From contig JAIPIU010000003.1 of the NCBI GenBank assembly GCA_021734475.1, forward strand, positions 62,001 to 126,000: a stretch of DNA of 64,000 bases, given 5' to 3'. Position numbers and translations under genes: made by a program. The notes beneath the pieces are model-generated. The model was given only the letters and a program-made list of their open reading frames with translations. It had not been told where the DNA came from and made no database searches. Shown in pieces: positions 1 to 64,000 of the stretch. Positions within the stretch are counted from its first letter, which is position 1. Each line of letters starts with the position of its first letter. This DNA comes from Candidatus Altimarinota bacterium (GTDB lineage Bacteria > Patescibacteriota > Gracilibacteria > Absconditabacterales > Absconditicoccaceae).

Positions 1-154
1 TGATTTTTGTAGTTCATCCAAAATTAGAAAAACATTCTGCTTTATCTTTTCACCATGCAGATGTTGTCAAAGGAGATACATTATATTGTTGTGAAAAATC
101 CTTTACTAATTGATTAGCAAGCATATCCTTACATTGTTGTAGTTCTATAGCCAT
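1..154 (-). CDS. Hypothetical protein, N-terminal part (runs off the window)
   Basis: Only the first 51 codons are inside the window. They begin at an ATG (154 on the minus strand) with MAIELQQCKDMLANQL and include one in-frame TGA that would be glycine. I see no signal peptide and do not recognise the family. The reading frame stays open to the window edge. It probably heads the next minus-strand transcript downstream of murE, after a 182-base gap that shows nothing clear. Confidence 0.5.
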
Positions 155-336
155 AAATATCTGTAAATATAAAGGATATTCAATTATAGCTCAAAATAAT
201 GATTTTGTCAAAAAAACTAACAAAAAGCCCACAGACACCTTACGTTTTTACTAAAAAGATATATAATTTATATTATTAAAAAACTGAGTAAACATACCTC
301 AGCAAGGAATTAACTTATTTATCTTTTATCTATTAT

Positions 337-1665
337 TTATCATTCTACTTTAGTAGAAGTGTTTATCAAATTTTCTAGTATATCTTTATCATTCCATTTT
401 TTTCTTCCAAAATTTGTAAGTTGAACTGTTTCATGTCATTTACCTGCAAACATTACAAAATCTCATTCTTTTGCCTGTTCTGTAGCAAATTTTATAGCTA
501 ATTCTCTCTCAGGTATAATATATAGTTCTTTGTTTGGAGTATTCAAATCTCTAATTTTTTCTGTTAATTGATTTAAAATTTGAATTCTATTTTCAGTATC
601 AGGGTCATCATCAGTAGCTATCAAAACATCAGCATAACTATATGCAATACTTCACATATCAGGTCTTTTTAGTTTGTCTCTATTTCCAGGAGCACCAAAC
701 ACTACAATCAGTTTTTTATCTTTTTTGATAGTATTCAAAAAAGCAAGAGTTTTATCCAAAGCATCCGGAGAATGTGCAAAATCAATAAAATAATTTACTC
801 AATTTAATTTTACAGCCTCCATTCTACCAGAAACTCATTTAAATCCAGATAAAGAAGCAACTGCCTGTTCCATATCCAATCATATATGCACAGCTACACT
901 AAGTGCTGATAATATATTATAAACATTATAGGTACCAGGCAAAAAAGTTTTCATATGAAATTTTTTTCATAAATATATAATATCAAAAGAAGTAGAATCT
1001 ATTTCTTCCACTATATTCTCAGCTCTTAATATTGCAGAATTATTTACACCAAAAGTGATTTTTTTATCAAAAGCCATATCATCAGACCAAGTTCTTCAAA
1101 TTTTATCATCAGCCGGAAAAACAGCATATTTATTAGATTTATTATTTCTCAAAACATATTTAAAAAGCTTCTTTTTAGCGTTTATATAATTATTAAAATT
1201 ACCATGATAATCCAAATGATCATGAGTAAGATTTGTAAGTATTGCAAAATCAAAATCTACTCACTCAAATCTATATTGATCCATACCATGAGAAGACACT
1301 TCCAAAACTGCTATTTTACATCATTTAGATTTAGCCGTAGATAATATAGATTGTAAATCAAATATATCCAAAGATGTCATCTTTTTTTCGTTTATTATTT
1401 CTTTATCTCATATTTTTATAACGGCGGTACTTACCATCACAGTTGGTCAAACTTTATCATTAAGCATTTTGTGAATCAAATTAACAGTAGTGGTTTTGCC
1501 ATTTGTTCAAGTTACTCCTATCACAAAAAAGTCTTTTGATGGATATCCATAAAATGTATTAGCTATATTTCACATAAGCCTCTTCCATGCCTGATATACA
1601 AAACTTGTTTTTATAAAATCATATATTTTATCATAAAATAGTATTTTCTTTATTATTTCTTTCAT
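337..1665 (-). CDS. murE: UDP-N-acetylmuramyl-tripeptide synthetase (MurE-type Mur ligase)
   Basis: Cytoplasmic ATP-dependent ligase adding the third amino acid to UDP-MurNAc-dipeptide in peptidoglycan synthesis. The 442-residue product is a little short for MurE. Visible motifs are the ATP loop GVTGTNGKTTT near residue 50, [24 protein letters not shown], the central-to-C-terminal [12 protein letters not shown] with FGAPGNRD, and the C-terminal MFAGKGHE typical of MurE. Several motif glycines are TGA (GKGHE, HSPDAL region). The substrate-selecting loop is not clear enough to say whether diaminopimelate or lysine is added. rsmE lies 66 bases upstream on the same strand. The frame closes at TAA immediately after a TGA glycine codon. 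Confidence 0.93.
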
Positions 1666-1731
1666 ATACAGACTTAGTTCTAAAACAAGGTCATACTAAC
1701 AATAAAAAAACTTTTTTCAATTTCTAATTTA

Positions 1732-2451
1732 TTATTTATAATTTTTAATTAACCATCATCAAATAATAGCAGCAGTCTCCATTCTCAACACAGAATCTCA
1801 TAAAGATATGATTTCAAAATTTTTTCAAAAACCATCATAATCTTTTTGAGTTAATCCTCATTCTGGACCAACCAATCAATATATATTATCCCGAACAGTA
1901 TTTACACCATTTACAGTATTTACACCATTTACAGTATTTACACCCTTATCAAAAACTATCAATTTAGAATTTTTAATTAAGTTTTCCAAATTAGAAATAA
2001 ACTCGATCTTAGGAAGATGCCATCACCAAGATTGTTCAAGAGCTTCTTTTGAAATTTTGGATAATCTCTGAAATTTAGATTCATTAGATTTTTTTATTAC
2101 TGATCTTTCTGCTGGCCAAAAAATAATATCATTAATTCAGATTTCAGTTAATTTTTGAACTATCAATTCTAGTTTATCTCGCCTATTGGGCATAGCAACT
2201 ATCATTCAATAATTAGCTTTATTGATTTCCAATCATTTATCTTCAATTCATTCTATATCAGAATACAAAGTTTTATCATTCCATTCTTTAATTTTTATTT
2301 TATATCTTTTACTGGGATTGATTTTTTTTTGAACAAAAAAAGAATCTCAAATTTTCATTCTCAAAACTTTTCTAATTTGGTTTAATATATCTCTATCTTC
2401 GATAACAATAATGTCTCATTTAATCTGAAAATCACAAACAAAAAGCTGCAT
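1732..2451 (-). CDS. rsmE: 16S rRNA (uracil1498-N3)-methyltransferase RsmE
   Basis: SPOUT-class methyltransferase modifying U1498 of 16S rRNA. The 239-residue length is normal for RsmE. The start MQLFVCDFQI leads into the small N-terminal domain, followed by the KLTEIGINDIIFWPAERSV motif and the C-terminal knot motifs LVGPEGGLT and LGDSVLRMETAAI, which identify the family. An odd feature is an inserted in-frame 18-bp tandem repeat (about 2.8 units) encoding repeated GVNTVN just before the LVGPEGG strand. It sits between murE and an anchored protein gene, all on the minus strand. Confidence 0.92.
1895..1944. repeat. 18-bp in-frame tandem repeat inside rsmE
   Basis: The unit ACAGTATTTACACCATTT occurs twice in full (1895-1912, 1913-1930) plus 14 bases of a third copy. 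Being a multiple of three it keeps the rsmE frame and encodes GVNTVN repeats in a loop before the cofactor-binding knot. Related TTTACAGTATTTACA strings occur in gaps between genes near 24770 and 36040. Confidence 0.9.
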
Positions 2452-2474
2452 AAATCAAAACATTAAGTAAAATA

Positions 2475-3944
2475 TTATTCAATTACAATATTATTTACAA
2501 ATTCTATCCAAGAAGAATCCAATATTTCTATTACAAAATTCTTATCTCAAACTTTTCTGTAAACCAATTGATCTGTTTCCTGAAATCAGTTTTTCATATT
2601 ACATTCATATATTTTAATTGATGGCATATCATGTAATTTATCTTTATCAGAATATTTTATTACATCCATTTGAGTAAAACAATAAACTCAAACTTGATCA
2701 AAAGTTTCCTCAGTATTTGTACCAGCAAATGATATATTCATAGATGGAAATGAAATTTTATATCATCTTGTAGATGAATTGAAAACAAGAGGTTTTTCTA
2801 AGTTTATAGGAAATTGTTTTACATTAGCATCTCGCTTTAAAAGCGTTCATTGTGGTGTTTCAATTTTCTTCACTTCATCTAAAATAAATGTTTGCAAAAT
2901 AAGTTTCTTTTCAAATCAAGGATTTAATATCAATTTACAAGTTACAAATCAGGTAGAATAATTTCATTTAACCGTTAATAATATATCATTATTTTGAAAT
3001 GATAAATCATAGGAATTTATTTTATCCATAATTCATTGATCATTTTTACACAAACTATTGATTTCTGACATCAGATTTTCTTCAACATATTTTTTATTTG
3101 GTAAAATAATATAATCAGATATTTTCATAACTTCAGATTCTCAAACATTATTTATAAAGTATCAAATCATATTTTCATTTGAGAAAAACCAAGAATCAAT
3201 GGAATCTAATTTATAAAAAGAAACTCTATTAAGTGTTGTAAAATCTTTTTCTGCTGATTTTGAAAAAACATCATTTAAATATTTACAGTTTTCATCTTGT
3301 TTTTTATCATTACATCTAAAATAAGATATTGTAATAATCTGACTTGTTTCCAAGTTTTTAACAATTAAATTTCAATCTTCTCATTCATTTTGTAATATAT
3401 AATTTTCAAAAAAATCTGAATCTAAATAAATACCAGGTTTAGATAAATATTTACCAGAAGACAATAGCAATCAAGTTTCTTCTACAACAACTTCTCATTG
3501 AATATTATTTACTTCAATCACAAACATATCTCCAACTAATTTTTCAATTATTCACTCTACTTGAACTTCTCAATTATAATCACTCAAGTCTAAAGTCCTA
3601 CTTTTAAGTCAAAAAATATCTCAATCAAAAGTATTTAATTTATGTGTATATGATGATATAATATCTTCATCCATATAAAGATTTCAGGAAAGATTGACTT
3701 GATCTCATATTTTAAAATCAAATTCTTGAGTATCTTCTATAGCTCATGATCAAGAGTCTGAAATAAAAGTACCTCTAATACTATCATATTTTTTGAATAA
3801 GATAAAAACAACAACCAAGATACTAATAATGATAATAATAAATGTTCAATAAGATACTCCCTTTTTGGTAGGAGTAAAAGATCTCTTTTGACTATTTCTA
3901 TTTTCATTCATTCTTTTTGTAAAATAATCCATCTGCTGTTCCAT
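2475..3944 (-). CDS. Membrane-anchored exported protein of unknown function
   Basis: A 489-residue protein. The start MEQQMDYFTKRMNENR gives a short basic cytoplasmic tail, followed by one strongly hydrophobic segment (about residues 35-53, rich in Ile/Val) and then a long polar, beta-rich extracytoplasmic region with many acidic residues and a few cysteines. This is a type II signal-anchor layout. No catalytic motif is recognised. Glycines are partly TGA, as in neighbouring native genes. It is the first gene of the minus-strand group reading into rsmE and murE, and it is separated by 91 bases from the divergent MscS genes. A surface or cell-envelope role is an inference from topology only. 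Confidence 0.75.
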
Positions 3945-4035
3945 TTCAAATTTTAAAAAATAAAGACACTAAAAAATAACCAAAAACATATCAAAAACAA
4001 TCCCAAAAGACATATTATATCATAAAGAATAATAA

Positions 4036-5025
4036 ATGTCCATATACCAAACATATAAAATCAGATTAAAAATTGTATTAATTATAATTTTGCTTTATAA
4101 TCTAGTATGTTTTACAAATATCAAAAACAAAATGCAGTGAGAAAATGCTCAAGAAGCGACTAGTTGACTATTTTGATTACAATGACCCGAAGTTTGGTGA
4201 TATATTTTGAAAATATTTTGAGGAGTAATAGTAATTATAGTCATGCTAATTATTTCTAAAATAGTAGCATGAATAGTCAAAAGAAATATTATAAAAAATA
4301 ATACGATTACAGACAGTAAACATATAGACAAAATAGCATGATTAATATGAAATATTGTATTTTATATAATGGTTATTTTTTCCTTTTTCATATGATTTGA
4401 AATAATGTGATTCAATGTATGACTGATACTATGATGAGTGTCTTTCGGAGTTTGATTAGCTTTCAAAGAAATATTATGAAATATGATAGCATGAATAATG
4501 ATACTTTATACAAAAGAATTTAAACTAGGTGATATAGTAGAAATAAATGCAGATCAAGTATATTTTGGAAGAATAGAAGAAATTACCATTAGATATACAA
4601 TCATTAGAACATTAGATCTTAGAGAAGTAATAATACCAAACATGACACTAATATCTGTACCAATCAAAACATTTAGTTCAGAAGAACTAGTAAAATTAAA
4701 TTTCATGATATGAGTACATTATGAATCAGACATACCAAAGACTATTGAGGTTTTAACAAATTGCATAAATAGTTTTGATTTTGTAAAAAGCCAAGATAAC
4801 ACAAAAGTTTTTGTTACAAATTTTGGAGCAAGTTCAATAGATATGAAATGTATGTTCTTATTTGACCCTAAATGATGATTATTAGAAGAATATGCTATAT
4901 GAGCAATAAATGAAAAAATAAACGAAGAATTTAAAAAGAATAATATTAATATACCTTACAATATGATAACTTTAAACTTTGAAAAAGAAAAAGATCAAGA
5001 AAACACAATAAATAATATCCAATAA
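4036..5025 (+). CDS. MscS-family mechanosensitive channel
   Basis: A 329-residue small-conductance mechanosensitive channel subunit of the inner membrane, expected to open under hypo-osmotic stress. Three or four hydrophobic segments precede the pore-lining helix with the glycine-rich pattern GVSFGVGLAFKEILGNMIAG, most glycines being TGA. The beta domain follows (YTKEFKLGDIVEI, RTLDLREVIIPN), then the alpha/beta C-terminal domain. Start chosen at the ATG encoding MSIYQTYKIRLK; a later ATG is possible. A second MscS gene begins 22 bases downstream, so the two are probably co-transcribed. Confidence 0.9.
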
Positions 5026-5046
5026 GGTTTTAAATATATTTAGAAA

Positions 5047-5889
5047 ATGTTGGAAAACATAGTAAAGTTAATAACAGATTATCTATCAGAAAACTGAAAA
5101 GAAATAGCAATAAAACTATTAATAGCAGTAACAGTATTTTTTGTAATATTATTTTTTATAAAACGATTAACAAAAAAAATAAAAGCGAGAATAGAAAAAA
5201 ATTCAGTTCAAACAGATGAAAAATATACAAAAAAGATATCACATCTAATTTGAAATATGATATTTACTCTTCTCATGATATTCAATGTTCTAATAGTATT
5301 TGAGATAATATGATTTGATGTAGCATTATTGATGTGATGAGTATCTCTTTGAATGTGATTCGCCATGGAAACAACTATCGGAAACATGGTTTCATGAATA
5401 ATGATACTCTTAAACAAAAAAGTTAAACTATGAGATTATGTACAAATGTTATGATCCTTAAAATTAACATGAGTAATAGATGAAATAAATATCAGATATA
5501 CGATCATCAAAACAATAGACAAAAGAAGAGTAATAGTTCCCAATATGAAATTAGCTACAACCCCTATCAAAACATTAAAAACTGAACCATTAATTAGATG
5601 AGAAATAGATTTAACGCTACCACGTAATATAAATGTAGAACAAATCAAAAAAGTATTAACAGATACAATAAATTCAGAAGAAAAAGTAGTACACAAAGAT
5701 TATACAAATGTATTTATTTCATGATTTGATTTCCATGGTATAAATTTCAAATGATTCTTTTTCTATGATCCCAAATGATGAAAATGAAAATTTGTTATTT
5801 GTTCTGAACTAAGACAAAAATTAAAAATAATATTCAAAAAACTTTGAATAAATCCTCCTTATGAAAACATAACAATTACAACTGAATAA
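5047..5889 (+). CDS. MscS-family mechanosensitive channel (second copy)
   Basis: A 280-residue paralogue of the preceding channel, shorter at the N-terminus. It shows the pore helix GGVSLGMGFAMETTIGNMVSG, then LLNKKVKLGDYVQM and KTIDKRRVIVPNMKLAT of the beta domain and a C-terminal alpha/beta part. Two tandem MscS genes of different length could form separate channels with different thresholds or a mixed one; the sequence does not decide. The C-terminus meets the convergent gene at 5937 after a 47-base gap. Confidence 0.9.
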
Positions 5890-5936
5890 AAATTATATCA
5901 TCAGTATATTCTATCAAAGTTTAGTTAAAACTAAGT

Positions 5937-7916
5937 TTATTTTTTGCTCATAAATTCTGCTATAGAATTTATATCTTCCATCATTTTCAAAACATCTTCC
6001 CAAAAAGTTAAATTAGTATCTAGATAAGTAACTATAAGTTGATTCATTTTTAGTAATCTATCAGCCTGTATAGATTTACTAGGATCTCATATAGCATTCA
6101 TTCATTTATTTTGAAAACTAGAAACATTATTACTTATTTGAATTTGACTAATAATCTTGTCTGGATCTCATAATAGAGAATATTTATTTTTTTCTTCTGC
6201 TGTATTTAATTCTTCTCCATAAGACAATATCGATTTAGCTACATTTCTTTCAAAAAGTTCTTCATTTCTTTTTTCTATAGTATCTGAAGTTTCTGAGAAT
6301 AAATTTTTGAATGCAGATCATACATTAAAAGAAAATATTTTACCAAATTTATTTTTTGTTACAGAGCTTTCCAAAAATTCTTTTGTCTTTTTATGTACCA
6401 ATAATTCTCATCCATCTCTCAAACTAGCCAATATTGCATAAAGTTCTTCATATATCTCTTCTATACTAAATACTACTTTTCAATTTTGAGAGAAAGCACG
6501 ATTTTGTACAGGTATCATACAAAATTTAATTTTAAAGGCTCATTCATCTAATATTTTAAAATTATCATTAAATGCTGGACTAGAAAACTCAGTACAGGTA
6601 CACTTAACAATACATACTAGTTTGTCATCTACAGGCATTCAATCACACTTATCTATACAAGATAAAATAGCTGATTGCGAATCAGGATCATTTATATTTG
6701 ATAACATATCTACTTGTTCTTCTATCTGATTATAAACCTCATCTCAAGTCAAAACCACTTCCTCTCAGTTCACAAAAGAACCTCAATTAGTAATACTAGA
6801 ATTTCATTGAGTTTTATTTTCATCAATCTGATTTATCAAAACATTTAGATATCACGATATTATTTCTCATGTATTATAATACGTTTCATTAGTTCAACTA
6901 AGAATAGATCAACTAATACAAATATTTCAGTTTATTATATTATCCTCACTATATTGATTTTGAGCATAGCTTGGACTAGTATTGTCGTCTATAAATTGCA
7001 AAACCTCATCATCCAATATACCTTTCAAAGATGTAGAATTAGGATCTGAAGTTTTGGATGTATTAGATGAGTTATCTCAGTTATTTCAAGAATTATTTTG
7101 ACCAGAATTAGATCCAGTCAAAAAATCTGATGGATCATATGGAGAATACCAATCTACTGTCCCATCATCCAATATTTCAGGAGTATTATTATCTGATCAA
7201 TAATTTACATCAGGGAATTGATAATACAACACTTGGGGAGAAGATTTGAATCATTCAAAAAGAATTTTTCATACAATACTTATATCATACAAAAGATCAT
7301 AATCAGCATCATCCAGTTTTCCATTCCAAAACAAGTCATCTCAATAATTTATCTGATCAAAAGTAGATATATCACTATCACTAGAATACAAGCTTATATA
7401 AATTTCATTCAGTTTTTGAGAACAAGTTTTAGATAATTCCAATCCTCGTGTATCATTTTCAAATTGTCCATAAACACATCACATAAAAATATTACAAGAT
7501 TGAAGATATTCACTTGTATTTGGATATTTAGCTTTTGCATTAGGATCAAAATTTAAAATATTTTGTTTAAAAGACCTTTTGAAAGTATCATTGGAATAAT
7601 ACAATATATTCACAATATCTGCTTCATTTATATTACAAGTTCACTCAGAAGAATTTCTAACAAAATCCAAAGTATTAGTAATAGTATTTTTTATAGAAGA
7701 TATTTCATTGGTTCTAGCTATTTCCAAATTTTTATAATACAAATCTGAAATTACAGCTTTTCATGCTATACTAGATACATAATCTTCATTTACCAAATCA
7801 TTATAAGTCCTAGACAAAAAATCTCAAATTCAAGCTCATTCAACGACAAAAACACCAGATCATACAATCATCAAGAACATTGTTAAAAAGATTCTCTTAT
7901 TCGATTTCTTGTACAT
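5937..7916 (-). CDS. Large exported protein with cysteine clusters, unknown function
   Basis: About 659 residues. The start MYKKSNKRIFLTMFLMIVG gives a basic tail and one hydrophobic segment (signal peptide or anchor); an earlier in-frame ATG at 7931 would add five residues. A long polar region rich in Asn, Asp and Ser follows, with a cysteine group near the middle (CIDKC, CIVKCTC) and a charged helical C-terminal third that could form coiled coil. It is not a family I know. It is the last gene of a three-gene minus-strand run of exported proteins and overlaps the upstream gene by 20 bases, so translation is probably coupled. A surface or host-contact role is inference. Confidence 0.75.
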
Positions 7917-9069
7917 TTCTAAGTTTACCATACAAAGTATAAAAAGGTGTTACTATTTTATAAAGATATTTATCTCTAAGTATCAGTAGATCTTCTTGAT
8001 ACATCAAAAATCAAATATGCAAAGGGAATGTAGCATATATTTCATTCAACATCTTAGTGGTATTTGATACAGCACTATGCATTCTGTTTATTTCTCTATT
8101 AAACTCATATATTTTATTTTTAAAATAGTTTTTAGCTGTCGTTGTATCTTTATTAAAAGGAGCTGGAGCTATTTCTGTAGGAGCAGATAAAACTTTTTCT
8201 TCATAAAATTTTAAAAGCAAACGATAATAAAATATCTCATTATATATCAAATTTATATACTTAGAATCTATATCAAATCCATGTCATATTAATCAGCATT
8301 TCAAAAAATCATAATCACTAGCAGATGTAGCTGGACAACTAATTAATCATTTATCATCAGATACTAATATATTTTGATAATTAATAATATCCAATCATTT
8401 TAATAATTTAGCTGAAGATTTTAGATAAGATTTCATAGTTTTACACAACTGTGGATACAATCCATTAGTCGTATCACAAAACAAAACATTAAACTTTTCT
8501 TTAGAATAATTATCTACTTGATCCTCTATTTTCATTTCATCAAAATCAGGATTTTGCAAACCATATAATCTAGACTGTTGAAAAGATACAATATCATTTA
8601 TCAATACATTAAACACACTAGGAAAGTGAGATGATATATCACAATTATCCATATCTTTTTGAGGATCACAATAATCATAATCTCAATTTGGTCAATAATC
8701 TATTATTCATAAATCATTAAAATCCTGTTTTTTCAGATAAGATTTATCTCCAGATAAAAAGTTTTGGTTAAACTTAAAATCTAAATCTTTATTTATATTA
8801 TGACAAATAAGATATAAAAATACTGATTCTCAAGGACTATAAACATAAATATCATCTATTATTAATCCTGAATTTATCAATACAACAGAACAAAAACTAT
8901 TCAAAATATCTTTTGTAGAGTCGGTTTGACTAGCTAATAATTGTGTTGATATAATATCCAAATACTCACTCTGAGTTTGATAAAATCCATTTTGAGAATA
9001 TCAAAAAGAAAATATTGATCACAAAGTAATCATAGTCAATAAAGTTCTTTTGATAATCAATTTTCTCAT
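7897..9069 (-). CDS. Exported protein, unknown function
   Basis: A 390-residue product starting MRKLIIKRTLLTMITLGSIFSFG, a clear signal peptide or anchor. The mature part is rich in Tyr, Asn and Asp with scattered cysteines (CDPQKDMDNCD, LFCDTTNGLYPQLC) and ends in a helical, charged segment. No known domain is recognised. It sits between two other large exported proteins on the same strand, 22 bases after the gene ending at 9092 and overlapping the following gene by 20 bases, which suggests the three act together. Confidence 0.75.
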
Positions 9070-9091
9070 ATCCAACTAAATAAATTAAAAA

Positions 9092-10642
9092 CTATCTAGC
9101 ATAACAGCCAGCATTTCATTTATTAGAACATTGAAGTTCACATACTGTACCAATATTTTTTATTAAATTTTTATCCTTACTTCATATAATATCTATCACG
9201 TCACGTATACGATAACCTATCTGAGTATAAAATTGTAAATAAGGAGTAGGATCTATACTTACCAACACACTCAACTCATCTTGGTGCTTTTTATTTACAC
9301 TTTTCATTACTATCTCCAAAGATTGTTTAAAATCATCTTTAGCAATTACTGGATAATCAATTTTTGATTCCAAAAGATCACTCAATTCTGATATATTATC
9401 CAACAATGTTTCATTTCACAAATTTGGATTTACAGCATCTTTTTCTTCCTGATCTTTATCTTTTTCTTTTTGATCTTTTTCTTTTTTATTAAAATAATCA
9501 TCATTAAAATTTGAGCTCAATTTTATATTTCCAATAGTTGATGTAGCTAAATTTTTCCAAGAATTAGTAAGCAAAAGTCACTGTTGTTTAGTAAGTTTAC
9601 TAGTATTTATACCATATACATCTCTCAAAAGATCAATTTGTCTATCAGTCAAAACCTTTTCTCATTCAGATTTATCTTTTTTATAATTATTGGATACTCA
9701 TCTCAGAGCATCAGCAAAATTTTTATTAGCAGTTACAATATTTTCTTTTGCGCTTGCTCATCATTTTTTAAAACTAGTTCAAATATTTTTGATATTTTTT
9801 ACAAAATCTTTTCGAGAGCTATCACATTTAAAAAATCCTCTAGCACATTCATATGAAGAATCCAAAATTTGAATACTTTCCATATCAAAAGCTATATCAA
9901 ATCAGTCGATACCTCATTGGGAATATTTATCAAATTGATTGATAGTTCACATAGATAGAAAAGTTTTCATAGAACCATTCATTTTCAAAAGCATACTTAC
10001 CAAATCTTTGTATTTAGCTCCATCATAAATTTTTGCTCTATAAAAAAGCTTATTTGAATCTTTATATTTATCTAATATGAGTTGAAATTTACTTGTATCT
10101 ACTATTACATCATCAGCCATAGCTGACAATCAAAGCTCATAAAACATCTCATTTATTTGGGTTTCCAAATCCAAAAGAGTCTTCCAATCTCTAATAAATG
10201 GTCTAGATTTAGTTAATATAGACATTCATATAATATCTTTGTAAGAACCTATACCAAGGGACGACAATATAAAAACTGTAGCGCTAGCTGTAGATATTTT
10301 TTTATTTATGCTTTCTTCTATTTCAGAGACTAATTTCTCAAATATATTTTTATTCTCTGTAGGTATATTAAATATTTTATTAGTAAACAGTCATCACAAA
10401 TAGTTATAATCTCATAAATCTTTACCATCTCATTGGACGGTTTGTATTCCAGCAAGCATCTCTTTTACAAATTGTTCATAATATTGAAATTGTAATCATG
10501 GACTAGAACATATGGTAGGATTATCTCCACACTCTACTTGAGCATTTCAACTACCTTGAGCAAAAGTAAATCAGCAAAAAATTGCTTGTCAAACAAACAT
10601 TATAAAAACAATAGTAAATGTTTTTTTGAAAACTTTAGACAT
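9092..10642 (-). CDS. Exported protein with charged repeat linker, unknown function
   Basis: A 516-residue product. The N-terminus MSKVFKKTFTIVFIMFVGQA followed by CGFTFAQG looks like a signal peptide with cleavage near AQG. Cysteines occur near the mature N-terminus (VECGDNPTICSS), in the middle (CARGFFKCD) and at the extreme C-terminus (VCELQCSNKGNAGCYAR). A run of Lys/Asp/Glu/Gln around residues 395-415 reads like a flexible charged linker. Family not recognised. First of three adjacent exported proteins; the next minus-strand gene upstream is an anchored metallopeptidase. Confidence 0.75.
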
Positions 10643-10758
10643 ACAAGTTCTATCCAAATAAAGTTTACATAGAAATTATAGTTTAAAAGCTAATAAAAAA
10701 CAAAAAAACTACCCCTTCAAAAGCAAGAATAGTTGACTTTTTATTAAATAAATAATAA

Positions 10759-11736
10759 CTAATAGCTAATCCTAGTTGTATCCCAATATCTATAGTTAGT
10801 ATTGCGATTTTTTTGATCAAAATACCCTATATTTTTGTCCAAATATTTACCTGCATACAAATTTGCCATATAATTATATTTCTTTTTCATAATAGAATTG
10901 GAAATGGCAAAAAATCTAAAAATATAGTTATGATTTAGATATAGATTATGACATTCAGCAAAATCTTCAAATGGATCAAACATACCATATCCACTACAAA
11001 AGTCCTCAGGTTTAGCATCAGATTTTCTTATTTTTTCTCATTCCCAAGAAAGCTTATAATATTCTATAGACGGATCATCTATTGGAAATATAACTTCTTC
11101 AAATTCTGTAAAAGAACTATCCTTTTTTTTATTATATCATTTGATAGTAAACAGATCTAATATATGTCCAAATTCATGACCCAACAATTGTTTAAATTCA
11201 TCATCAAATTTTATAGACAAAGTATTTATATATACATCATTTGATCTAGTATATCCTCTTTTTTTATCAGATTTTTGGTATAAATTTAGATAATTAAATG
11301 ATTTCAAAAAATTTTCTCCCAATCTCAGATATCAATTTATTCATCACAATATATAAACAGAATCTTCAAAATAATCATACTTATCCTTGGATTTATATTC
11401 TCAGTCAAAGTCAACTTTATTACATATCAGATAATTTTTTTCACACAAGTTATCAAATAAATTCTGATAGGTATCTACAATAGTGTCATTTGAATTAGAT
11501 TGAGTATTGCTAGCTACAGGCTTATCTTGATTTTGAGAGTTTATCCAGTCTCGTAGACTAGCTTCATGAAATTCACTATCCATATCCTCAGACAAATAAT
11601 CTTTGGCAAAAAAATCAGATACTTTTTCTCCTACATCAAAAACATTGTAACTAAGTCCCAAATAGACAATAGTAGTAGCCAAAACAAGTTTAATAATATC
11701 CCATATGCTAATCTTTGAAATAATTTTGGTAGGCAT
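10759..11736 (-). CDS. Membrane-anchored zinc metallopeptidase (HExxH)
   Basis: A 325-residue protein starting MPTKIISKISIWDIIK with one hydrophobic segment at about residues 13-30, then a Ser/Asn-rich linker and a peptidase domain outside the membrane. The zinc motif HEFGH is at about residues 187-191 within LLGHEFGHILDL, and a downstream Glu in FEDFAECHN is a plausible third zinc ligand (gluzincin type). It overlaps the 3' end of the exonuclease gene by 29 bases and lies just upstream of three exported proteins, which may be its substrates or partners (inference). It could also serve in cell-wall turnover. Confidence 0.8.
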
Positions 11737-13876
11737 ACCGTTCTATGTCAGCTAAAATATACTTCTCCTGAGATCATTTTATATTAAACACAATAAGTTT
11801 GTCAATATTAACTTTATTTGAATAACAAGACATCAAAAAATTATATCAACCAACCAGTATTTTTTTTCAATCAGATTTGGCTTTAAATATATTTTTTCCA
11901 AATCATCAAGTAATATTTTCTATCAACATCAAATATTGTTTATCTATTCATTTTGATACAAAAAAATCAAATAAAGCTTTTGATTCATCTTTCTTGGTAG
12001 AAAGTATAAAGACACAGTCAGTATTGTCATAATCCAGATTATCTCGAAATTCAGCCACTCTAGGAATAGTAGACAAACGCTGAATATCAATATTTGATTT
12101 AAATTCTTTCAAATTTGGTGTAAATGTCTCTTTTATATTTTTATAATTTTTTTCGTAATTTGATAAAAAGACCATTTTAAAATCTTGAAATTTCTCAGTA
12201 AATTCAGACCAATTGGTGAATTTATTTACCTCAGAATAAATAAAATAAAAATCAGATTGATTATACATTTTCTTTGAAATAGCTGTTATTTCACCAAATA
12301 TTTCCAACATATGATCTATACCCGCCCAAAATATCTTAAAATTTCATCATAACAAATCACCAAATATAGATTTATAAGTTTCAAACTGTTTTATCAAAGC
12401 ATTGGTTTTTACAAAATCCAGATTATCTATAATAGGATTGATCTGAATATTTGGGTTTGGTTTATCTCTAAATAATGTCTTGGTTTCTATAAATATCTCT
12501 CATATAAATATTTGAAAGAAATTATAAAAATTTTCTAATTCATTTAATATATTTTCACCATTCAAACCAAGTTGATATCCAAGTTTATACTTGTACATAT
12601 ACATCTCTATCAAATTTAGAATATAGTACAAATCACAAGGCCTAGATAGATAGTTATTATAACTCTTATACCACCACTCTACATCAAAAAACAAAATATT
12701 GTAATCATAATACGTTTCTCTATTTTCTTCGATCAAAGAAAACAGACCTCAATGTGTAGTCAAAATCACAGGATATCTAACAGATTCTCTATAATCTTTG
12801 ATAAAATAATATATCTGAAAATCTGATTTACTATTTAGATCCAAGACCCCATATCATTGATACAGATGTGAGACATATTTTAATACAAACAAAACTTCAT
12901 CATCGTCCCATTTTTTCTTATTTAGAAATTGATAAAAATTATCATAATTTATAGTCTGATCTTCTTTGGCAAATCAAATATTTTTTATTCATATATCATT
13001 CAAAATAGCCTTAGCTATATCCATTTTATTCTTACTAGAAAAAGACAATACAATCTTTTTGTTTACGAGTAATCATTGCAAAATATCTTTGAGTCAAACA
13101 TCACCAATATAATATCTCTCAATATTTTCCAATTTCTCCAAATCAATAGTATCTATATTATTTTTAAAAGATGTATTAGCAGGTCAAATTTTTTCCAATT
13201 TATCTAAAATAATATTATCAAATTCCAAATAATCAATATCTCCAAATAATTCTGAAAACAAACTATGTTTAACCAAAAAATAATTTAATACAGGATAATT
13301 TTTTTTGAGTTCTAATATATAATTTATAGTATAAACAAAAAATCCCAAAGCATTCTGAGTATCACATAGAGCATCATGAGCCGATTCAGTATCTGATAAC
13401 CATTCTCGATTCAAATCTATATTTTTGGAAACTTTATCATTTTGAACTCTCTTGATCAATACATCCAAAGCATAACTAGGAGCATAATGAACAAAATTTC
13501 TCATCCAAGCCAATGTATCTATACTATATTTAAATTTAAAATCAGGAAAAAACTTCTTCAAAAAAGATAAATCAAAATCAACATTATGTCATATCAATAC
13601 TACGTTTTCTCAACTAAATTTTTCTATTTGTTTCCATATATTCTCAACTCACGGAGAATCTTTTAGATCAGAAATATTTAGTCATGTAATAAAACCGACT
13701 ATACTTTTGAGTTCAGAAATATCTTTTGTAGGTTTGATCAAAGATTCAAATTTATCGATAATTTTTAGATTATGATCAAGTTCCACAATTCAAATCTGAA
13801 TAGGTTCATCCTTATTTACATCCAATCATGTAGTCTCAAAATCTATTCAAATATATCTATATTTAGGATTTAGCAT
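11708..13876 (-). CDS. DnaQ-type DEDDh 3'-5' exonuclease fused to a decayed DinG-like helicase region
   Basis: A 722-residue protein. Residues 1 to about 180 are a DnaQ/PolIII-epsilon-like exonuclease with all motifs: DFETTG (Asp12, Glu14), IGHNVDFDLSF, and AHDALCDTQNALG. The remainder has the order of a DinG-type helicase, but the key parts are altered. Where a Walker A would be expected I see only LLVNKKIVLSFSSKNK, and the place of the DEAH box reads ILFFDVEWW. The final ILVGGYNFL region resembles the last DinG motif. The exonuclease should work; ATPase activity looks lost. Start ATG at 13876 gives MLNPKYRYIGIDFETTG. The stop lies inside the following peptidase gene. Confidence 0.8.
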
Positions 13877-14141
13877 CAAAAATCAAAATATTAAAATATT
13901 ACTCGCAATACTACAAAAAAAGATTTTCAAAGCAAAAGAAAAATATATTTTCTTGTATAAAAATATATTTTAGGTATAAAATAACAAACAGAGTTCCACA
14001 CAACTCACCGCTATCCAACATCACAGATAACATATAAAATTTTGTTGTTTTCAAGCAAACATCACAGATAGCGTCGAGTTAAACAAAATCGCTCCACGTC
14101 GAACCAATAAGCAACTTAATACATTTAAATACCTTACAAAT
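13877..14141. other. Intergenic region between divergent genes
   Basis: A 265-base AT-rich gap between the exonuclease gene (minus) and mevalonate kinase (plus). It must contain promoters for both directions, but I see no strong -35/-10 pair. An 11-base string CATCACAGATA occurs twice about 40 bases apart (near 14018 and 14060). No RNA gene or open frame is evident. Confidence 0.4.
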
Positions 14142-15068
14142 ATGCAAAGCTGAAAATGATTTGCCAAAATAATACTTTTCTGAGAACATTTCGTTGTTTA
14201 TTGACTACCATGAATAGCATCTGGAATAAATAAATATGTAAAAGCAGAAATTAAAAAAATCAAGCAAGATGATATAATTTTTTGTGATAAAAACTTTTGA
14301 GAAAAATTAAGTCAAAAAAAGCATCCCAAACATATAGTATCTAGATTGTTTAAAGCTATGTTTGGAGATCTAAATTTGAGTTGACTACAAATAGCTATAA
14401 GTTCCAATTTTCCACCCAAAGCAGGTATGTGATATTCTGCAGCCTTGAATACTGCCATAGCAAGAGCTATAAATTGATTTTTAAAATTAAACCGAGATGA
14501 TAAAAAGATAAATGATATAGCGTTTCAGTGAGAAACTATAATTCATTGAACAGCATCATGAATAGACAATACATGTTCTACTCGATGATCTTTGATATAT
14601 TTTCAAAAAGATCTCAAAAAAAAGAAAAATAAAATTACTAGACTCGAGACTTCCAAAGATTTACTTTTTGTACAAGTCGATAGTAAAATCAAACACGATA
14701 CCAAAAAATCAATTGAAACAGTAAGAAAAAACAAAGAAAAAAATCCAGATTTATTCGATAGTTTATTTAAACAAGAAAAAGTAATTTTGAAACAAGCTAA
14801 ACAAGCTATAGAAAAATGAGATCTTAAAAAAATCTGATTACTAATGAATCAAAATCATGATTTACTCAGACAAATATGAATCTCATGCAAAACACTAGAA
14901 AAACTAATCAAAATAGCATTGGATAATTGAACCTTATGAGCAAAATTAACTGGCGCATGAATGTGAGGATCTATAATTGCTTTGTGCAAAGACGCTAAAC
15001 AACAGAATATAATAACTAATATTTACAAAAAAATCTGATTTGATTGTGTCAAGATCAAAATAAAATAA
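14142..15068 (+). CDS. mvk: Mevalonate kinase (GHMP family)
   Basis: Phosphorylates mevalonate to 5-phosphomevalonate using ATP, a step of the mevalonate route to isoprenoids. The 308-residue length is typical. Motifs: KIILFGEHFVVYGLPGIASG at the N-terminus (GHMP motif 1), the ATP loop PPKAGMGYSAA near residue 90, GTASGIDNTCST with the catalytic Asp near residue 143, and the C-terminal GAKLTGAGMGGSIIAL. TGA supplies most of these glycines. CGA at 14583 falls where an aromatic residue is usual (STYGG-like), fitting Trp. A polyprenyl synthase (52194) and a KAS III/HMG-CoA-synthase-fold gene (61555) lie in the same window. Confidence 0.93.
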
Positions 15069-15139
15069 AAAACTGACTACACGCCAGCTCTTATTTTATC
15101 AAAGTTTATCTATATTGAATAATTTTTATCAAGACAAGT

Positions 15140-15496
15140 TTACTTGTCGTATTCTACTTCCAATTTAATTTTTTCTGGAACCAATGCTTTGGGAACTATA
15201 ATTTCCAATGTATTATTTGACGTCAATTTACTATGAATTTTATCAAAATATACCTGAGGTGGTAGATCTATTACTTGATCAATATCTCATCGATAACATT
15301 CTTCTTTGAGTGGTATCAAATTATCTTTCACAATCGATTTAGTTCTTTTTCAAGTAATTACCAATCTATAATCTTTGATATCAAGATTAATTGTATCTTT
15401 GTCTACTCATCATAATGGCATCAAAATAACTATCTCTTGTGGAGATTCATATATATCATAAGGGATCTGTGGTCTGATTACTTTTTTTTCTGACAT
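15140..15496 (-). CDS. Small heat-shock protein (Hsp20/alpha-crystallin)
   Basis: A 118-residue holdase chaperone. The sequence starts MSEKKVIRPQIPYDIYES and forms a single alpha-crystallin domain: EIVILMPLGGVDKDTINLDI, a central PQVYFDKIHSKLTSNNTLEI beta region and LEIIVPKALVPEKIKLEVEYD at the end. The usual family feature of a short variable N-terminus is present, and the C-terminal I/V-P-K pattern is seen. It is the last gene of a minus-strand group with a PH-like membrane protein, a signal peptidase and SSB. A short inverted repeat (ACAAGT/ACTTGT) overlaps its stop and may act in termination. Confidence 0.87.
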
Positions 15497-15505
15497 TATT
15501 ATTAA

Positions 15506-16072
15506 TTAAATTTTAAATTTATCTACTATTCTCATAATTTCTTTTTTATTTCTTTCAGGACGAGCTATAAAATAAAGTATAACTTCTCCAAAATTATTGC
15601 TATCTCATTCTGATAAAAAAATTAGATCTCAATTATTGAATATACTATACATTGCAGATCTCTTTCTAACCAATATCGTTTTTACTTTATCTACATCAAT
15701 TATAGAAACATCTCTTTTAAAAAATCCGGTTTGATTGTACATTACAAGAGAATTTGGAGTAATTACAGCAAAATCCATATAATAATCAACAATATGTTTG
15801 ATAACTGGTCATATAAAGGTTAATATCACCAAAAAAACTCAAATAACAACATATATTATATAGTTTTTACTATCTTCTCCAAAAATATAATAAGAAGCTA
15901 TAATACTACCCACAAACAAAATTAAATAAAACATCAATGGTATAAAAAATTTAAGATACCAAAAAAGCCTACTTTTTTGTAATAATAAAACCATGTTTTT
16001 TCAATACCTTTCTTGATATTCACCCAAAACATTTTTTTTCAAATTTGTATCAAAGTTTGAAAAAAATTTCAT
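15506..16072 (-). CDS. Membrane protein with PH-like (bPH2) domain
   Basis: A 188-residue protein with two adjacent hydrophobic segments (about residues 45-63 and 74-92) followed by a region resembling the bacterial PH-like domain of YdbT/YdbS proteins (DFAVITPNSLVMYNQTGFFKRDVSIIDVD and a closing helix EIMRIVDKFK). Such proteins are membrane-associated and of unclear role. It lies 9 bases upstream of hsp20 and 10 bases downstream of the signal peptidase gene, in a compact minus-strand operon. Assignment rests on layout and the visible beta pattern, not on a definite motif. Confidence 0.65.
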
Positions 16073-16082
16073 AAATATTTTT

Positions 16083-16667
16083 TTAGAAAGATGAAAAATT
16101 AGGTATTATTCTAACATATACTTTTCAAATTATATAATTAGATGGTACAGTATAGTTAGCATCATCATAACATCCTATACCAAAACAACATAATGAATCA
16201 GTAGAAAATCATCTATTATCTCACATTACAAAAAGTCCACTTTCTATGGGGAATTCATCTTTACCACATCTAGATTCAGTATTTACATAATCTGCTATAT
16301 AATCTTCTTCTAATTTAGAACATTGATCATCTCATGTTCAATCTTTACAAATATATATACCATTATCTTTTAGTTTTACTATTTCTCCAGGTAGTCATAT
16401 CACTCTTTTGATATAAGGTATTGTTTTACCAGGCGGTACAAAAACTATCACATCTCATCTATTCAATTCTCCAAATCTAGGAGTAATTTTATCTACTATA
16501 ATAAAATCATTTTCTTCAAATGTTGGAGACATACTTGCTCATACTACAGTATATGGATTAGCAACAAAAAATCTTACAAACAAAACTATACCACCAACAA
16601 AAACCAAAAATGATAACATATCAAACAAATCTGCCAAAAAATTCTTAAATCTCTGAGAACTATTCAT
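16083..16667 (-). CDS. lepB: Signal peptidase I
   Basis: Membrane-bound serine/lysine peptidase that removes signal peptides from exported proteins. The 194-residue product has one N-terminal transmembrane helix (residues about 16-35), the nucleophile box ASMSPTF near residue 46, the general-base box YIKRVIGLPGE, and the C-terminal box MGDNRGFSTDS. These are the three S26 signatures. An in-frame extension upstream of the chosen ATG would encode another hydrophobic helix but has no good ATG start. It is an expected partner for the many exported proteins in this window. Confidence 0.9.
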
Positions 16668-16777
16668 TATCACAATATATCCTAATATAAAACTTATAAA
16701 TACTAATAGAAAGAAAAAAATTGATATTCAATGTACATACCACTATTCTACATTTAATAAATTATTCAGATTTCAGC

Positions 16778-17179
16778 TTAGAATGGAACTTCTTCATCAT
16801 CTGTTACCGGAGATGCTTCTGTTCAATCAACATATTCATCAGATTGTCCTTTTGAATCCAAGAATATAAAATTATCAACAATCACTTCTGTTGAAAATCT
16901 TTCATTTCCTTCGCTGTCTTGCCATTTTCTAGTTCTAAGTCTTCATTCAATATAAACTCTCTTTCATTTTGTAAGGTACTTTCACAACACTTCTGCTCAC
17001 TTTCAGTAAGCTACACATCTATGATACTCTGCATCTTCCAAAAGATTTCAATCTTTGTTTTTAAATTTTCTGTTGGTTGCAACAGTAAAATTTGCTACAG
17101 AAGTACCACTACTTTCAATTGTTTTAACTTGCAAATTATTGGTAGCTCTACCAATAAGCATAACCTTGTTCAAATCCAT
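16778..17179 (-). CDS. ssb: Single-stranded DNA-binding protein
   Basis: A 133-residue SSB that coats single-stranded DNA in replication and repair. The OB fold is visible: MDLNKVMLIGRATNNLQVK, TSVANFTVATNRKFKNKD, AEYHRCVAYGKGAEVLGKYL, KGKRVYIEGRLRTRKWQD and STEVIVDNFIFL. It ends DDEEVPF, the acidic aromatic tail that binds partner proteins. Six TGA codons fall at conserved glycines, which is useful internal proof of the code. It heads the minus-strand group leading to lepB and hsp20. Confidence 0.95.
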
Positions 17180-17315
17180 CTTCTTGATAATATAACGTAT
17201 AAAAATTGACGAATACAAAATACCCATCATAATGAGTGATAACAAAACTTTTACAAAAATCAATTGATTTTAAGCTGATTTTATTTATATAATTCTGCGT
17301 CAGATTTTTTTTATA

Positions 17316-17352
17316 CTGTCATTTCAATAATAAGCTTTGCAGCCGTAATCTT
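17316..17352 (+). repeat. REP-like element, degenerate copy
   Basis: Sequence CTGTCATTTC...TTGCAGCCGTAATCTT matches the outer parts of the better-preserved copies at 17555, 35723 and 61431 (consensus GTCATTCCGGT, 12-17 bases, GCAACCGGAATCT). The inverted CCGGT/ACCGG core has decayed here. Confidence 0.55.
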
Positions 17353-17465
17353 AATTATATCGTAAATTCTGAATTCTTGATTAGGTGTTTTTAATTAACA
17401 AAATCATCATTACTTCAAAACTTTAGGCTTTTAGCTTTAGGTTTTTAGCTTTAGGCTTTAATCAT

Positions 17466-17549
17466 GCCCAGGTGATGGAATTGGTAGACATGCTAGACTC
17501 AAAATCTGGTGATCGTAAGGTCGTGTGGGTTCAAGTCCCACCCTGGGTA
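17466..17549 (+). tRNA. tRNA-Leu (anticodon CAA)
   Basis: An 84-base class II tRNA. The acceptor stem GCCCAGG pairs with CCTGGGT (one G-T pair) with discriminator A. The D arm contains GATGGAATTGGTAGACATGC. The anticodon stem CTAGA/TCTGG encloses loop CTCAAAA, so the anticodon is CAA (UUG codons). There is a long variable arm, and the T arm GTGGG-TTCAAGT-CCCAC is perfect. CCA is not encoded. A terminator hairpin follows about 80 bases later. Confidence 0.93.
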
Positions 17550-17554
17550 TTATT

Positions 17555-17589
17555 TGTCATTCCGGTCTTAAGTTTTGCAACCGGAATCC
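17555..17589 (+). repeat. REP-like palindromic element
   Basis: TGTCATTCCGGTCT...GCAACCGGAATCC immediately after the tRNA. ATTCCGGT and ACCGGAAT can form a hairpin. Same element as at 35723 and, inverted, at 61431. Confidence 0.75.
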
Positions 17590-17630
17590 AAGTAAAACGA
17601 GTTCCGCTTCAGCGGAATAAAAATAAATTT

Positions 17631-17657
17631 AATTCTCCAAATGGAGGATTTTTTTTT
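17631..17657 (+). terminator. Rho-independent terminator after tRNA-Leu
   Basis: Stem AATTCTCC/GGAGGATT (8 bp with one G-T) with loop AAAT, followed by a run of T. A second small hairpin (TTCCGC-TTCA-GCGGAA) lies about 30 bases upstream. Confidence 0.75.
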
Positions 17658-17738
17658 ATTTAAAAAAATATTCTTGTTTTTCATTAAATATTAAATACAA
17701 ACACAAAACTATATATTTATTATATAATATATCAAAAA

Positions 17739-18305
17739 ATGTCAGAATATATTCCATGACAAGAAAAAGAAACATATAAAAATAATATAGAAGAAAACAA
17801 TAAACTTTCAAAAGAAGATGAAGAAAAATATTTTTTAGAAAAGAATAAAATAAGTTTAAATGAATTAGAACAACTAGTAGAAGAGGGATCTATAGATATA
17901 GATGAAAAAACTTTAAAAGAAATAAAAGAGGATAATAAACTAGACGAAAAAGAATTAGATACTATTGTAGATTCAATCAAATTTAATGAAATTATAAATA
18001 AATTAGAGGAGATAGAAAAAGATTCTGATATAGATAAAATTTTGCCAAAAGAATTAAAGATACAAGATACAGAATTCAAAGAAGCATGTAAAGATAAAAA
18101 CAAGAGACAAATTTTATTCAAAAAGATAGATGAAGCACTAGATTATATAAATGATCAATTACATTCATGAAATAGTAAAATCTGATGAAATCCTCTGATG
18201 AAAAGTATAAATATGCGAGAAAATTTATTATTTCTAGCAAATAAAAAAGCTATCAAAATACAAGAAAATATGATAGACATGAAAAATTATTTAGATGAAA
18301 TTTAA
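17739..18305 (+). CDS. Acidic, highly charged coiled-coil-like protein
   Basis: A 188-residue soluble protein starting MSEYIPGQEKETYKNN. It is dominated by Glu, Lys, Asp, Leu and Ile in helical patterns, with no hydrophobic segment and few aromatic residues. Only four TGA glycines occur, three of them clustered near residue 150 (HSGNSKIGGNP). I do not recognise it. It is followed after 3 bases by an EamA-like transporter gene and leads a plus-strand group that includes murC. Confidence 0.65.
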
Positions 18306-18308
18306 AAA

Positions 18309-19157
18309 ATGATACGAGCGGTTTTATGAAATTTATTATGAAGTCTTTCAACAGTCCTTCGAAAAAAGACATTACTAATTTCTAGATTACCAAAAATCTT
18401 TTTTCGTTTTTTGGGAGAAGTAAATTGAATAATAATAGCTTTTGTAATAATACTTATTGCTGGATTCAATCGAAGAATATTAACTGATCGAAAAATTATA
18501 GTTTGAATAGTTATAATACTAATAGTGGCGATTCGATATGATTATATCCAACAATCATTATACAAAAAAGAAAAAATATCTAGTTTACTACCATATGAAA
18601 ATCTAAATAGCGTTTTTACTATTATTGTATGATTTTTTATATTCAAAGATTCTTCTTTAATCTCAGTTGGGATATCTATGTTAGTAATATTAATTACTAT
18701 AGGATCATCCATAAATATAAAAAAGTTTGAACGACCAAAAAACCTAAAATCTATTTTATTAGTACAAGTACTAGTAACAATAGAATGTATACTAACATGA
18801 TATTTTCTAAAAGATATGTGAGATCAAGATTATTTTATATTATACGAATTAATAATAGTAGCTATATTAATAGTTCCAGTCTTAATAAAATGATATATAT
18901 CCAAAATTAAATGAACAAAAATTAAATTCCGATGATACGAAACATGACAAGCTACATTAACAAATATATCGTTTTTATTATACTTATTTTTAGTATCAGA
19001 ATTTTGAGTAGTGATATCAACTCTTTTATCATTTTTAGCAAACTGAGTAACTATGTTATTTTGATATATTATTCTAAAAGAAAAACCATGAAAAAAAGAT
19101 ATAATTTTAACAATAATTACAACTCTTTTAGTAGGTATTTGATTCTACTTTAAATAA
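18309..19157 (+). CDS. EamA/DMT-type multi-pass transporter-like membrane protein
   Basis: A 282-residue membrane protein with about nine to ten hydrophobic segments, in the arrangement of a drug/metabolite transporter (two EamA-type halves). The late segment FGYIILKEKPGKKDIILTIIT matches the EamA consensus around the conserved 'lgE' helix end. Substrate unknown. It lies between an acidic coiled-coil protein and murC with very short spacings (3 and 6 bases), so is probably in one transcript with them. CGA codons are frequent here and would be Trp rather than Arg, which suits membrane segments. Confidence 0.7.
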
Positions 19158-19163
19158 AATATT

Positions 19164-20543
19164 ATGAACATAGTCCTTATCTGAGCTTGATGAACATGAA
19201 TGTCATGAGTCGCGTGAATACTTCACGACTTATGATTTTCCAATCTCGTTTGTATAGATTGATTTCAAAGCCAACTTACAGATAAGCTCAAAGAAAAATG
19301 AATCAAAGTAATTATATGACATGGAAAATATAAAGTTGATTTAAACGATATAGTTATATATTCAGAAGCCGTACATGATTGTGTAGAGATACAAGAAGCT
19401 AAAAAATTATTCAAAGAGAAATGAAAAATTTTTAGATCACGAAATTATTTCCAATTTTTATGAGAAATTTCCAAATATTTTCAAACAGTTTGAATATCAT
19501 GAACTAATTGAAAATCTTCAACTACATCCATGGCTATATACACAACAAATAAATTAAATTCTAAATTTTGATTATGAATATTATGAGCTCTAGTACCTCA
19601 GTTCAAAAACAACAGCTATCTAATAAATAATAAAATAAAATCTGATTTAAAAAACATTTTTGATTATATTATCATATGAAAAAAACTCAATTACGATAAT
19701 ATCAAAAAATATATTTTCATAGTAGAAGCATGTGAATACAAAAGACACTTTTTAAATCTGGATCTAGACTACTCTATCATCACAAATATAGAACTTGATC
19801 ACACAGATTATTATAAAAATTTAAAAGATTATCAAAATGCATTTAGTCAACTAATTCAAAAAACAAAACATAAAGTTTTGGTATTAGAAAACCGATATGA
19901 AAAGATTTCCAAAATCACAAAAGAAAAAGACAAGATAGTAAAGATAAAAAAATCAAAATTCTGATTTAAATATATTTTATGAGATCATAACCAACAAAAT
20001 TGATCATTAGTCAGAGCAATAATTAAAAATATAGACAAAAAAATAGCTATCAAAAAAATCACCGACACTATAATAAATTTCAAATGATTGCGAAGAAGAT
20101 TGGAGTTTTTATGAACAAACCAAAATTGAGCAAAAATATATTCAGATTACTGACATATGGCATCATCCATACAAGTTTGATACGAAACATTGAAAGCTAA
20201 ATTCAAAAAAGAAAAAGTTACAGTTATTTTCCAACCACATCAGATCAATAGAATAGAAACATGACGAAATGATTTTATCAAAGTTTTCAAAAATTATGAT
20301 CAGGTTTTTATTTATGATATTTATGCAGCTAGAGAAAGTCTAGACACATTCAAAAAATTCAAAATCAAATCTATTCAAGATTTATGAGAAAATTTTGCAA
20401 AAGTATGCTGATGAAAATACATTTCTGACTTTAAAGAAATTAAAAAAACAATCCAATCCTGACAAAAAAACGAGATTATTGTAATTTATTCAGCTGGAGA
20501 TATAGATTACCAAATCAGACAAAACATCAAACTCAAGATTTAG
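19164..20543 (+). CDS. murC: UDP-N-acetylmuramate--L-alanine ligase (MurC/Mpl type)
   Basis: Mur ligase adding L-alanine to UDP-MurNAc. The 459-residue length fits. Motifs: N-terminal Rossmann VLIGAGGTGMSGVA, the P-loop VGISGTNGKSSTTSM near residue 115, FIVEACEYKRHFL, ITNIELDHTDYY, FKGLWRRLEFLG and HMASSIQVGYETLKA, then VIFQPHQINRIETGWNDF and YDIYAARE in the C-terminal domain. TGA encodes the P-loop glycines. CGA within FKGLWRR and TGWNDF suits Trp. It could instead be an Mpl-type recycling ligase, but with murE present MurC is more likely. Confidence 0.88.
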
Positions 20544-20618
20544 CTTATCAATTTTATAGCTTGATTTTAAAAGCAAAAATAATACACATAAAACAGTATT
20601 TAAAACATAAATCAAATC

Positions 20619-21005
20619 ATGAAAAAATTACTTATTATTACAGCATTAGCTAGTTCTCTTATATTATTTTGATGTAATGTAAATAAATCAGATCCCATAG
20701 ATGAAGAAAACACACAACAAGAAGAAATTATAGAAATCGAAACTTGAGAAGTTCAAGAAGAAAATCTTGAAATAAATAATTTTCAAGATTGTGTAGATGC
20801 TGGTCTGACTATTATGGAATCATATCCTAGACAATGTGGATACAATTGAATCGTTTTCACAGAAGAAGTTCCTGAAGAAATACAAGAAAACACAGACATA
20901 AAAGATATGATAGATGATCTAAAAAACAATCAATCAGATTGAGATAAATTAGATGACAAAGATATAGATCTGATGGAAAAAGTAATTGAAAAAATAGAAG
21001 AATAA
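20619..21005 (+). CDS. Small lipoprotein
   Basis: A 128-residue precursor. MKKLLIITALASSLILFGC is a lipoprotein signal with lipobox LFGC (glycine from TGA). The mature part is strongly acidic, with a small cysteine motif CVDAGLTIMESYPRQCGYNG that I have seen in lipoproteins of other Patescibacteria, ending in helical acid-rich sequence. Likely anchored to the outer face of the cytoplasmic membrane. Function unknown. Confidence 0.75.
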
Positions 21006-21029
21006 ATTTAAAGTATTAACAAACTTGAT

Positions 21030-21329
21030 ATGTATATATTTTTTGAAGCCATTAAATGAATTTTTCTCTTATTGACTATATTAATCTGAGTATTATTTCT
21101 CAGATGAAATATACTTTTATGAGAAGAAACTTTTGTATTAGCTAAACAAATAGCTATGCCATGATATATGGTATTCTGCTGATTAATTATATGATACTTG
21201 ATAGCTCATATACGAATATGAAACGAACTAGAAGAAAACTCATGAGAAAAAAACAAAATATATATAAAATCTTTTATTATATGAATTATAATCTGATTCA
21301 TTTTAGCAATATCATATGTATTTATTTAA
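21030..21329 (+). CDS. Small three-helix membrane protein
   Basis: A 99-residue protein starting MYIFFEAIKGIFLLL with three hydrophobic segments (residues about 5-25, 44-62, 79-98) and an acidic loop. No family recognised. It lies 24 bases after a lipoprotein gene and 1 base before another lipoprotein gene, so all three are likely expressed together. Confidence 0.65.
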
Positions 21330-21330
21330 T

Positions 21331-21855
21331 ATGAACAAAAAATATTTATTGATAATTTTATTGGGTATATTTTTATCCTTATCGTGATGTTGAAATTCAA
21401 CAACCACAAAAATTCAATTCGAGAATTTTAATTTAGATTTAAAAACAAATCAACAATATTTTATAAACGATATCTGAGATCAAAATAGTTGAATAATAAT
21501 ATATAAATGAAGTGATCAAGAAGATTCAGAATTTATAAATTCATTGGTAATATTATCCACACCGACAAAACAAAATATAAAAGATTTCGTAGATCAAAAT
21601 ATGAATAAATTAAATTCAAGTATCAGTTCTATAGAGACCACAAACACACAGACACTAAGCTTTAATTGTAGTTGAACAAAAACAATAGGAATAATAAAAA
21701 GTTTTTTGACGAATGATGATGATATAGAAAATTACTTTTCACAATATTTCTTTTTATACGATGAAAAATGATATATAATATCTTTCTCTTCAGATAATGA
21801 AGACGATAATATTGATTTCCAAAAAAGTTTAACTAGTCTATCTTGTATAAAATAA
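21331..21855 (+). CDS. Lipoprotein, unknown function
   Basis: A 174-residue precursor with signal MNKKYLLIILLGIFLSLSGC (lipobox LSGC). The mature part is about 155 residues, polar, with two further cysteines (FNCSG and LSCIK at the end) and a pattern of alternating hydrophobic residues suggesting a small beta-rich domain. Family unknown. Its stop is followed after 21 bases by a multi-pass membrane protein gene. Confidence 0.72.
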
Positions 21856-21876
21856 TTTTATCTTCTCAAACAAAAG

Positions 21877-22713
21877 ATGTTAAATGAAGAATATTTAAAT
21901 AAGTCCCAAGGATTATTAAACAATCAGTCTTTGATAGAAAAAGAAAAAAATTGATTTGAAGAGCCATTTAATCTAAGTTGACGACAAATTTTAGGTAAAA
22001 CTGCTATTTGATTAATCATATGAGGAATCATAGCTGCAATTTTGTTTATAACATTATCATTTACTTGAAAATTATTTACAGATGCTTTTCAACAAGTAGG
22101 TGAAATTATCAGAGTAAATCCAATACTACCATTTTTATTATTATTTATTTGATTTTTGTGAACATTTATAGGAAATATAGGAGTAGCATGAGCATACAAT
22201 CTATTTTTCAATAAAAAATATTATGACATATCCAAAATGTTTTGATCATTACTTCTTACAAATTGAATATTGTTTTTTATTCTAGCTCCCATATATATAG
22301 TATTTAGTAAACAGATAGACACATTATTTTTAATATTATGATTCCATGTATTCTTTTCTGTATTTATATCTGCAAACCAAATAGAATATCTAAGTAATCC
22401 AAACTATTCAGCATCAGCTTTGATGGGTAATGTATTGTGATTTTCTTTAGCTATGTTGATATACAGTATCATACGAAAAACATCTTGAATCTGATCTATA
22501 CAAAACAAAATATATCTATTGATGTTGATACCATCTGTAGTTTGATATACCATTATACCTTTTTGAAGTTGAATACGAGAAAAAATATATTATCAGATTT
22601 ATGAAATGTGAAACAATCCATTGTATATATCATCTACAAAAAATTCTGATAGAGATGATGAAAACAAAGATGAAAATAACGAAGAAGATTTACCAAATAT
22701 AGATCTAAGCTAA
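21877..22713 (+). CDS. Multi-pass membrane protein (Yip1-like layout), unknown function
   Basis: A 278-residue protein with a polar N-terminal 45 residues, about six hydrophobic segments (between residues 46 and 235) and a charged acidic C-terminal tail. The overall layout resembles Yip1/DUF1282-like proteins, but no diagnostic motif is seen. Seventeen or so glycines are TGA. It follows a lipoprotein gene and precedes a smaller four-helix membrane protein. Confidence 0.6.
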
Positions 22714-22745
22714 AAATTCTTAATAATTAATTCTTAATTTAATAA

Positions 22746-23141
22746 ATGTCTTTTTACAAGTTAGCATCGATTACAAAATTAATACTAGGGATACTTATAT
22801 TAATTTTGGTATATTCTTACATAAACGTATACGAAGATCCTAGTGTTTGATTATCATTAGCTTTTCTATGATTGTTTATCACCTTACGATGATTAAGCTT
22901 TTTTATATTTATATTAGCTCAAAACTTTTTCCGCAGCAAAAAAGACAAAGATCGTGTTATAAAAGACAGTTATAAGTTGTCTTTATTATTTGGAATATAC
23001 GCTATTATCAATGTTCTTTTAATAGTATTATGAACTCGAAATAAAATATTATGAATAGTTCTTTTAATTTGATTTGTACTTATACAAATATTATTATTCT
23101 CAGACAAAACCAATGACTACAAACACCAAACATCAGGATAA
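22746..23141 (+). CDS. Small four-helix membrane protein
   Basis: A 131-residue protein, MSFYKLASITKLILG at the start, with four hydrophobic segments and a basic cytoplasmic loop (FFRSKKDKDRVIKDS). Function unknown. Its last 29 bases overlap the start of the MIP18-family gene in another frame, implying coupled translation. Confidence 0.65.
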
Positions 23142-23433
23142 AATAAAATTAATTGAAGAAAAACTTCAAACAGTATACGACCCAGAATTTCCACTTATAG
23201 ACATATATACACTAGGTCTTATTTATGATATTAAAATAAAAGATAAAGATATAGAAATAATTATGACATTCACAACCCCATATTGTCCTATGGCAGATAT
23301 GTTAAAAGAAATGATAACAAATTGAATAAACGAAATCTTACCAGATTATAAAGTTACATTAACCGTAACATTTGAACCATTACGAACAATAGAAAAAATC
23401 AAAGATCCTGATCTCAAAAGAATGTTCGAATAA
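23113..23433 (+). CDS. MIP18/PaaD-family (DUF59) protein, SufT-like
   Basis: A 106-residue soluble protein. It has the DUF59 core VYDPEFPLIDIYTLGLIYDI near residue 20, followed by MTFTTPYCPMADMLKEMI containing the conserved Cys, and the closing beta strands VTLTVTFEPLRTIEKI. Relatives act in iron-sulfur cluster assembly or maturation. No other iron-sulfur assembly genes are nearby. It overlaps the upstream membrane protein gene by 29 bases. The start is the ATG encoding MTTNTKHQDKIK. Confidence 0.85.
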
Positions 23434-23470
23434 AATCAGATTACAGACTCTTAATTCTTAATTCAGAATA

Positions 23471-24067
23471 ATGTTTATCAATATATCATCAGACAAAGTA
23501 CAAATATTTGATTGAAAAAAAGATATATTTTTGGATCGTAACGGTATAGAAAATATTTTTTGAAAAACCTTAGTAAAAATAAACAAAAAATCACCAATCA
23601 AAGAGATATTTTTATTAAATTGACCATGATGATTTACAAATCTAAGAGTATGAACACTTTGTATAAATTTATTAAACACATTAGAAAATCAAAAAATAAA
23701 AATATATGATTTAGATAAATTCACTCTATTCAAATATCTCTTTTCCAAATGAATTATTCCCAATCAATGAATCGTTTATATATGACAGAAAAAAAATATT
23801 TGGATCTATGATTTAAATAAAAATATATACCAAAAACAAGAATTAAATAATTTTAATTTAGATTGAAAATATTTTTTAGATCAAGTTTTGGATGATGATT
23901 ATTATCAATGATTAGATATCAAAAATATGATATATGTATCATGAAACAAAGATTGAATCAAAGTTAAATATAAATCAAAAGAAATCTTAATAAGTCCCAA
24001 AAACTTAAAAATAAAAGCAAAAAAACAAGTACAAGCAAATTATTTTATCCAAGCAACAACCGATTAA
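23471..24067 (+). CDS. tsaB: TsaB-like protein of the t6A tRNA modification system
   Basis: A 198-residue protein with the TsaB signature FLLNGPGGFTNLRVGTLCIN near residue 60, matching the family's GPGSFTGLRxG. TsaB is a non-catalytic ASKHA-fold partner of TsaD and TsaE in threonylcarbamoyladenosine formation on ANN-decoding tRNAs. The N-terminus MFINISSDKVQIFDGKKDIF fits the first strands, while the C-terminal half is divergent. The stop is directly joined to the ruvX start (0-base gap), so the two are co-translated. Confidence 0.75.
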
Positions 24068-24469
24068 ATGAGAAATAAACAACACAATACATTATGAATA
24101 GATCGATGAAGTAAATATATATGAACTTGCTATATGCAAGAGGAATCTAAAATGATTTTTCCGATATGATATTTACTAAACGATAAAATGACTTATTTTA
24201 ATATTGCAGATATTATTACTAGATACCAGATCAAAAGTATAGTAATATGACGACCAAAAAAGCAAAAAGATATCCAAGAAAAAATACAGGATTTTATCAA
24301 ATCATTAAATTATATTATAGAAAATCAAGAAATCCAAATACATACTGTAGAAGAAGATTATACAAGTGTCCAATCTTGAGAAATAGTTTCCAACTTCAAA
24401 AAGAACGCTGCTGAAGATACAATCAGCGCAATGTTGATACTTGAAAGATGGAAAAATAACAAATCATAA
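24068..24469 (+). CDS. ruvX: RuvX/YqgF-type putative Holliday junction resolvase
   Basis: A 133-residue RNase H-fold nuclease thought to act on pre-16S rRNA or Holliday junctions. Motifs: LGIDWGSKYIGTCYM near residue 9 (first catalytic Asp), IVIGWPKKQKDIQEKI, TVEEDYTSVQSGEI with the acidic second site, and the closing DTISAMLILERW with the last Asp. Both Trp residues in the first two motifs come from CGA, where Trp suits the family better than Arg. Adjacent to tsaB without a gap. Confidence 0.85.
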
Positions 24470-24496
24470 GCAACTCTTAATTATTAACTCAATAAA

Positions 24497-24763
24497 ATGG
24501 ATTTAGAACAAATCTCAAAAGAATTAGAAAAGATAAAACAAAGAAACAAAAAAGTTGAAACAGATAAGGCTTGGGAATGAAGTATCACAAGGAAAATTTT
24601 ACTTATGATTTTTACATATCTTGCTTTATGAATTTATATGCAAGTTGTATGAATCAACAGTCCACGACTAAACGCAATTATACCAACGGTATGATTTCTG
24701 CTTTCTACGCTTACACTTCCACGATTCAAAAAACTACGAACAAAACACATACATAAAAAATAA
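24497..24763 (+). CDS. Small two-helix membrane protein
   Basis: An 88-residue protein with a charged helical N-terminus (MDLEQISKELEKIKQRNKKV) and two hydrophobic segments, ending LSTLTLPRFKKL and a basic tail. The pattern NSPRLNAIIPTVWFLLSTL recurs in short hypothetical membrane proteins of many bacteria, but no function is known. Base composition is slightly less AT-rich in its second half. Confidence 0.68.
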
Positions 24764-24792
24764 TTTATCAGTATTTACTGTATTTACAAAAT

Positions 24793-26013
24793 ATGCTTTT
24801 AATAGGAGATATCCATACAACATCTCGCATCAATGATAAACTTATCAATAGTTTAAAAAATTTTTTCGAACAAAATTCTGAGGAGAAAAATATAGTATTT
24901 TTATGAGATTATGTATATCACTTTTCATATGACAGAAAAGCAATATTAGAATTATACAATCTATTTTTACGATTATTTGAAAAATGAAAAAACATATATA
25001 TTTTAGCATGAAATCATGATCGATTATGAAATTATTTTGTATATCAAGAAGCACAAAAAGCTTTTAACATAATCAATAATATCAAAAAATCTGATTGAAA
25101 ATTAAGTTTCATTACGCAGCCAATTATAGAAAATATTGAATGAGAAAATATTTTATTTTTTCCATTTTCTATAGATATAGCAAATACACAAGATTTAAAA
25201 TATACCAATCCATTACGAGAAGAACTAAGTAACTCTAAAAATAAAAGTGAGCAAACTTCCTGACAAATAAACCAAATATTATCAAACTACATATCAGAGC
25301 ATCAAAAACTAACTATAATACACCACTACTATATAAACAACACTATTTTCCCATGACAAAAATCAAGATTTTGATACAAAGATATTTGTTTAAGTAATGA
25401 ATTTTTAGATAATTCAGATATTAGATTGATATCATGACATCTTCATCAAGCATTTATTCACAAAAATTATTTTTGTTGTGGAAGTGTTCGATCTACTACT
25501 CCACTAGAGATAAATCAAAACAAATTTTTATTTAAATACAAGCCAGAAAATAATTATATAGAATGATTCTTCAATGATATTAATCCATATATCATGATAA
25601 ATAAAACACAATGAAAAATAATAAACAAAAGTTCTATAGATGATATTTTTCAAAAGACATCAGAAGAAAATATTAGCAATCTACAGAGCAATGAATATCG
25701 AAAAATCCAAATATGAAATCAAGCACAGCTAAATATATCAAACGCTTCTATACAAATAAAAGTTGAAGAAATAAACTATGAAAATATAGAAACCCACATA
25801 GAAAAAGATCTAATTAAAGAATTCAAAGATATTAAATTAAAAAAAGACACTAAATCTATATGAGAAATAATACAAAATTTTTCTACATCGGCAGAAAATT
25901 TAAAAACATGATTTACAGATCGAAAAACAATATTAAAAGAATATATAGAAAATAAATTTCAATGAGATTCTTATAAATACGAAAAGATCCTAAAAGATCT
26001 AAATATTATTTAA
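24793..26013 (+). CDS. Calcineurin-like metallophosphoesterase
   Basis: A 406-residue protein. The phosphoesterase domain covers about residues 1-235 with all metal motifs: IGDIH, FLGDYVYH, LAGNHDW near residue 76, IIHHYY and ISGHLHQA. The Trp of GNHDW is encoded CGA (25021). The remaining 170 residues are polar and helical without a recognisable domain. The layout recalls SbcD/Mre11-like nucleases (NQNKFLF region), but no SbcC follows, so nuclease function is uncertain. Its neighbours are an 88-residue membrane protein and a DUF1846 gene 121 bases downstream. Confidence 0.85.
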
Positions 26014-26134
26014 TAAGATAAGTCAATTAAAATAATCTACAATAAAACAAATAGCCATATAATAGTTTAATAAAATTTGACAAAAATCAATATACCAAAT
26101 ATACTCTATTTGGTTTATTTTAAATAAAAATAAA

Positions 26135-27244
26135 ATGATAAATTCAACTGATACCATAAATTACAACAAACACGGTTTTGATGGTCAAAAATACATAGAT
26201 ATACAAAAAGAAAAAATATTAGAAAGAATCTCTAAATTTTCATGATGAAGACTATATTTAGAAATATGATGAAAATTTATCCACGATCCTCATGCAGCTA
26301 GAGTTTTACCATGATTTAATCCTGAGTCAAAAAAACTAATTTTTCAAGAACTAAAATGACAAATTGAAATACTTTTTTGTGTAAATTCTACAGATATTTT
26401 AAACGATAGACAATTAAGTAATGAAGATATATCATACAAAGATTATGTTTTTTCTATGCTCAAACAGATAGAAAAATCAGTTTGAACAAGACCACATCTT
26501 GTAATAAACAAAATAGATACACAAAATATGTTTGATATAATTTTGAACTTTGAGAGAGAATTTCAAAGAGAATGATACAAAACACGAGAAAGATACAAAA
26601 TAAACTGATATCCACACAATATAGATGACATATTAAGTGAAAATTGATTTTGAGATGATGATCACATACCATTAACAAAAAATTTAATACTTGTAATATG
26701 AGCAGCTTCAAATAGTTGAAAAATGTCTACCTGTTTATGACAAATATATCTAGATCATCAAATATGAATAAAATCCTGATATGCAAAATATGAAACATTT
26801 CCAATACGAAATATAGAACTAAATCATCCAATAAACTTAGCATATGAAGCAGCTACAGCAGATATATGAGATTTTAATTGTATTGATGAATTACATAAAA
26901 AAGCATACTGAATAAATTCAGTAAATTACAATAGAGACGTAGAAGCATTTGATATAGTTATGTGAATAGCAAAAAAAGTTATCGAAAAAGAAAATTTCAT
27001 GAATTCTTACAAATCACCTACTGATATGTGAATATCTTGTGCAGGTTTTGCTATTACAGATGATGAAATAGTTAGTATAGCATCTTTTCAAGAAATCCAA
27101 AGAAGAATGTCGCGATATCAACAAATGATAGATAGATGAGAATGAGAAGATTCACGAATAACAAAATGCCAAGAAATACAAAAAAAATGTACTGATTATA
27201 TATCAGTAAAATGATACAATCTAGAATTAAACATAAATAAATAA
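26135..27244 (+). CDS. DUF1846 family protein
   Basis: A 369-residue protein matching the DUF1846 family from its start: FDGQKYIDIQKEKILERISKF, LYLEIGGKFIHDPHAARVLP, then VIGAASNSGKMSTCLGQIYLDH, ETFPIWNIELNHPINLAYEA and KSPTDMGISCAGFAITDDE. Family members are about 490-500 residues, so this one is shorter at the C-terminus. The enzymatic role is not established. It carries one of the clearest CGA=Trp positions (26807, in FPIWN). TGA supplies the glycines in GGKF and PTDMG. Confidence 0.88.
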
Positions 27245-27253
27245 ATAATAATT

Positions 27254-27970
27254 TTATATTAAATCCTCTTGCTTTATTTTCGATTGAGCGTTGTGAAGTA
27301 ATGGATTATAAAAACGAAACATCAAACTTATTATTTCTGAAGTTGTTAATTTTTCAGAAGATATTCACATTCAAGCAAGTCAATCCACTATCAAACCAAT
27401 TCTAGTTTCAAGCATCCTACTTCATTTCAAAAATGATCTATACCTAGATACTATTCTTTCTACACTATCTTTTGCATTCAACACATCCATAAATTTAGCC
27501 CACCAAGATTTATTTATACTAGAGGCATCTTGTTCTCAATCATAATAAGGCACTATAACATAAAATTCTTTTACATATATCAATCATTGTTTAGAATCTA
27601 TATCATCCAAAAATTTCACATATCACTCCCCTTGTTTTTTCAAAATAGGACTTTCTATTACAGATATATTAGATTTTATATATTCCAAATAATTTGATAA
27701 ATCTAAATATGTATTACGAACCAATATTTGTACAGGAAAGTTTAATCAATTCAAAAATCTTTTATATTGTTCCAAAACAATTTGCTGTTCATCAAAGTTC
27801 CTTAAATCTAAATTTAATCAATACACTCTAAGAACAGATCTCAGTCAGCCATCTTTGAGTATAATAGTATCATTTTTTATTTCAGATACAGGTAACATTG
27901 TTTCTGTATTAAACAGATTTTCAATTTTATTTTTTTGAACTTGTCATTGTTCTCATAGATTAAACAACAT
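27254..27970 (-). CDS. TraC/VirB4-like N-terminal domain protein of a type IV secretion-like system
   Basis: A 238-residue protein resembling the N-terminal, non-ATPase domain of TraC/VirB4-type proteins of Patescibacteria: TIILKDGGLRSVLRVYGLNLDLR, NFDEQQIVLEQYKRFLNGLNFPVQILV and ISVIESPILKKQGEWYVKFLDD. No Walker motifs are present, so it is a stand-alone domain, and the ATPase must be elsewhere. It is the last gene after two VirB2-like pilin genes on the same strand and is convergent with DUF1846, with a 9-base gap. Confidence 0.72.
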
Positions 27971-27997
27971 TACAAAACATTAAAATAAATAAAATAT

Positions 27998-28468
27998 TTA
28001 TAATATATAATTTTTCAAAAACCAGAATATAAAACTGACTATCAACCATGACATTCACATTATAAACAAAGCTATAAACACTCCAATAATAATTTTTCTT
28101 GCTTTTGCAACTCACTCTTCTTGTTTCACAAATAATATAAGATAGAATGCATATATAATCAAAACAAGTGATATAAGTGAGACTAATCACAAAATCATAT
28201 TCAAAACCATCTTGATATAGTATTCTGCTTTATTTGGTCATTGAAGATAGGTAGCTGAATCTAATCAAAACACAGTAAATAATCTATCCAAAACTGACTG
28301 ATTTGGTAAAATAGCATCTCATTTAACTATTTCTCCAATTTCTAAATTATCAGAATATGTTGTATTATTTATATTATTATCATAAAAAAAATCTTCAGCA
28401 TTTACCCACGTTCATATTCATAAGAGAACAACAAATCATAATAATCAGATTTTTAAAAGATTTTTCAT
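27998..28468 (-). CDS. VirB2/TrbC-like pilin-type membrane protein
   Basis: A 156-residue protein with signal sequence MKNLLKIGLLGFVVLLGIG ending near VNA-EDFF, and two C-terminal hydrophobic segments separated by a short charged loop containing KQEEGVAKARKII. This two-helix layout with a polar loop is typical of VirB2/TrbC pilins in Patescibacteria. It lies between the TraC-like gene and a second pilin-like gene, all on the minus strand. It probably forms part of a pilus or channel. Confidence 0.72.
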
Positions 28469-28489
28469 ATTTTTCAACAAAAATTAAAG

Positions 28490-29005
28490 TTAAGATATAT
28501 ATGCAATAATCCAAAATATAAACGAAACAACCAATCGACTAAGTCATACTCAAGCTAAAGCTATTACAGCAGTTTGCAATCATTTGATTCATTTTTTATA
28601 TTGAGCATCATTTCATGCTGCTGTCACCATCAAGAATCCATGATAAATCAAATAAACCAAAGCTACCAATCAGATCAATCACAAAGTATAATTTATTATA
28701 TTTTTCACAATAGACATTGTTTCGCCCAAAGCAGTACTATGATCAGATATCAATCCCGGATTAGCTATTCAATTCAATTCATCACTAGATATAGTATTGG
28801 TTGCATCTGCATCAATAATTTTGAATGCACCTTCTCTAATTGGATCAGAAATAGGATTATTATTATCATAGACATTCAAAGCATTTTCAGAATCAGTATT
28901 TAATATAGTTTGATTTTGTCATAATTGCAATCATTGACCAAAAACACTAGCACCCAAAGCCAATACAAAGATATGAATAAACAAATATACAATTTTAAAT
29001 TTCAT
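28490..29005 (-). CDS. VirB2/TrbC-like pilin-type membrane protein (second copy)
   Basis: A 171-residue paralogue of the preceding protein. Signal segment MKFKIVYLFIHIFVLALGAS, a polar middle, then two hydrophobic helices separated by AAGNDAQYKKGIKGLQTAV, the Gly-Asn-Asp/Lys loop common to VirB2-like pilins of candidate phyla radiation bacteria. It ends RLVVSFIFWIIAYIS, very like the neighbouring pilin (VSFIFWFLKNYIL), supporting duplication. First gene of the minus-strand half of the secretion block. Confidence 0.75.
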
Positions 29006-29165
29006 AAATAAAATCTGATTCCAAATAAAAGATTAAAATACATCTAATTATAAACCAAAATATACTTTTTGCAAATTTTAGACTTGAAAAAAACACAACA
29101 TTTAATATATACTAAACTAATACACAAAAATAGTTGACAAATTTATAATTTAATTAAAAAATATA

Positions 29166-30242
29166 ATGAAAAAAAATCTATTAATACTACTTTCATTTTA
29201 TTTCTTTGTATTACAGTCATTCGTTATATGACTATTACGAAAAGATTATAGATTTTTTACACTATGAATAGTAAACCTCATAATAATTATAGCTATAGTT
29301 TTGATTTACAATTATTTTGAAAAAGATAAAAAAGAAAAGAAAAAAGATAACACAGAAACATCATTCAAAAAAGAGAAAGAAAATCTTTTGATAGAAAACA
29401 CACATCACAAAAAATCAAAAAAAAAGGCTCCATTATTTCTATTAAGTCTAATAATAATTCTAATTATATTTTTGGCTCTAAACTGAGAATTAACATCAAA
29501 TAAAATAATAATATCTTCTTGAATTGGGTTTATCGTTTATATTGTATTGTTTTACTCTCTATCCAGACACAAAAAAGGTACATTTTTAGGTTTACGAAGT
29601 AGTAAATTAATTTTAATAATATTTTTATTTTGACTAGTTGTAAACTGATTTGATAGTGGAATATCTGAAACTAGAAACCAAACCATAATATGAACAATAC
29701 AAAATATTTTCTCCAACAAAAATATAGAAAAAACAGAGAAAGAAACTTATCAAGAATTACAAGATATAGACGAATGAACCTGAGAAATAATATCACAAGA
29801 CTATTGAGAAAATATTACTTGAGAAAACATTAAAATATCTGATAATATCCAAGATTCAGATATAGAAAATACAGCTACAGACATAAATCAGAATTTTTTG
29901 AATGACTGAGATATTACTATACTAGACGCTATCAAATATTTATTGGATATCAATAATATACCACTAGATATGAATCAAAATGTAAAATTTAAATACATTT
30001 CATATCAAAATGAAAACTATCCATATTTCAAAACAGCATATATGAAAAAAATGATCTGATCAAATACCAATCCAGATAAAGAAATTATATGCCAAACATA
30101 CATAGTAATGAAATGAATCGTAGAATGACGAAATGTATCTTCTTGATGAGATCCACTCACAAATTATCTAAACAAAGCATCTCAACTATGAAAATTAAAC
30201 TGATGCGAAAGAAATAAATATGTAAGTTTAGAAAATTTATAA
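29166..30242 (+). CDS. Multi-pass membrane protein, unknown function
   Basis: A 358-residue protein with two N-terminal hydrophobic helices, a lysine-rich cytoplasmic stretch (about residues 55-90), three more helices up to residue 165, then an acidic Asn/Thr-rich region and a C-terminal polar domain with two or three cysteines. No family recognised. It is placed between the pilin-like genes and the VirB6-like genes and ends at a strong terminator, so may be a separate component of the secretion block (inference from position). Confidence 0.62.
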
Positions 30243-30261
30243 TACAAATTATTCACATATC

Positions 30262-30290
30262 AAAAATAGCGAAATACTCGCTATTTTTTT
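30262..30290 (+). terminator. Rho-independent terminator
   Basis: Perfect 11-bp stem AAAAATAGCGA/TCGCTATTTTT with a 5-base loop (AATAC) and following T run, 19 bases after the stop of the preceding gene. Confidence 0.88.
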
Positions 30291-30415
30291 GATAAAATAA
30301 ACTACATAACATTTTACAAAAATAGCAATATAACTAATCAGAAAAATCAGACTCTATTTGTCTATTTTTTATTTTTGGAATATAATCGATATGTATTATA
30401 TCTATAAACAAATTA

Positions 30416-32878
30416 ATGCTAAAAAAATTACTTAAAACAATATTTTGATTTCTAATAGTCCTATGATTTAGTTGATTTTTTGTAAATCAAACTTTTCCTA
30501 GCCTAGTATATGCTGAAACAGCTACACCAACAGCTACTGAAAGTACAGAAGATTACGTAGAAAAAAATATGTACAAAATTAGAGATACTCTAGATGTAGT
30601 AACCAAATGAATTTATATGATTACTCGACCTTTGCTTGTAATAGCATGAAATTCATTAGACAATTCTTTGGTATATTGATCTGTTTTTCATCTAGATGCT
30701 CCCCTACGAAGTTTTCGAAATATTATGAAAAACTTTGCTAATTTTGCTTTATGATTTCTATTATTATACAGTATAGTTAGGAGTTTATTAAAAAAATGAT
30801 GAACATGATGAGCAATGAAGATAGTCAAAAACACTCTAATAGCAGGAATTTTGATACAAGCTAGTCGATTTTTATTATCAGCAGTTATAGATGTTTCTAC
30901 TATAGCAACATATGCAGTCTGATGAATACCTATGACTATTTTGCAAAATTCACCTCAATGAAAACAGCCAATACTATGAATCAATTCATCAATAAATTTA
31001 TCCGATTCAAATTCCAATTTACAAGAAAATCTTGATGATGTAATATTTTATCGAACATATGGTAAAGAAAAAGAATTCAAAATATCTTCATGTAAAACCA
31101 AATATGTAGAAGAAAAAGAAAAAAACTATATAATAGGAAAACAGCTTATGTTTGCATCAGATACTAGTTGAGAACAAATCTTACTAGAAAACTGATATTG
31201 TATATTATGATGAGCACCATATCAAATAAATGAATTCCCAGATTTACAAACAGCGATTAGTAATGCTGATTACAAAACCAAACAAAATACACTTATGAAA
31301 ACACCTCAACGAGAAGATCGAGAAAAATGTTGATTTATTATAGCAACACGATGAACTGGCACATATGATAAAGATAATTGTAATATTCAATGAGTTTGAA
31401 CATTAGCTGAATCTTGATCATTAGGAACTATCTGATGAAAAAAACGATTAGATTGATTAAGTCCTCCAAGTTGAGTAGCAAATTTATGAAATTTAATAGA
31501 AAGATCCAAATGATTTGTTTGACCACTTATTACAATCTATTCTAGTATATTAAATTTTGGAACTTTATTGGACGATCCGTGATCATCTAGCGATGATATG
31601 ACATTTTGAGTAGTATTAAAATTCGCAATAAAAACAATTACATGAATTATGCTCATACTACCACTATTTGCACTAGCTATAGTATTGTTAGCTAGAATAT
31701 GATTTCTATGGCTTATAATAGCATTTGTACCAATCATAATATTACTTCATTTTTTCAAAGAAGAAATCTCATTACCAGAAATGAAATTTTTAAAAATACC
31801 AGAAATAATAAAAATTATATTTGCACCAGTTTTTGTGGTTTTTGGACTTAGCCTAGCTCTAATATTTTTGAGTACTATCAGTAATTCATTGAAAAAATCT
31901 CCTTTAGTAGATACAAACTGAGTAACTATTACATGACAAAATTCAAATTGAGATACCACCAAAGAACAATTATTAGAATGACTAGGTTTAACTCAAGAAA
32001 AAGACAATTCATACTCAGTTTTGGGATGATTATCGACTTTTAGTATCAAGTGAAATCTATTTGGCTGAGTATTAGATGATCTATCATACATGTTGATAAA
32101 TATTTTTTGAATAGCAATCATGTGGATGCTATTATTTTGGACTATCAAACAAAATATGATATGAGAAAAAATCTGAAAAAAAATCCAAGATTTTGGTCAA
32201 AATTTAGCAGTCAATGTTCCAATGGTGCCGATAGCATGATGAGTATGACTCAAACAAGCTTTTGGTGTCTGATGATGAGAATGATTAGCATGAAAAACTA
32301 TGAATCAATTAACAAATACTATGGAAAATAAAAATATAGATAAACTTCAAGAAGCTTGATTCTTACCAGAAGATAATAGCTCTAAATCACCAGATAACAA
32401 TGATCAAGTAACATGACAACTTACTCCAGAACAAGCAAATGAAATTATACAACAAATAGAAGAAAAGAATTTAACAAAAGAAGATACAGAAAGAAAAACA
32501 ATTATAGAAACAATTAGAAAAGATGCTGGTGTAGAAACAAATCAGGCTATCGAGACTTGGATAAGAGAACCTGAAAATGCAAGACTATTAATAGCTGCTA
32601 TTGAATGATTAAATACACCCGCACAAAAAACTGAAGTAACGTGAGCTCTAGAATGATTACTCGACATAAAAACAATGCAAGATTACAAAACAGCCTTATC
32701 AACAAAAACAATAGATGATATAATGAAAGATTTAAAAGATAGTAAACCAGAAGCTGTAATAAATATACAACTAGATCAAGAAATAACTCTCAAAGATGCT
32801 AAAAAATATAAAATTAAAAAAGTTTGAGACAAATACGAATACGAAGAAATAACTACAAGCCCACCAACCACTTCATAA
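30416..32878 (+). CDS. VirB6/TrbL-like giant membrane protein of a type IV secretion-like system
   Basis: An 820-residue protein: signal/first helix at residues 1-25, a conserved core with several transmembrane helices (FWNIMKNFANFALGF near residue 100, LIQASWFLLSAVIDVSTI, later FAIKTITGIMLILPLFALAI and following helices), and PMVPIAGGVGLKQAFG before a hydrophilic, helix-rich C-terminal tail of about 190 residues. The core matches its neighbour at 32892 motif by motif. VirB6-type proteins form the inner-membrane channel. Two CGA codons (30707, 30716) lie at Trp positions; one aligns with TGG in the neighbour. Confidence 0.8.
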
Positions 32879-32891
32879 TTTATATAAATAG

Positions 32892-34802
32892 ATGACAAAA
32901 ATCCGCATAAACAGAAAATCAAAACGGATGAGAACTATCAAAATAGTATCAGTATTTTTGTTAATCTGATTTATATTCTTCAATTTATCATTTGCTGCCG
33001 ATAACAGTTCAGCGCAAAGCACAGAATATTTACAACAATTTTTTCAATTTTTGATTTCATTCTTATCCCGATGATGGGTTTTGCTAGCTAGTATAGCATG
33101 AAAACTCATGACCAATGATATGGTTTATGGATCATTTATACATATGGATGTTTTCATATGGAAAGCTCGAAATATTATGAAAAATTTTGCAAACTATGCA
33201 TTATGATTTTGATTCTTATTTTTTATAATCAAATCAATTTTTTCCAAATGATGAGCAGCCTGAGACACAAAAAATAAAATAATATGATTTGTATTAGCAT
33301 GAGTACTTGTACAAGCTAGTCGATTTATTTTTGGGGCTATTATAGATGTTTCTACTATCACACTAGTCAGCATATCATCATTTCCATGACAGATATTACA
33401 ATCCAATACTCAATTTCAAAAACAATTTAATGAACTTAGCGCACAATGATGAAATAGTTTACCAGCTACTTGAGAGGTTTTAACATGAATGGAAATGATT
33501 TTTAATCCAAACAAAAAAAATGGAGAAGCATTTTTCTCGATTCAAGAAAAACCACTAGATAAATGAATCACTCAAGACAACTATCTAGATATGATATTAC
33601 CAAGTTACAATAATATATCATGACCATTGATATTTATGTGAGCATCTATCTTTTCATTTCAAGACTATAGTTTATCAAACCCCAAAACCACAAGTGCTCG
33701 AAAACTATTTTTAGAATTCTGAATTAATTTATTTATCATACTAGTTTATTCTATTGGACTATTATTCCTAGTATTTATAAATTTTATTAGAATTTTCTAT
33801 TTACGAATATTTATAATATTTTCTCCTTTTATTATATTACTAGGAATAGCTCAAAAAACAGAACTATTTGGTAAAAAATGATCTTGAGGTTTAGATAAAA
33901 TAATGGAACATATATCTTTTACAAAGGTTCTATCTTTGATTTTCAAACCAGTTATATTTATGGCATACGTATCCATAATGCTAATATTTGTAATATGAGT
34001 CAAAGCAATTTTGGTTCCACAAGAATGATGAAACGTAAATATCTCAGACAATATTTCTATTAGTTCTCAAGCTATATCTACTCCAGCTTGAACATCCTAC
34101 AATTCATCTATCAAATCAGAAGATGTCCTGGATTTTACCGTCAATTGAGCCAAGAATAGTCTTGCAGATCTAATAGTAGCATTCTTCACATTATTCCTTA
34201 TGTGGTTTTTGATTAAAATGGCATTATCTAAATGATCATGAATAGATCGATTAGATAAAAATATATGAGAACAAACAAAAAAACTTGAAAATCTTGCATG
34301 ACAATTACCTATTATGCCAATAGCATGATGAGTATGAGTAAACTCAGTATTTGGCGATGAAAATAGCATCAAATCATGACTTAAAGATAAATATAATGTA
34401 ACTGATACACGATCAGATCAAAGTGAAGATAGAGTAAATGAACTACTTTGAATTGCTTGAGCACGAAAAACATCATATAGCAAAAACTTAGAAAATGATA
34501 TTACAAAATCAAAAGATCCATTAGCTTTCCGAAATAATTCATCTGATATTGCAAAAAGTATACAGTGATGACTCAGCATAACAGACTGAAATCGAAATCC
34601 TCTTGTACAAAATCGATGGGAAACTCGAGCAAAATGAAATGAATATCAAACTATAGAATGAACAGAACTAAAAAAAGCAGATACTTTAGATAAATTTTTG
34701 GATCTAAATGCTTGAAAAATAGATAATCTAATGTGAGGTGATTGATCTATCTCCAACTATGAAAATCTAAAAAAACAATATTATTGAATTAGCAAAGAAT
34801 AA
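32892..34802 (+). CDS. VirB6/TrbL-like membrane protein (paralogue)
   Basis: A 636-residue paralogue of the preceding protein. The signal-type N-terminus ends near SFAADNSSA; the core has VFIWKAWNIMKNFANYALGF, VLVQASWFIFGAIIDVSTI, a cluster of helices around residues 270-330 and LPIMPIAGGVGVNSVFGDE near residue 475, then a hydrophilic tail that differs completely from its paralogue. Gap to the upstream gene is 13 bases, so they are one transcript. Two different VirB6-like subunits may assemble together or provide alternative channels. A small AAGGA/TCCTT hairpin follows the stop. Confidence 0.8.
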
Positions 34803-34816
34803 AAGGATTTCTCCTT
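34803..34816 (+). terminator. Small hairpin after the VirB6-like pair
   Basis: AAGGA-TTTC-TCCTT hairpin directly after the stop codon. It lacks a clean T run, so is only a weak terminator candidate. Confidence 0.35.
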
Positions 34817-34876
34817 GAATAAAAACACAATCTAAATATATTGAGATTTGCGATTTATTTTTTGTTGAACCAAAAA

Positions 34877-35716
34877 ATGAAAAAATTATTCATATTTTTA
34901 TGTCTATCGTGCCTATTGTATTTACAATTTTGACATACTTACAACCCTAGCAATCAAGATACTCAACAATTGAATAGTCTCAAAATACAATTAAACAAAG
35001 TAATATCAGGTAACAATCAGGATTTACGAAATTTTTATTATCAATTAAAAAATCTACAAAATAGATTTTCTCAAAATCCTAGATTAGACTATATGTTAAA
35101 TAACCTCAAACAAGACCTATATATACAACTATACTCACAAAAAATACAAGCAAAAACACAATCCAAAGAATTCAAACAAAACTTTGTAAACGAATTTTCT
35201 TGATGAATATCGATAGATGACCCTATTTTAGATGAATGCACATGATGGTACAACACATTGGATGATATAAGCTTCGCTTACAATATACCTACAGCATTAA
35301 CCATATCCACACGGTATAGAGAGACAAATTGCGGATATTATTTACCCTCCAACTGAGATTGACCATTCCAAATATTAAAACAAGATTACGGAACCTGAGA
35401 AATTACAGAAGATATATTTGTAAAATCAGTACAAGATTTCGCACAATTTAGTAAAGATAAACATATCCAATACAAAACTAAATTATGAATAAATCTGACT
35501 TACACCTGATTTGATCGAACTTGATTGGTCAATCACTGAGCACTATATAACTGAGCTAGGATAACATGAAGCGATGAAAGCTGATATATTGCACAAGCAT
35601 TAGCACCCAAATATTTGTATGATTGATATTGAGCAGAATATTCATGAGCGATTAGATACTGACTAATCCCCAAATTTCTAAAAATTCTAGATCGAGAAAT
35701 ACAAAATAAATATTAA
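34877..35716 (+). CDS. Lysozyme-fold / VirB1-like peptidoglycan hydrolase
   Basis: A 279-residue exported protein. MKKLFIFLCLSCLLYLQFG is the signal; residues about 30-110 form a charged helical region. The region STWYRETNCGYYLPSNGDGPFQ (written here in part) has the Glu and glycine-rich turn expected of a lytic transglycosylase-like fold, and NHGALYNGARITGSDESGY near residue 220 may complete it. Such enzymes open peptidoglycan for secretion channels. It follows the VirB6-like pair, supporting that role. The Trp in STWYRE is CGG. The exact family is uncertain. Confidence 0.65.
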
Positions 35717-35722
35717 ATAGCA

Positions 35723-35763
35723 AGTCATTCCGGTCTCAATGACAAAGTCTGCAACCGGGATCT
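35723..35763 (+). repeat. REP-like palindromic element
   Basis: AAGTCATTCCGGTCTCAATG...GCAACCGGGATCT in the gap after the VirB1-like gene. Same consensus as the copies at 17555 and 61431; CCGGT/ACCGG can pair. Confidence 0.75.
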
Positions 35764-35791
35764 AAAAAATTTTAGATTATAAACTACCTTC

Positions 35792-36010
35792 ATGAAGTTT
35801 TGAAAATATTTACACTACAAATGAAATGAATACGAAGTTATATGAATAGCCAAACATTCAGAAACATTAGAAGATATGGTAGTTTACAAAGCCTTATACA
35901 GCTCATCAGAATTTGGCAATAATGCATTACGAGTCAGACCAAAAAAAATGTTTGAAGAGACTATAACTATAGATTGAGAAGAAATTCTAAGATTCAAATA
36001 TATTTGATAA
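35792..36010 (+). CDS. DUF1653 family small protein
   Basis: A 72-residue protein covering the whole DUF1653 domain: YLHYKGNEYEVIGIAKHSET, EDMVVYKALYSSSEFG, ALWVRPKKMFEETI and the end FKYIG. The family is small, soluble and of unknown role. The CGA at 35930 lies in the invariant Trp of LWVRP, while the adjacent Arg is AGA; this is one of the cleanest signs that CGA means Trp. It closes with TGA (Gly) followed by TAA. Confidence 0.92.
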
Positions 36011-36049
36011 AATAAAAGTATTTACAACTTTTACAGTATTTACAGTTCA

Positions 36050-39010
36050 ATGAAAAAAACAAATTTAGAACAATTCTTTTGACAAGAAATAACATTTCAA
36101 TGAGTCAGAACAAATAATCTCAAAAATATAGACATAGCATTCCCCAAAAATCAAATCATAACTATGACATGAGTTTCTGGTAGTGGAAAATCATCACTCG
36201 CATTTGAAACTATATATAAAGAAGGTCAATTTAGATATATAGAATCTCTGTCTAGTTATCTTAGACAATTTTTTAATTTATGAGAAAGACCAGATATAGA
36301 TCATTGTACTTGACTATCTCCAGCCATAGCAATAGAACAAAACAAAAAAGCCTGAAACTCTAGAAGTAGTGTATGAACACTCACAGAAATAGATGACTAT
36401 ATCAGACTTCTATTTGCTAAATTATGAGATACATTTTGTTATAGTTGTTGAAATCAAATCAAACCACAAACAGTAGACCAAATACTAAAAACTATTCAAG
36501 ATAATTTTTCTGATCAAAAAATATACATAATCAAAGAATCTTGAAAAATCAGTCAAAAAACAGATCTAGCTGATTTTGTTAAAAAAAATAGAAAAAAGGT
36601 AGAAAAAGGAGCATGATTTACTCGTTATTTATTGATTTCAAATAAACAAGATTCTGATACACAGACAGATCCTATAGAATATTTTTATCTAGAGACACCC
36701 AATGTTCCATCAGATTTTTTTCCTATAAATATTTATTGAATTTATGATCGTATTACTATCAATCAACAAAAAATAGCAAGATTAAAAGAAGATATTATCA
36801 AGATATTATGAGAATCAAATAAATTTTGAATTTATATAACAGAAAGTATCAAACCAACAAAATCAAAAAAAGCAAAAGCAAAACCAGAACCAGAACAATC
36901 TAGTATCCACCGATTCACAGACAAAATGTATTGTCCTACTTGCAATATTACTTATCCTGAATTCACTCCTCAACACTTCTCTCCCAATCGTCAAGAATGA
37001 GCATGTACTCTATGTCACGGTATATGAGAAGTTTTACAAGTAGATATGGATAAAATATTAGATCCTGAAAGTTCATATATCAGATCTATTTTACCATGGA
37101 GAGATTCTAATTTTGGACAAGCTGTATTGAGAAAATTAGCAGAAAAATATAGTATGAATCCAGAAAAAAAACGAAAAGATTTACCAGAATGGTTTCTACA
37201 AGTTGTCTTATATTGAGATGAAGAACTTATTAGAGTAAATTCATGAGGTAAATACGCAAGCATGTATTACAAATGAATAGAAGATATTATAAAAGATCAA
37301 TACGTAAAATGACTCCTAACGGTAGACTTCCAAGCTATGTTAAATATGAAATTATGTCCAGATTGTAATTGAGCAAAACTAAAAAAAGAAAGCCTGAATG
37401 TATTTTTAAATATACCTAAACAAAAGAAATTTAAATATAATATTTGGGATCTACAAAAAATTCCAATGCAAGAAATTATAGAAATAATAAAAAAATTTAA
37501 AGATAATTCAAAAAAAGCAAATAATTTGATAGATAGAATATCAAATCCTCTTTTAGATAGAATATCTACTATAGATGATTTGTGATTGGGTTATCTAATG
37601 TTAAATAGATGAATAGATACTCTGTCATGATGAGAAATCCAAAGATTAAGATTAGCTAAACAGCTATGAAACAAACTTACTGGTATAATATATGTTTTGG
37701 ATGAACCTACAATATGACTAGATCAAAAAGAGATCCAAAAAGCTATAAATTCTATCAAAAGATTAAAAGAAATGTGAAATACAATAGTAGTAGTAGAACA
37801 CAATGAAGAATTTATAAAAGCATCAGACCGGGTAATAGAAATATGACCATGAGCGTGAGATTTTGGAGGAGACATTATGTTCAATTGACCATACAAAGAT
37901 TTTTTGAAATCAAACACACTTACAGCTCAATATATAAACTGAACAAAAAAAGTAAAAATAAAATTTAATCACAAGATGACAAATAAAAAAGTAAAAATAA
38001 AAAAAGCCAGTAAATTTAATTTACAAAATATAGATGTAGATATAAATCTAGGTAGTTTTACTATTATCACATGACCATCATGAGCGGGTAAAACTACATT
38101 AATGTACTCTACACTTTACAAATTTTTGAACGAAAAAGAAAAATTTACACAATGATTCATCAGATTACAGTTATTAAAAAAAGGATTAAGTCGAGAAGAA
38201 ATTATTTCTGCATCAGTAATGCGCAAAGATGACTATAAACACTATGAAAATCTAGCATTACAAGAATTTTACAAAGAATTATGAGTAGAAACAATTTCCG
38301 GACATGAAAATATTAAAAATACTATATATGTAGACCAGACAAGTATATGAAAAACCCCTAGGTCATGTCCTACTACATTTATTTGAACATTCAATAATAT
38401 TAGAAATTTATTTGGATGAACTACAGAGAGTAAATATCTATGATTTACAGCAAGTCATTTTAGTTTCAATTCAAGTAAATGAGCCTGTCCAGCTTGTCAA
38501 TGATATTGATACAAAAAAGTTGAATTACAATTTTTACCAGATACTTATATAGCTTGTGAACTATGTAAATGAAAAAGATACAAAAACGAAATACTGTGAA
38601 TCAAACGACGTTGAAAAAATATTTCTCAAATACTTGAGATGTATGTTTCAGACGCCTTGGAATTTTTCTCAGAAATAGATCATATCAAAAAAGATCTACA
38701 ACTTATGGTAGATATATGATTATGATATCTAAAAATGTGACAACCGGCTCATACTCTATCTTGATGAGAAAGTCAAAGACTTAAATTAATTAAACATTTA
38801 TTAAAAGATTACAGATGACATACTGTATATTTTTTGGATGAACCAACAGTATGATTACATCCTCAAGATATAGAAAAATTATTATATGTTCTAAGAGAAT
38901 TTTTGGATAACTGAGATACAATTCTCATGATAGAACATGACAAAAACATTATAAATTATGCTGATAATATAATACACCTAGAAAACTGAAAACTAATAAA
39001 CAATAAATAA
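36050..39010 (+). CDS. uvrA: Excinuclease ABC subunit UvrA
   Basis: DNA damage sensor of nucleotide excision repair. The 986-residue product has two ABC ATPase halves: Walker [17 protein letters not shown] near residue 45 and [15 protein letters not shown] near residue 680, signatures [15 protein letters not shown] and [15 protein letters not shown], and Walker B VLDEPTIGLD and FLDEPTVGLHP. Zinc motifs are CPTC...CTLC in the first half and CPAC...CELC in the second. The second Walker A (PSGAGKTT) differs from the usual VSGSGKS. CGG at 37829 sits in the SDWVIEIGPGAG motif, suiting Trp. No uvrB is in the window. Confidence 0.95.
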
Positions 39011-39014
39011 TTAT

Positions 39015-40121
39015 TTAAAATATAACCGTAAAACTACCACCAATAGTTTCTTCAAATGTTGGCTTTTTTATAAGTATTTTAACATCATAATTTCACCTCC
39101 TTCAATTTCATTCTATATTAAAAAACCTGTCAGCTATATCATTATCAAATTCAAAATAATATTCCAAAAAAGGATATATATCACCACTCATAGAATTCAA
39201 TAAATTAACTAAACCAAATCTAAGCTGTAATCAAGTATAATCAACAGCTTCAAATATATCTTGAAAACTATCTCCAGTTACTGAATTATCATTGGATATA
39301 ACATTATGTGAAAGTGGATCTGAAGCATTTCCAAATATATTAAAATTATCTCCAAAAATTACTCCCGATAAAGCATTTATATTAGACTCTCTTATCATAA
39401 TATCTCAGTCTACTACCTCTTTAATTACACCATAATAGGCCACATTTTCAGTTGGTATTATAGAAAATTGATTTCACAAATGATATCACTTCAAAGATCG
39501 ATTTACTATCACATCATTAGCTAAACCATCTAGATCTGGATCACAAATATTTAATGTATCATCATCACATAAATTAGAATTAGCAAATCCAGAAAAAATT
39601 TTTGGTGGCAATCTAAAAACCCCAGAAATATAAGTTCAACTATAATTTAATCTATATGTATTATTTCAAGAATAATAAGTACCAGATGTACTATTATCCA
39701 CGCTCAATAAAAAATTTTCTACATTATTATAATCAAGTTTATTGTAGTCTACAGAACTAGCATCAGCCAATGCTGGATCAACATTTCATTCTCACATATT
39801 TGGTATTCTAGTAGTTCTAGAATTTATATTCCAAACTATTCATTGATTATTTCAACTTATTATACTAAATCATCATGTTATTAGATCACTAGCTTTACCA
39901 AAAGAAGAATCATTCAACCATCCACCAGATCATTGAAATCATGGTCATTTATATTTCAGAACTAACTCTCACCTCTCTATTCAAGCCATAGCTCCATAAT
40001 AAGCAATATTATAATCAACTATATCAGAAAAATTATTAACAAAAGGATTGAATATCGAGTAGATACTAAAAAGTATGGCCAATCAGGTAATTATAATAAT
40101 AATAACAAAAGCCAAAAACAT
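39015..40121 (-). CDS. PilX-like exported/pilus-associated protein
   Basis: A 368-residue protein whose N-terminus MFLAFVIIIIITGLAILFS is followed by a helical stretch with YNIAYYGAMAGIERGELVLK, a pattern like the N-terminal region of PilX/type IV pilus minor components. The rest is Asn/Ser/Gly/Tyr-rich and beta-like, with a Cys pair (LCDDDTLNICDPDLDGL) reminiscent of a calcium-binding acidic loop. It ends meeting uvrA convergently with a 4-base gap. A prepilin (45836) elsewhere in the window supports a pilus link, which is inference. Confidence 0.6.
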
Positions 40122-40135
40122 ACAATCAAAAAAAA

Positions 40136-40594
40136 TTATAAATCGAGTTCTATATTAGGAGCACCACATTTATTACAATATATATAACTATGTGGGTACA
40201 ATTCACCACATTGTTTACATTTTATTCTAAGTTTTTCTCAACACTTTATACAACACTCATATTCCTTTGGATTAAAAGTATCACAATTATAGCAAGATAT
40301 CAAATTCAAAGCACAAGCTTCTCTCCAAGGAATATTATCTTTTTTGTAAGAAACCGGCCTAATTATAATATACAAAGGTAATCAAATCAAAGGAGAAAAC
40401 AAAGTAATCAAAATTATACTCAAAACTTGAATTACTACATTATTTGTTCTAGATGCAATATCCTTTCCTACCCATATAATACAGACCACCCACAAAAAGA
40501 TAAAAAAAGAAACTAATATAACAAAAAAATCTTTTACTCCTCCACTAGAAGTAAAATCAAAATAAGGTATATTATCAGCGATTACATTAAACAT
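40136..40594 (-). CDS. Membrane protein with C-terminal double zinc ribbon
   Basis: A 152-residue protein: two hydrophobic helices (about residues 21-42 and 55-72, with a short basic loop between), then PLYIIIRPVSYKK and a cytoplasmic tail carrying Cys pairs CYNCD, CCIKC, CKQC and CNKCG that form a double zinc ribbon. The role is unknown; such tails often bind nucleic acid or protein. It is followed on the same strand by the PilX-like protein gene after a 14-base gap. Confidence 0.75.
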
Positions 40595-40621
40595 TAGAAA
40601 TATATTATAAATTTTAAAAAA

Positions 40622-42838
40622 CTATTCTATCTTTTTTCTAAGTATATCTATTGAACCAGTATAATTTTTCAAGTCTTTCAGAAGATATCAAATTTTTGCA
40701 GGATTAGAAATAATAGATTGTATTATCAAAATACTTGTTCAATCTTCACTATTTTTTGTTGTCATTTGTGATATAGGAAAATTCAATTGAGAATAAGCAG
40801 ACATAATATCTAATATTCACATATATTTATCCAACATCTTGATCTTCAATAAAAAATTATATTCTTGTGCTTTTTCTCAGTCCCAATGAGCTTCTAATAA
40901 ATTAACAAAAGAAACTGTCCTCAAAGCCTTACAATTCATCGTATGTATTTTTATACCATATTTTGATGATTTTGATATTATTTTATCTCATATATTTGGC
41001 TTACATTCAGCACAAATAGTACAATTTATAAATTTATTATTATCTACCACTACAGGTATATAATCAGGTTTTTTTGTTTCATGTTTTTCTATTTTATTTT
41101 TCTGTGTTCTGGATCTTTCTCTAGATGCAAATACTTCAGGATAAACAACCTTAATAATATTTCAATAACTATCTTTTTTTTCAAAAGCTAACAATAATCT
41201 CCTCTCTATCTCATGACGATCAAAAAACTTAACTATTTTATCTTTATCAGAATCATAATTAGCTAATCAAAAATCTTTTAATATTTTATTAAAATCATGA
41301 ATAGATTTATCCAAACGTTCTTTTTTATCCTGAGATCTCAAATATCTCATAAGCTGAGTTTTTGCAGTGGGAGTATGTAAAAATTCCAACCAATGCTTAT
41401 TAGCAGAATATTTATTTTTAAAAACATTTATATGTATTATATCTCCATTATTGGGAACATAACTAATAGGTTTTATTTCTCGATTAACTAAAGCATTTTT
41501 GAATTTTAATCAGATTTCAGAGTGAACATTGAATGCAAAATCTAATACAGTTGCTCAACCAGGAAGTTCTATAACATCTCATCCAGGAGTATAAATAAAT
41601 ATTCATTTTTGCAAAACTTCAATATTCAGTTCATCTTTAAATAATTCTTTTTCATCAGAACTTTTGTATGCATCTACTATTCTTTGTAATCTTTTAATCC
41701 ATTGGGATTGTTGTTGAGACACAGACACTGAAGCATTTTTTTCACTATATGCAAAATGCGCTGCTACACCAAATTCAGCTACGTCATCCATTTCATATGT
41801 TCTAATCTGAATTTCCACAGGAAAACGAAACATTCACAAAATCGTAGTATGAATACTCTTATATCAATTAAATTTGGGTACAGCTATATAATCTTTAATT
41901 TTTTTTATCAAAGGTGTATAATTTTTATGTATTATTCACAAAACCATATAACAATCTCACACACTTTTTGTAATAACCCTATATGCAATAAAATCCATCA
42001 CAGAAGATAAATCACTAGTATTATATTTTTTTTCTAATTTTTCATAAACCCTATACGGACTCTTTATTCTTCACTTTACTTCAAAATCACTAATACCTTC
42101 TTTTTTCAACATATTTGTAATAAGTTTTATTCATCTCTCTGTATATTTTTCTCACTCTCCAAAATATTTCTTCAAATAATTCAATATTCTATCAAATTCA
42201 TCTGGTTGCAAAACCATAAAAGATCAATTCTCCAAATATAATTGATAGTGATACAATCATAATCTCTTGGCTACAGGTACATATATTTTCAATGTCTCCT
42301 CAGCTATTTTTATTCTTTTTTCGATGTTTGGATGATATTGCAAAGTCTGAATATTATGTATACGATCAGCTAATTTGATAAATATAACTCTCAAATCCTT
42401 TGCCATAGCAAGAAATGTTTTCTTCAAAGTTTCCAAATGTCTATCTTCTCATTTATATTTAATTTTTGATACCTTTACCAATCATTCACATAAATCAGCA
42501 ACTTCATTACCAAACTCCTCTTTTATTTCTTCATATGAAATAGAAGTATCTTCTATTATATCATGCATAATACAAGCCTGAATAGAAGAAATATCAGGTT
42601 TTATCTCCATCAAAAATTGCGTAGCCTTCAATGGATGTATCAAATATGGCTCTCAGGACAATCTTTTTTCTCATGCATGAGCTGATTTTGCAAAATCATA
42701 CGCTTTTTGGATAAGTTCCAATTTTTCTATAGCTAAATATTTTGAAGCAACATAAATTATATCATCAACTATAAATTGAGGATCTTCATCATATATAGGC
42801 TTGTAATCAAAAAACGAATCAATTTCTTTTATATCCAT
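40622..42838 (-). CDS. rel: Bifunctional (p)ppGpp synthetase/hydrolase (RelA/SpoT, Rel)
   Basis: A 738-residue RSH protein controlling the stringent alarmone. The HD hydrolase domain has HPLKATQFLMEI, CIMHDIIEDT and KLADRIHNIQTL. The synthetase domain has KSPYRVYEKLEKK, DFIAYRVIT and FPVEIQIRTYEMDDVAEFGVAAHF. The TGS domain has IFIYTPGGDVIELPGGATVLDFAF, and a divergent C-terminal part follows with a CAECKP zinc-type motif. Start MDIKEIDSFF (42838) was preferred; an upstream in-frame ATG would add a hydrophobic stretch. It is divergent from an HD-only paralogue. Confidence 0.93.
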
Positions 42839-42975
42839 ACAAATGAAACTTAAAATAAACCATATCAAAGCTATCCAAATAATCAGATTTTTCAATACTA
42901 TTTTACTTTTTATAGCTTGTTTTTTTAGCTTTTTTAAATATCATAAAAACACATTATATAATATGTCATTTAAAT

Positions 42976-43881
42976 ATGTTAGAAGAAAATTTAGTACAAA
43001 ATTTCTTAAAAGAAATTGAAAATAAGTATCCCAAACTTACAAAAGATTTTGATAAAATCAAAAAAGCATGCAAACTAGCAATCAAAGCACATAAATGACA
43101 AAAAAGAAAATATTCATGATGACCATATATAGAACATCCTCTATCGGCAGCAAAAATTTTAGCAGAAAAATTTGAAGATACTGAATTAGTAATTAGTTGA
43201 ATACTACATGATACAGTAGAAGATTGTGAAGAAATTGACATAAAAGACATATATGATAATTTTGGAGAAAATATCTGATTTATAGTAGATTCTGTAACAG
43301 ACAATATAGATCATTTTCACAAAGATAAAAATAATATTTTCAAAGATAAAATAGAAAAATTACTACACTGATGAATAAAAAATGTTAAATGTTTATTGCT
43401 CAAATTAGCAGATAGAATAAACAATATGGATACACTACAATGACTAAATACAGACAAACAGATCAGAATGAGTTTCGAAACTCAGGCTATATATGAACCA
43501 TTAAAAAAACTCTTTAAATGCGAAAAATACAAAAAAATTGAAATAAAGTTCTGTAAAGAAACTATGGAACACTACTTATTAGCAAATAATATAACAAATG
43601 CTAAAAGTTTTAAAAAAGAATTACTAAATCAGACATTCTTTGGTATGGATAGTGATACTTTTAATATGGTTTACAAAAACACATGAAGCATATCTTGGGA
43701 AATACAAGACAAAGAAGTTTTTGAAAAACTCATAAAAACAAAAGACTTTGATAAAAAGATAGAAGTTTTGAAAATAGAACAAGACACATCATGAAACTTT
43801 TGTGCAGTCTTCAAATATAAAGAATGAAATATATTTTCTGAACTTGAAAGTAAATTAAAAATTCATAATAATTTTTCATAA
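42976..43881 (+). CDS. HD-domain (p)ppGpp hydrolase-like protein
   Basis: A 301-residue protein. Residues about 20-175 match the hydrolase domain of RelA/SpoT: KRKYSGGPYIEHPLSAAKIL, ISGILHDTVEDCEEID, FGENIGFIVDSVTDN and LLLKLADRINNMDTLQG, with the HD metal pair. No synthetase or TGS domain follows; the last 120 residues are unfamiliar. It resembles a small alarmone hydrolase and may balance the divergent Rel. The gene starts 137 bases from rel on the other strand and leads two EgtD-like methyltransferase genes in one probable operon. Confidence 0.82.
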
Positions 43882-43905
43882 GATTTTACATCATTTCAAA
43901 AAAAA

Positions 43906-44862
43906 ATGAATAAAATATATAATCTAATATCAGATTGAGATTTAAACGATGAGCTTTCATACTGTTTGAGGAATAGAACTCTTGAACAAAAATTTTTATA
44001 TATGAATAAATGAGCAGGTACATATTATGATATAGTAAAAATCGATAGTATATATCATGAAACTAGCATACATAAATTCTTTTCTGAATTTGCAGAAAAA
44101 TATATTTTCATCAAAGATAAAAATATAGCAATTGTTAGTTTATGATGTTGAAATTCTGAGATAGAAACATTTATTTTTGAAAATATGAAAAAAGATTTTA
44201 ATATAAGTTATTATTGAGTAGATTCATCAAAAAATATGTTGGAATTATCAATACACAAAATGGAACATATAAAAAATATAGAAAAATATTTCATATGCGC
44301 TGATTTTTCTACTAACGAATTTAAAAGAGAATTAACTCAATTAACAACTAAATCAGATGAAAGAATTTTCACATTTTTTTCAAACACATTTTGAAATATA
44401 GAACCAAATAATATTATTGATATTTTGTATAATCTATTAAAAACATGAGAAAAAATACGATTGGATATACGTCTTAGAAGCTGAACAACCACAAAAGATG
44501 ACCTAAAAGATTTTGAGAAATATCACCGATATCTAGAAAATAAAGAGACTATAAGTTTATTCCATAATCCTATAGAAGAAATTCATATAGATAAAAAAAA
44601 TTGAACATTTGGATTAAGATCAAGTAAAGTAGAACACCTAAACGCAATAAAATATCAATATAATTTTATATTCAATAAAAAGACAAGTATAACAATCAAA
44701 AATGAAACTATAACTATACTTCCATGAGAAGAATTAAAAATTTTAAATATATATACTTATGATCCAGATTGATTAATTAATTTTTTTGAATGACACAATT
44801 TTAAACTAATAAACAAATCAATAAAGGAATGAAGATGACAATTTCTTTTTGAAAAAATTTAA
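43906..44862 (+). CDS. EgtD-like SAM-dependent methyltransferase (Methyltransf_33 type)
   Basis: A 318-residue protein. The SAM motif VSLGCGNSEIETFIF lies near residue 80, the acidic strand end GVDSSKNMLE follows, and FFSNTFGNIEP near residue 155 matches the FxGSTxGNF/IEP motif of histidine-specific methyltransferases of the EgtD type. The substrate is unknown; the Tyr/Met residues that hold histidine in EgtD cannot be confirmed by eye. It is followed after 15 bases by a second gene of the same family and identical length. Confidence 0.72.
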
Positions 44863-44877
44863 AAAATATTATAAAAA

Positions 44878-45834
44878 ATGAATAAAACATTTTCAGATCA
44901 ACAATTATCATCAATTATTTTGTGATTAGAAAAATGAGATATTCCAGTAAAATATTCATATATTACTAAACAATGATCTAAAGCACGAAGTAAAATAGAA
45001 AAATCAAGAACAATTGAATGACAATCATTTTCCGATGCATTACTTTTAAAAAATTCAATTGAAATTTATTTACAAGAATTGTGAGGTCCAAAAGAATTAG
45101 CTATTTTTGATTTTGGCTGTGGTACATGAGAAACAGTCAAAGAAACACTTCTAAAATTATGAAAGATGTGAATAAAAGTTAAATATCATGCTTTTGATAT
45201 ATCACAAAACATAATCAATCTATGTAAAAATAATATTTCTAACATAAATAATTGTGAATTCAATTATTCTATAATCGATTTTGAGATATCAAATCTTGTT
45301 GATATATTATACAATATTCGTTCAAAATACAAAAACATACCAGTGCTTTGATTATTATTATGAAATACAGTAGGTAATTTTAACTCTATGGAAAGAATTT
45401 TAACAAACATACTTGAAGCATTCAGAATTTGAGATAGACTTTGTATAGGTATAGAAAGATCTGATATAAATAATAAAAGACGATTTGATAACATGATAAA
45501 TATTTATCAAAGTAAGGCTGTTTTCAATATTGCTTCAGCAACTATAAAAGAATTAAATTTTGATCTAAAAAATGGAAGATATTATGTAAATTTCAATGAA
45601 AGGTTATCTTCTATAGAATGATTTTTTATAATAGAAAAAGATTTCTCTATAAAAATAAACAATAAAACAATAAACTTTAAAGTTTGAGAAAAAATAAGAA
45701 TTGTACAATCAAAAAAAATAGATGAATCTTGATTTTCAAAACTTTTTTTAGATTTAGATATGAGAATTGCAAACATTAGAACCAATGAATCCAATTCTTA
45801 TTTACAAGCACTTATAAGTTCAAAAAAATATTAA
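44878..45834 (+). CDS. EgtD-like SAM-dependent methyltransferase (second copy)
   Basis: A 318-residue protein with N-terminal KYSYITKQGSKARSKIEKS, SAM motif IFDFGCGTGETVKETLL near residue 80, YHAFDISQNIINLC, and LGLLLGNTVGNFNSMERIL matching the GSTIGNF motif of EgtD-type methyltransferases. It shares length and domain order with the preceding protein but is divergent, so the pair could be a heterodimer or act in sequence. The operon starts with an alarmone hydrolase-like gene. It ends convergently with a prepilin gene. Confidence 0.75.
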
Positions 45835-45835
45835 T

Positions 45836-46534
45836 TTAATCCTTAAAATTAGTTATTAAACCACATATATTTATATCTCATTGAGTCTCTCATATATAGG
45901 CTACTTTTGAACAAAAACGAAATTCTTTAGCATTACTAAGTCAACAATCAGAAGGAAAACTATCTTTTCAATTTTCACAATCAATATAATCTCATCAGAC
46001 AGTATCGGAATCTTTGAGAAACAAACCTAGACCATGTATCTCTCTAAAATATTTAGTTTGTCATTCATAACTAGTTCAAGTACAAGGATTCCAAATTCAA
46101 TTATTTTCACACAGAGCATATTTCATATCAGAATCTTGAATTCAATCTGTTAGATCCAATGGCGCTCGATTTCATCATGATAAATAAAATATTTGCTGTC
46201 CTCCAGTCACAAAAGTATATATAGCATAATATCAACTCTGCATCCAAGCATCATCACTACAATCATTACCTAAAGAATCTCTCAAAGGATTCAATTTTAA
46301 TCGACATTCATCTTTTTGAGATGACCAAGAAAGTCGATTACTGTCTCTTATTTGATAAATAGCTTCTATTCATTCTCTAGCCAAATTTATAGATATTACT
46401 CTTTGCTTTGCTATTCATACATTTTTTAGACCATAATTCACAGCCGTTATAATAGACATCAGTCAAACAGCTACTATTACTACTACAAAAACTATTTCAA
46501 TCAATGTAAATCATTTAAAATTGCTTTTTTTCAT
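45836..46534 (-). CDS. Type IV prepilin-like protein
   Basis: A 232-residue protein with a type III (prepilin) signal: MKKSNFKGFTLIEIVFVVVI, in which cleavage would fall after Gly and the mature protein begins with Phe and has Glu at position 5. The long hydrophobic helix continues into NYGLKNVGIAKQRVISINLA. The globular part contains several cysteines (possible disulfides) and Gly/Trp-rich loops. It probably is a pilin or pseudopilin; processing would need a PilD peptidase not present in this window. Confidence 0.85.
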
Positions 46535-46643
46535 AAATATCTATAAAAGATAAAGATAGTTGAAAGTCCAAGTGAAATAATTAATAATCAATTTATATAA
46601 TAAATGTTTTTTTTCAACAAAAGTTTTATATCATCTTATTATT

Positions 46644-47225
46644 ATGACAGATAGTATAGTAACTTATATAATAGTTGTAGTAATAGCTGCATTAGTAATA
46701 TTATCAAGTATAATTTGATTGGAAAAAATGATCAAGATAATTTTATGAAATTATATTTTATCAAGTATTTGTCTGGCTACGTCTCAATCTATAAATTTAT
46801 GAATCAAATATCTAATAGCAAATCCTGAATGAAAGATATTCTGAATGTCCAACGATTGATTTGCAAATTTTCTATCAAACTGACAAACCACTATAGTTAT
46901 GATAATATACTGAATATTACTTTTTGTAATATATCAAAAGTCCAAAATCACAGTAAAAATACCAGATGATGAAATCATAAAAAAATCACTACATTTGTTT
47001 TTCATACCACTTACTGTAATTAGTTTTATACTAACTCTACAGATAGCTATAATGTGAATAAACATTTTAGATCCAGTTTGAATAACATTTCTAGGAAACG
47101 CTCTAGATCAAAATGAATACTTTCAAATGTTCATCAGAAACACACCTATATGGATACTCTTACATTGAATAGCAACTATTATAATCACATCTGAGATGAA
47201 AATCAGAATCAAAACAGACGTCTAA
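46644..47225 (+). CDS. Multi-pass membrane protein, unknown function
   Basis: A 193-residue protein with about four hydrophobic segments: residues 5-30, 34-55, 83-102, 122-145, with a final helix near 168-185. It begins MTDSIVTYIIVVVIAALVI. There is no known motif. It lies between a prepilin gene (divergent) and a PrgI-like gene (81 bases downstream), so a link with secretion or pili is possible but unproven. Confidence 0.62.
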
Positions 47226-47305
47226 TTTGACAGATTAAACTCTAAAGGTTATAATCTAATATACCTCCACATTGCAACGTTTTAACATTTTAACGTTTTA
47301 ATATA

Positions 47306-47755
47306 ATGAAGGTTGTATTCCCCAAAAACATAAAAAAATGACTACTAAGTGGTATGACTCTACAAATATGACCGATCAGTATCACTATAGTTCAACTTTT
47401 TATTATGGCAATTGGAATAGCTCTTTGATTAACTATTTTCAATGCTTCTTCCAAATCTTGATCAAAAGCAGCAGGATTATTTTTTGCTATAATAATAATT
47501 CTAATATTTGCTGTTATTGCATTTTTCAAAGTATCAGAACTATCTCTTATTCCATTTTTAGCCAAAATAATAAGAAATAATTTTTTTGATACTACAAAAA
47601 AATTCCAAAACAATTACTCCAAAGTAAACAAAACTGATTTAAAAATAAAAGAACTCAAAGAAACTATTAAAAAACAAAAAATAGAAATCAAAACCCAAAG
47701 TAAGTTTAACAAAAACAAACTTGAAGATATAGAAAAATGATGACTTTTAAATTAA
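47306..47755 (+). CDS. PrgI-like small membrane protein
   Basis: A 149-residue protein with MKVVFPKNIKKGLLSGMTL at the start and two hydrophobic helices (about residues 28-47 and 56-75), followed by a lysine-rich helical tail of 70 residues. The 'VVFPKNI..G..SG.TL' beginning and twin helices resemble PrgI-family proteins of type IV secretion loci, a tentative match. The stop TAA overlaps the stop of the convergent fur gene by 2 bases. Confidence 0.55.
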
Positions 47756-48150
47756 TTAGAAAGGGCTATTCTTCATTTACAGTTTCAATCTGACTCATCG
47801 AAATTACCATAAAACACTACCTCTACCTTTTCCAAATTAAATCATTCCGGTAAACCAAGGTCTAGGTTTTTTATTTTTGATACATCTACATTTATTATTC
47901 TACCACTTCTCTCACATACCAAATGTCAGTGTAAATTATCAGATTTTTTCACATCATAGATAGTTTTACTAGTTATTCAGGATATTTTTTCTAATTTTCA
48001 TTCTTCCCACAATTCAGTTAAGTTTCTATAGACAGTTCATATTCATATATATGGATAGTTTTTTTTTAGTTTCTTAAAAATCTGATCAGCATTTTGTGGT
48101 CAGCTTTTACAAATCAAATATATTTCGTTTTTATAACGATTTTTATTCAT
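47752..48150 (-). CDS. Fur-family transcriptional regulator
   Basis: A 132-residue metal-dependent repressor. The winged helix covers residues 5-70 (PQNADQIFKKLKKNYPYIGIGTVYRNLTEL, the last part being the recognition helix), followed by the dimerisation domain with the metal motif DNLHGHLVCERSGRIINVD. The second CxxC zinc pair of typical Fur/PerR is not evident; a single CXG...C arrangement ends the protein (NGNCKG). The ligand (iron, zinc or peroxide) cannot be told from sequence. No typical Fur box is recognised nearby. Confidence 0.82.
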
Positions 48151-48161
48151 AGCTAATATAT

Positions 48162-48662
48162 CTAATTAAAATTAATATTAGTTTTTCATTCAAAATATCA
48201 CAAATCATCGTCATTTGAATTTTCTATATCTATAGATTTTTTTAAACATTTTTTACAACGTTTTACAAGTGGTTCTTTTAAAATAATTGCTTGAACAAGC
48301 ATATCTTCAATATTTATATTTTCACTTTTGGGATCAATAGGAAATATCTCTTCTGTTTCAGATTCTTCATCATTATCATATTCAGGTAATATAAATTTAG
48401 CTTCATAAAAATCATTTTCTACATTCCTATTATAATAATCCTGACATATATCACATGTATCTTCTATACAGCATTTTACATCCACCAAACTAAGTAATAA
48501 TGAATCTTTACTCAAAGATTGTAAAAATATATCTCCAGATATTCACTCAGCATCAAGATTTGGCAATTGATCAGTGAATTTATTTTCAAAATGAATCTCA
48601 TCTTTTTTACCAGTTTGATTCAATAAATCTGCAACTTTAATTTCAAATGATTTATCTTTCAT
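48162..48662 (-). CDS. YceD/DUF177-like protein
   Basis: A 166-residue soluble acidic protein. The layout, with an N-terminal beta region (DIFLQSLSKDSLLLSLVDVKCCIEDTCDICQD), an acidic FILPEYDNDEES stretch, IEDMLVQAIILKEPLVKRC and a second CxxC (CKKC), resembles the YceD/DUF177 family linked to 23S rRNA accumulation. In other bacteria the gene precedes rpmF, which is not found here. The assignment is moderate. The frame continues past two TGA codons to TAG. Confidence 0.6.
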
Positions 48663-48733
48663 TTGATAAATTTTTCATTAATAATATAAATACAAGACAT
48701 ATTATTGGTTTTAAAAAAATTTGCAAATTATAA

Positions 48734-50029
48734 ATGATAAAAAAAACATTAAAAGATTTTTTTGGAATAAAACCTATAAATCTAAGTTTAGAAAATCATG
48801 ATATCATATTTACTCTACTCCAAAAACATATAAAATCTGATTCAAAAATCATGATATGTGTTTCCTGATGAGCAGATAGTATTTTTTTGTCAGTATTATT
48901 ATTATCTTTTTTTAAAAAAAATAAATTATCAGATCAAAATATTTATTTCTTACATTTAAACCACAGTACAAGAAAAAATAATATAAAAGATCAAAAATTT
49001 ATAGAAGATTTTTTCAAATGATATAATCTAAGTATTAAAAAAAGAAAAAATGATACAAAACCAACAGAAAATAATCTTAGAAAATGGAGATACGAAGAAA
49101 TCAAAAAAGAATCAGATAAAAAACAAATTGATTTTATATTATTTGGACATAATTTAACCGACCGTATAGAATCATCTTTTATGAATATTTTACGTTGATG
49201 TAGTTTACAATGATTCAAAAGTATGCAATTTCATGAAAAACATCATATTCTGAAAAAATCAGTACTTAGACCACTAATAAATTTATCAAAAGAAGAAATC
49301 ACAGATATTTGTAAAAAAAACAAAATACCATATATACGAGATGAAAGCAATTCAGATCCAAAAACAAGTTTAAGAAATTTTTTAAGATTAAATATTTTTC
49401 CACAATTATATATATTATCAAATAAACAGACCAAAACATCCAATTCTTTTATACAAAGTTTTCAAAAAATTTATGAAAATCTTGATCAAGAAATAATTTT
49501 ACAAAATCAATTTGAAGATATAATCAAATCACCATATCGAAATTGTAAATTTTGATATAAACTAAATACATTCAAATCATTATTAACAAATGAAACTTTA
49601 GTTCAGATTTTACAAAGTTTATGAATATATCAAAATATTAATCAAAAAAACATAAACGAAGTAACTAGTTTTTTGAAAAACAAGGACCAATGATTTAAAT
49701 ATTTCAATTGAACATATTTTTTTGTATCACATAGCCAAATTTATATAATCCAAGCACCAAAAAATTTCCGAACAAAAACTATTGATAAAAAGATAACTAT
49801 AACTAATTTATGAAAACATAAATTATGAAAAATAGAATTAGACATACAAGAAAACAAAGATATATGACAAACACTTAGATTCCCAAAAAAATGAGACAAA
49901 TTTAGAAACAAAACACGAAATCAATATTGTGTAAATCAAAAAATACCAATATTTCGAAGAAGTTTTATACCTGTTTTAGAAAAAAATTGAAAAATCATAA
50001 AAACTTTTAAAGATATTTATATAATATAA
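48734..50029 (+). CDS. tilS: tRNA(Ile)-lysidine synthase TilS
   Basis: ATP-dependent enzyme converting C34 of the CAU-anticodon tRNA-Ile to lysidine, so that it reads AUA; essential in an organism with many ATA codons such as this. The 431-residue product has the PP-loop IMICVSGGADSIFLSVLLL near residue 43, LHLNHSTR, FGHNLTDRIESSFMNILRG, LRPLINLSKEEI and the C-terminal TLRFPKKGDKF with QKIPIFWRSFIPV. The Trp of FWR is CGA. It is followed after 1 base by a small membrane protein gene. Confidence 0.93.
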
Positions 50030-50030
50030 A

Positions 50031-50540
50031 ATGATAAAACAACATTTCGCAGCTCAAACACTTTATGATACATTTATTACAAACATTTCAAACAAAATAT
50101 GATTTTCAATACTCCATTCTGAGTATCTAATTTGGTGAATAGCTATATATATTTCTCTACTAATATTGCTATGATTTATTCATACTTTAACTCAAAAATA
50201 TTACAAAAAATCAAAACAGAATTTTTTTTATGAATGTGATTATATAATAAAACAACTAGCAACATTTCAGTACCAAAATAAAAAAAATAATAATATCAAC
50301 ATACAATTAGTCAAAACGATTTTTGATTCTCAGAGTAAAGATTATTTTAAAGAAGCAAAAAACATCAAAATAAAAATTAAAGAAATTGAAAATAATATAA
50401 ATCAAAACCTGATTGAAAACAAACAACGATCAAAATTCCAAAAACATTACAAAAAAACGAAAAGATTAATGATCTTTTCGAATACAATATGACGAATTAT
50501 TACAATCTTAACTATATGAACATACAAAGTTTTTCGATAA
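50031..50540 (+). CDS. Single-helix membrane protein, unknown function
   Basis: A 169-residue protein with one strong hydrophobic helix (about residues 38-55, GIAIYISLLILLGFI) and a long basic coiled-coil-like cytoplasmic region with many Lys and Asn, ending in a second short hydrophobic segment. Not recognised. Its start follows the tilS stop by one base, suggesting coupled translation. Confidence 0.6.
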
Positions 50541-50547
50541 TATTAGA

Positions 50548-50769
50548 CTAATTTATATAAAATTTTCTCTTTTTAATAATTCTATTTTCGTATTTATCTA
50601 AACTCAAAGAAATTTGATTTTCAGGTAAATTTTTTTCTTTTCTTGAGCTAGATATAGTTTTTTTGATTTCATCATCTTTTATGGCTTGATTTATAGGATG
50701 ATCCATAGTTTTTTGAATATTTTGCTTTCTATCTGATTCAATCTTTTCTATACTATTTTTATCAGTCAT
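50548..50769 (-). CDS. Small charged protein, unknown function
   Basis: A 73-residue hydrophilic protein, MTDKNSIEKIESDRKQNIQK, rich in Lys, Glu, Asp and Ile, without glycine and hence without TGA codons. It is convergent with the preceding gene (7-base gap) and divergent from a surface protein. Being short and of biased composition it could be spurious, but it is the only open frame filling this stretch and begins with ATG. Confidence 0.4.
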   Translation of the reverse strand: MTDKNSIEKIESDRKQNIQKTMDHPINQAIKDDEIKKTISSSRKEKNLPENQISLSLDKYENRIIKKRKFYIN

Positions 50770-50985
50770 TTTTTTAATTTAATATAATAAACTATTATCA
50801 ATTTTAAGAGTTTTTTTGAAAAAATCAATTCTGAATAATAAAACTATTAAACAAATAAACAAAAAATCAAGTATTTGAACAAAAAAGAGCTTATTGTCAA
50901 ATGTTTTTATGTTTAGCATCAAATTCTTTTTGATATAATCAAACTTTAGATTAAAATAGAGTATTCTTTAGATACAACAAACAAA

Positions 50986-52197
50986 ATGATAAAAAACAAA
51001 TCAATATTAAAATTCTGATTTCTATTAGCGATGTTCACTTCTCTACCAATTTATTGAGCAAATATTTTTTTCAATTCTACATATCCAGATTCTAGATTTC
51101 CTCCCGTAGATAAACTTCACGCTGGATGTACACACGCAGCAAACATTAGTATCAAAACAGATTGAGAAAACATAAATACAATTAGTTTGGTTTTGGAATA
51201 TGATCTAAAAAAAGTAAAAATATTACGTGTTGTTCCAGTAGATCAATCTACATGAATAAATTATAGTGTGGAATATTGAAAAATATTATTCAACAAAATA
51301 TCAAATGAAGAAATAAAAGATAAAAACACTACTCTATTTTATGTATATTATCAAAGTCAAGAAGACATAACATGAGCTAATTTTAAATTTACGCAATGAT
51401 CATATATAACTACAAAATACTGAAAAGTTATTCCATTAGAAAAAGTTTTTTCTATACCTTTTGAGAAAGCACCAGAATGTGATCCAGACATAGTTCATCC
51501 AAGTATAAATCTGATAAAACCGATAAACAAATCAGCATGAATAGCCTTAGATTCAAGTTTTATATTTGAAATCAAAGACGATTGAAAATGAATAGATAAA
51601 AAAACTCTAAACCTCACTATAGACGATCAAGATTATAAATACAATGATGATGAAGTATATCGAAGTGGAGAAAATTTGGTAGTATATCCTCGCAAACGAT
51701 TACAAACAAACAAAAAAATTCCTATAGAAATAAGTATATCAGACAAACAAAAATATGGATGATCCAACACAGAATCAGCTTCTTTTGAGGTTAAAACAGC
51801 TTCTTGATTAGTTTTGGAAGATTATATAGATCCATTTAGATTTAGAGAAATATCTCAATGATTTCAAAATTATCGTTGAACACAAAATGAGTGCTGACTA
51901 ATATGAAATATATATATACAAGAGCCATGAGCAAAAAGAAATTTATCCAAATCTATATTAAAAAAACTTGCATGTCCTATACCTACAGAAACTATGGAAT
52001 TAAAAGATAATGAAGAAAATATAAAAACAACAATACTCCCAATACAAGAGGAAAAACATAAAAACTATATTTCTGTTTTTGGAATTATATGACGAACACT
52101 ATTTATTATAACATTCATACTCAAATTACATTATCGACGCTGATTTTCAAAACATAAAAAAATTATAGAACAATTCAAAAAAATGAATATTAACTAA
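50986..52197 (+). CDS. Exported surface protein with C-terminal membrane anchor
   Basis: A 403-residue protein: signal MIKNKSILKFGFLLAMFTSL, a beta-rich domain (about residues 25-165: TNISLVLEYDLKKVKILRVV type strands) resembling cohesin-like or other carbohydrate-binding modules, a second beta domain (about 175-285) of Ig-like length, and one transmembrane helix near the end (FGIIGRTLFIITFIL) followed by a basic cytoplasmic tail. The domain identity is a guess from spacing. The stop overlaps the stop of the convergent prenyl synthase gene by 2 bases. Confidence 0.68.
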
Positions 52198-53237
52198 ATA
52201 GCTAAACTAGATAATTTATTTATCAAACTTTCAAAAAACATTTTATAATTTTGATCCGAAAATTGAATTTTCGAAAGAATATGCTGAGACTCATCAGCAT
52301 ATTTTTTTATCAAATCTTTACCAAAATCTATAGCTCCAGTTTTTTGAAACATATTTTGTAATTTCTTGATTCTATATCAAGAAAGGTTTTTACCCAAAGA
52401 TCTTTTAAGTAGTCTAATATCTTTATCTGATCAATTTTCAAAAACATATTGAGTAAAAAAAGTTTGTTGTCACTCTTGAATATCAGAAAATATACGTTTA
52501 TCAATTTCTGTAGCCAAAATATCTTTCAAATCATCTCTAACCTGAAATGCCATTCATAGATAATCTCACAAAGCTCTTATATTTTCCAAAATACTTTTAT
52601 CTACTCCCGCCAAAATAGCTCCTGTTAACATAGGTCTAGTAAAAGTATAGGAAGCTGTTTTATATTGATTTTTCTTCTCTATCATTTTACCAGTAGTTGG
52701 CTCTAGTAACATCATATCAACATCTATCATCTGACCCAAAATTACTTCTTCTATCATACGATGAACATTTTTTCTAGCATTATATAAAAGTTTATCATCA
52801 AAATCATGGTTTTGATACCATAATTCATAAACCCAAGATAAAAGTAAATCTCATATCAAAAGAGCTTGAGATTGAGCTATATGTAAATTCTTTTTTCTAA
52901 GTAATTTATATATAAAATAGTGTATAGTAGATACATTATGCCTCCTTTGAGATTTATCTATTATATCATCATGTATCAATGCCATACTATGTAATAATTC
53001 AAAAACGATACCAAAACGAAAAATTGCATCATCTTTTTCTCATCCCAATCATTTATAAGTTAAGTACAAAACATATGGTCTTATTCTTTTTCCACCAGAA
53101 AACATAAACGTATGCACATATTCAATCATTTTATTTAACCTTTTATCATCCAATAAGTTTTGAGCATCTTCTATTTTATCTTTAACATAAACTTCCAACA
53201 ATTCATCAAAAGTTTCTTTAAATTTAGTTAAATCCAT
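52194..53237 (-). CDS. Polyprenyl diphosphate synthase (trans-isoprenyl)
   Basis: A 347-residue enzyme that elongates allylic diphosphates with IPP to make polyprenyl carriers such as the undecaprenyl type or quinone tails. Motifs: FSGGKRIRPYVLYL near residue 53, first aspartate-rich motif LIHDDIIDKSQRR near residue 100, KTASYTFTRPM and second aspartate motif MAFQVRDDLKDI. The DDxxD is present as DDIID and the second motif as the reduced RDDLKD. The chain length made cannot be told. Mevalonate kinase in the same window fits its IPP supply. Confidence 0.9.
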
Positions 53238-53396
53238 AAAAAATATTAAAAAAATTAAATACAGACCGGAGTTTACATATATTCTATCTATTTTCAAATA
53301 AATACCAATCTTGTCAAATATATTTTTGACAGAAACTATTGCAAAGTTATCAAAAATATTTATATAGCAAAATAGTTTATACTTTAAGTATGTATA

Positions 53397-54947
53397 ATGA
53401 TTCAGAAAATCAAGACATTCACGAATTTGGGATTACAATGATTTGAAATTACAGTAGAAGCAGACTCCAATAGATCTTTACCTGGTATAGAAATTATATG
53501 ATTACCAGATGCAGCTATAAAAGAATCCAAAGAAAGAATCAGAGCAACTTTTCGTAGCATAGCTTTAGAATTACCCAGAAGAAAAATTATTTTAAATTTA
53601 GCTCCAAGCGATATAAAAAAAATCTGAACAAGTTTTGATTTACCTATGGCTGTAGCCATATTATTACTAATTTATGAATGAAATATCAAAAATAACGAAA
53701 TTATAAAAAATTCACTCTTTTTCTGAGAACTATGATTAGACTGATGAGTTAAAAGAGTAAATTGATTATTACCATCTGTCATATCAGCTATTAAAAAATG
53801 ATATAAACAATTTTTCATCCCACAAGAAAATATTTATGAATTGGAATATATACCAAACATTACAATCTATTCTATCAAAAACTTCCATGAAATATTGGAA
53901 TTTTTTATTAATTGAAAAGATATAAACAAAATTACTAGTCCACAAAACATAGAAAATCTTTATTGATGAAATAATAGTTTTGATATAGATTTTCAACATA
54001 TCAAATGACAAATACTAGCCAAAAGAGCTCTATCAATAGCTGCCGCATGATTACACAATCTAATTATGATATGATCTCCATGATCAGGTAAAACCATGTT
54101 ATCCAAAGCTTTACAAAGCATTTTACCCCCCTTATGATTTGAAGAAATATTAGAAATAAGTCAAATTTATTCTGTAGTTTGAAAATTAAATAAAGACTCT
54201 CCTTTGATTGTAAATAGACCATTTAGACAAGTTCATCACACTGCTTCCAAAATTTCAATAACTTGATGATGATCAAATCTCACACCATGAGAAGTAAGTT
54301 TATCTCACAAATGAGTTTTATTTTTTGATGAACTCACAGAATTTCCCAGAGAAGTTCTAGAAGTTTTACGTCAACCTATAGAAGACAAAACTATCAATAT
54401 TTCTAGAGTTTCAGGAACTATACAATATCCAGCAAATTTTATGTTTGTAGGATCTATGAATCCATGCAAATGTGGTTATTACAAAGATCCTCAAAAAAAT
54501 TGTATCTGTAATATCAATGATATCAAAAAATATCAAAGTAAAATATCCTGACCACTACTGGATAGAATAGATATGATAATGGAAATACCACGTGAAAATA
54601 TAGATAAAATATTAAACAAAATATCATCAGAAAGTTCTGAGAGCATCAGAGAAAAAGTAATCAAAGCACGGACTATTCAACAAAAAAGATTTGAAAAAAT
54701 TTGAATTTATACCAATGCTCAAATGTCTTCCAAACATATAGAAGAATTTATAAATCTCGATAGTTGATCCAAAGATTTTTTATCTCAAGCAGCCAGCAAA
54801 CTTACACTTTCTCCTAGAGTAATACATAGAACGATAAAATTAGCTAGAACTATAGCAGATATGCAATGAGATGAAAATCTTACAATCCAACATCTCGCAG
54901 AAGCCATGCAATACAGATCCAAAACAATGTTTGTAAATCAAGAATAA
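53397..54947 (+). CDS. comM: ComM/YifB-type Mg-chelatase-like AAA+ ATPase
   Basis: A 516-residue AAA+ protein; ComM acts as a branch-migration helicase in transformation. Motifs: NRSLPGIEIIGLPDAAIKES near residue 30, FDLPMAVAIL, the Walker A LIMIGSPGSGKTMLSKAL near residue 225, HHTASKISITGGGSNLTPGE, Walker B GVLFFDELTEFP, and the C-terminal GSMNPCKCGYYKDP with a four-Cys site. It ends LAEAMQYRSKTM as expected. A CGG codon in AR..QQKRF lies where Arg is usual, the one clear exception to the CGG=Trp reading in this window. Confidence 0.93.
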
Positions 54948-54963
54948 AAATAAATACTATTTT

Positions 54964-55124
54964 CATAGCAATACTAACGTTTTCATTACTGCAAATATTA
55001 TATAAATAGTAATTTGAAAAATCACGCGTCGATTGATTTTTCTTGATTTTTTTGTCCAGTATTTTTGCATCAAGGCAAAAATATTGGTCCTGGGATTTGG
55101 GACTGGAAAAGTCCCATAAAAAAC
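54964..55124 (+). repeat. Three-hairpin repeat, copy A
   Basis: A 161-base intergenic element homologous to 61211-61417. Conserved parts: CATAGCAATA(C/T)T(A/T)ACG start; hairpin 1 GAAAAATCA/TGATTTTTC (55016-55042); hairpin 2 TTTTTGC/GCAAAAA (55060-55083); hairpin 3 TGGGAC-TGGAAAA-GTCCCA (55098-55116); and the tail TAAAAAAC. It sits at the 3' side of thyA. Confidence 0.75.
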
Positions 55125-55152
55125 AATAACAAATAACAGTAAAGTATTAAAT

Positions 55153-55186
55153 TAAAAAAATCCCCTACCAAAAAAGCAAAGGATTA
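55153..55186 (-). terminator. Terminator-like hairpin at the 3' end of thyA
   Basis: Read on the minus strand: AATCC...GGATT with a longer loop, followed by TTTTTTT. It lies 21 bases past the thyA stop. Confidence 0.55.
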
Positions 55187-55206
55187 TTGAATAATAAATT
55201 TCTTAT

Positions 55207-56001
55207 TTACACCGAAATATCGGCCTTGATGTGTGGATGTGGATCATAGCCACCCAAATGAAAATCTTCAAATTTAAATCCGAAAATATCTTTCACATCA
55301 GGATTGATTGTCATCACAGGTAATGGTCTTGGTTCACGAGTTAATTGTAATCTAGCTTGTTCCAAGTGATTAATATACAAATGAACATCTCCACCAGTCC
55401 AAATAAACTCACCAAGTTCTAATCCACAAACTTGAGCAACCATCATAGTTAATAAAGCATATGACGCAATATTAAATGGAACGCCCAAGAATGTATCACA
55501 ACTTCTTTGGTAAAGCAAACAACTCAATTTACCATTGACCACATAAAACTGAAATAAGAGATGACATGGAGGTAAAGCCATATAAGGAATTTGAGCAACA
55601 TTCCATGCATTTACAATATGCCTCCTAGAATCAGGATTGTTTTTGATCGAATTTATAATATCTGAAATCTGATCAATGTGACCACCCTCATAATCCTGCC
55701 AAGATCTCCATTGAGCACCATATACAGGGCCCAAATTACCATTTTGGTCTGCCCATTCATTCCAAATAGTCACTTTATTTTCATTCAACCATTTAATATT
55801 TGTTTCTCCTCTCAGAAACCACAATAATTCATAAATAATTGAACGAAGGTGAAGTTTTTTAGTCGTAACCAAAGGAAATCCTTTAGATAAATCAAATCGC
55901 ATCTGATAACCAAACACACTTATTGTGCCAGTTCCCGTACGATCACCTTTTGAATCTCCATTCGTTAAAATGTGATCCAACAAATCTAAATACTGTTTCA
56001 T
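55207..56001 (-). CDS. thyA: Thymidylate synthase ThyA (likely horizontally acquired)
   Basis: Methylates dUMP to dTMP using methylene-tetrahydrofolate. The 264-residue length is the E. coli-type ThyA. Motifs: [19 protein letters not shown] at the N-terminus, [12 protein letters not shown] with the catalytic Cys, [33 protein letters not shown] and [11 protein letters not shown] at the end. Unlike its neighbours it has no TGA codon although glycines are many. The sequence style recalls Bacteroidota ThyA (impression from memory). The one CGA codon (55897-55899) lies at the Arg of QMRF, which the host would probably read as Trp. Confidence 0.95.
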
Positions 56002-56192
56002 ATTATTAAATTTAAATCGTTTATTTTTTTATTTATATTGAATATATTACATATTACATAACTTTTGTAAATACATTTTTTTATTTTAAGCATTAAAGCA
56101 AAGTATCTTAATATAAAAGCTACAAAAAACTTGAAAAAATCAGACTTTAGTTTAAAATTAATTTATGAATTTATTTATTCAAAACACCATAA

Positions 56193-57131
56193 ATGAAAAA
56201 AAGATACTTACTAATTGGTATATTGACCACACTATTATTATTTTGATTAACAAAATGAAGCTCCGATGAATTAGTTGATTTTATAAATAATCTATGAACT
56301 TCAATAGAATTTGGATATACCATAGATGATGTAGTAGAAGTTAGTAATATTACAGCTGACAAAATCACTTTCGAATCACCTTTTATTTTTGATGAAAGCG
56401 ATAATAAGATAGATAAATATATCATCATGTACAATAATAGTTCTCTAGAAGACATGACAAATGATTCAGATTTATTAAATAATTCAAAAGAAAAAGCGAT
56501 AACAATAGACGATACAGCATGATCAAAATTTACAATGGATTTGATAGCAGATGATGATCAAGTACCATCAAATGAAATATACTACGCCCTTGTTATACCA
56601 GAAAATACTGATTGAGTATTGTGAGAAATATCCAACGAAATATGTTTCAAATTGGAGTCAAAAATTTATTGAGAATGAGATGACTGTGTAAATTGAAATT
56701 GAATAAGTTTTGATGATGAGCATAATGCATGATGAGCAGATATGTCTCTAGCAAGTATATCTCATACAAAAAATTGAAATACAATTACTCTTAGATGGCT
56801 AGCTATAGATTGAAGTGATGATATAGATATTTTTTTACGAGATAATGATGATGAAGAATACAATTTATTGGATACAGTAAATATGGACGATGAAGAATAT
56901 TCATTTACATCTACTAGAGATTGAGAGCATATAGTTAAATTTACACCAGACAATGGATGAAGAGAACATGTATATACATTTACAGTTACATGAATTACTC
57001 CTACTCCAGCTCCTTCAACTCCATGAGTTACTAGCGTTCCAAAAGTATGACCAAAAGAAAATATTATAGCGGTTTTGATTTTCACATTATTAGGATATTT
57101 CATATATAGAAAAGCTAAAAGAAGTAGCTAA
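56193..57131 (+). CDS. Exported surface protein with C-terminal membrane anchor
   Basis: A 312-residue protein with signal MKKRYLLIGILTTLLLFGL, an acidic Asp/Asn/Glu-rich ectodomain containing two beta-sandwich-like parts (a fibronectin-like second part around NTITLRWLAIDGSDDIDIF), a Thr/Pro linker TPTPAPSTPGVTSVPKVGP and a C-terminal helix ENIIAVLIFTLLGYFIYRKAKR. The PKVGP-helix-basic tail layout resembles surface sorting signals of Patescibacteria. It precedes an ArfB-like gene by 37 bases on the same strand. Confidence 0.72.
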
Positions 57132-57168
57132 TAAAAAATAAACTTATTTTAAACTCTCAGTTTTAAAA

Positions 57169-57780
57169 ATGTTCGACAATAATTTTGATAAAAAATTAAT
57201 AATCAATTATAACTCTGAATGAATTCTACTTTCAGACTGACATGAACGAAAAGAATTGATAACTACAAAAGAACAACTTCTAAATATTCTTCACTCAGAC
57301 CATCATAATTTTTCTGATCAAGAGATAATCCAAATGAAAGAAAAAATGAATATAGATTTACAATATTGTATAGATAAAATAATCTCATTAGAACTATCCT
57401 TTAAAACAGCTAGATCTTGAGGTCATGGCTGACAAAATGTAAACAAAAGAGAAACCAAAGTTCAACTATTTTTTGATATAATCAATTCCAAATATTTAGA
57501 TACTTATCAAAAAGATAAGATTATAGGGTATGCACACAAAAAACAACTACACAACAAAGATTCTTTATTAGAACTTGAATGCCAAGAAGAAAGAACACAA
57601 TGAAGAAACAAAGAAATAGTTATAAAAAAATTTATTGATTTTATAAAAGATGCTCTACAAGAAGACATTCCTAGAATAGAAACACAAATACCACAACACG
57701 AAAATGAAAAAAGATTGAAACATAAAAAACATCATTGAAAAAAGAAAGAACACAGAAAATTGAATATAGATTTTGATTAA
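57169..57780 (+). CDS. Peptidyl-tRNA hydrolase/ribosome rescue factor, ArfB (RF1-domain) type
   Basis: A 203-residue release-factor-like protein. Residues about 75-105 hold the GGQ domain: FKTARSGGHGGQNVNKRETK, matching ArfB/ICT1 (SGAGGQHVNK). The C-terminal tail is very basic (HKKHHGKKKEHRK), as needed to enter the mRNA channel of stalled ribosomes. There is no codon-recognition domain, so it is a rescue factor rather than RF1/RF2. The second glycine of GGQ is itself TGA (GGC-TGA-CAA), so the gene only works under the UGA=Gly code. The N-terminal extension (about 70 residues) is unfamiliar. Confidence 0.85.
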
Positions 57781-57806
57781 AAAATAATTATATAATAATT
57801 AATATC

Positions 57807-58460
57807 ATGATATCTCCAATAAAAGAAGTTAAAAATTCAGAAATCATATATTTAGATTTTAATGAAATTCCTAAATATTATCCTAATTACAAAAAAATTA
57901 AAATTTTTTTTGATGATTGTAAAAAAAAATGAATTGATCCTAAAAAACCAGAAAATAGACAAATATTTAATATAAATTTTCTCAAAAAATCTAAAAAAAC
58001 ATGTTTAATATGAAGATATTGAGAAAATCGTATAGAAATGTTAAAAAATTCTCATCTAGAAAAAGAATGAAGAACAATACATTTATGAATAGATTTTTTT
58101 ACAAAAAAACAAACAAATGTTTATGCTGTTGCTGATGGTGAACTTATAATATTAGATCAAGAAAAAGAAGATCATGGTTTCTGATATTATGCTATTATAA
58201 AACATATAATTAATTGAAAAAATATATACTCATTCTACTGACATCTTGCAAAACATAAAAGAAAATTATGAAAAGTAAAAAAATGAGAAATTATAGGAAA
58301 ATTATGAAATTTCAAAGAAAATTGATGATGGTCTATTCATTTACACTTTCAATTACTAAAACAAAAACAAAAAGGTATTCCAATATGATATTCAACAAAA
58401 AAAAATCTTAAAAAAAATAAAATATTATTTCCGGATCCAACAAATTTTATTATAATATAA
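57807..58460 (+). CDS. M23-family (LytM) metallopeptidase
   Basis: A 217-residue protein. The LytM zinc motifs are present: HLGIDFF near residue 95 (first His and Asp), HLHF near residue 190 and SFYGHLAK between them, in the order of M23 peptidases that cut cell-wall or other glycine-rich peptide links. There is no obvious signal peptide, which is unusual for the family. The flanks are Lys/Asn-rich. It lies 26 bases after the ArfB-like gene on the same strand. Confidence 0.83.
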
Positions 58461-58473
58461 TTAAATTCATATT

Positions 58474-59061
58474 TTAAACCTTATACAAAAAAATTCTTCA
58501 CTTTCATTTATCGTTCTTGATAACTTCAAAAGGCTGATTTTTTTTAAATTCAAAAGTATTTGAAACTATTATAATATTCTTTCACATATTTTCAAAAAGC
58601 CAATCTTCTATATACTCCATCTGAACAGGTAACAAATATACATAGATATAATCATATTTTTTTAGATCAGCTTTAAAAAAATTTTTCCAATGTAATTTAA
58701 TTTCTGATCATTTGATTTTGTTTAATAATTTTCACCACATCACAGAAAAAAAATTTATATCATATCATTCTCATTTCAAATTAAATTCTGATTCAAAAAA
58801 TCTCAAAGCTTTTCAGTTTGAACATCCCAAATCCAAAATTTTTTTTCATTTTACTAATTTCAAATTCTTCATAAGTTTCAAATCTCTATTGAAACTCGAA
58901 ACTGTGGGTGCTCTCTTGGATGGTAAAAAACAAGATACAAAAAAATATACATTGTACCAAAGAGCAAAAACCAAAAATATAAACAAAAATATCAGTAAAA
59001 TAATTTTTATATACACAGTTTTCAAAAAAATATAAATCAGCTTTAATCTATTTTTTATCAA
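58474..59061 (-). CDS. Membrane-anchored SAM-dependent methyltransferase
   Basis: A 195-residue protein starting MIKNRLKLIYIFLKTVYIK with one or two hydrophobic helices (residues about 6-40), a basic linker and a class I methyltransferase domain: KILDLGCSNGKALRFFESEF (motif I near residue 75) and YDYIYVYLLPVQMEYIEDWL. The layout resembles membrane-linked methyltransferases of Patescibacteria. The substrate could be lipid or surface related (inference). It is convergent with the M23 gene and divergent from dnaK. Confidence 0.75.
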
Positions 59062-59207
59062 TAGTTTATCAATAGTTTATATCATTATTTAACAACAGTA
59101 AATTTTCTCTTGATTTTTTTCGTAGCATGATTATACTATACGTGCTACATAAATTTTTAAGCTAAAGCTTTTATATTTATACAATTTTACATTTTTACGT
59201 TATTAGA

Positions 59208-61118
<1,911 letters not shown>

Positions 61119-61165
61119 TCATTGCGATCCTACACCATAAAATGGTGTGAGGAGAAGCAATCTTA
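61119..61165 (+). repeat. TCATTGCGA...GAAGCAATC hairpin repeat
   Basis: TCATTGCGATCC-ACACCAT-AAA-ATGGTGT-GAGGAGAAGCAATCT: an inner perfect 7-bp hairpin within an outer inverted repeat (ATTGC...TCC/GGA...GCAAT). It matches a palindromic repeat style (TCATTGCGAGGAG...GAAGCAATCT) seen between genes in many unrelated bacteria. Confidence 0.7.
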
Positions 61166-61178
61166 TTATAATAAATAG

Positions 61179-61207
61179 AAAAACACGTCATAAAGACGTG
61201 TTTTTTT
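61179..61207 (+). terminator. Rho-independent terminator of dnaK
   Basis: Stem AAAACACGTC/GACGTGTTTT with loop ATAAA and a T run, 61 bases past the dnaK stop. Confidence 0.88.
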
Positions 61208-61210
61208 ACT

Positions 61211-61417
61211 CATAGCAATATTTACGCATATATTAGGCGAAAAAAGTGTAAAGCTGAAAAGACCGCTTAATAGCAAGATTAAAAAATCATACGCAGGCTG
61301 ATTTTTCTAGAGTTTTTTCCATACTTTTTGGGGCAATGCCAAAAAGCGAAAAGTATTGAAGTCCCGCAAGGCGGGATAGGTCAAGGGGTTTGGGGCAGGA
61401 AAAGCCCCATAAAAAAC
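61211..61417 (+). repeat. Three-hairpin repeat, copy B
   Basis: Homologue of 54964-55124, 207 bases, with an extra hairpin CCCGC-AAG-GCGGG (61363-61375) inserted between hairpins 2 and 3. Hairpin 1 AAAAATCA/TGATTTTT (61282-61306), hairpin 2 CTTTTTGG/CCAAAAAG (61324-61346), hairpin 3 TGGGGC-AGGAAAA-GCCCCA (61391-61409), then TAAAAAAC. It sits at the 3' side of the KAS III-like gene. Confidence 0.75.
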
Positions 61418-61430
61418 GTTAGTATATTTA

Positions 61431-61466
61431 AGATTCCGGTTGCAATGAATAACACCGAAATGACAG
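61431..61466 (-). repeat. REP-like palindromic element (inverted copy)
   Basis: AGATTCCGGTTGCAATG...CCGAAATGACAG, the reverse complement of the element at 17555 and 35723. Confidence 0.72.
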
Positions 61467-61505
61467 TTTAATTAGTATTTAAATAATAGCTCATAAAAAA
61501 TAATT

Positions 61506-61541
61506 AAAAAAATTCCTCGGTAAAAAACCGTGGAATTTTTG
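61506..61541. terminator. Bidirectional terminator next to the KAS III-like gene
   Basis: AAATTCC-T-CGGT/ACCG-T-GGAATTT (11 pairs, one mismatch, loop AAAAA) with A run on the left and T run on the right; ends transcription of the minus-strand gene at 61555. Confidence 0.8.
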
Positions 61542-61554
61542 ATTTTTTCAAATT

Positions 61555-62631
61555 TTACGGTACACGATATACAACAGAATTAATATTCATTCCTGCTCCT
61601 ACAGAAGCAAAAACAAGAATATTTCCGCTTTCAAAAACATGACCATTAAGTTCTCCTTTGAAAATAAGATCAAGCAAAGTTGGGACAGTAGCTACAGATG
61701 AATTTCCAAACTCATGGATGGTCATAGGCATAATGTGCCATGGAATTTCCTTCACTCCATATAACTTACAGACTCCTTCCAAGATAGCATTATCCATCTT
61801 TTCGTTTGCTTGATGAATTAACAATTTAGAAACGTCAGACAACTGTAATTCAGACTTATCTAATGCTTCTTTCACAACAACTGGTACATAACGAAGTGCA
61901 TACTTATATAAAGCATTACCATTCATTTTAAGAAATAATTCATCTCCAAAATAATTTGGGTCATAAGATGATCCCATCCATAAAAGTTTTGAATGATTTA
62001 TAGTATCAGATCTCATAGCATGAGACAAAATACCAATTGATTTATCTGTTTCCAATGCTTCAAGAATAGTCGCTCCAGATCCATCAGAATAAATCATACT
62101 ATCACGATCATGCGGATCACAGACACGTGATAATGTTTCGGTACCTATTACAAGGATACGTTTAGCATCTCCCGAACGAATAAGATAATCAGCAAAGATA
62201 ATTCCTTGTAACCATCCTGGACATCCAAACGGCAAATCATACGCAATACATTTTGGATTTTTTATTCCAAGATTAGCTTTTATACGAGCAGCTAAACTAG
62301 GAACGAAATCTGATTTACGATTATCATATTTTACATCACCAAAGTTGTGAGCAACAATAATATAATCTAAACTTTCAGGATCGATATCAGACGATTTCAA
62401 AGCTTTTTGTGCAGCAAAAAAGCCAAGATGAGATGCTACATAATTTGCACTTGTATACCTACGAGATTTAATTCCCGTAATATCAAGAAATTTTTGTATA
62501 ATTTCCTCATTTTTTTGAGGAAACAAATTCCCATCAGAATCATAAAACTTGTTATCAAGAAAAGCTGAATTAGGAATTTCATTGTCAGGAATATAAGATC
62601 CTGTTCCAAGGATCCTCGAAATAATTTTCAT
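61555..62631 (-). CDS. Beta-ketoacyl-ACP synthase III-like thiolase-fold enzyme (likely horizontally acquired)
   Basis: A 358-residue KAS III/HMG-CoA-synthase-fold protein. The catalytic triad is visible: Cys in LPFGCPGWLQG near residue 136, His in LLIHQANEKMDNA and Asn in EFGNSSVATVP. The end GAGMNINSVVYRVP fits the fold. No other fatty-acid synthesis gene is in the window, so a role in the mevalonate pathway or a specialised condensation is possible. It has no TGA codon and uses mainly CGT for arginine, unlike native genes. It is preceded by a clear promoter and AAGGAG site. Confidence 0.85.
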   Translation of the reverse strand: MKIISRILGTGSYIPDNEIPNSAFLDNKFYDSDGNLFPQKNEEIIQKFLDITGIKSRRYTSANYVASHLGFFAAQKALKSSDIDPESLDYIIVAHNFGDVKYDNRKSDFVPSLAARIKANLGIKNPKCIAYDLPFGCPGWLQGIIFADYLIRSGDAKRILVIGTETLSRVCDPHDRDSMIYSDGSGATILEALETDKSIGILSHAMRSDTINHSKLLWMGSSYDPNYFGDELFLKMNGNALYKYALRYVPVVVKEALDKSELQLSDVSKLLIHQANEKMDNAILEGVCKLYGVKEIPWHIMPMTIHEFGNSSVATVPTLLDLIFKGELNGHVFESGNILVFASVGAGMNINSVVYRVP

Positions 62632-62639
62632 ATTTTTTT

Positions 62640-62645
62640 CTCCTT
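62640..62645 (-). promoter_or_regulatory. Strong Shine-Dalgarno site of the KAS III-like gene
   Basis: AAGGAG on the minus strand, 8 bases before the ATG. Most other genes in the window have no such site, so this one stands out. Confidence 0.7.
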
Positions 62646-62661
62646 TTTTTGTTTATTTTGT

Positions 62662-62677
62662 TTTGATTTTTATCAAA
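62662..62677. promoter_or_regulatory. Operator-like palindrome
   Basis: Perfect inverted repeat TTTGAT-TTTT-ATCAAA directly after the -10 box of the KAS III-like gene; a possible repressor site. Confidence 0.4.
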
Positions 62678-62704
62678 TACTACATATTATATTAAAAAAG
62701 TCAA
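62677..62704 (-). promoter_or_regulatory. Sigma70-type promoter of the KAS III-like gene
   Basis: On the minus strand TTGACT (62699-62704), 16-base spacer, TAGTAT (62677-62682), about 45 bases before the start codon. Confidence 0.6.
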
Positions 62705-62740
62705 TTAAATATTTTATTTAATATATTTTATACAAAATGA

Positions 62741-62765
62741 AAATAGCGGCTTATACGCCGCTATT
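62741..62765 (-). terminator. Terminator-like hairpin after the 79-codon ORF
   Basis: AATAGCGGC-TTATAC-GCCGCTATT, a perfect 9-bp stem, 3 bases from the stop at 62768; the minus-strand side is T-rich (TTTTCATTTTG). Confidence 0.7.
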
Positions 62766-62767
62766 GT

Positions 62768-63007
62768 TTAACTAAGTTTATTATTAATTTTATTTAACAA
62801 ATCATTTTGTTGTTCAGGATCTTTTACAATACGAGGAAGTCTTTTCTTTGCATAGCTAAGAATTTTTCTACAGCTAGTATTAATTATCAATCTCTCAAAC
62901 TGACCCGGCTTACCCACACAAGAGTCAACCACACTTTCATGATCTCTAGAACCGTTAATAGATCCCGCAACTTGATAGCTTTTCGCTAATCCATTTCTTT
63001 CTGTCAT
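62768..63007 (-). CDS. Small protein of unknown function (TGA-free, possibly acquired)
   Basis: A 79-residue basic, hydrophilic protein: MTERNGLAKSYQVAGSINGS at the start, two cysteines (DSCVGK and NTSCRK), a Lys/Arg-rich stretch AKKRLPRIVK and an Asn-rich end. It has several glycines but no TGA codon. It lies immediately upstream of the KAS III-like gene on the same strand but behind its own hairpin terminator. A TATACT box lies 27-32 bases before its ATG. No known family is recognised. Confidence 0.55.
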   Translation of the reverse strand: MTERNGLAKSYQVAGSINGSRDHESVVDSCVGKPGQFERLIINTSCRKILSYAKKRLPRIVKDPEQQNDLLNKINNKLS

Positions 63008-63307
63008 ATCAAAATTTATTTTTGTTTTACAATAGTATACTTTGTATATATTTCCTATAAAAAGTCAAATTAAAAAAATCCGCAGTTAAAAAAACCACCG
63101 ACTCTATATAAGATTTCAAATAATTAATGGTAAAAAACATTCGACCTTCTGTAAAGAGAAAAATTTCGTTTTTATATCAAGAAATATTTCGTTTCACTGG
63201 ATATAGCAAGTTATTATAGGGAATTTTACCTTGCATCTTTTATTCACATCCATAATTATTAGTAGTCTATAATACTAGACATGTTTTATTTTATTCAAAA
63301 TCACAAC
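63008..63307. other. Divergent intergenic region upstream of asnS
   Basis: A 300-base gap between two divergent genes. It holds the presumed promoter of the small ORF (AGTATA on plus, 63034-63039) and, near asnS, TATAAT at 63268-63273 with a weak TTCACA at 63243. I see no T-box or other RNA element. Confidence 0.4.
63268..63273 (+). promoter_or_regulatory. Putative -10 box upstream of asnS
   Basis: TATAAT 34 bases before the asnS start codon; the best -35 match (TTCACA, 63243-63248) is 19 bases away, so the call is weak. Confidence 0.35.
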
Positions 63308-64000
63308 ATGAAAACGACAACGATCGCCGAAATTTATAGAGATTATAACAAACTCATGAATAATAATCTGAATATAAATTGACGGGTGAGAACAATCAGA
63401 GATAGCAAAACATTCTGATTTATCGAATTAAATGACTGATCTTATTTCAAAAATATCCAAATAGTTTTCGAAAATAATCTAAATAATTTTGACGACATAT
63501 GCAAACTCGGCGTATGAAGTGCTATCACAGTATCATGAATTTTAGCACCATCTCAATGAGCTAAACAAGCTTTTGAATTAAAAGCTACAGAAGTTAAAAT
63601 AGTGTGAGAATCTCCATCAGATTTTCCATTACAGAAAAAAAGACATAGCTTCGAATATCTTAGAGAAATAGCACATCTTAGACCTAGATCAAATACTTTC
63701 TCAGCAGTATTTAGAGTGAGAAGTTTATTAGCATTTGCTATCCATAAATTTTTCAATGAAAACTGATTTATTTACGTTCATTCTCCAATAGTTACTTGAA
63801 GTGATTGTGAATGAGCAGGTGAAATGTTTAAAATTTCGACATTAGATTTCCTCAATATGCCAAAAACTGAAAATTGAGAAGTAGATTATTCAAAAGATTT
63901 TTTCTGAAAAGAGGCGTCTCTCACTGTTAGTTGACAACTCAATGCTGAAACATTTGCTCAATCATTTGGAAAAGTTTATACATTCTGACCTACATTTAGA
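63308..64000 (+). CDS. asnS: Asparaginyl-tRNA synthetase, N-terminal part
   Basis: The first 231 codons are in the window; the gene runs off the end. The OB-fold anticodon-binding domain is followed by the class II core: [20 protein letters not shown] near residue 25, [20 protein letters not shown] near residue 105, ITGSDCEGAGEMFKI-type motif (here VTGSDCEGAGEMF) and [23 protein letters not shown] at 63383 occupies the normally invariant Trp of GWVRT. Aminoacylates tRNA-Asn. Confidence 0.95.

Follow-up and report, generated by a model that had tools for sequence, protein, structure and literature searches.

Three adjacent genes in the window (the whole 64,000-nucleotide stretch of DNA analyzed here) encode exported proteins, designated P1, P2 and P3. 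They are best read as accessory subunits, exported by the Sec route, of a cell-surface system that is specific to the class and centers on a giant exported protein. We place the probability of this reading slightly above even, at about 0.55. Giant adhesins are already known; what is new is a class-specific giant with four exported partners of no known family. The fourth partner, a small exported protein designated F10 in Absconditabacteria and s1 in Peregrinibacteria and Peribacteria, belongs to the set, judging from sequence comparison. To our knowledge, the mechanism of host attachment by predatory or episymbiotic Patescibacteria outside Saccharibacteria is not known.

Three ordered genes and their products

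The P3-P2-P1 cluster occupies window positions 5937-10657 on the minus strand. P1 (P0001, 5937..7916), the class-wide core subunit, has 659 residues. P2 (P0002, 7897..9069) has 390 residues from its ATG, or 392 from an upstream TTG, and P3 (P0003, 9092..10642) has 516 from its ATG, or 521 from a TTG. All three frames are open only under genetic code 25, in which TGA encodes glycine, and under this code the lengths of 659, 390 and 516 residues given by the original prediction are confirmed. In-frame TGA is read as glycine 30 times in P1, 11 times in P2 and 22 times in P3. Glycine TGA is rare in L164 and L173, at about 0.6-0.7% of codons, compared to 1-6% in most of the family.

Each of the three proteins, all predicted to be mostly helical, begins with a hydrophobic segment resembling a signal or anchor, as the original prediction described. 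The cysteine groups it pointed out are conserved across homologs, with 11 such residues in P1, 8 in P2 and about 7 in P3. Conserved positions are chiefly Cys, Asp, Gly and aromatic residues. P1 has invariant residues D207 and C466, the motif N-G-x-L-D-D-S-x-Y/F-D-L-L, and long low-complexity linkers; insertions of DUF11 or Cys-repeat type are lineage-specific. The C-terminal motif is RNVQ in P2 and CxxxC...C in P3. A VKOR gene for disulfide formation was searched for and not found, and a scan of the genome contigs with P1 gave no match.

The absence of any known domain, also foreseen, held for every collection searched. P1, P2 and P3 have no Pfam or NCBIfam family match, 50 members of the P1 family produced only isolated lineage-specific or chance matches to those two libraries, and searches of all three proteins against PDB sequence profiles returned chance matches only. 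Among the last, a match to DELLA was set aside as chance, as it falls on a low-complexity linker. AlphaFold models reached a pLDDT of 58.9 for P3 and 61.6 for P1, in which about residues 60-190 form a confidently modeled helical region. Foldseek found no match for either at E<=0.001, and the best VIA Z scores, 4.9 for P3 and 6.2 for P1, do not exceed the background stated for helical models. The predicted models are too weak for fold assignment, and we do not propose a new fold.

As predicted, the genes for P2 and P1 share exactly 20 bases (7897..7916, minus strand). The ATG of P1 is nested in the P2 codons for N-V of the conserved RNVQ motif, an arrangement kept in most genomes of the family. 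Among family members the start of P1 is offset by -17, -20 or -23, depending on how long the P2 tail is. A few genomes retain the RNVQ peptide where the ATG is lost, so the motif is also maintained for the P2 protein. The overlapping start of P1 inside P2 is long-lived.

Conservation together with a giant exported protein

Homologs of P1, P2 and P3 occur in the same order throughout the family within Absconditabacteria. In 36 of the 40 family loci where P1 is intact, P2 lies directly upstream of P1 on the same strand, and 33 of the 40 have the complete P3-P2-P1 arrangement; elsewhere the genes are dispersed or inverted. Pairwise distances among the three proteins correlate at r 0.87-0.92 in a mirror-tree comparison across the 33 loci, against a shuffled maximum of 0.27. 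The three distributions match, which is the reverse of the unrelated distributions that the original prediction named as counting against it. Comparison of P1, P2, P3 and F10 with one another led us to reject the idea that they are mutual paralogs.

In six Absconditabacteria loci (L109, L112, L113, L115, L118 and L159), a giant exported protein (F6), F10 (about 290 aa and likewise exported), P3, P2 and P1 are encoded consecutively on one strand. Eleven further family loci have the giant and F10 a few genes away, mostly on the opposite strand. The giant measures about 4,100-4,600 aa in sister genera (4,097-4,412 aa for complete giants in relatives). The window genome carries it on other contigs: a first piece (C5:69093-80755) reaches the end of its contig, a continuation lies at C7:3-2144, and F10 follows at C7:2155-3075. 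Because the match is collinear, we infer that a break in the assembly divides a single gene into these two pieces. Only P3-P2-P1 are contiguous in this genome, and G012, G014 and further genomes also have the set split, so the genes need not be tightly coupled in one operon.

The N-terminal domain of the giant is conserved and has no PDB match. A C25- or caspase-like nature of this domain is at most tentative: the motif is suggestive only, and the Peptidase C25 profile matched 1 of 12 members, at E 0.04. A Pfam scan of the 3,887-aa part that precedes the last 713 aa of the window genome's giant gave only a sub-threshold FG-GAP match and no SLH match. In one class member (L249, G025:C6), a homolog of the giant is encoded as one open frame of 7,874 aa.

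The same set recurs across the class. Class loci were selected by a P1 match and good assembly, and the named records among them are Peregrinibacteria, Peribacteria and Gracilibacteria. The operon of Peregrinibacteria and Peribacteria reads giant-s1-P2-P1-s4. Giant, s1, P2 and P1 lie on one strand in 17 of the 18 code-11 loci (L176-L193), and s4 follows P1 in 16 of them; in L189 an additional ORF separates the giant from s1. Profile-profile comparison gave 98% for P1 with s3, 97% for P2 with s2, and 67% for F10 with s1, the last two occupying an identical operon position. P3 and s4 are a putative pair: hhalign gave 40%, with the alignment mainly at the signal-peptide end. Code-11 giants run from 3,844 to 5,456 aa and share collinear conserved blocks. 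Their domains above the Pfam cut-off are TSP3, FG-GAP, Invasin_D3 (invasin-like Ig) and SLH, the last in three peregrinibacterial giants.

Across 288 genomes of the class, the P1 profile matches 146 and the profile for the giant's N-terminal domain matches 207. Both occur together in 138, that is, in 138 of the 146 P1-positive genomes. The Fisher p-value for this co-occurrence is inflated by shared ancestry, and it is the nesting that carries weight, not the number. Families f5 and f8 have neither P1 nor the giant among the rows listed. In a scan of 380 genomes of the phylum, the giant appeared in 20, all within the class, with none found outside it; P1 was confined to the class save for one weak match (E 1e-4).

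A candidate system for contact with other cells

At the level of sequence, the association of P1-P3 with the giant is well supported. A functional partnership is likely because gene order is conserved, the families co-occur, and export signals are present. The original prediction spoke of an uncharacterized surface complex that included an adjacent peptidase; the linkage and export of P1-P3 stand, but the constant partner is the giant and not the peptidase. We infer further a physical complex, a location at the surface, and a role in adhesion or host contact. Contact with other cells is suggested by the giant's adhesion domains, by the host dependence of cultivated relatives, and by published descriptions of giant surface proteins (PMC8080830, PMC13059738, PMC4736985).

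The giant has about 4,000-5,500 residues, with its conserved N-terminal domain and an integrin-type FG-GAP region; peregrinibacterial giants also carry Ig-like and TSP3 domains as well as SLH domains, which bind the cell wall. Most likely the giant would be secreted and retained on the cell surface. The small helical, disulfide-capable proteins would bind the giant, or chaperone and anchor it, and so enable it to serve for adhesion to host or prey cells or for contact with them.

P1-P3 and F10 could instead be export or folding factors for the giant, such as periplasmic chaperones, anchors or processing helpers, that stay outside the final structure. The same co-occurrence and synteny fit this alternative, and where a very large secreted protein has genes for small helical exported proteins next to its own, these commonly assist secretion. 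The low-complexity linkers of P1 and its DUF11 or Cys-repeat insertions, however, are more typical of exposed surface proteins than of chaperones, and no chaperone-like match was found. We give the alternative a real but minority chance. Membership in a class-wide set built around the giant makes P1-P3 candidate components of the structure through which these bacteria interact with other cells. The class-restricted set names partners for one giant among the several in each genome, offers a specific target for studying contact of the Vampirococcus or Absconditicoccus type, and provides a marker for the class. A bolder and rather doubtful proposal is that the giant, F10/s1, P1, P2 and P3/s4 make up a previously unknown envelope-anchored contact machine, arisen in the ancestor of the Gracilibacteria class, by which Absconditabacteria and Peregrinibacteria would hold or penetrate other cells.

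Several described systems resemble parts of this set. Very large membrane-targeted proteins have been proposed for host attachment in Vampirococcus lugosii, Absconditicoccus praedator and S. methylophilicida, and the large proteins of Absconditabacteria carry integrin/FG-GAP, DUF11 or fibronectin-type domains (PMC8080830, PMC13059738). The likeness lies in very large size, membrane or export targeting, and adhesion-type domains; in their accounts of large proteins, these papers list them and describe no conserved operon, partner genes or class-wide orthology. Ca. Peribacter riflensis has large Cys-rich extracellular proteins that have been suggested for attachment; their average length is 1,655 aa, a cluster of 14 genes is among them, and two are annotated as FG-GAP (PMC4736985). 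These are alike in large size, export and FG-GAP, a resemblance that falls short of demonstrated identity with the present set. The peregrinibacterial giants recall S-layer proteins in having SLH domains (PF00395) above the cut-off, while no SLH match came from P1-P3 or from the part of the giant that was scanned in the window genome. In the literature on giant surface proteins, we did not find such an operon or such partner families described.

Neighboring genes

A calcineurin-like phosphoesterase (F16, 24793..26013, plus strand) and two VirB6/TrbL-like polytopic proteins (F8, 30416..34802, plus strand) are encoded 14-29 kb from the cluster in the window. F16 directly follows P1 in four sister genera and stands one gene further in a fifth. 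In G006, G007, G010 and G019, P1, F16 and F8 follow one another directly, and in G248 they almost do. Together with the resemblance of F8 to TrbL/VirB6, and with the VirB6-like and T4SS_pilin genes that the window carries at a distance of 20-25 kb, this arrangement would fit a set that forms part of a T4SS-like envelope machine, with F8 and the pilin-like genes as its inner-membrane part. We consider this improbable. Within the family only five genomes have F8 adjoining P1, and no Peregrinibacteria locus examined does, so that the linkage is not class-wide; P1-P3 have no T4SS family match in Pfam or NCBIfam, and the giant likewise has no T4SS family match. UvrA, moreover, lies in the same neighborhood, adjoining F8/F16-region genes in the window, which makes bystander synteny plausible. 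UvrA also adjoins the giant operon, in opposite orientation, in most Peregrinibacteria loci examined (L176-L186, L188). The shared UvrA, VirB6-like and phosphoesterase surroundings therefore suggest an ancestral neighborhood rather than a proven functional linkage.

The T4SS-like block itself extends over window positions 27998-35716. It contains two small proteins of T4SS_pilin type, one of them over the cut-off, the two VirB6/TrbL-like proteins, and a possible lytic transglycosylase next to UvrA.

The membrane peptidase that the original prediction placed directly upstream of P3 is present there: a putative HExxH metallopeptidase (P0004, 10759..11736, minus strand) of 325 aa, with the motif HEFGH and an N-terminal membrane segment. 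It scores 19 bits against Peptidase_Mx (PF15887), below the curated cut-off of 27. As a constant partner of the cluster it was rejected. Of 40 relatives, 36 have the peptidase, among them genomes in which P1 is not detectable; it is mostly encoded elsewhere in the genome and adjoins P3 only in genera g1, g2, g3, g19 and g21. Even with the peptidase adjacent, and overlapping an upstream exonuclease gene, in those five genera, it is very improbable that P1-P3 are ordinary enzymes of the periplasm or that they process peptides jointly with this peptidase, given its usual location elsewhere, the lack of any enzyme family match for P1-P3, and the Cys, Asp, Gly and aromatic character of their conserved residues. 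At window positions 10759-13930, the peptidase gene shares 29 bases with the end of an RNase_T-type exonuclease gene, and several genera keep this pair next to P3.

Two MscS-type mechanosensitive channel genes (4036..5889, plus strand), the first matching MS_channel over the cut-off, are also located as predicted beyond the cluster. They are not members of the set, being neighbors of the cluster only in g1 and one sister genus (L097, L098, L099). A 489-aa single-anchor protein with no Pfam match and no convincing NCBIfam match is encoded at 2475-3944, and its conservation beside the MscS genes is likewise limited to g1 and one sister genus.
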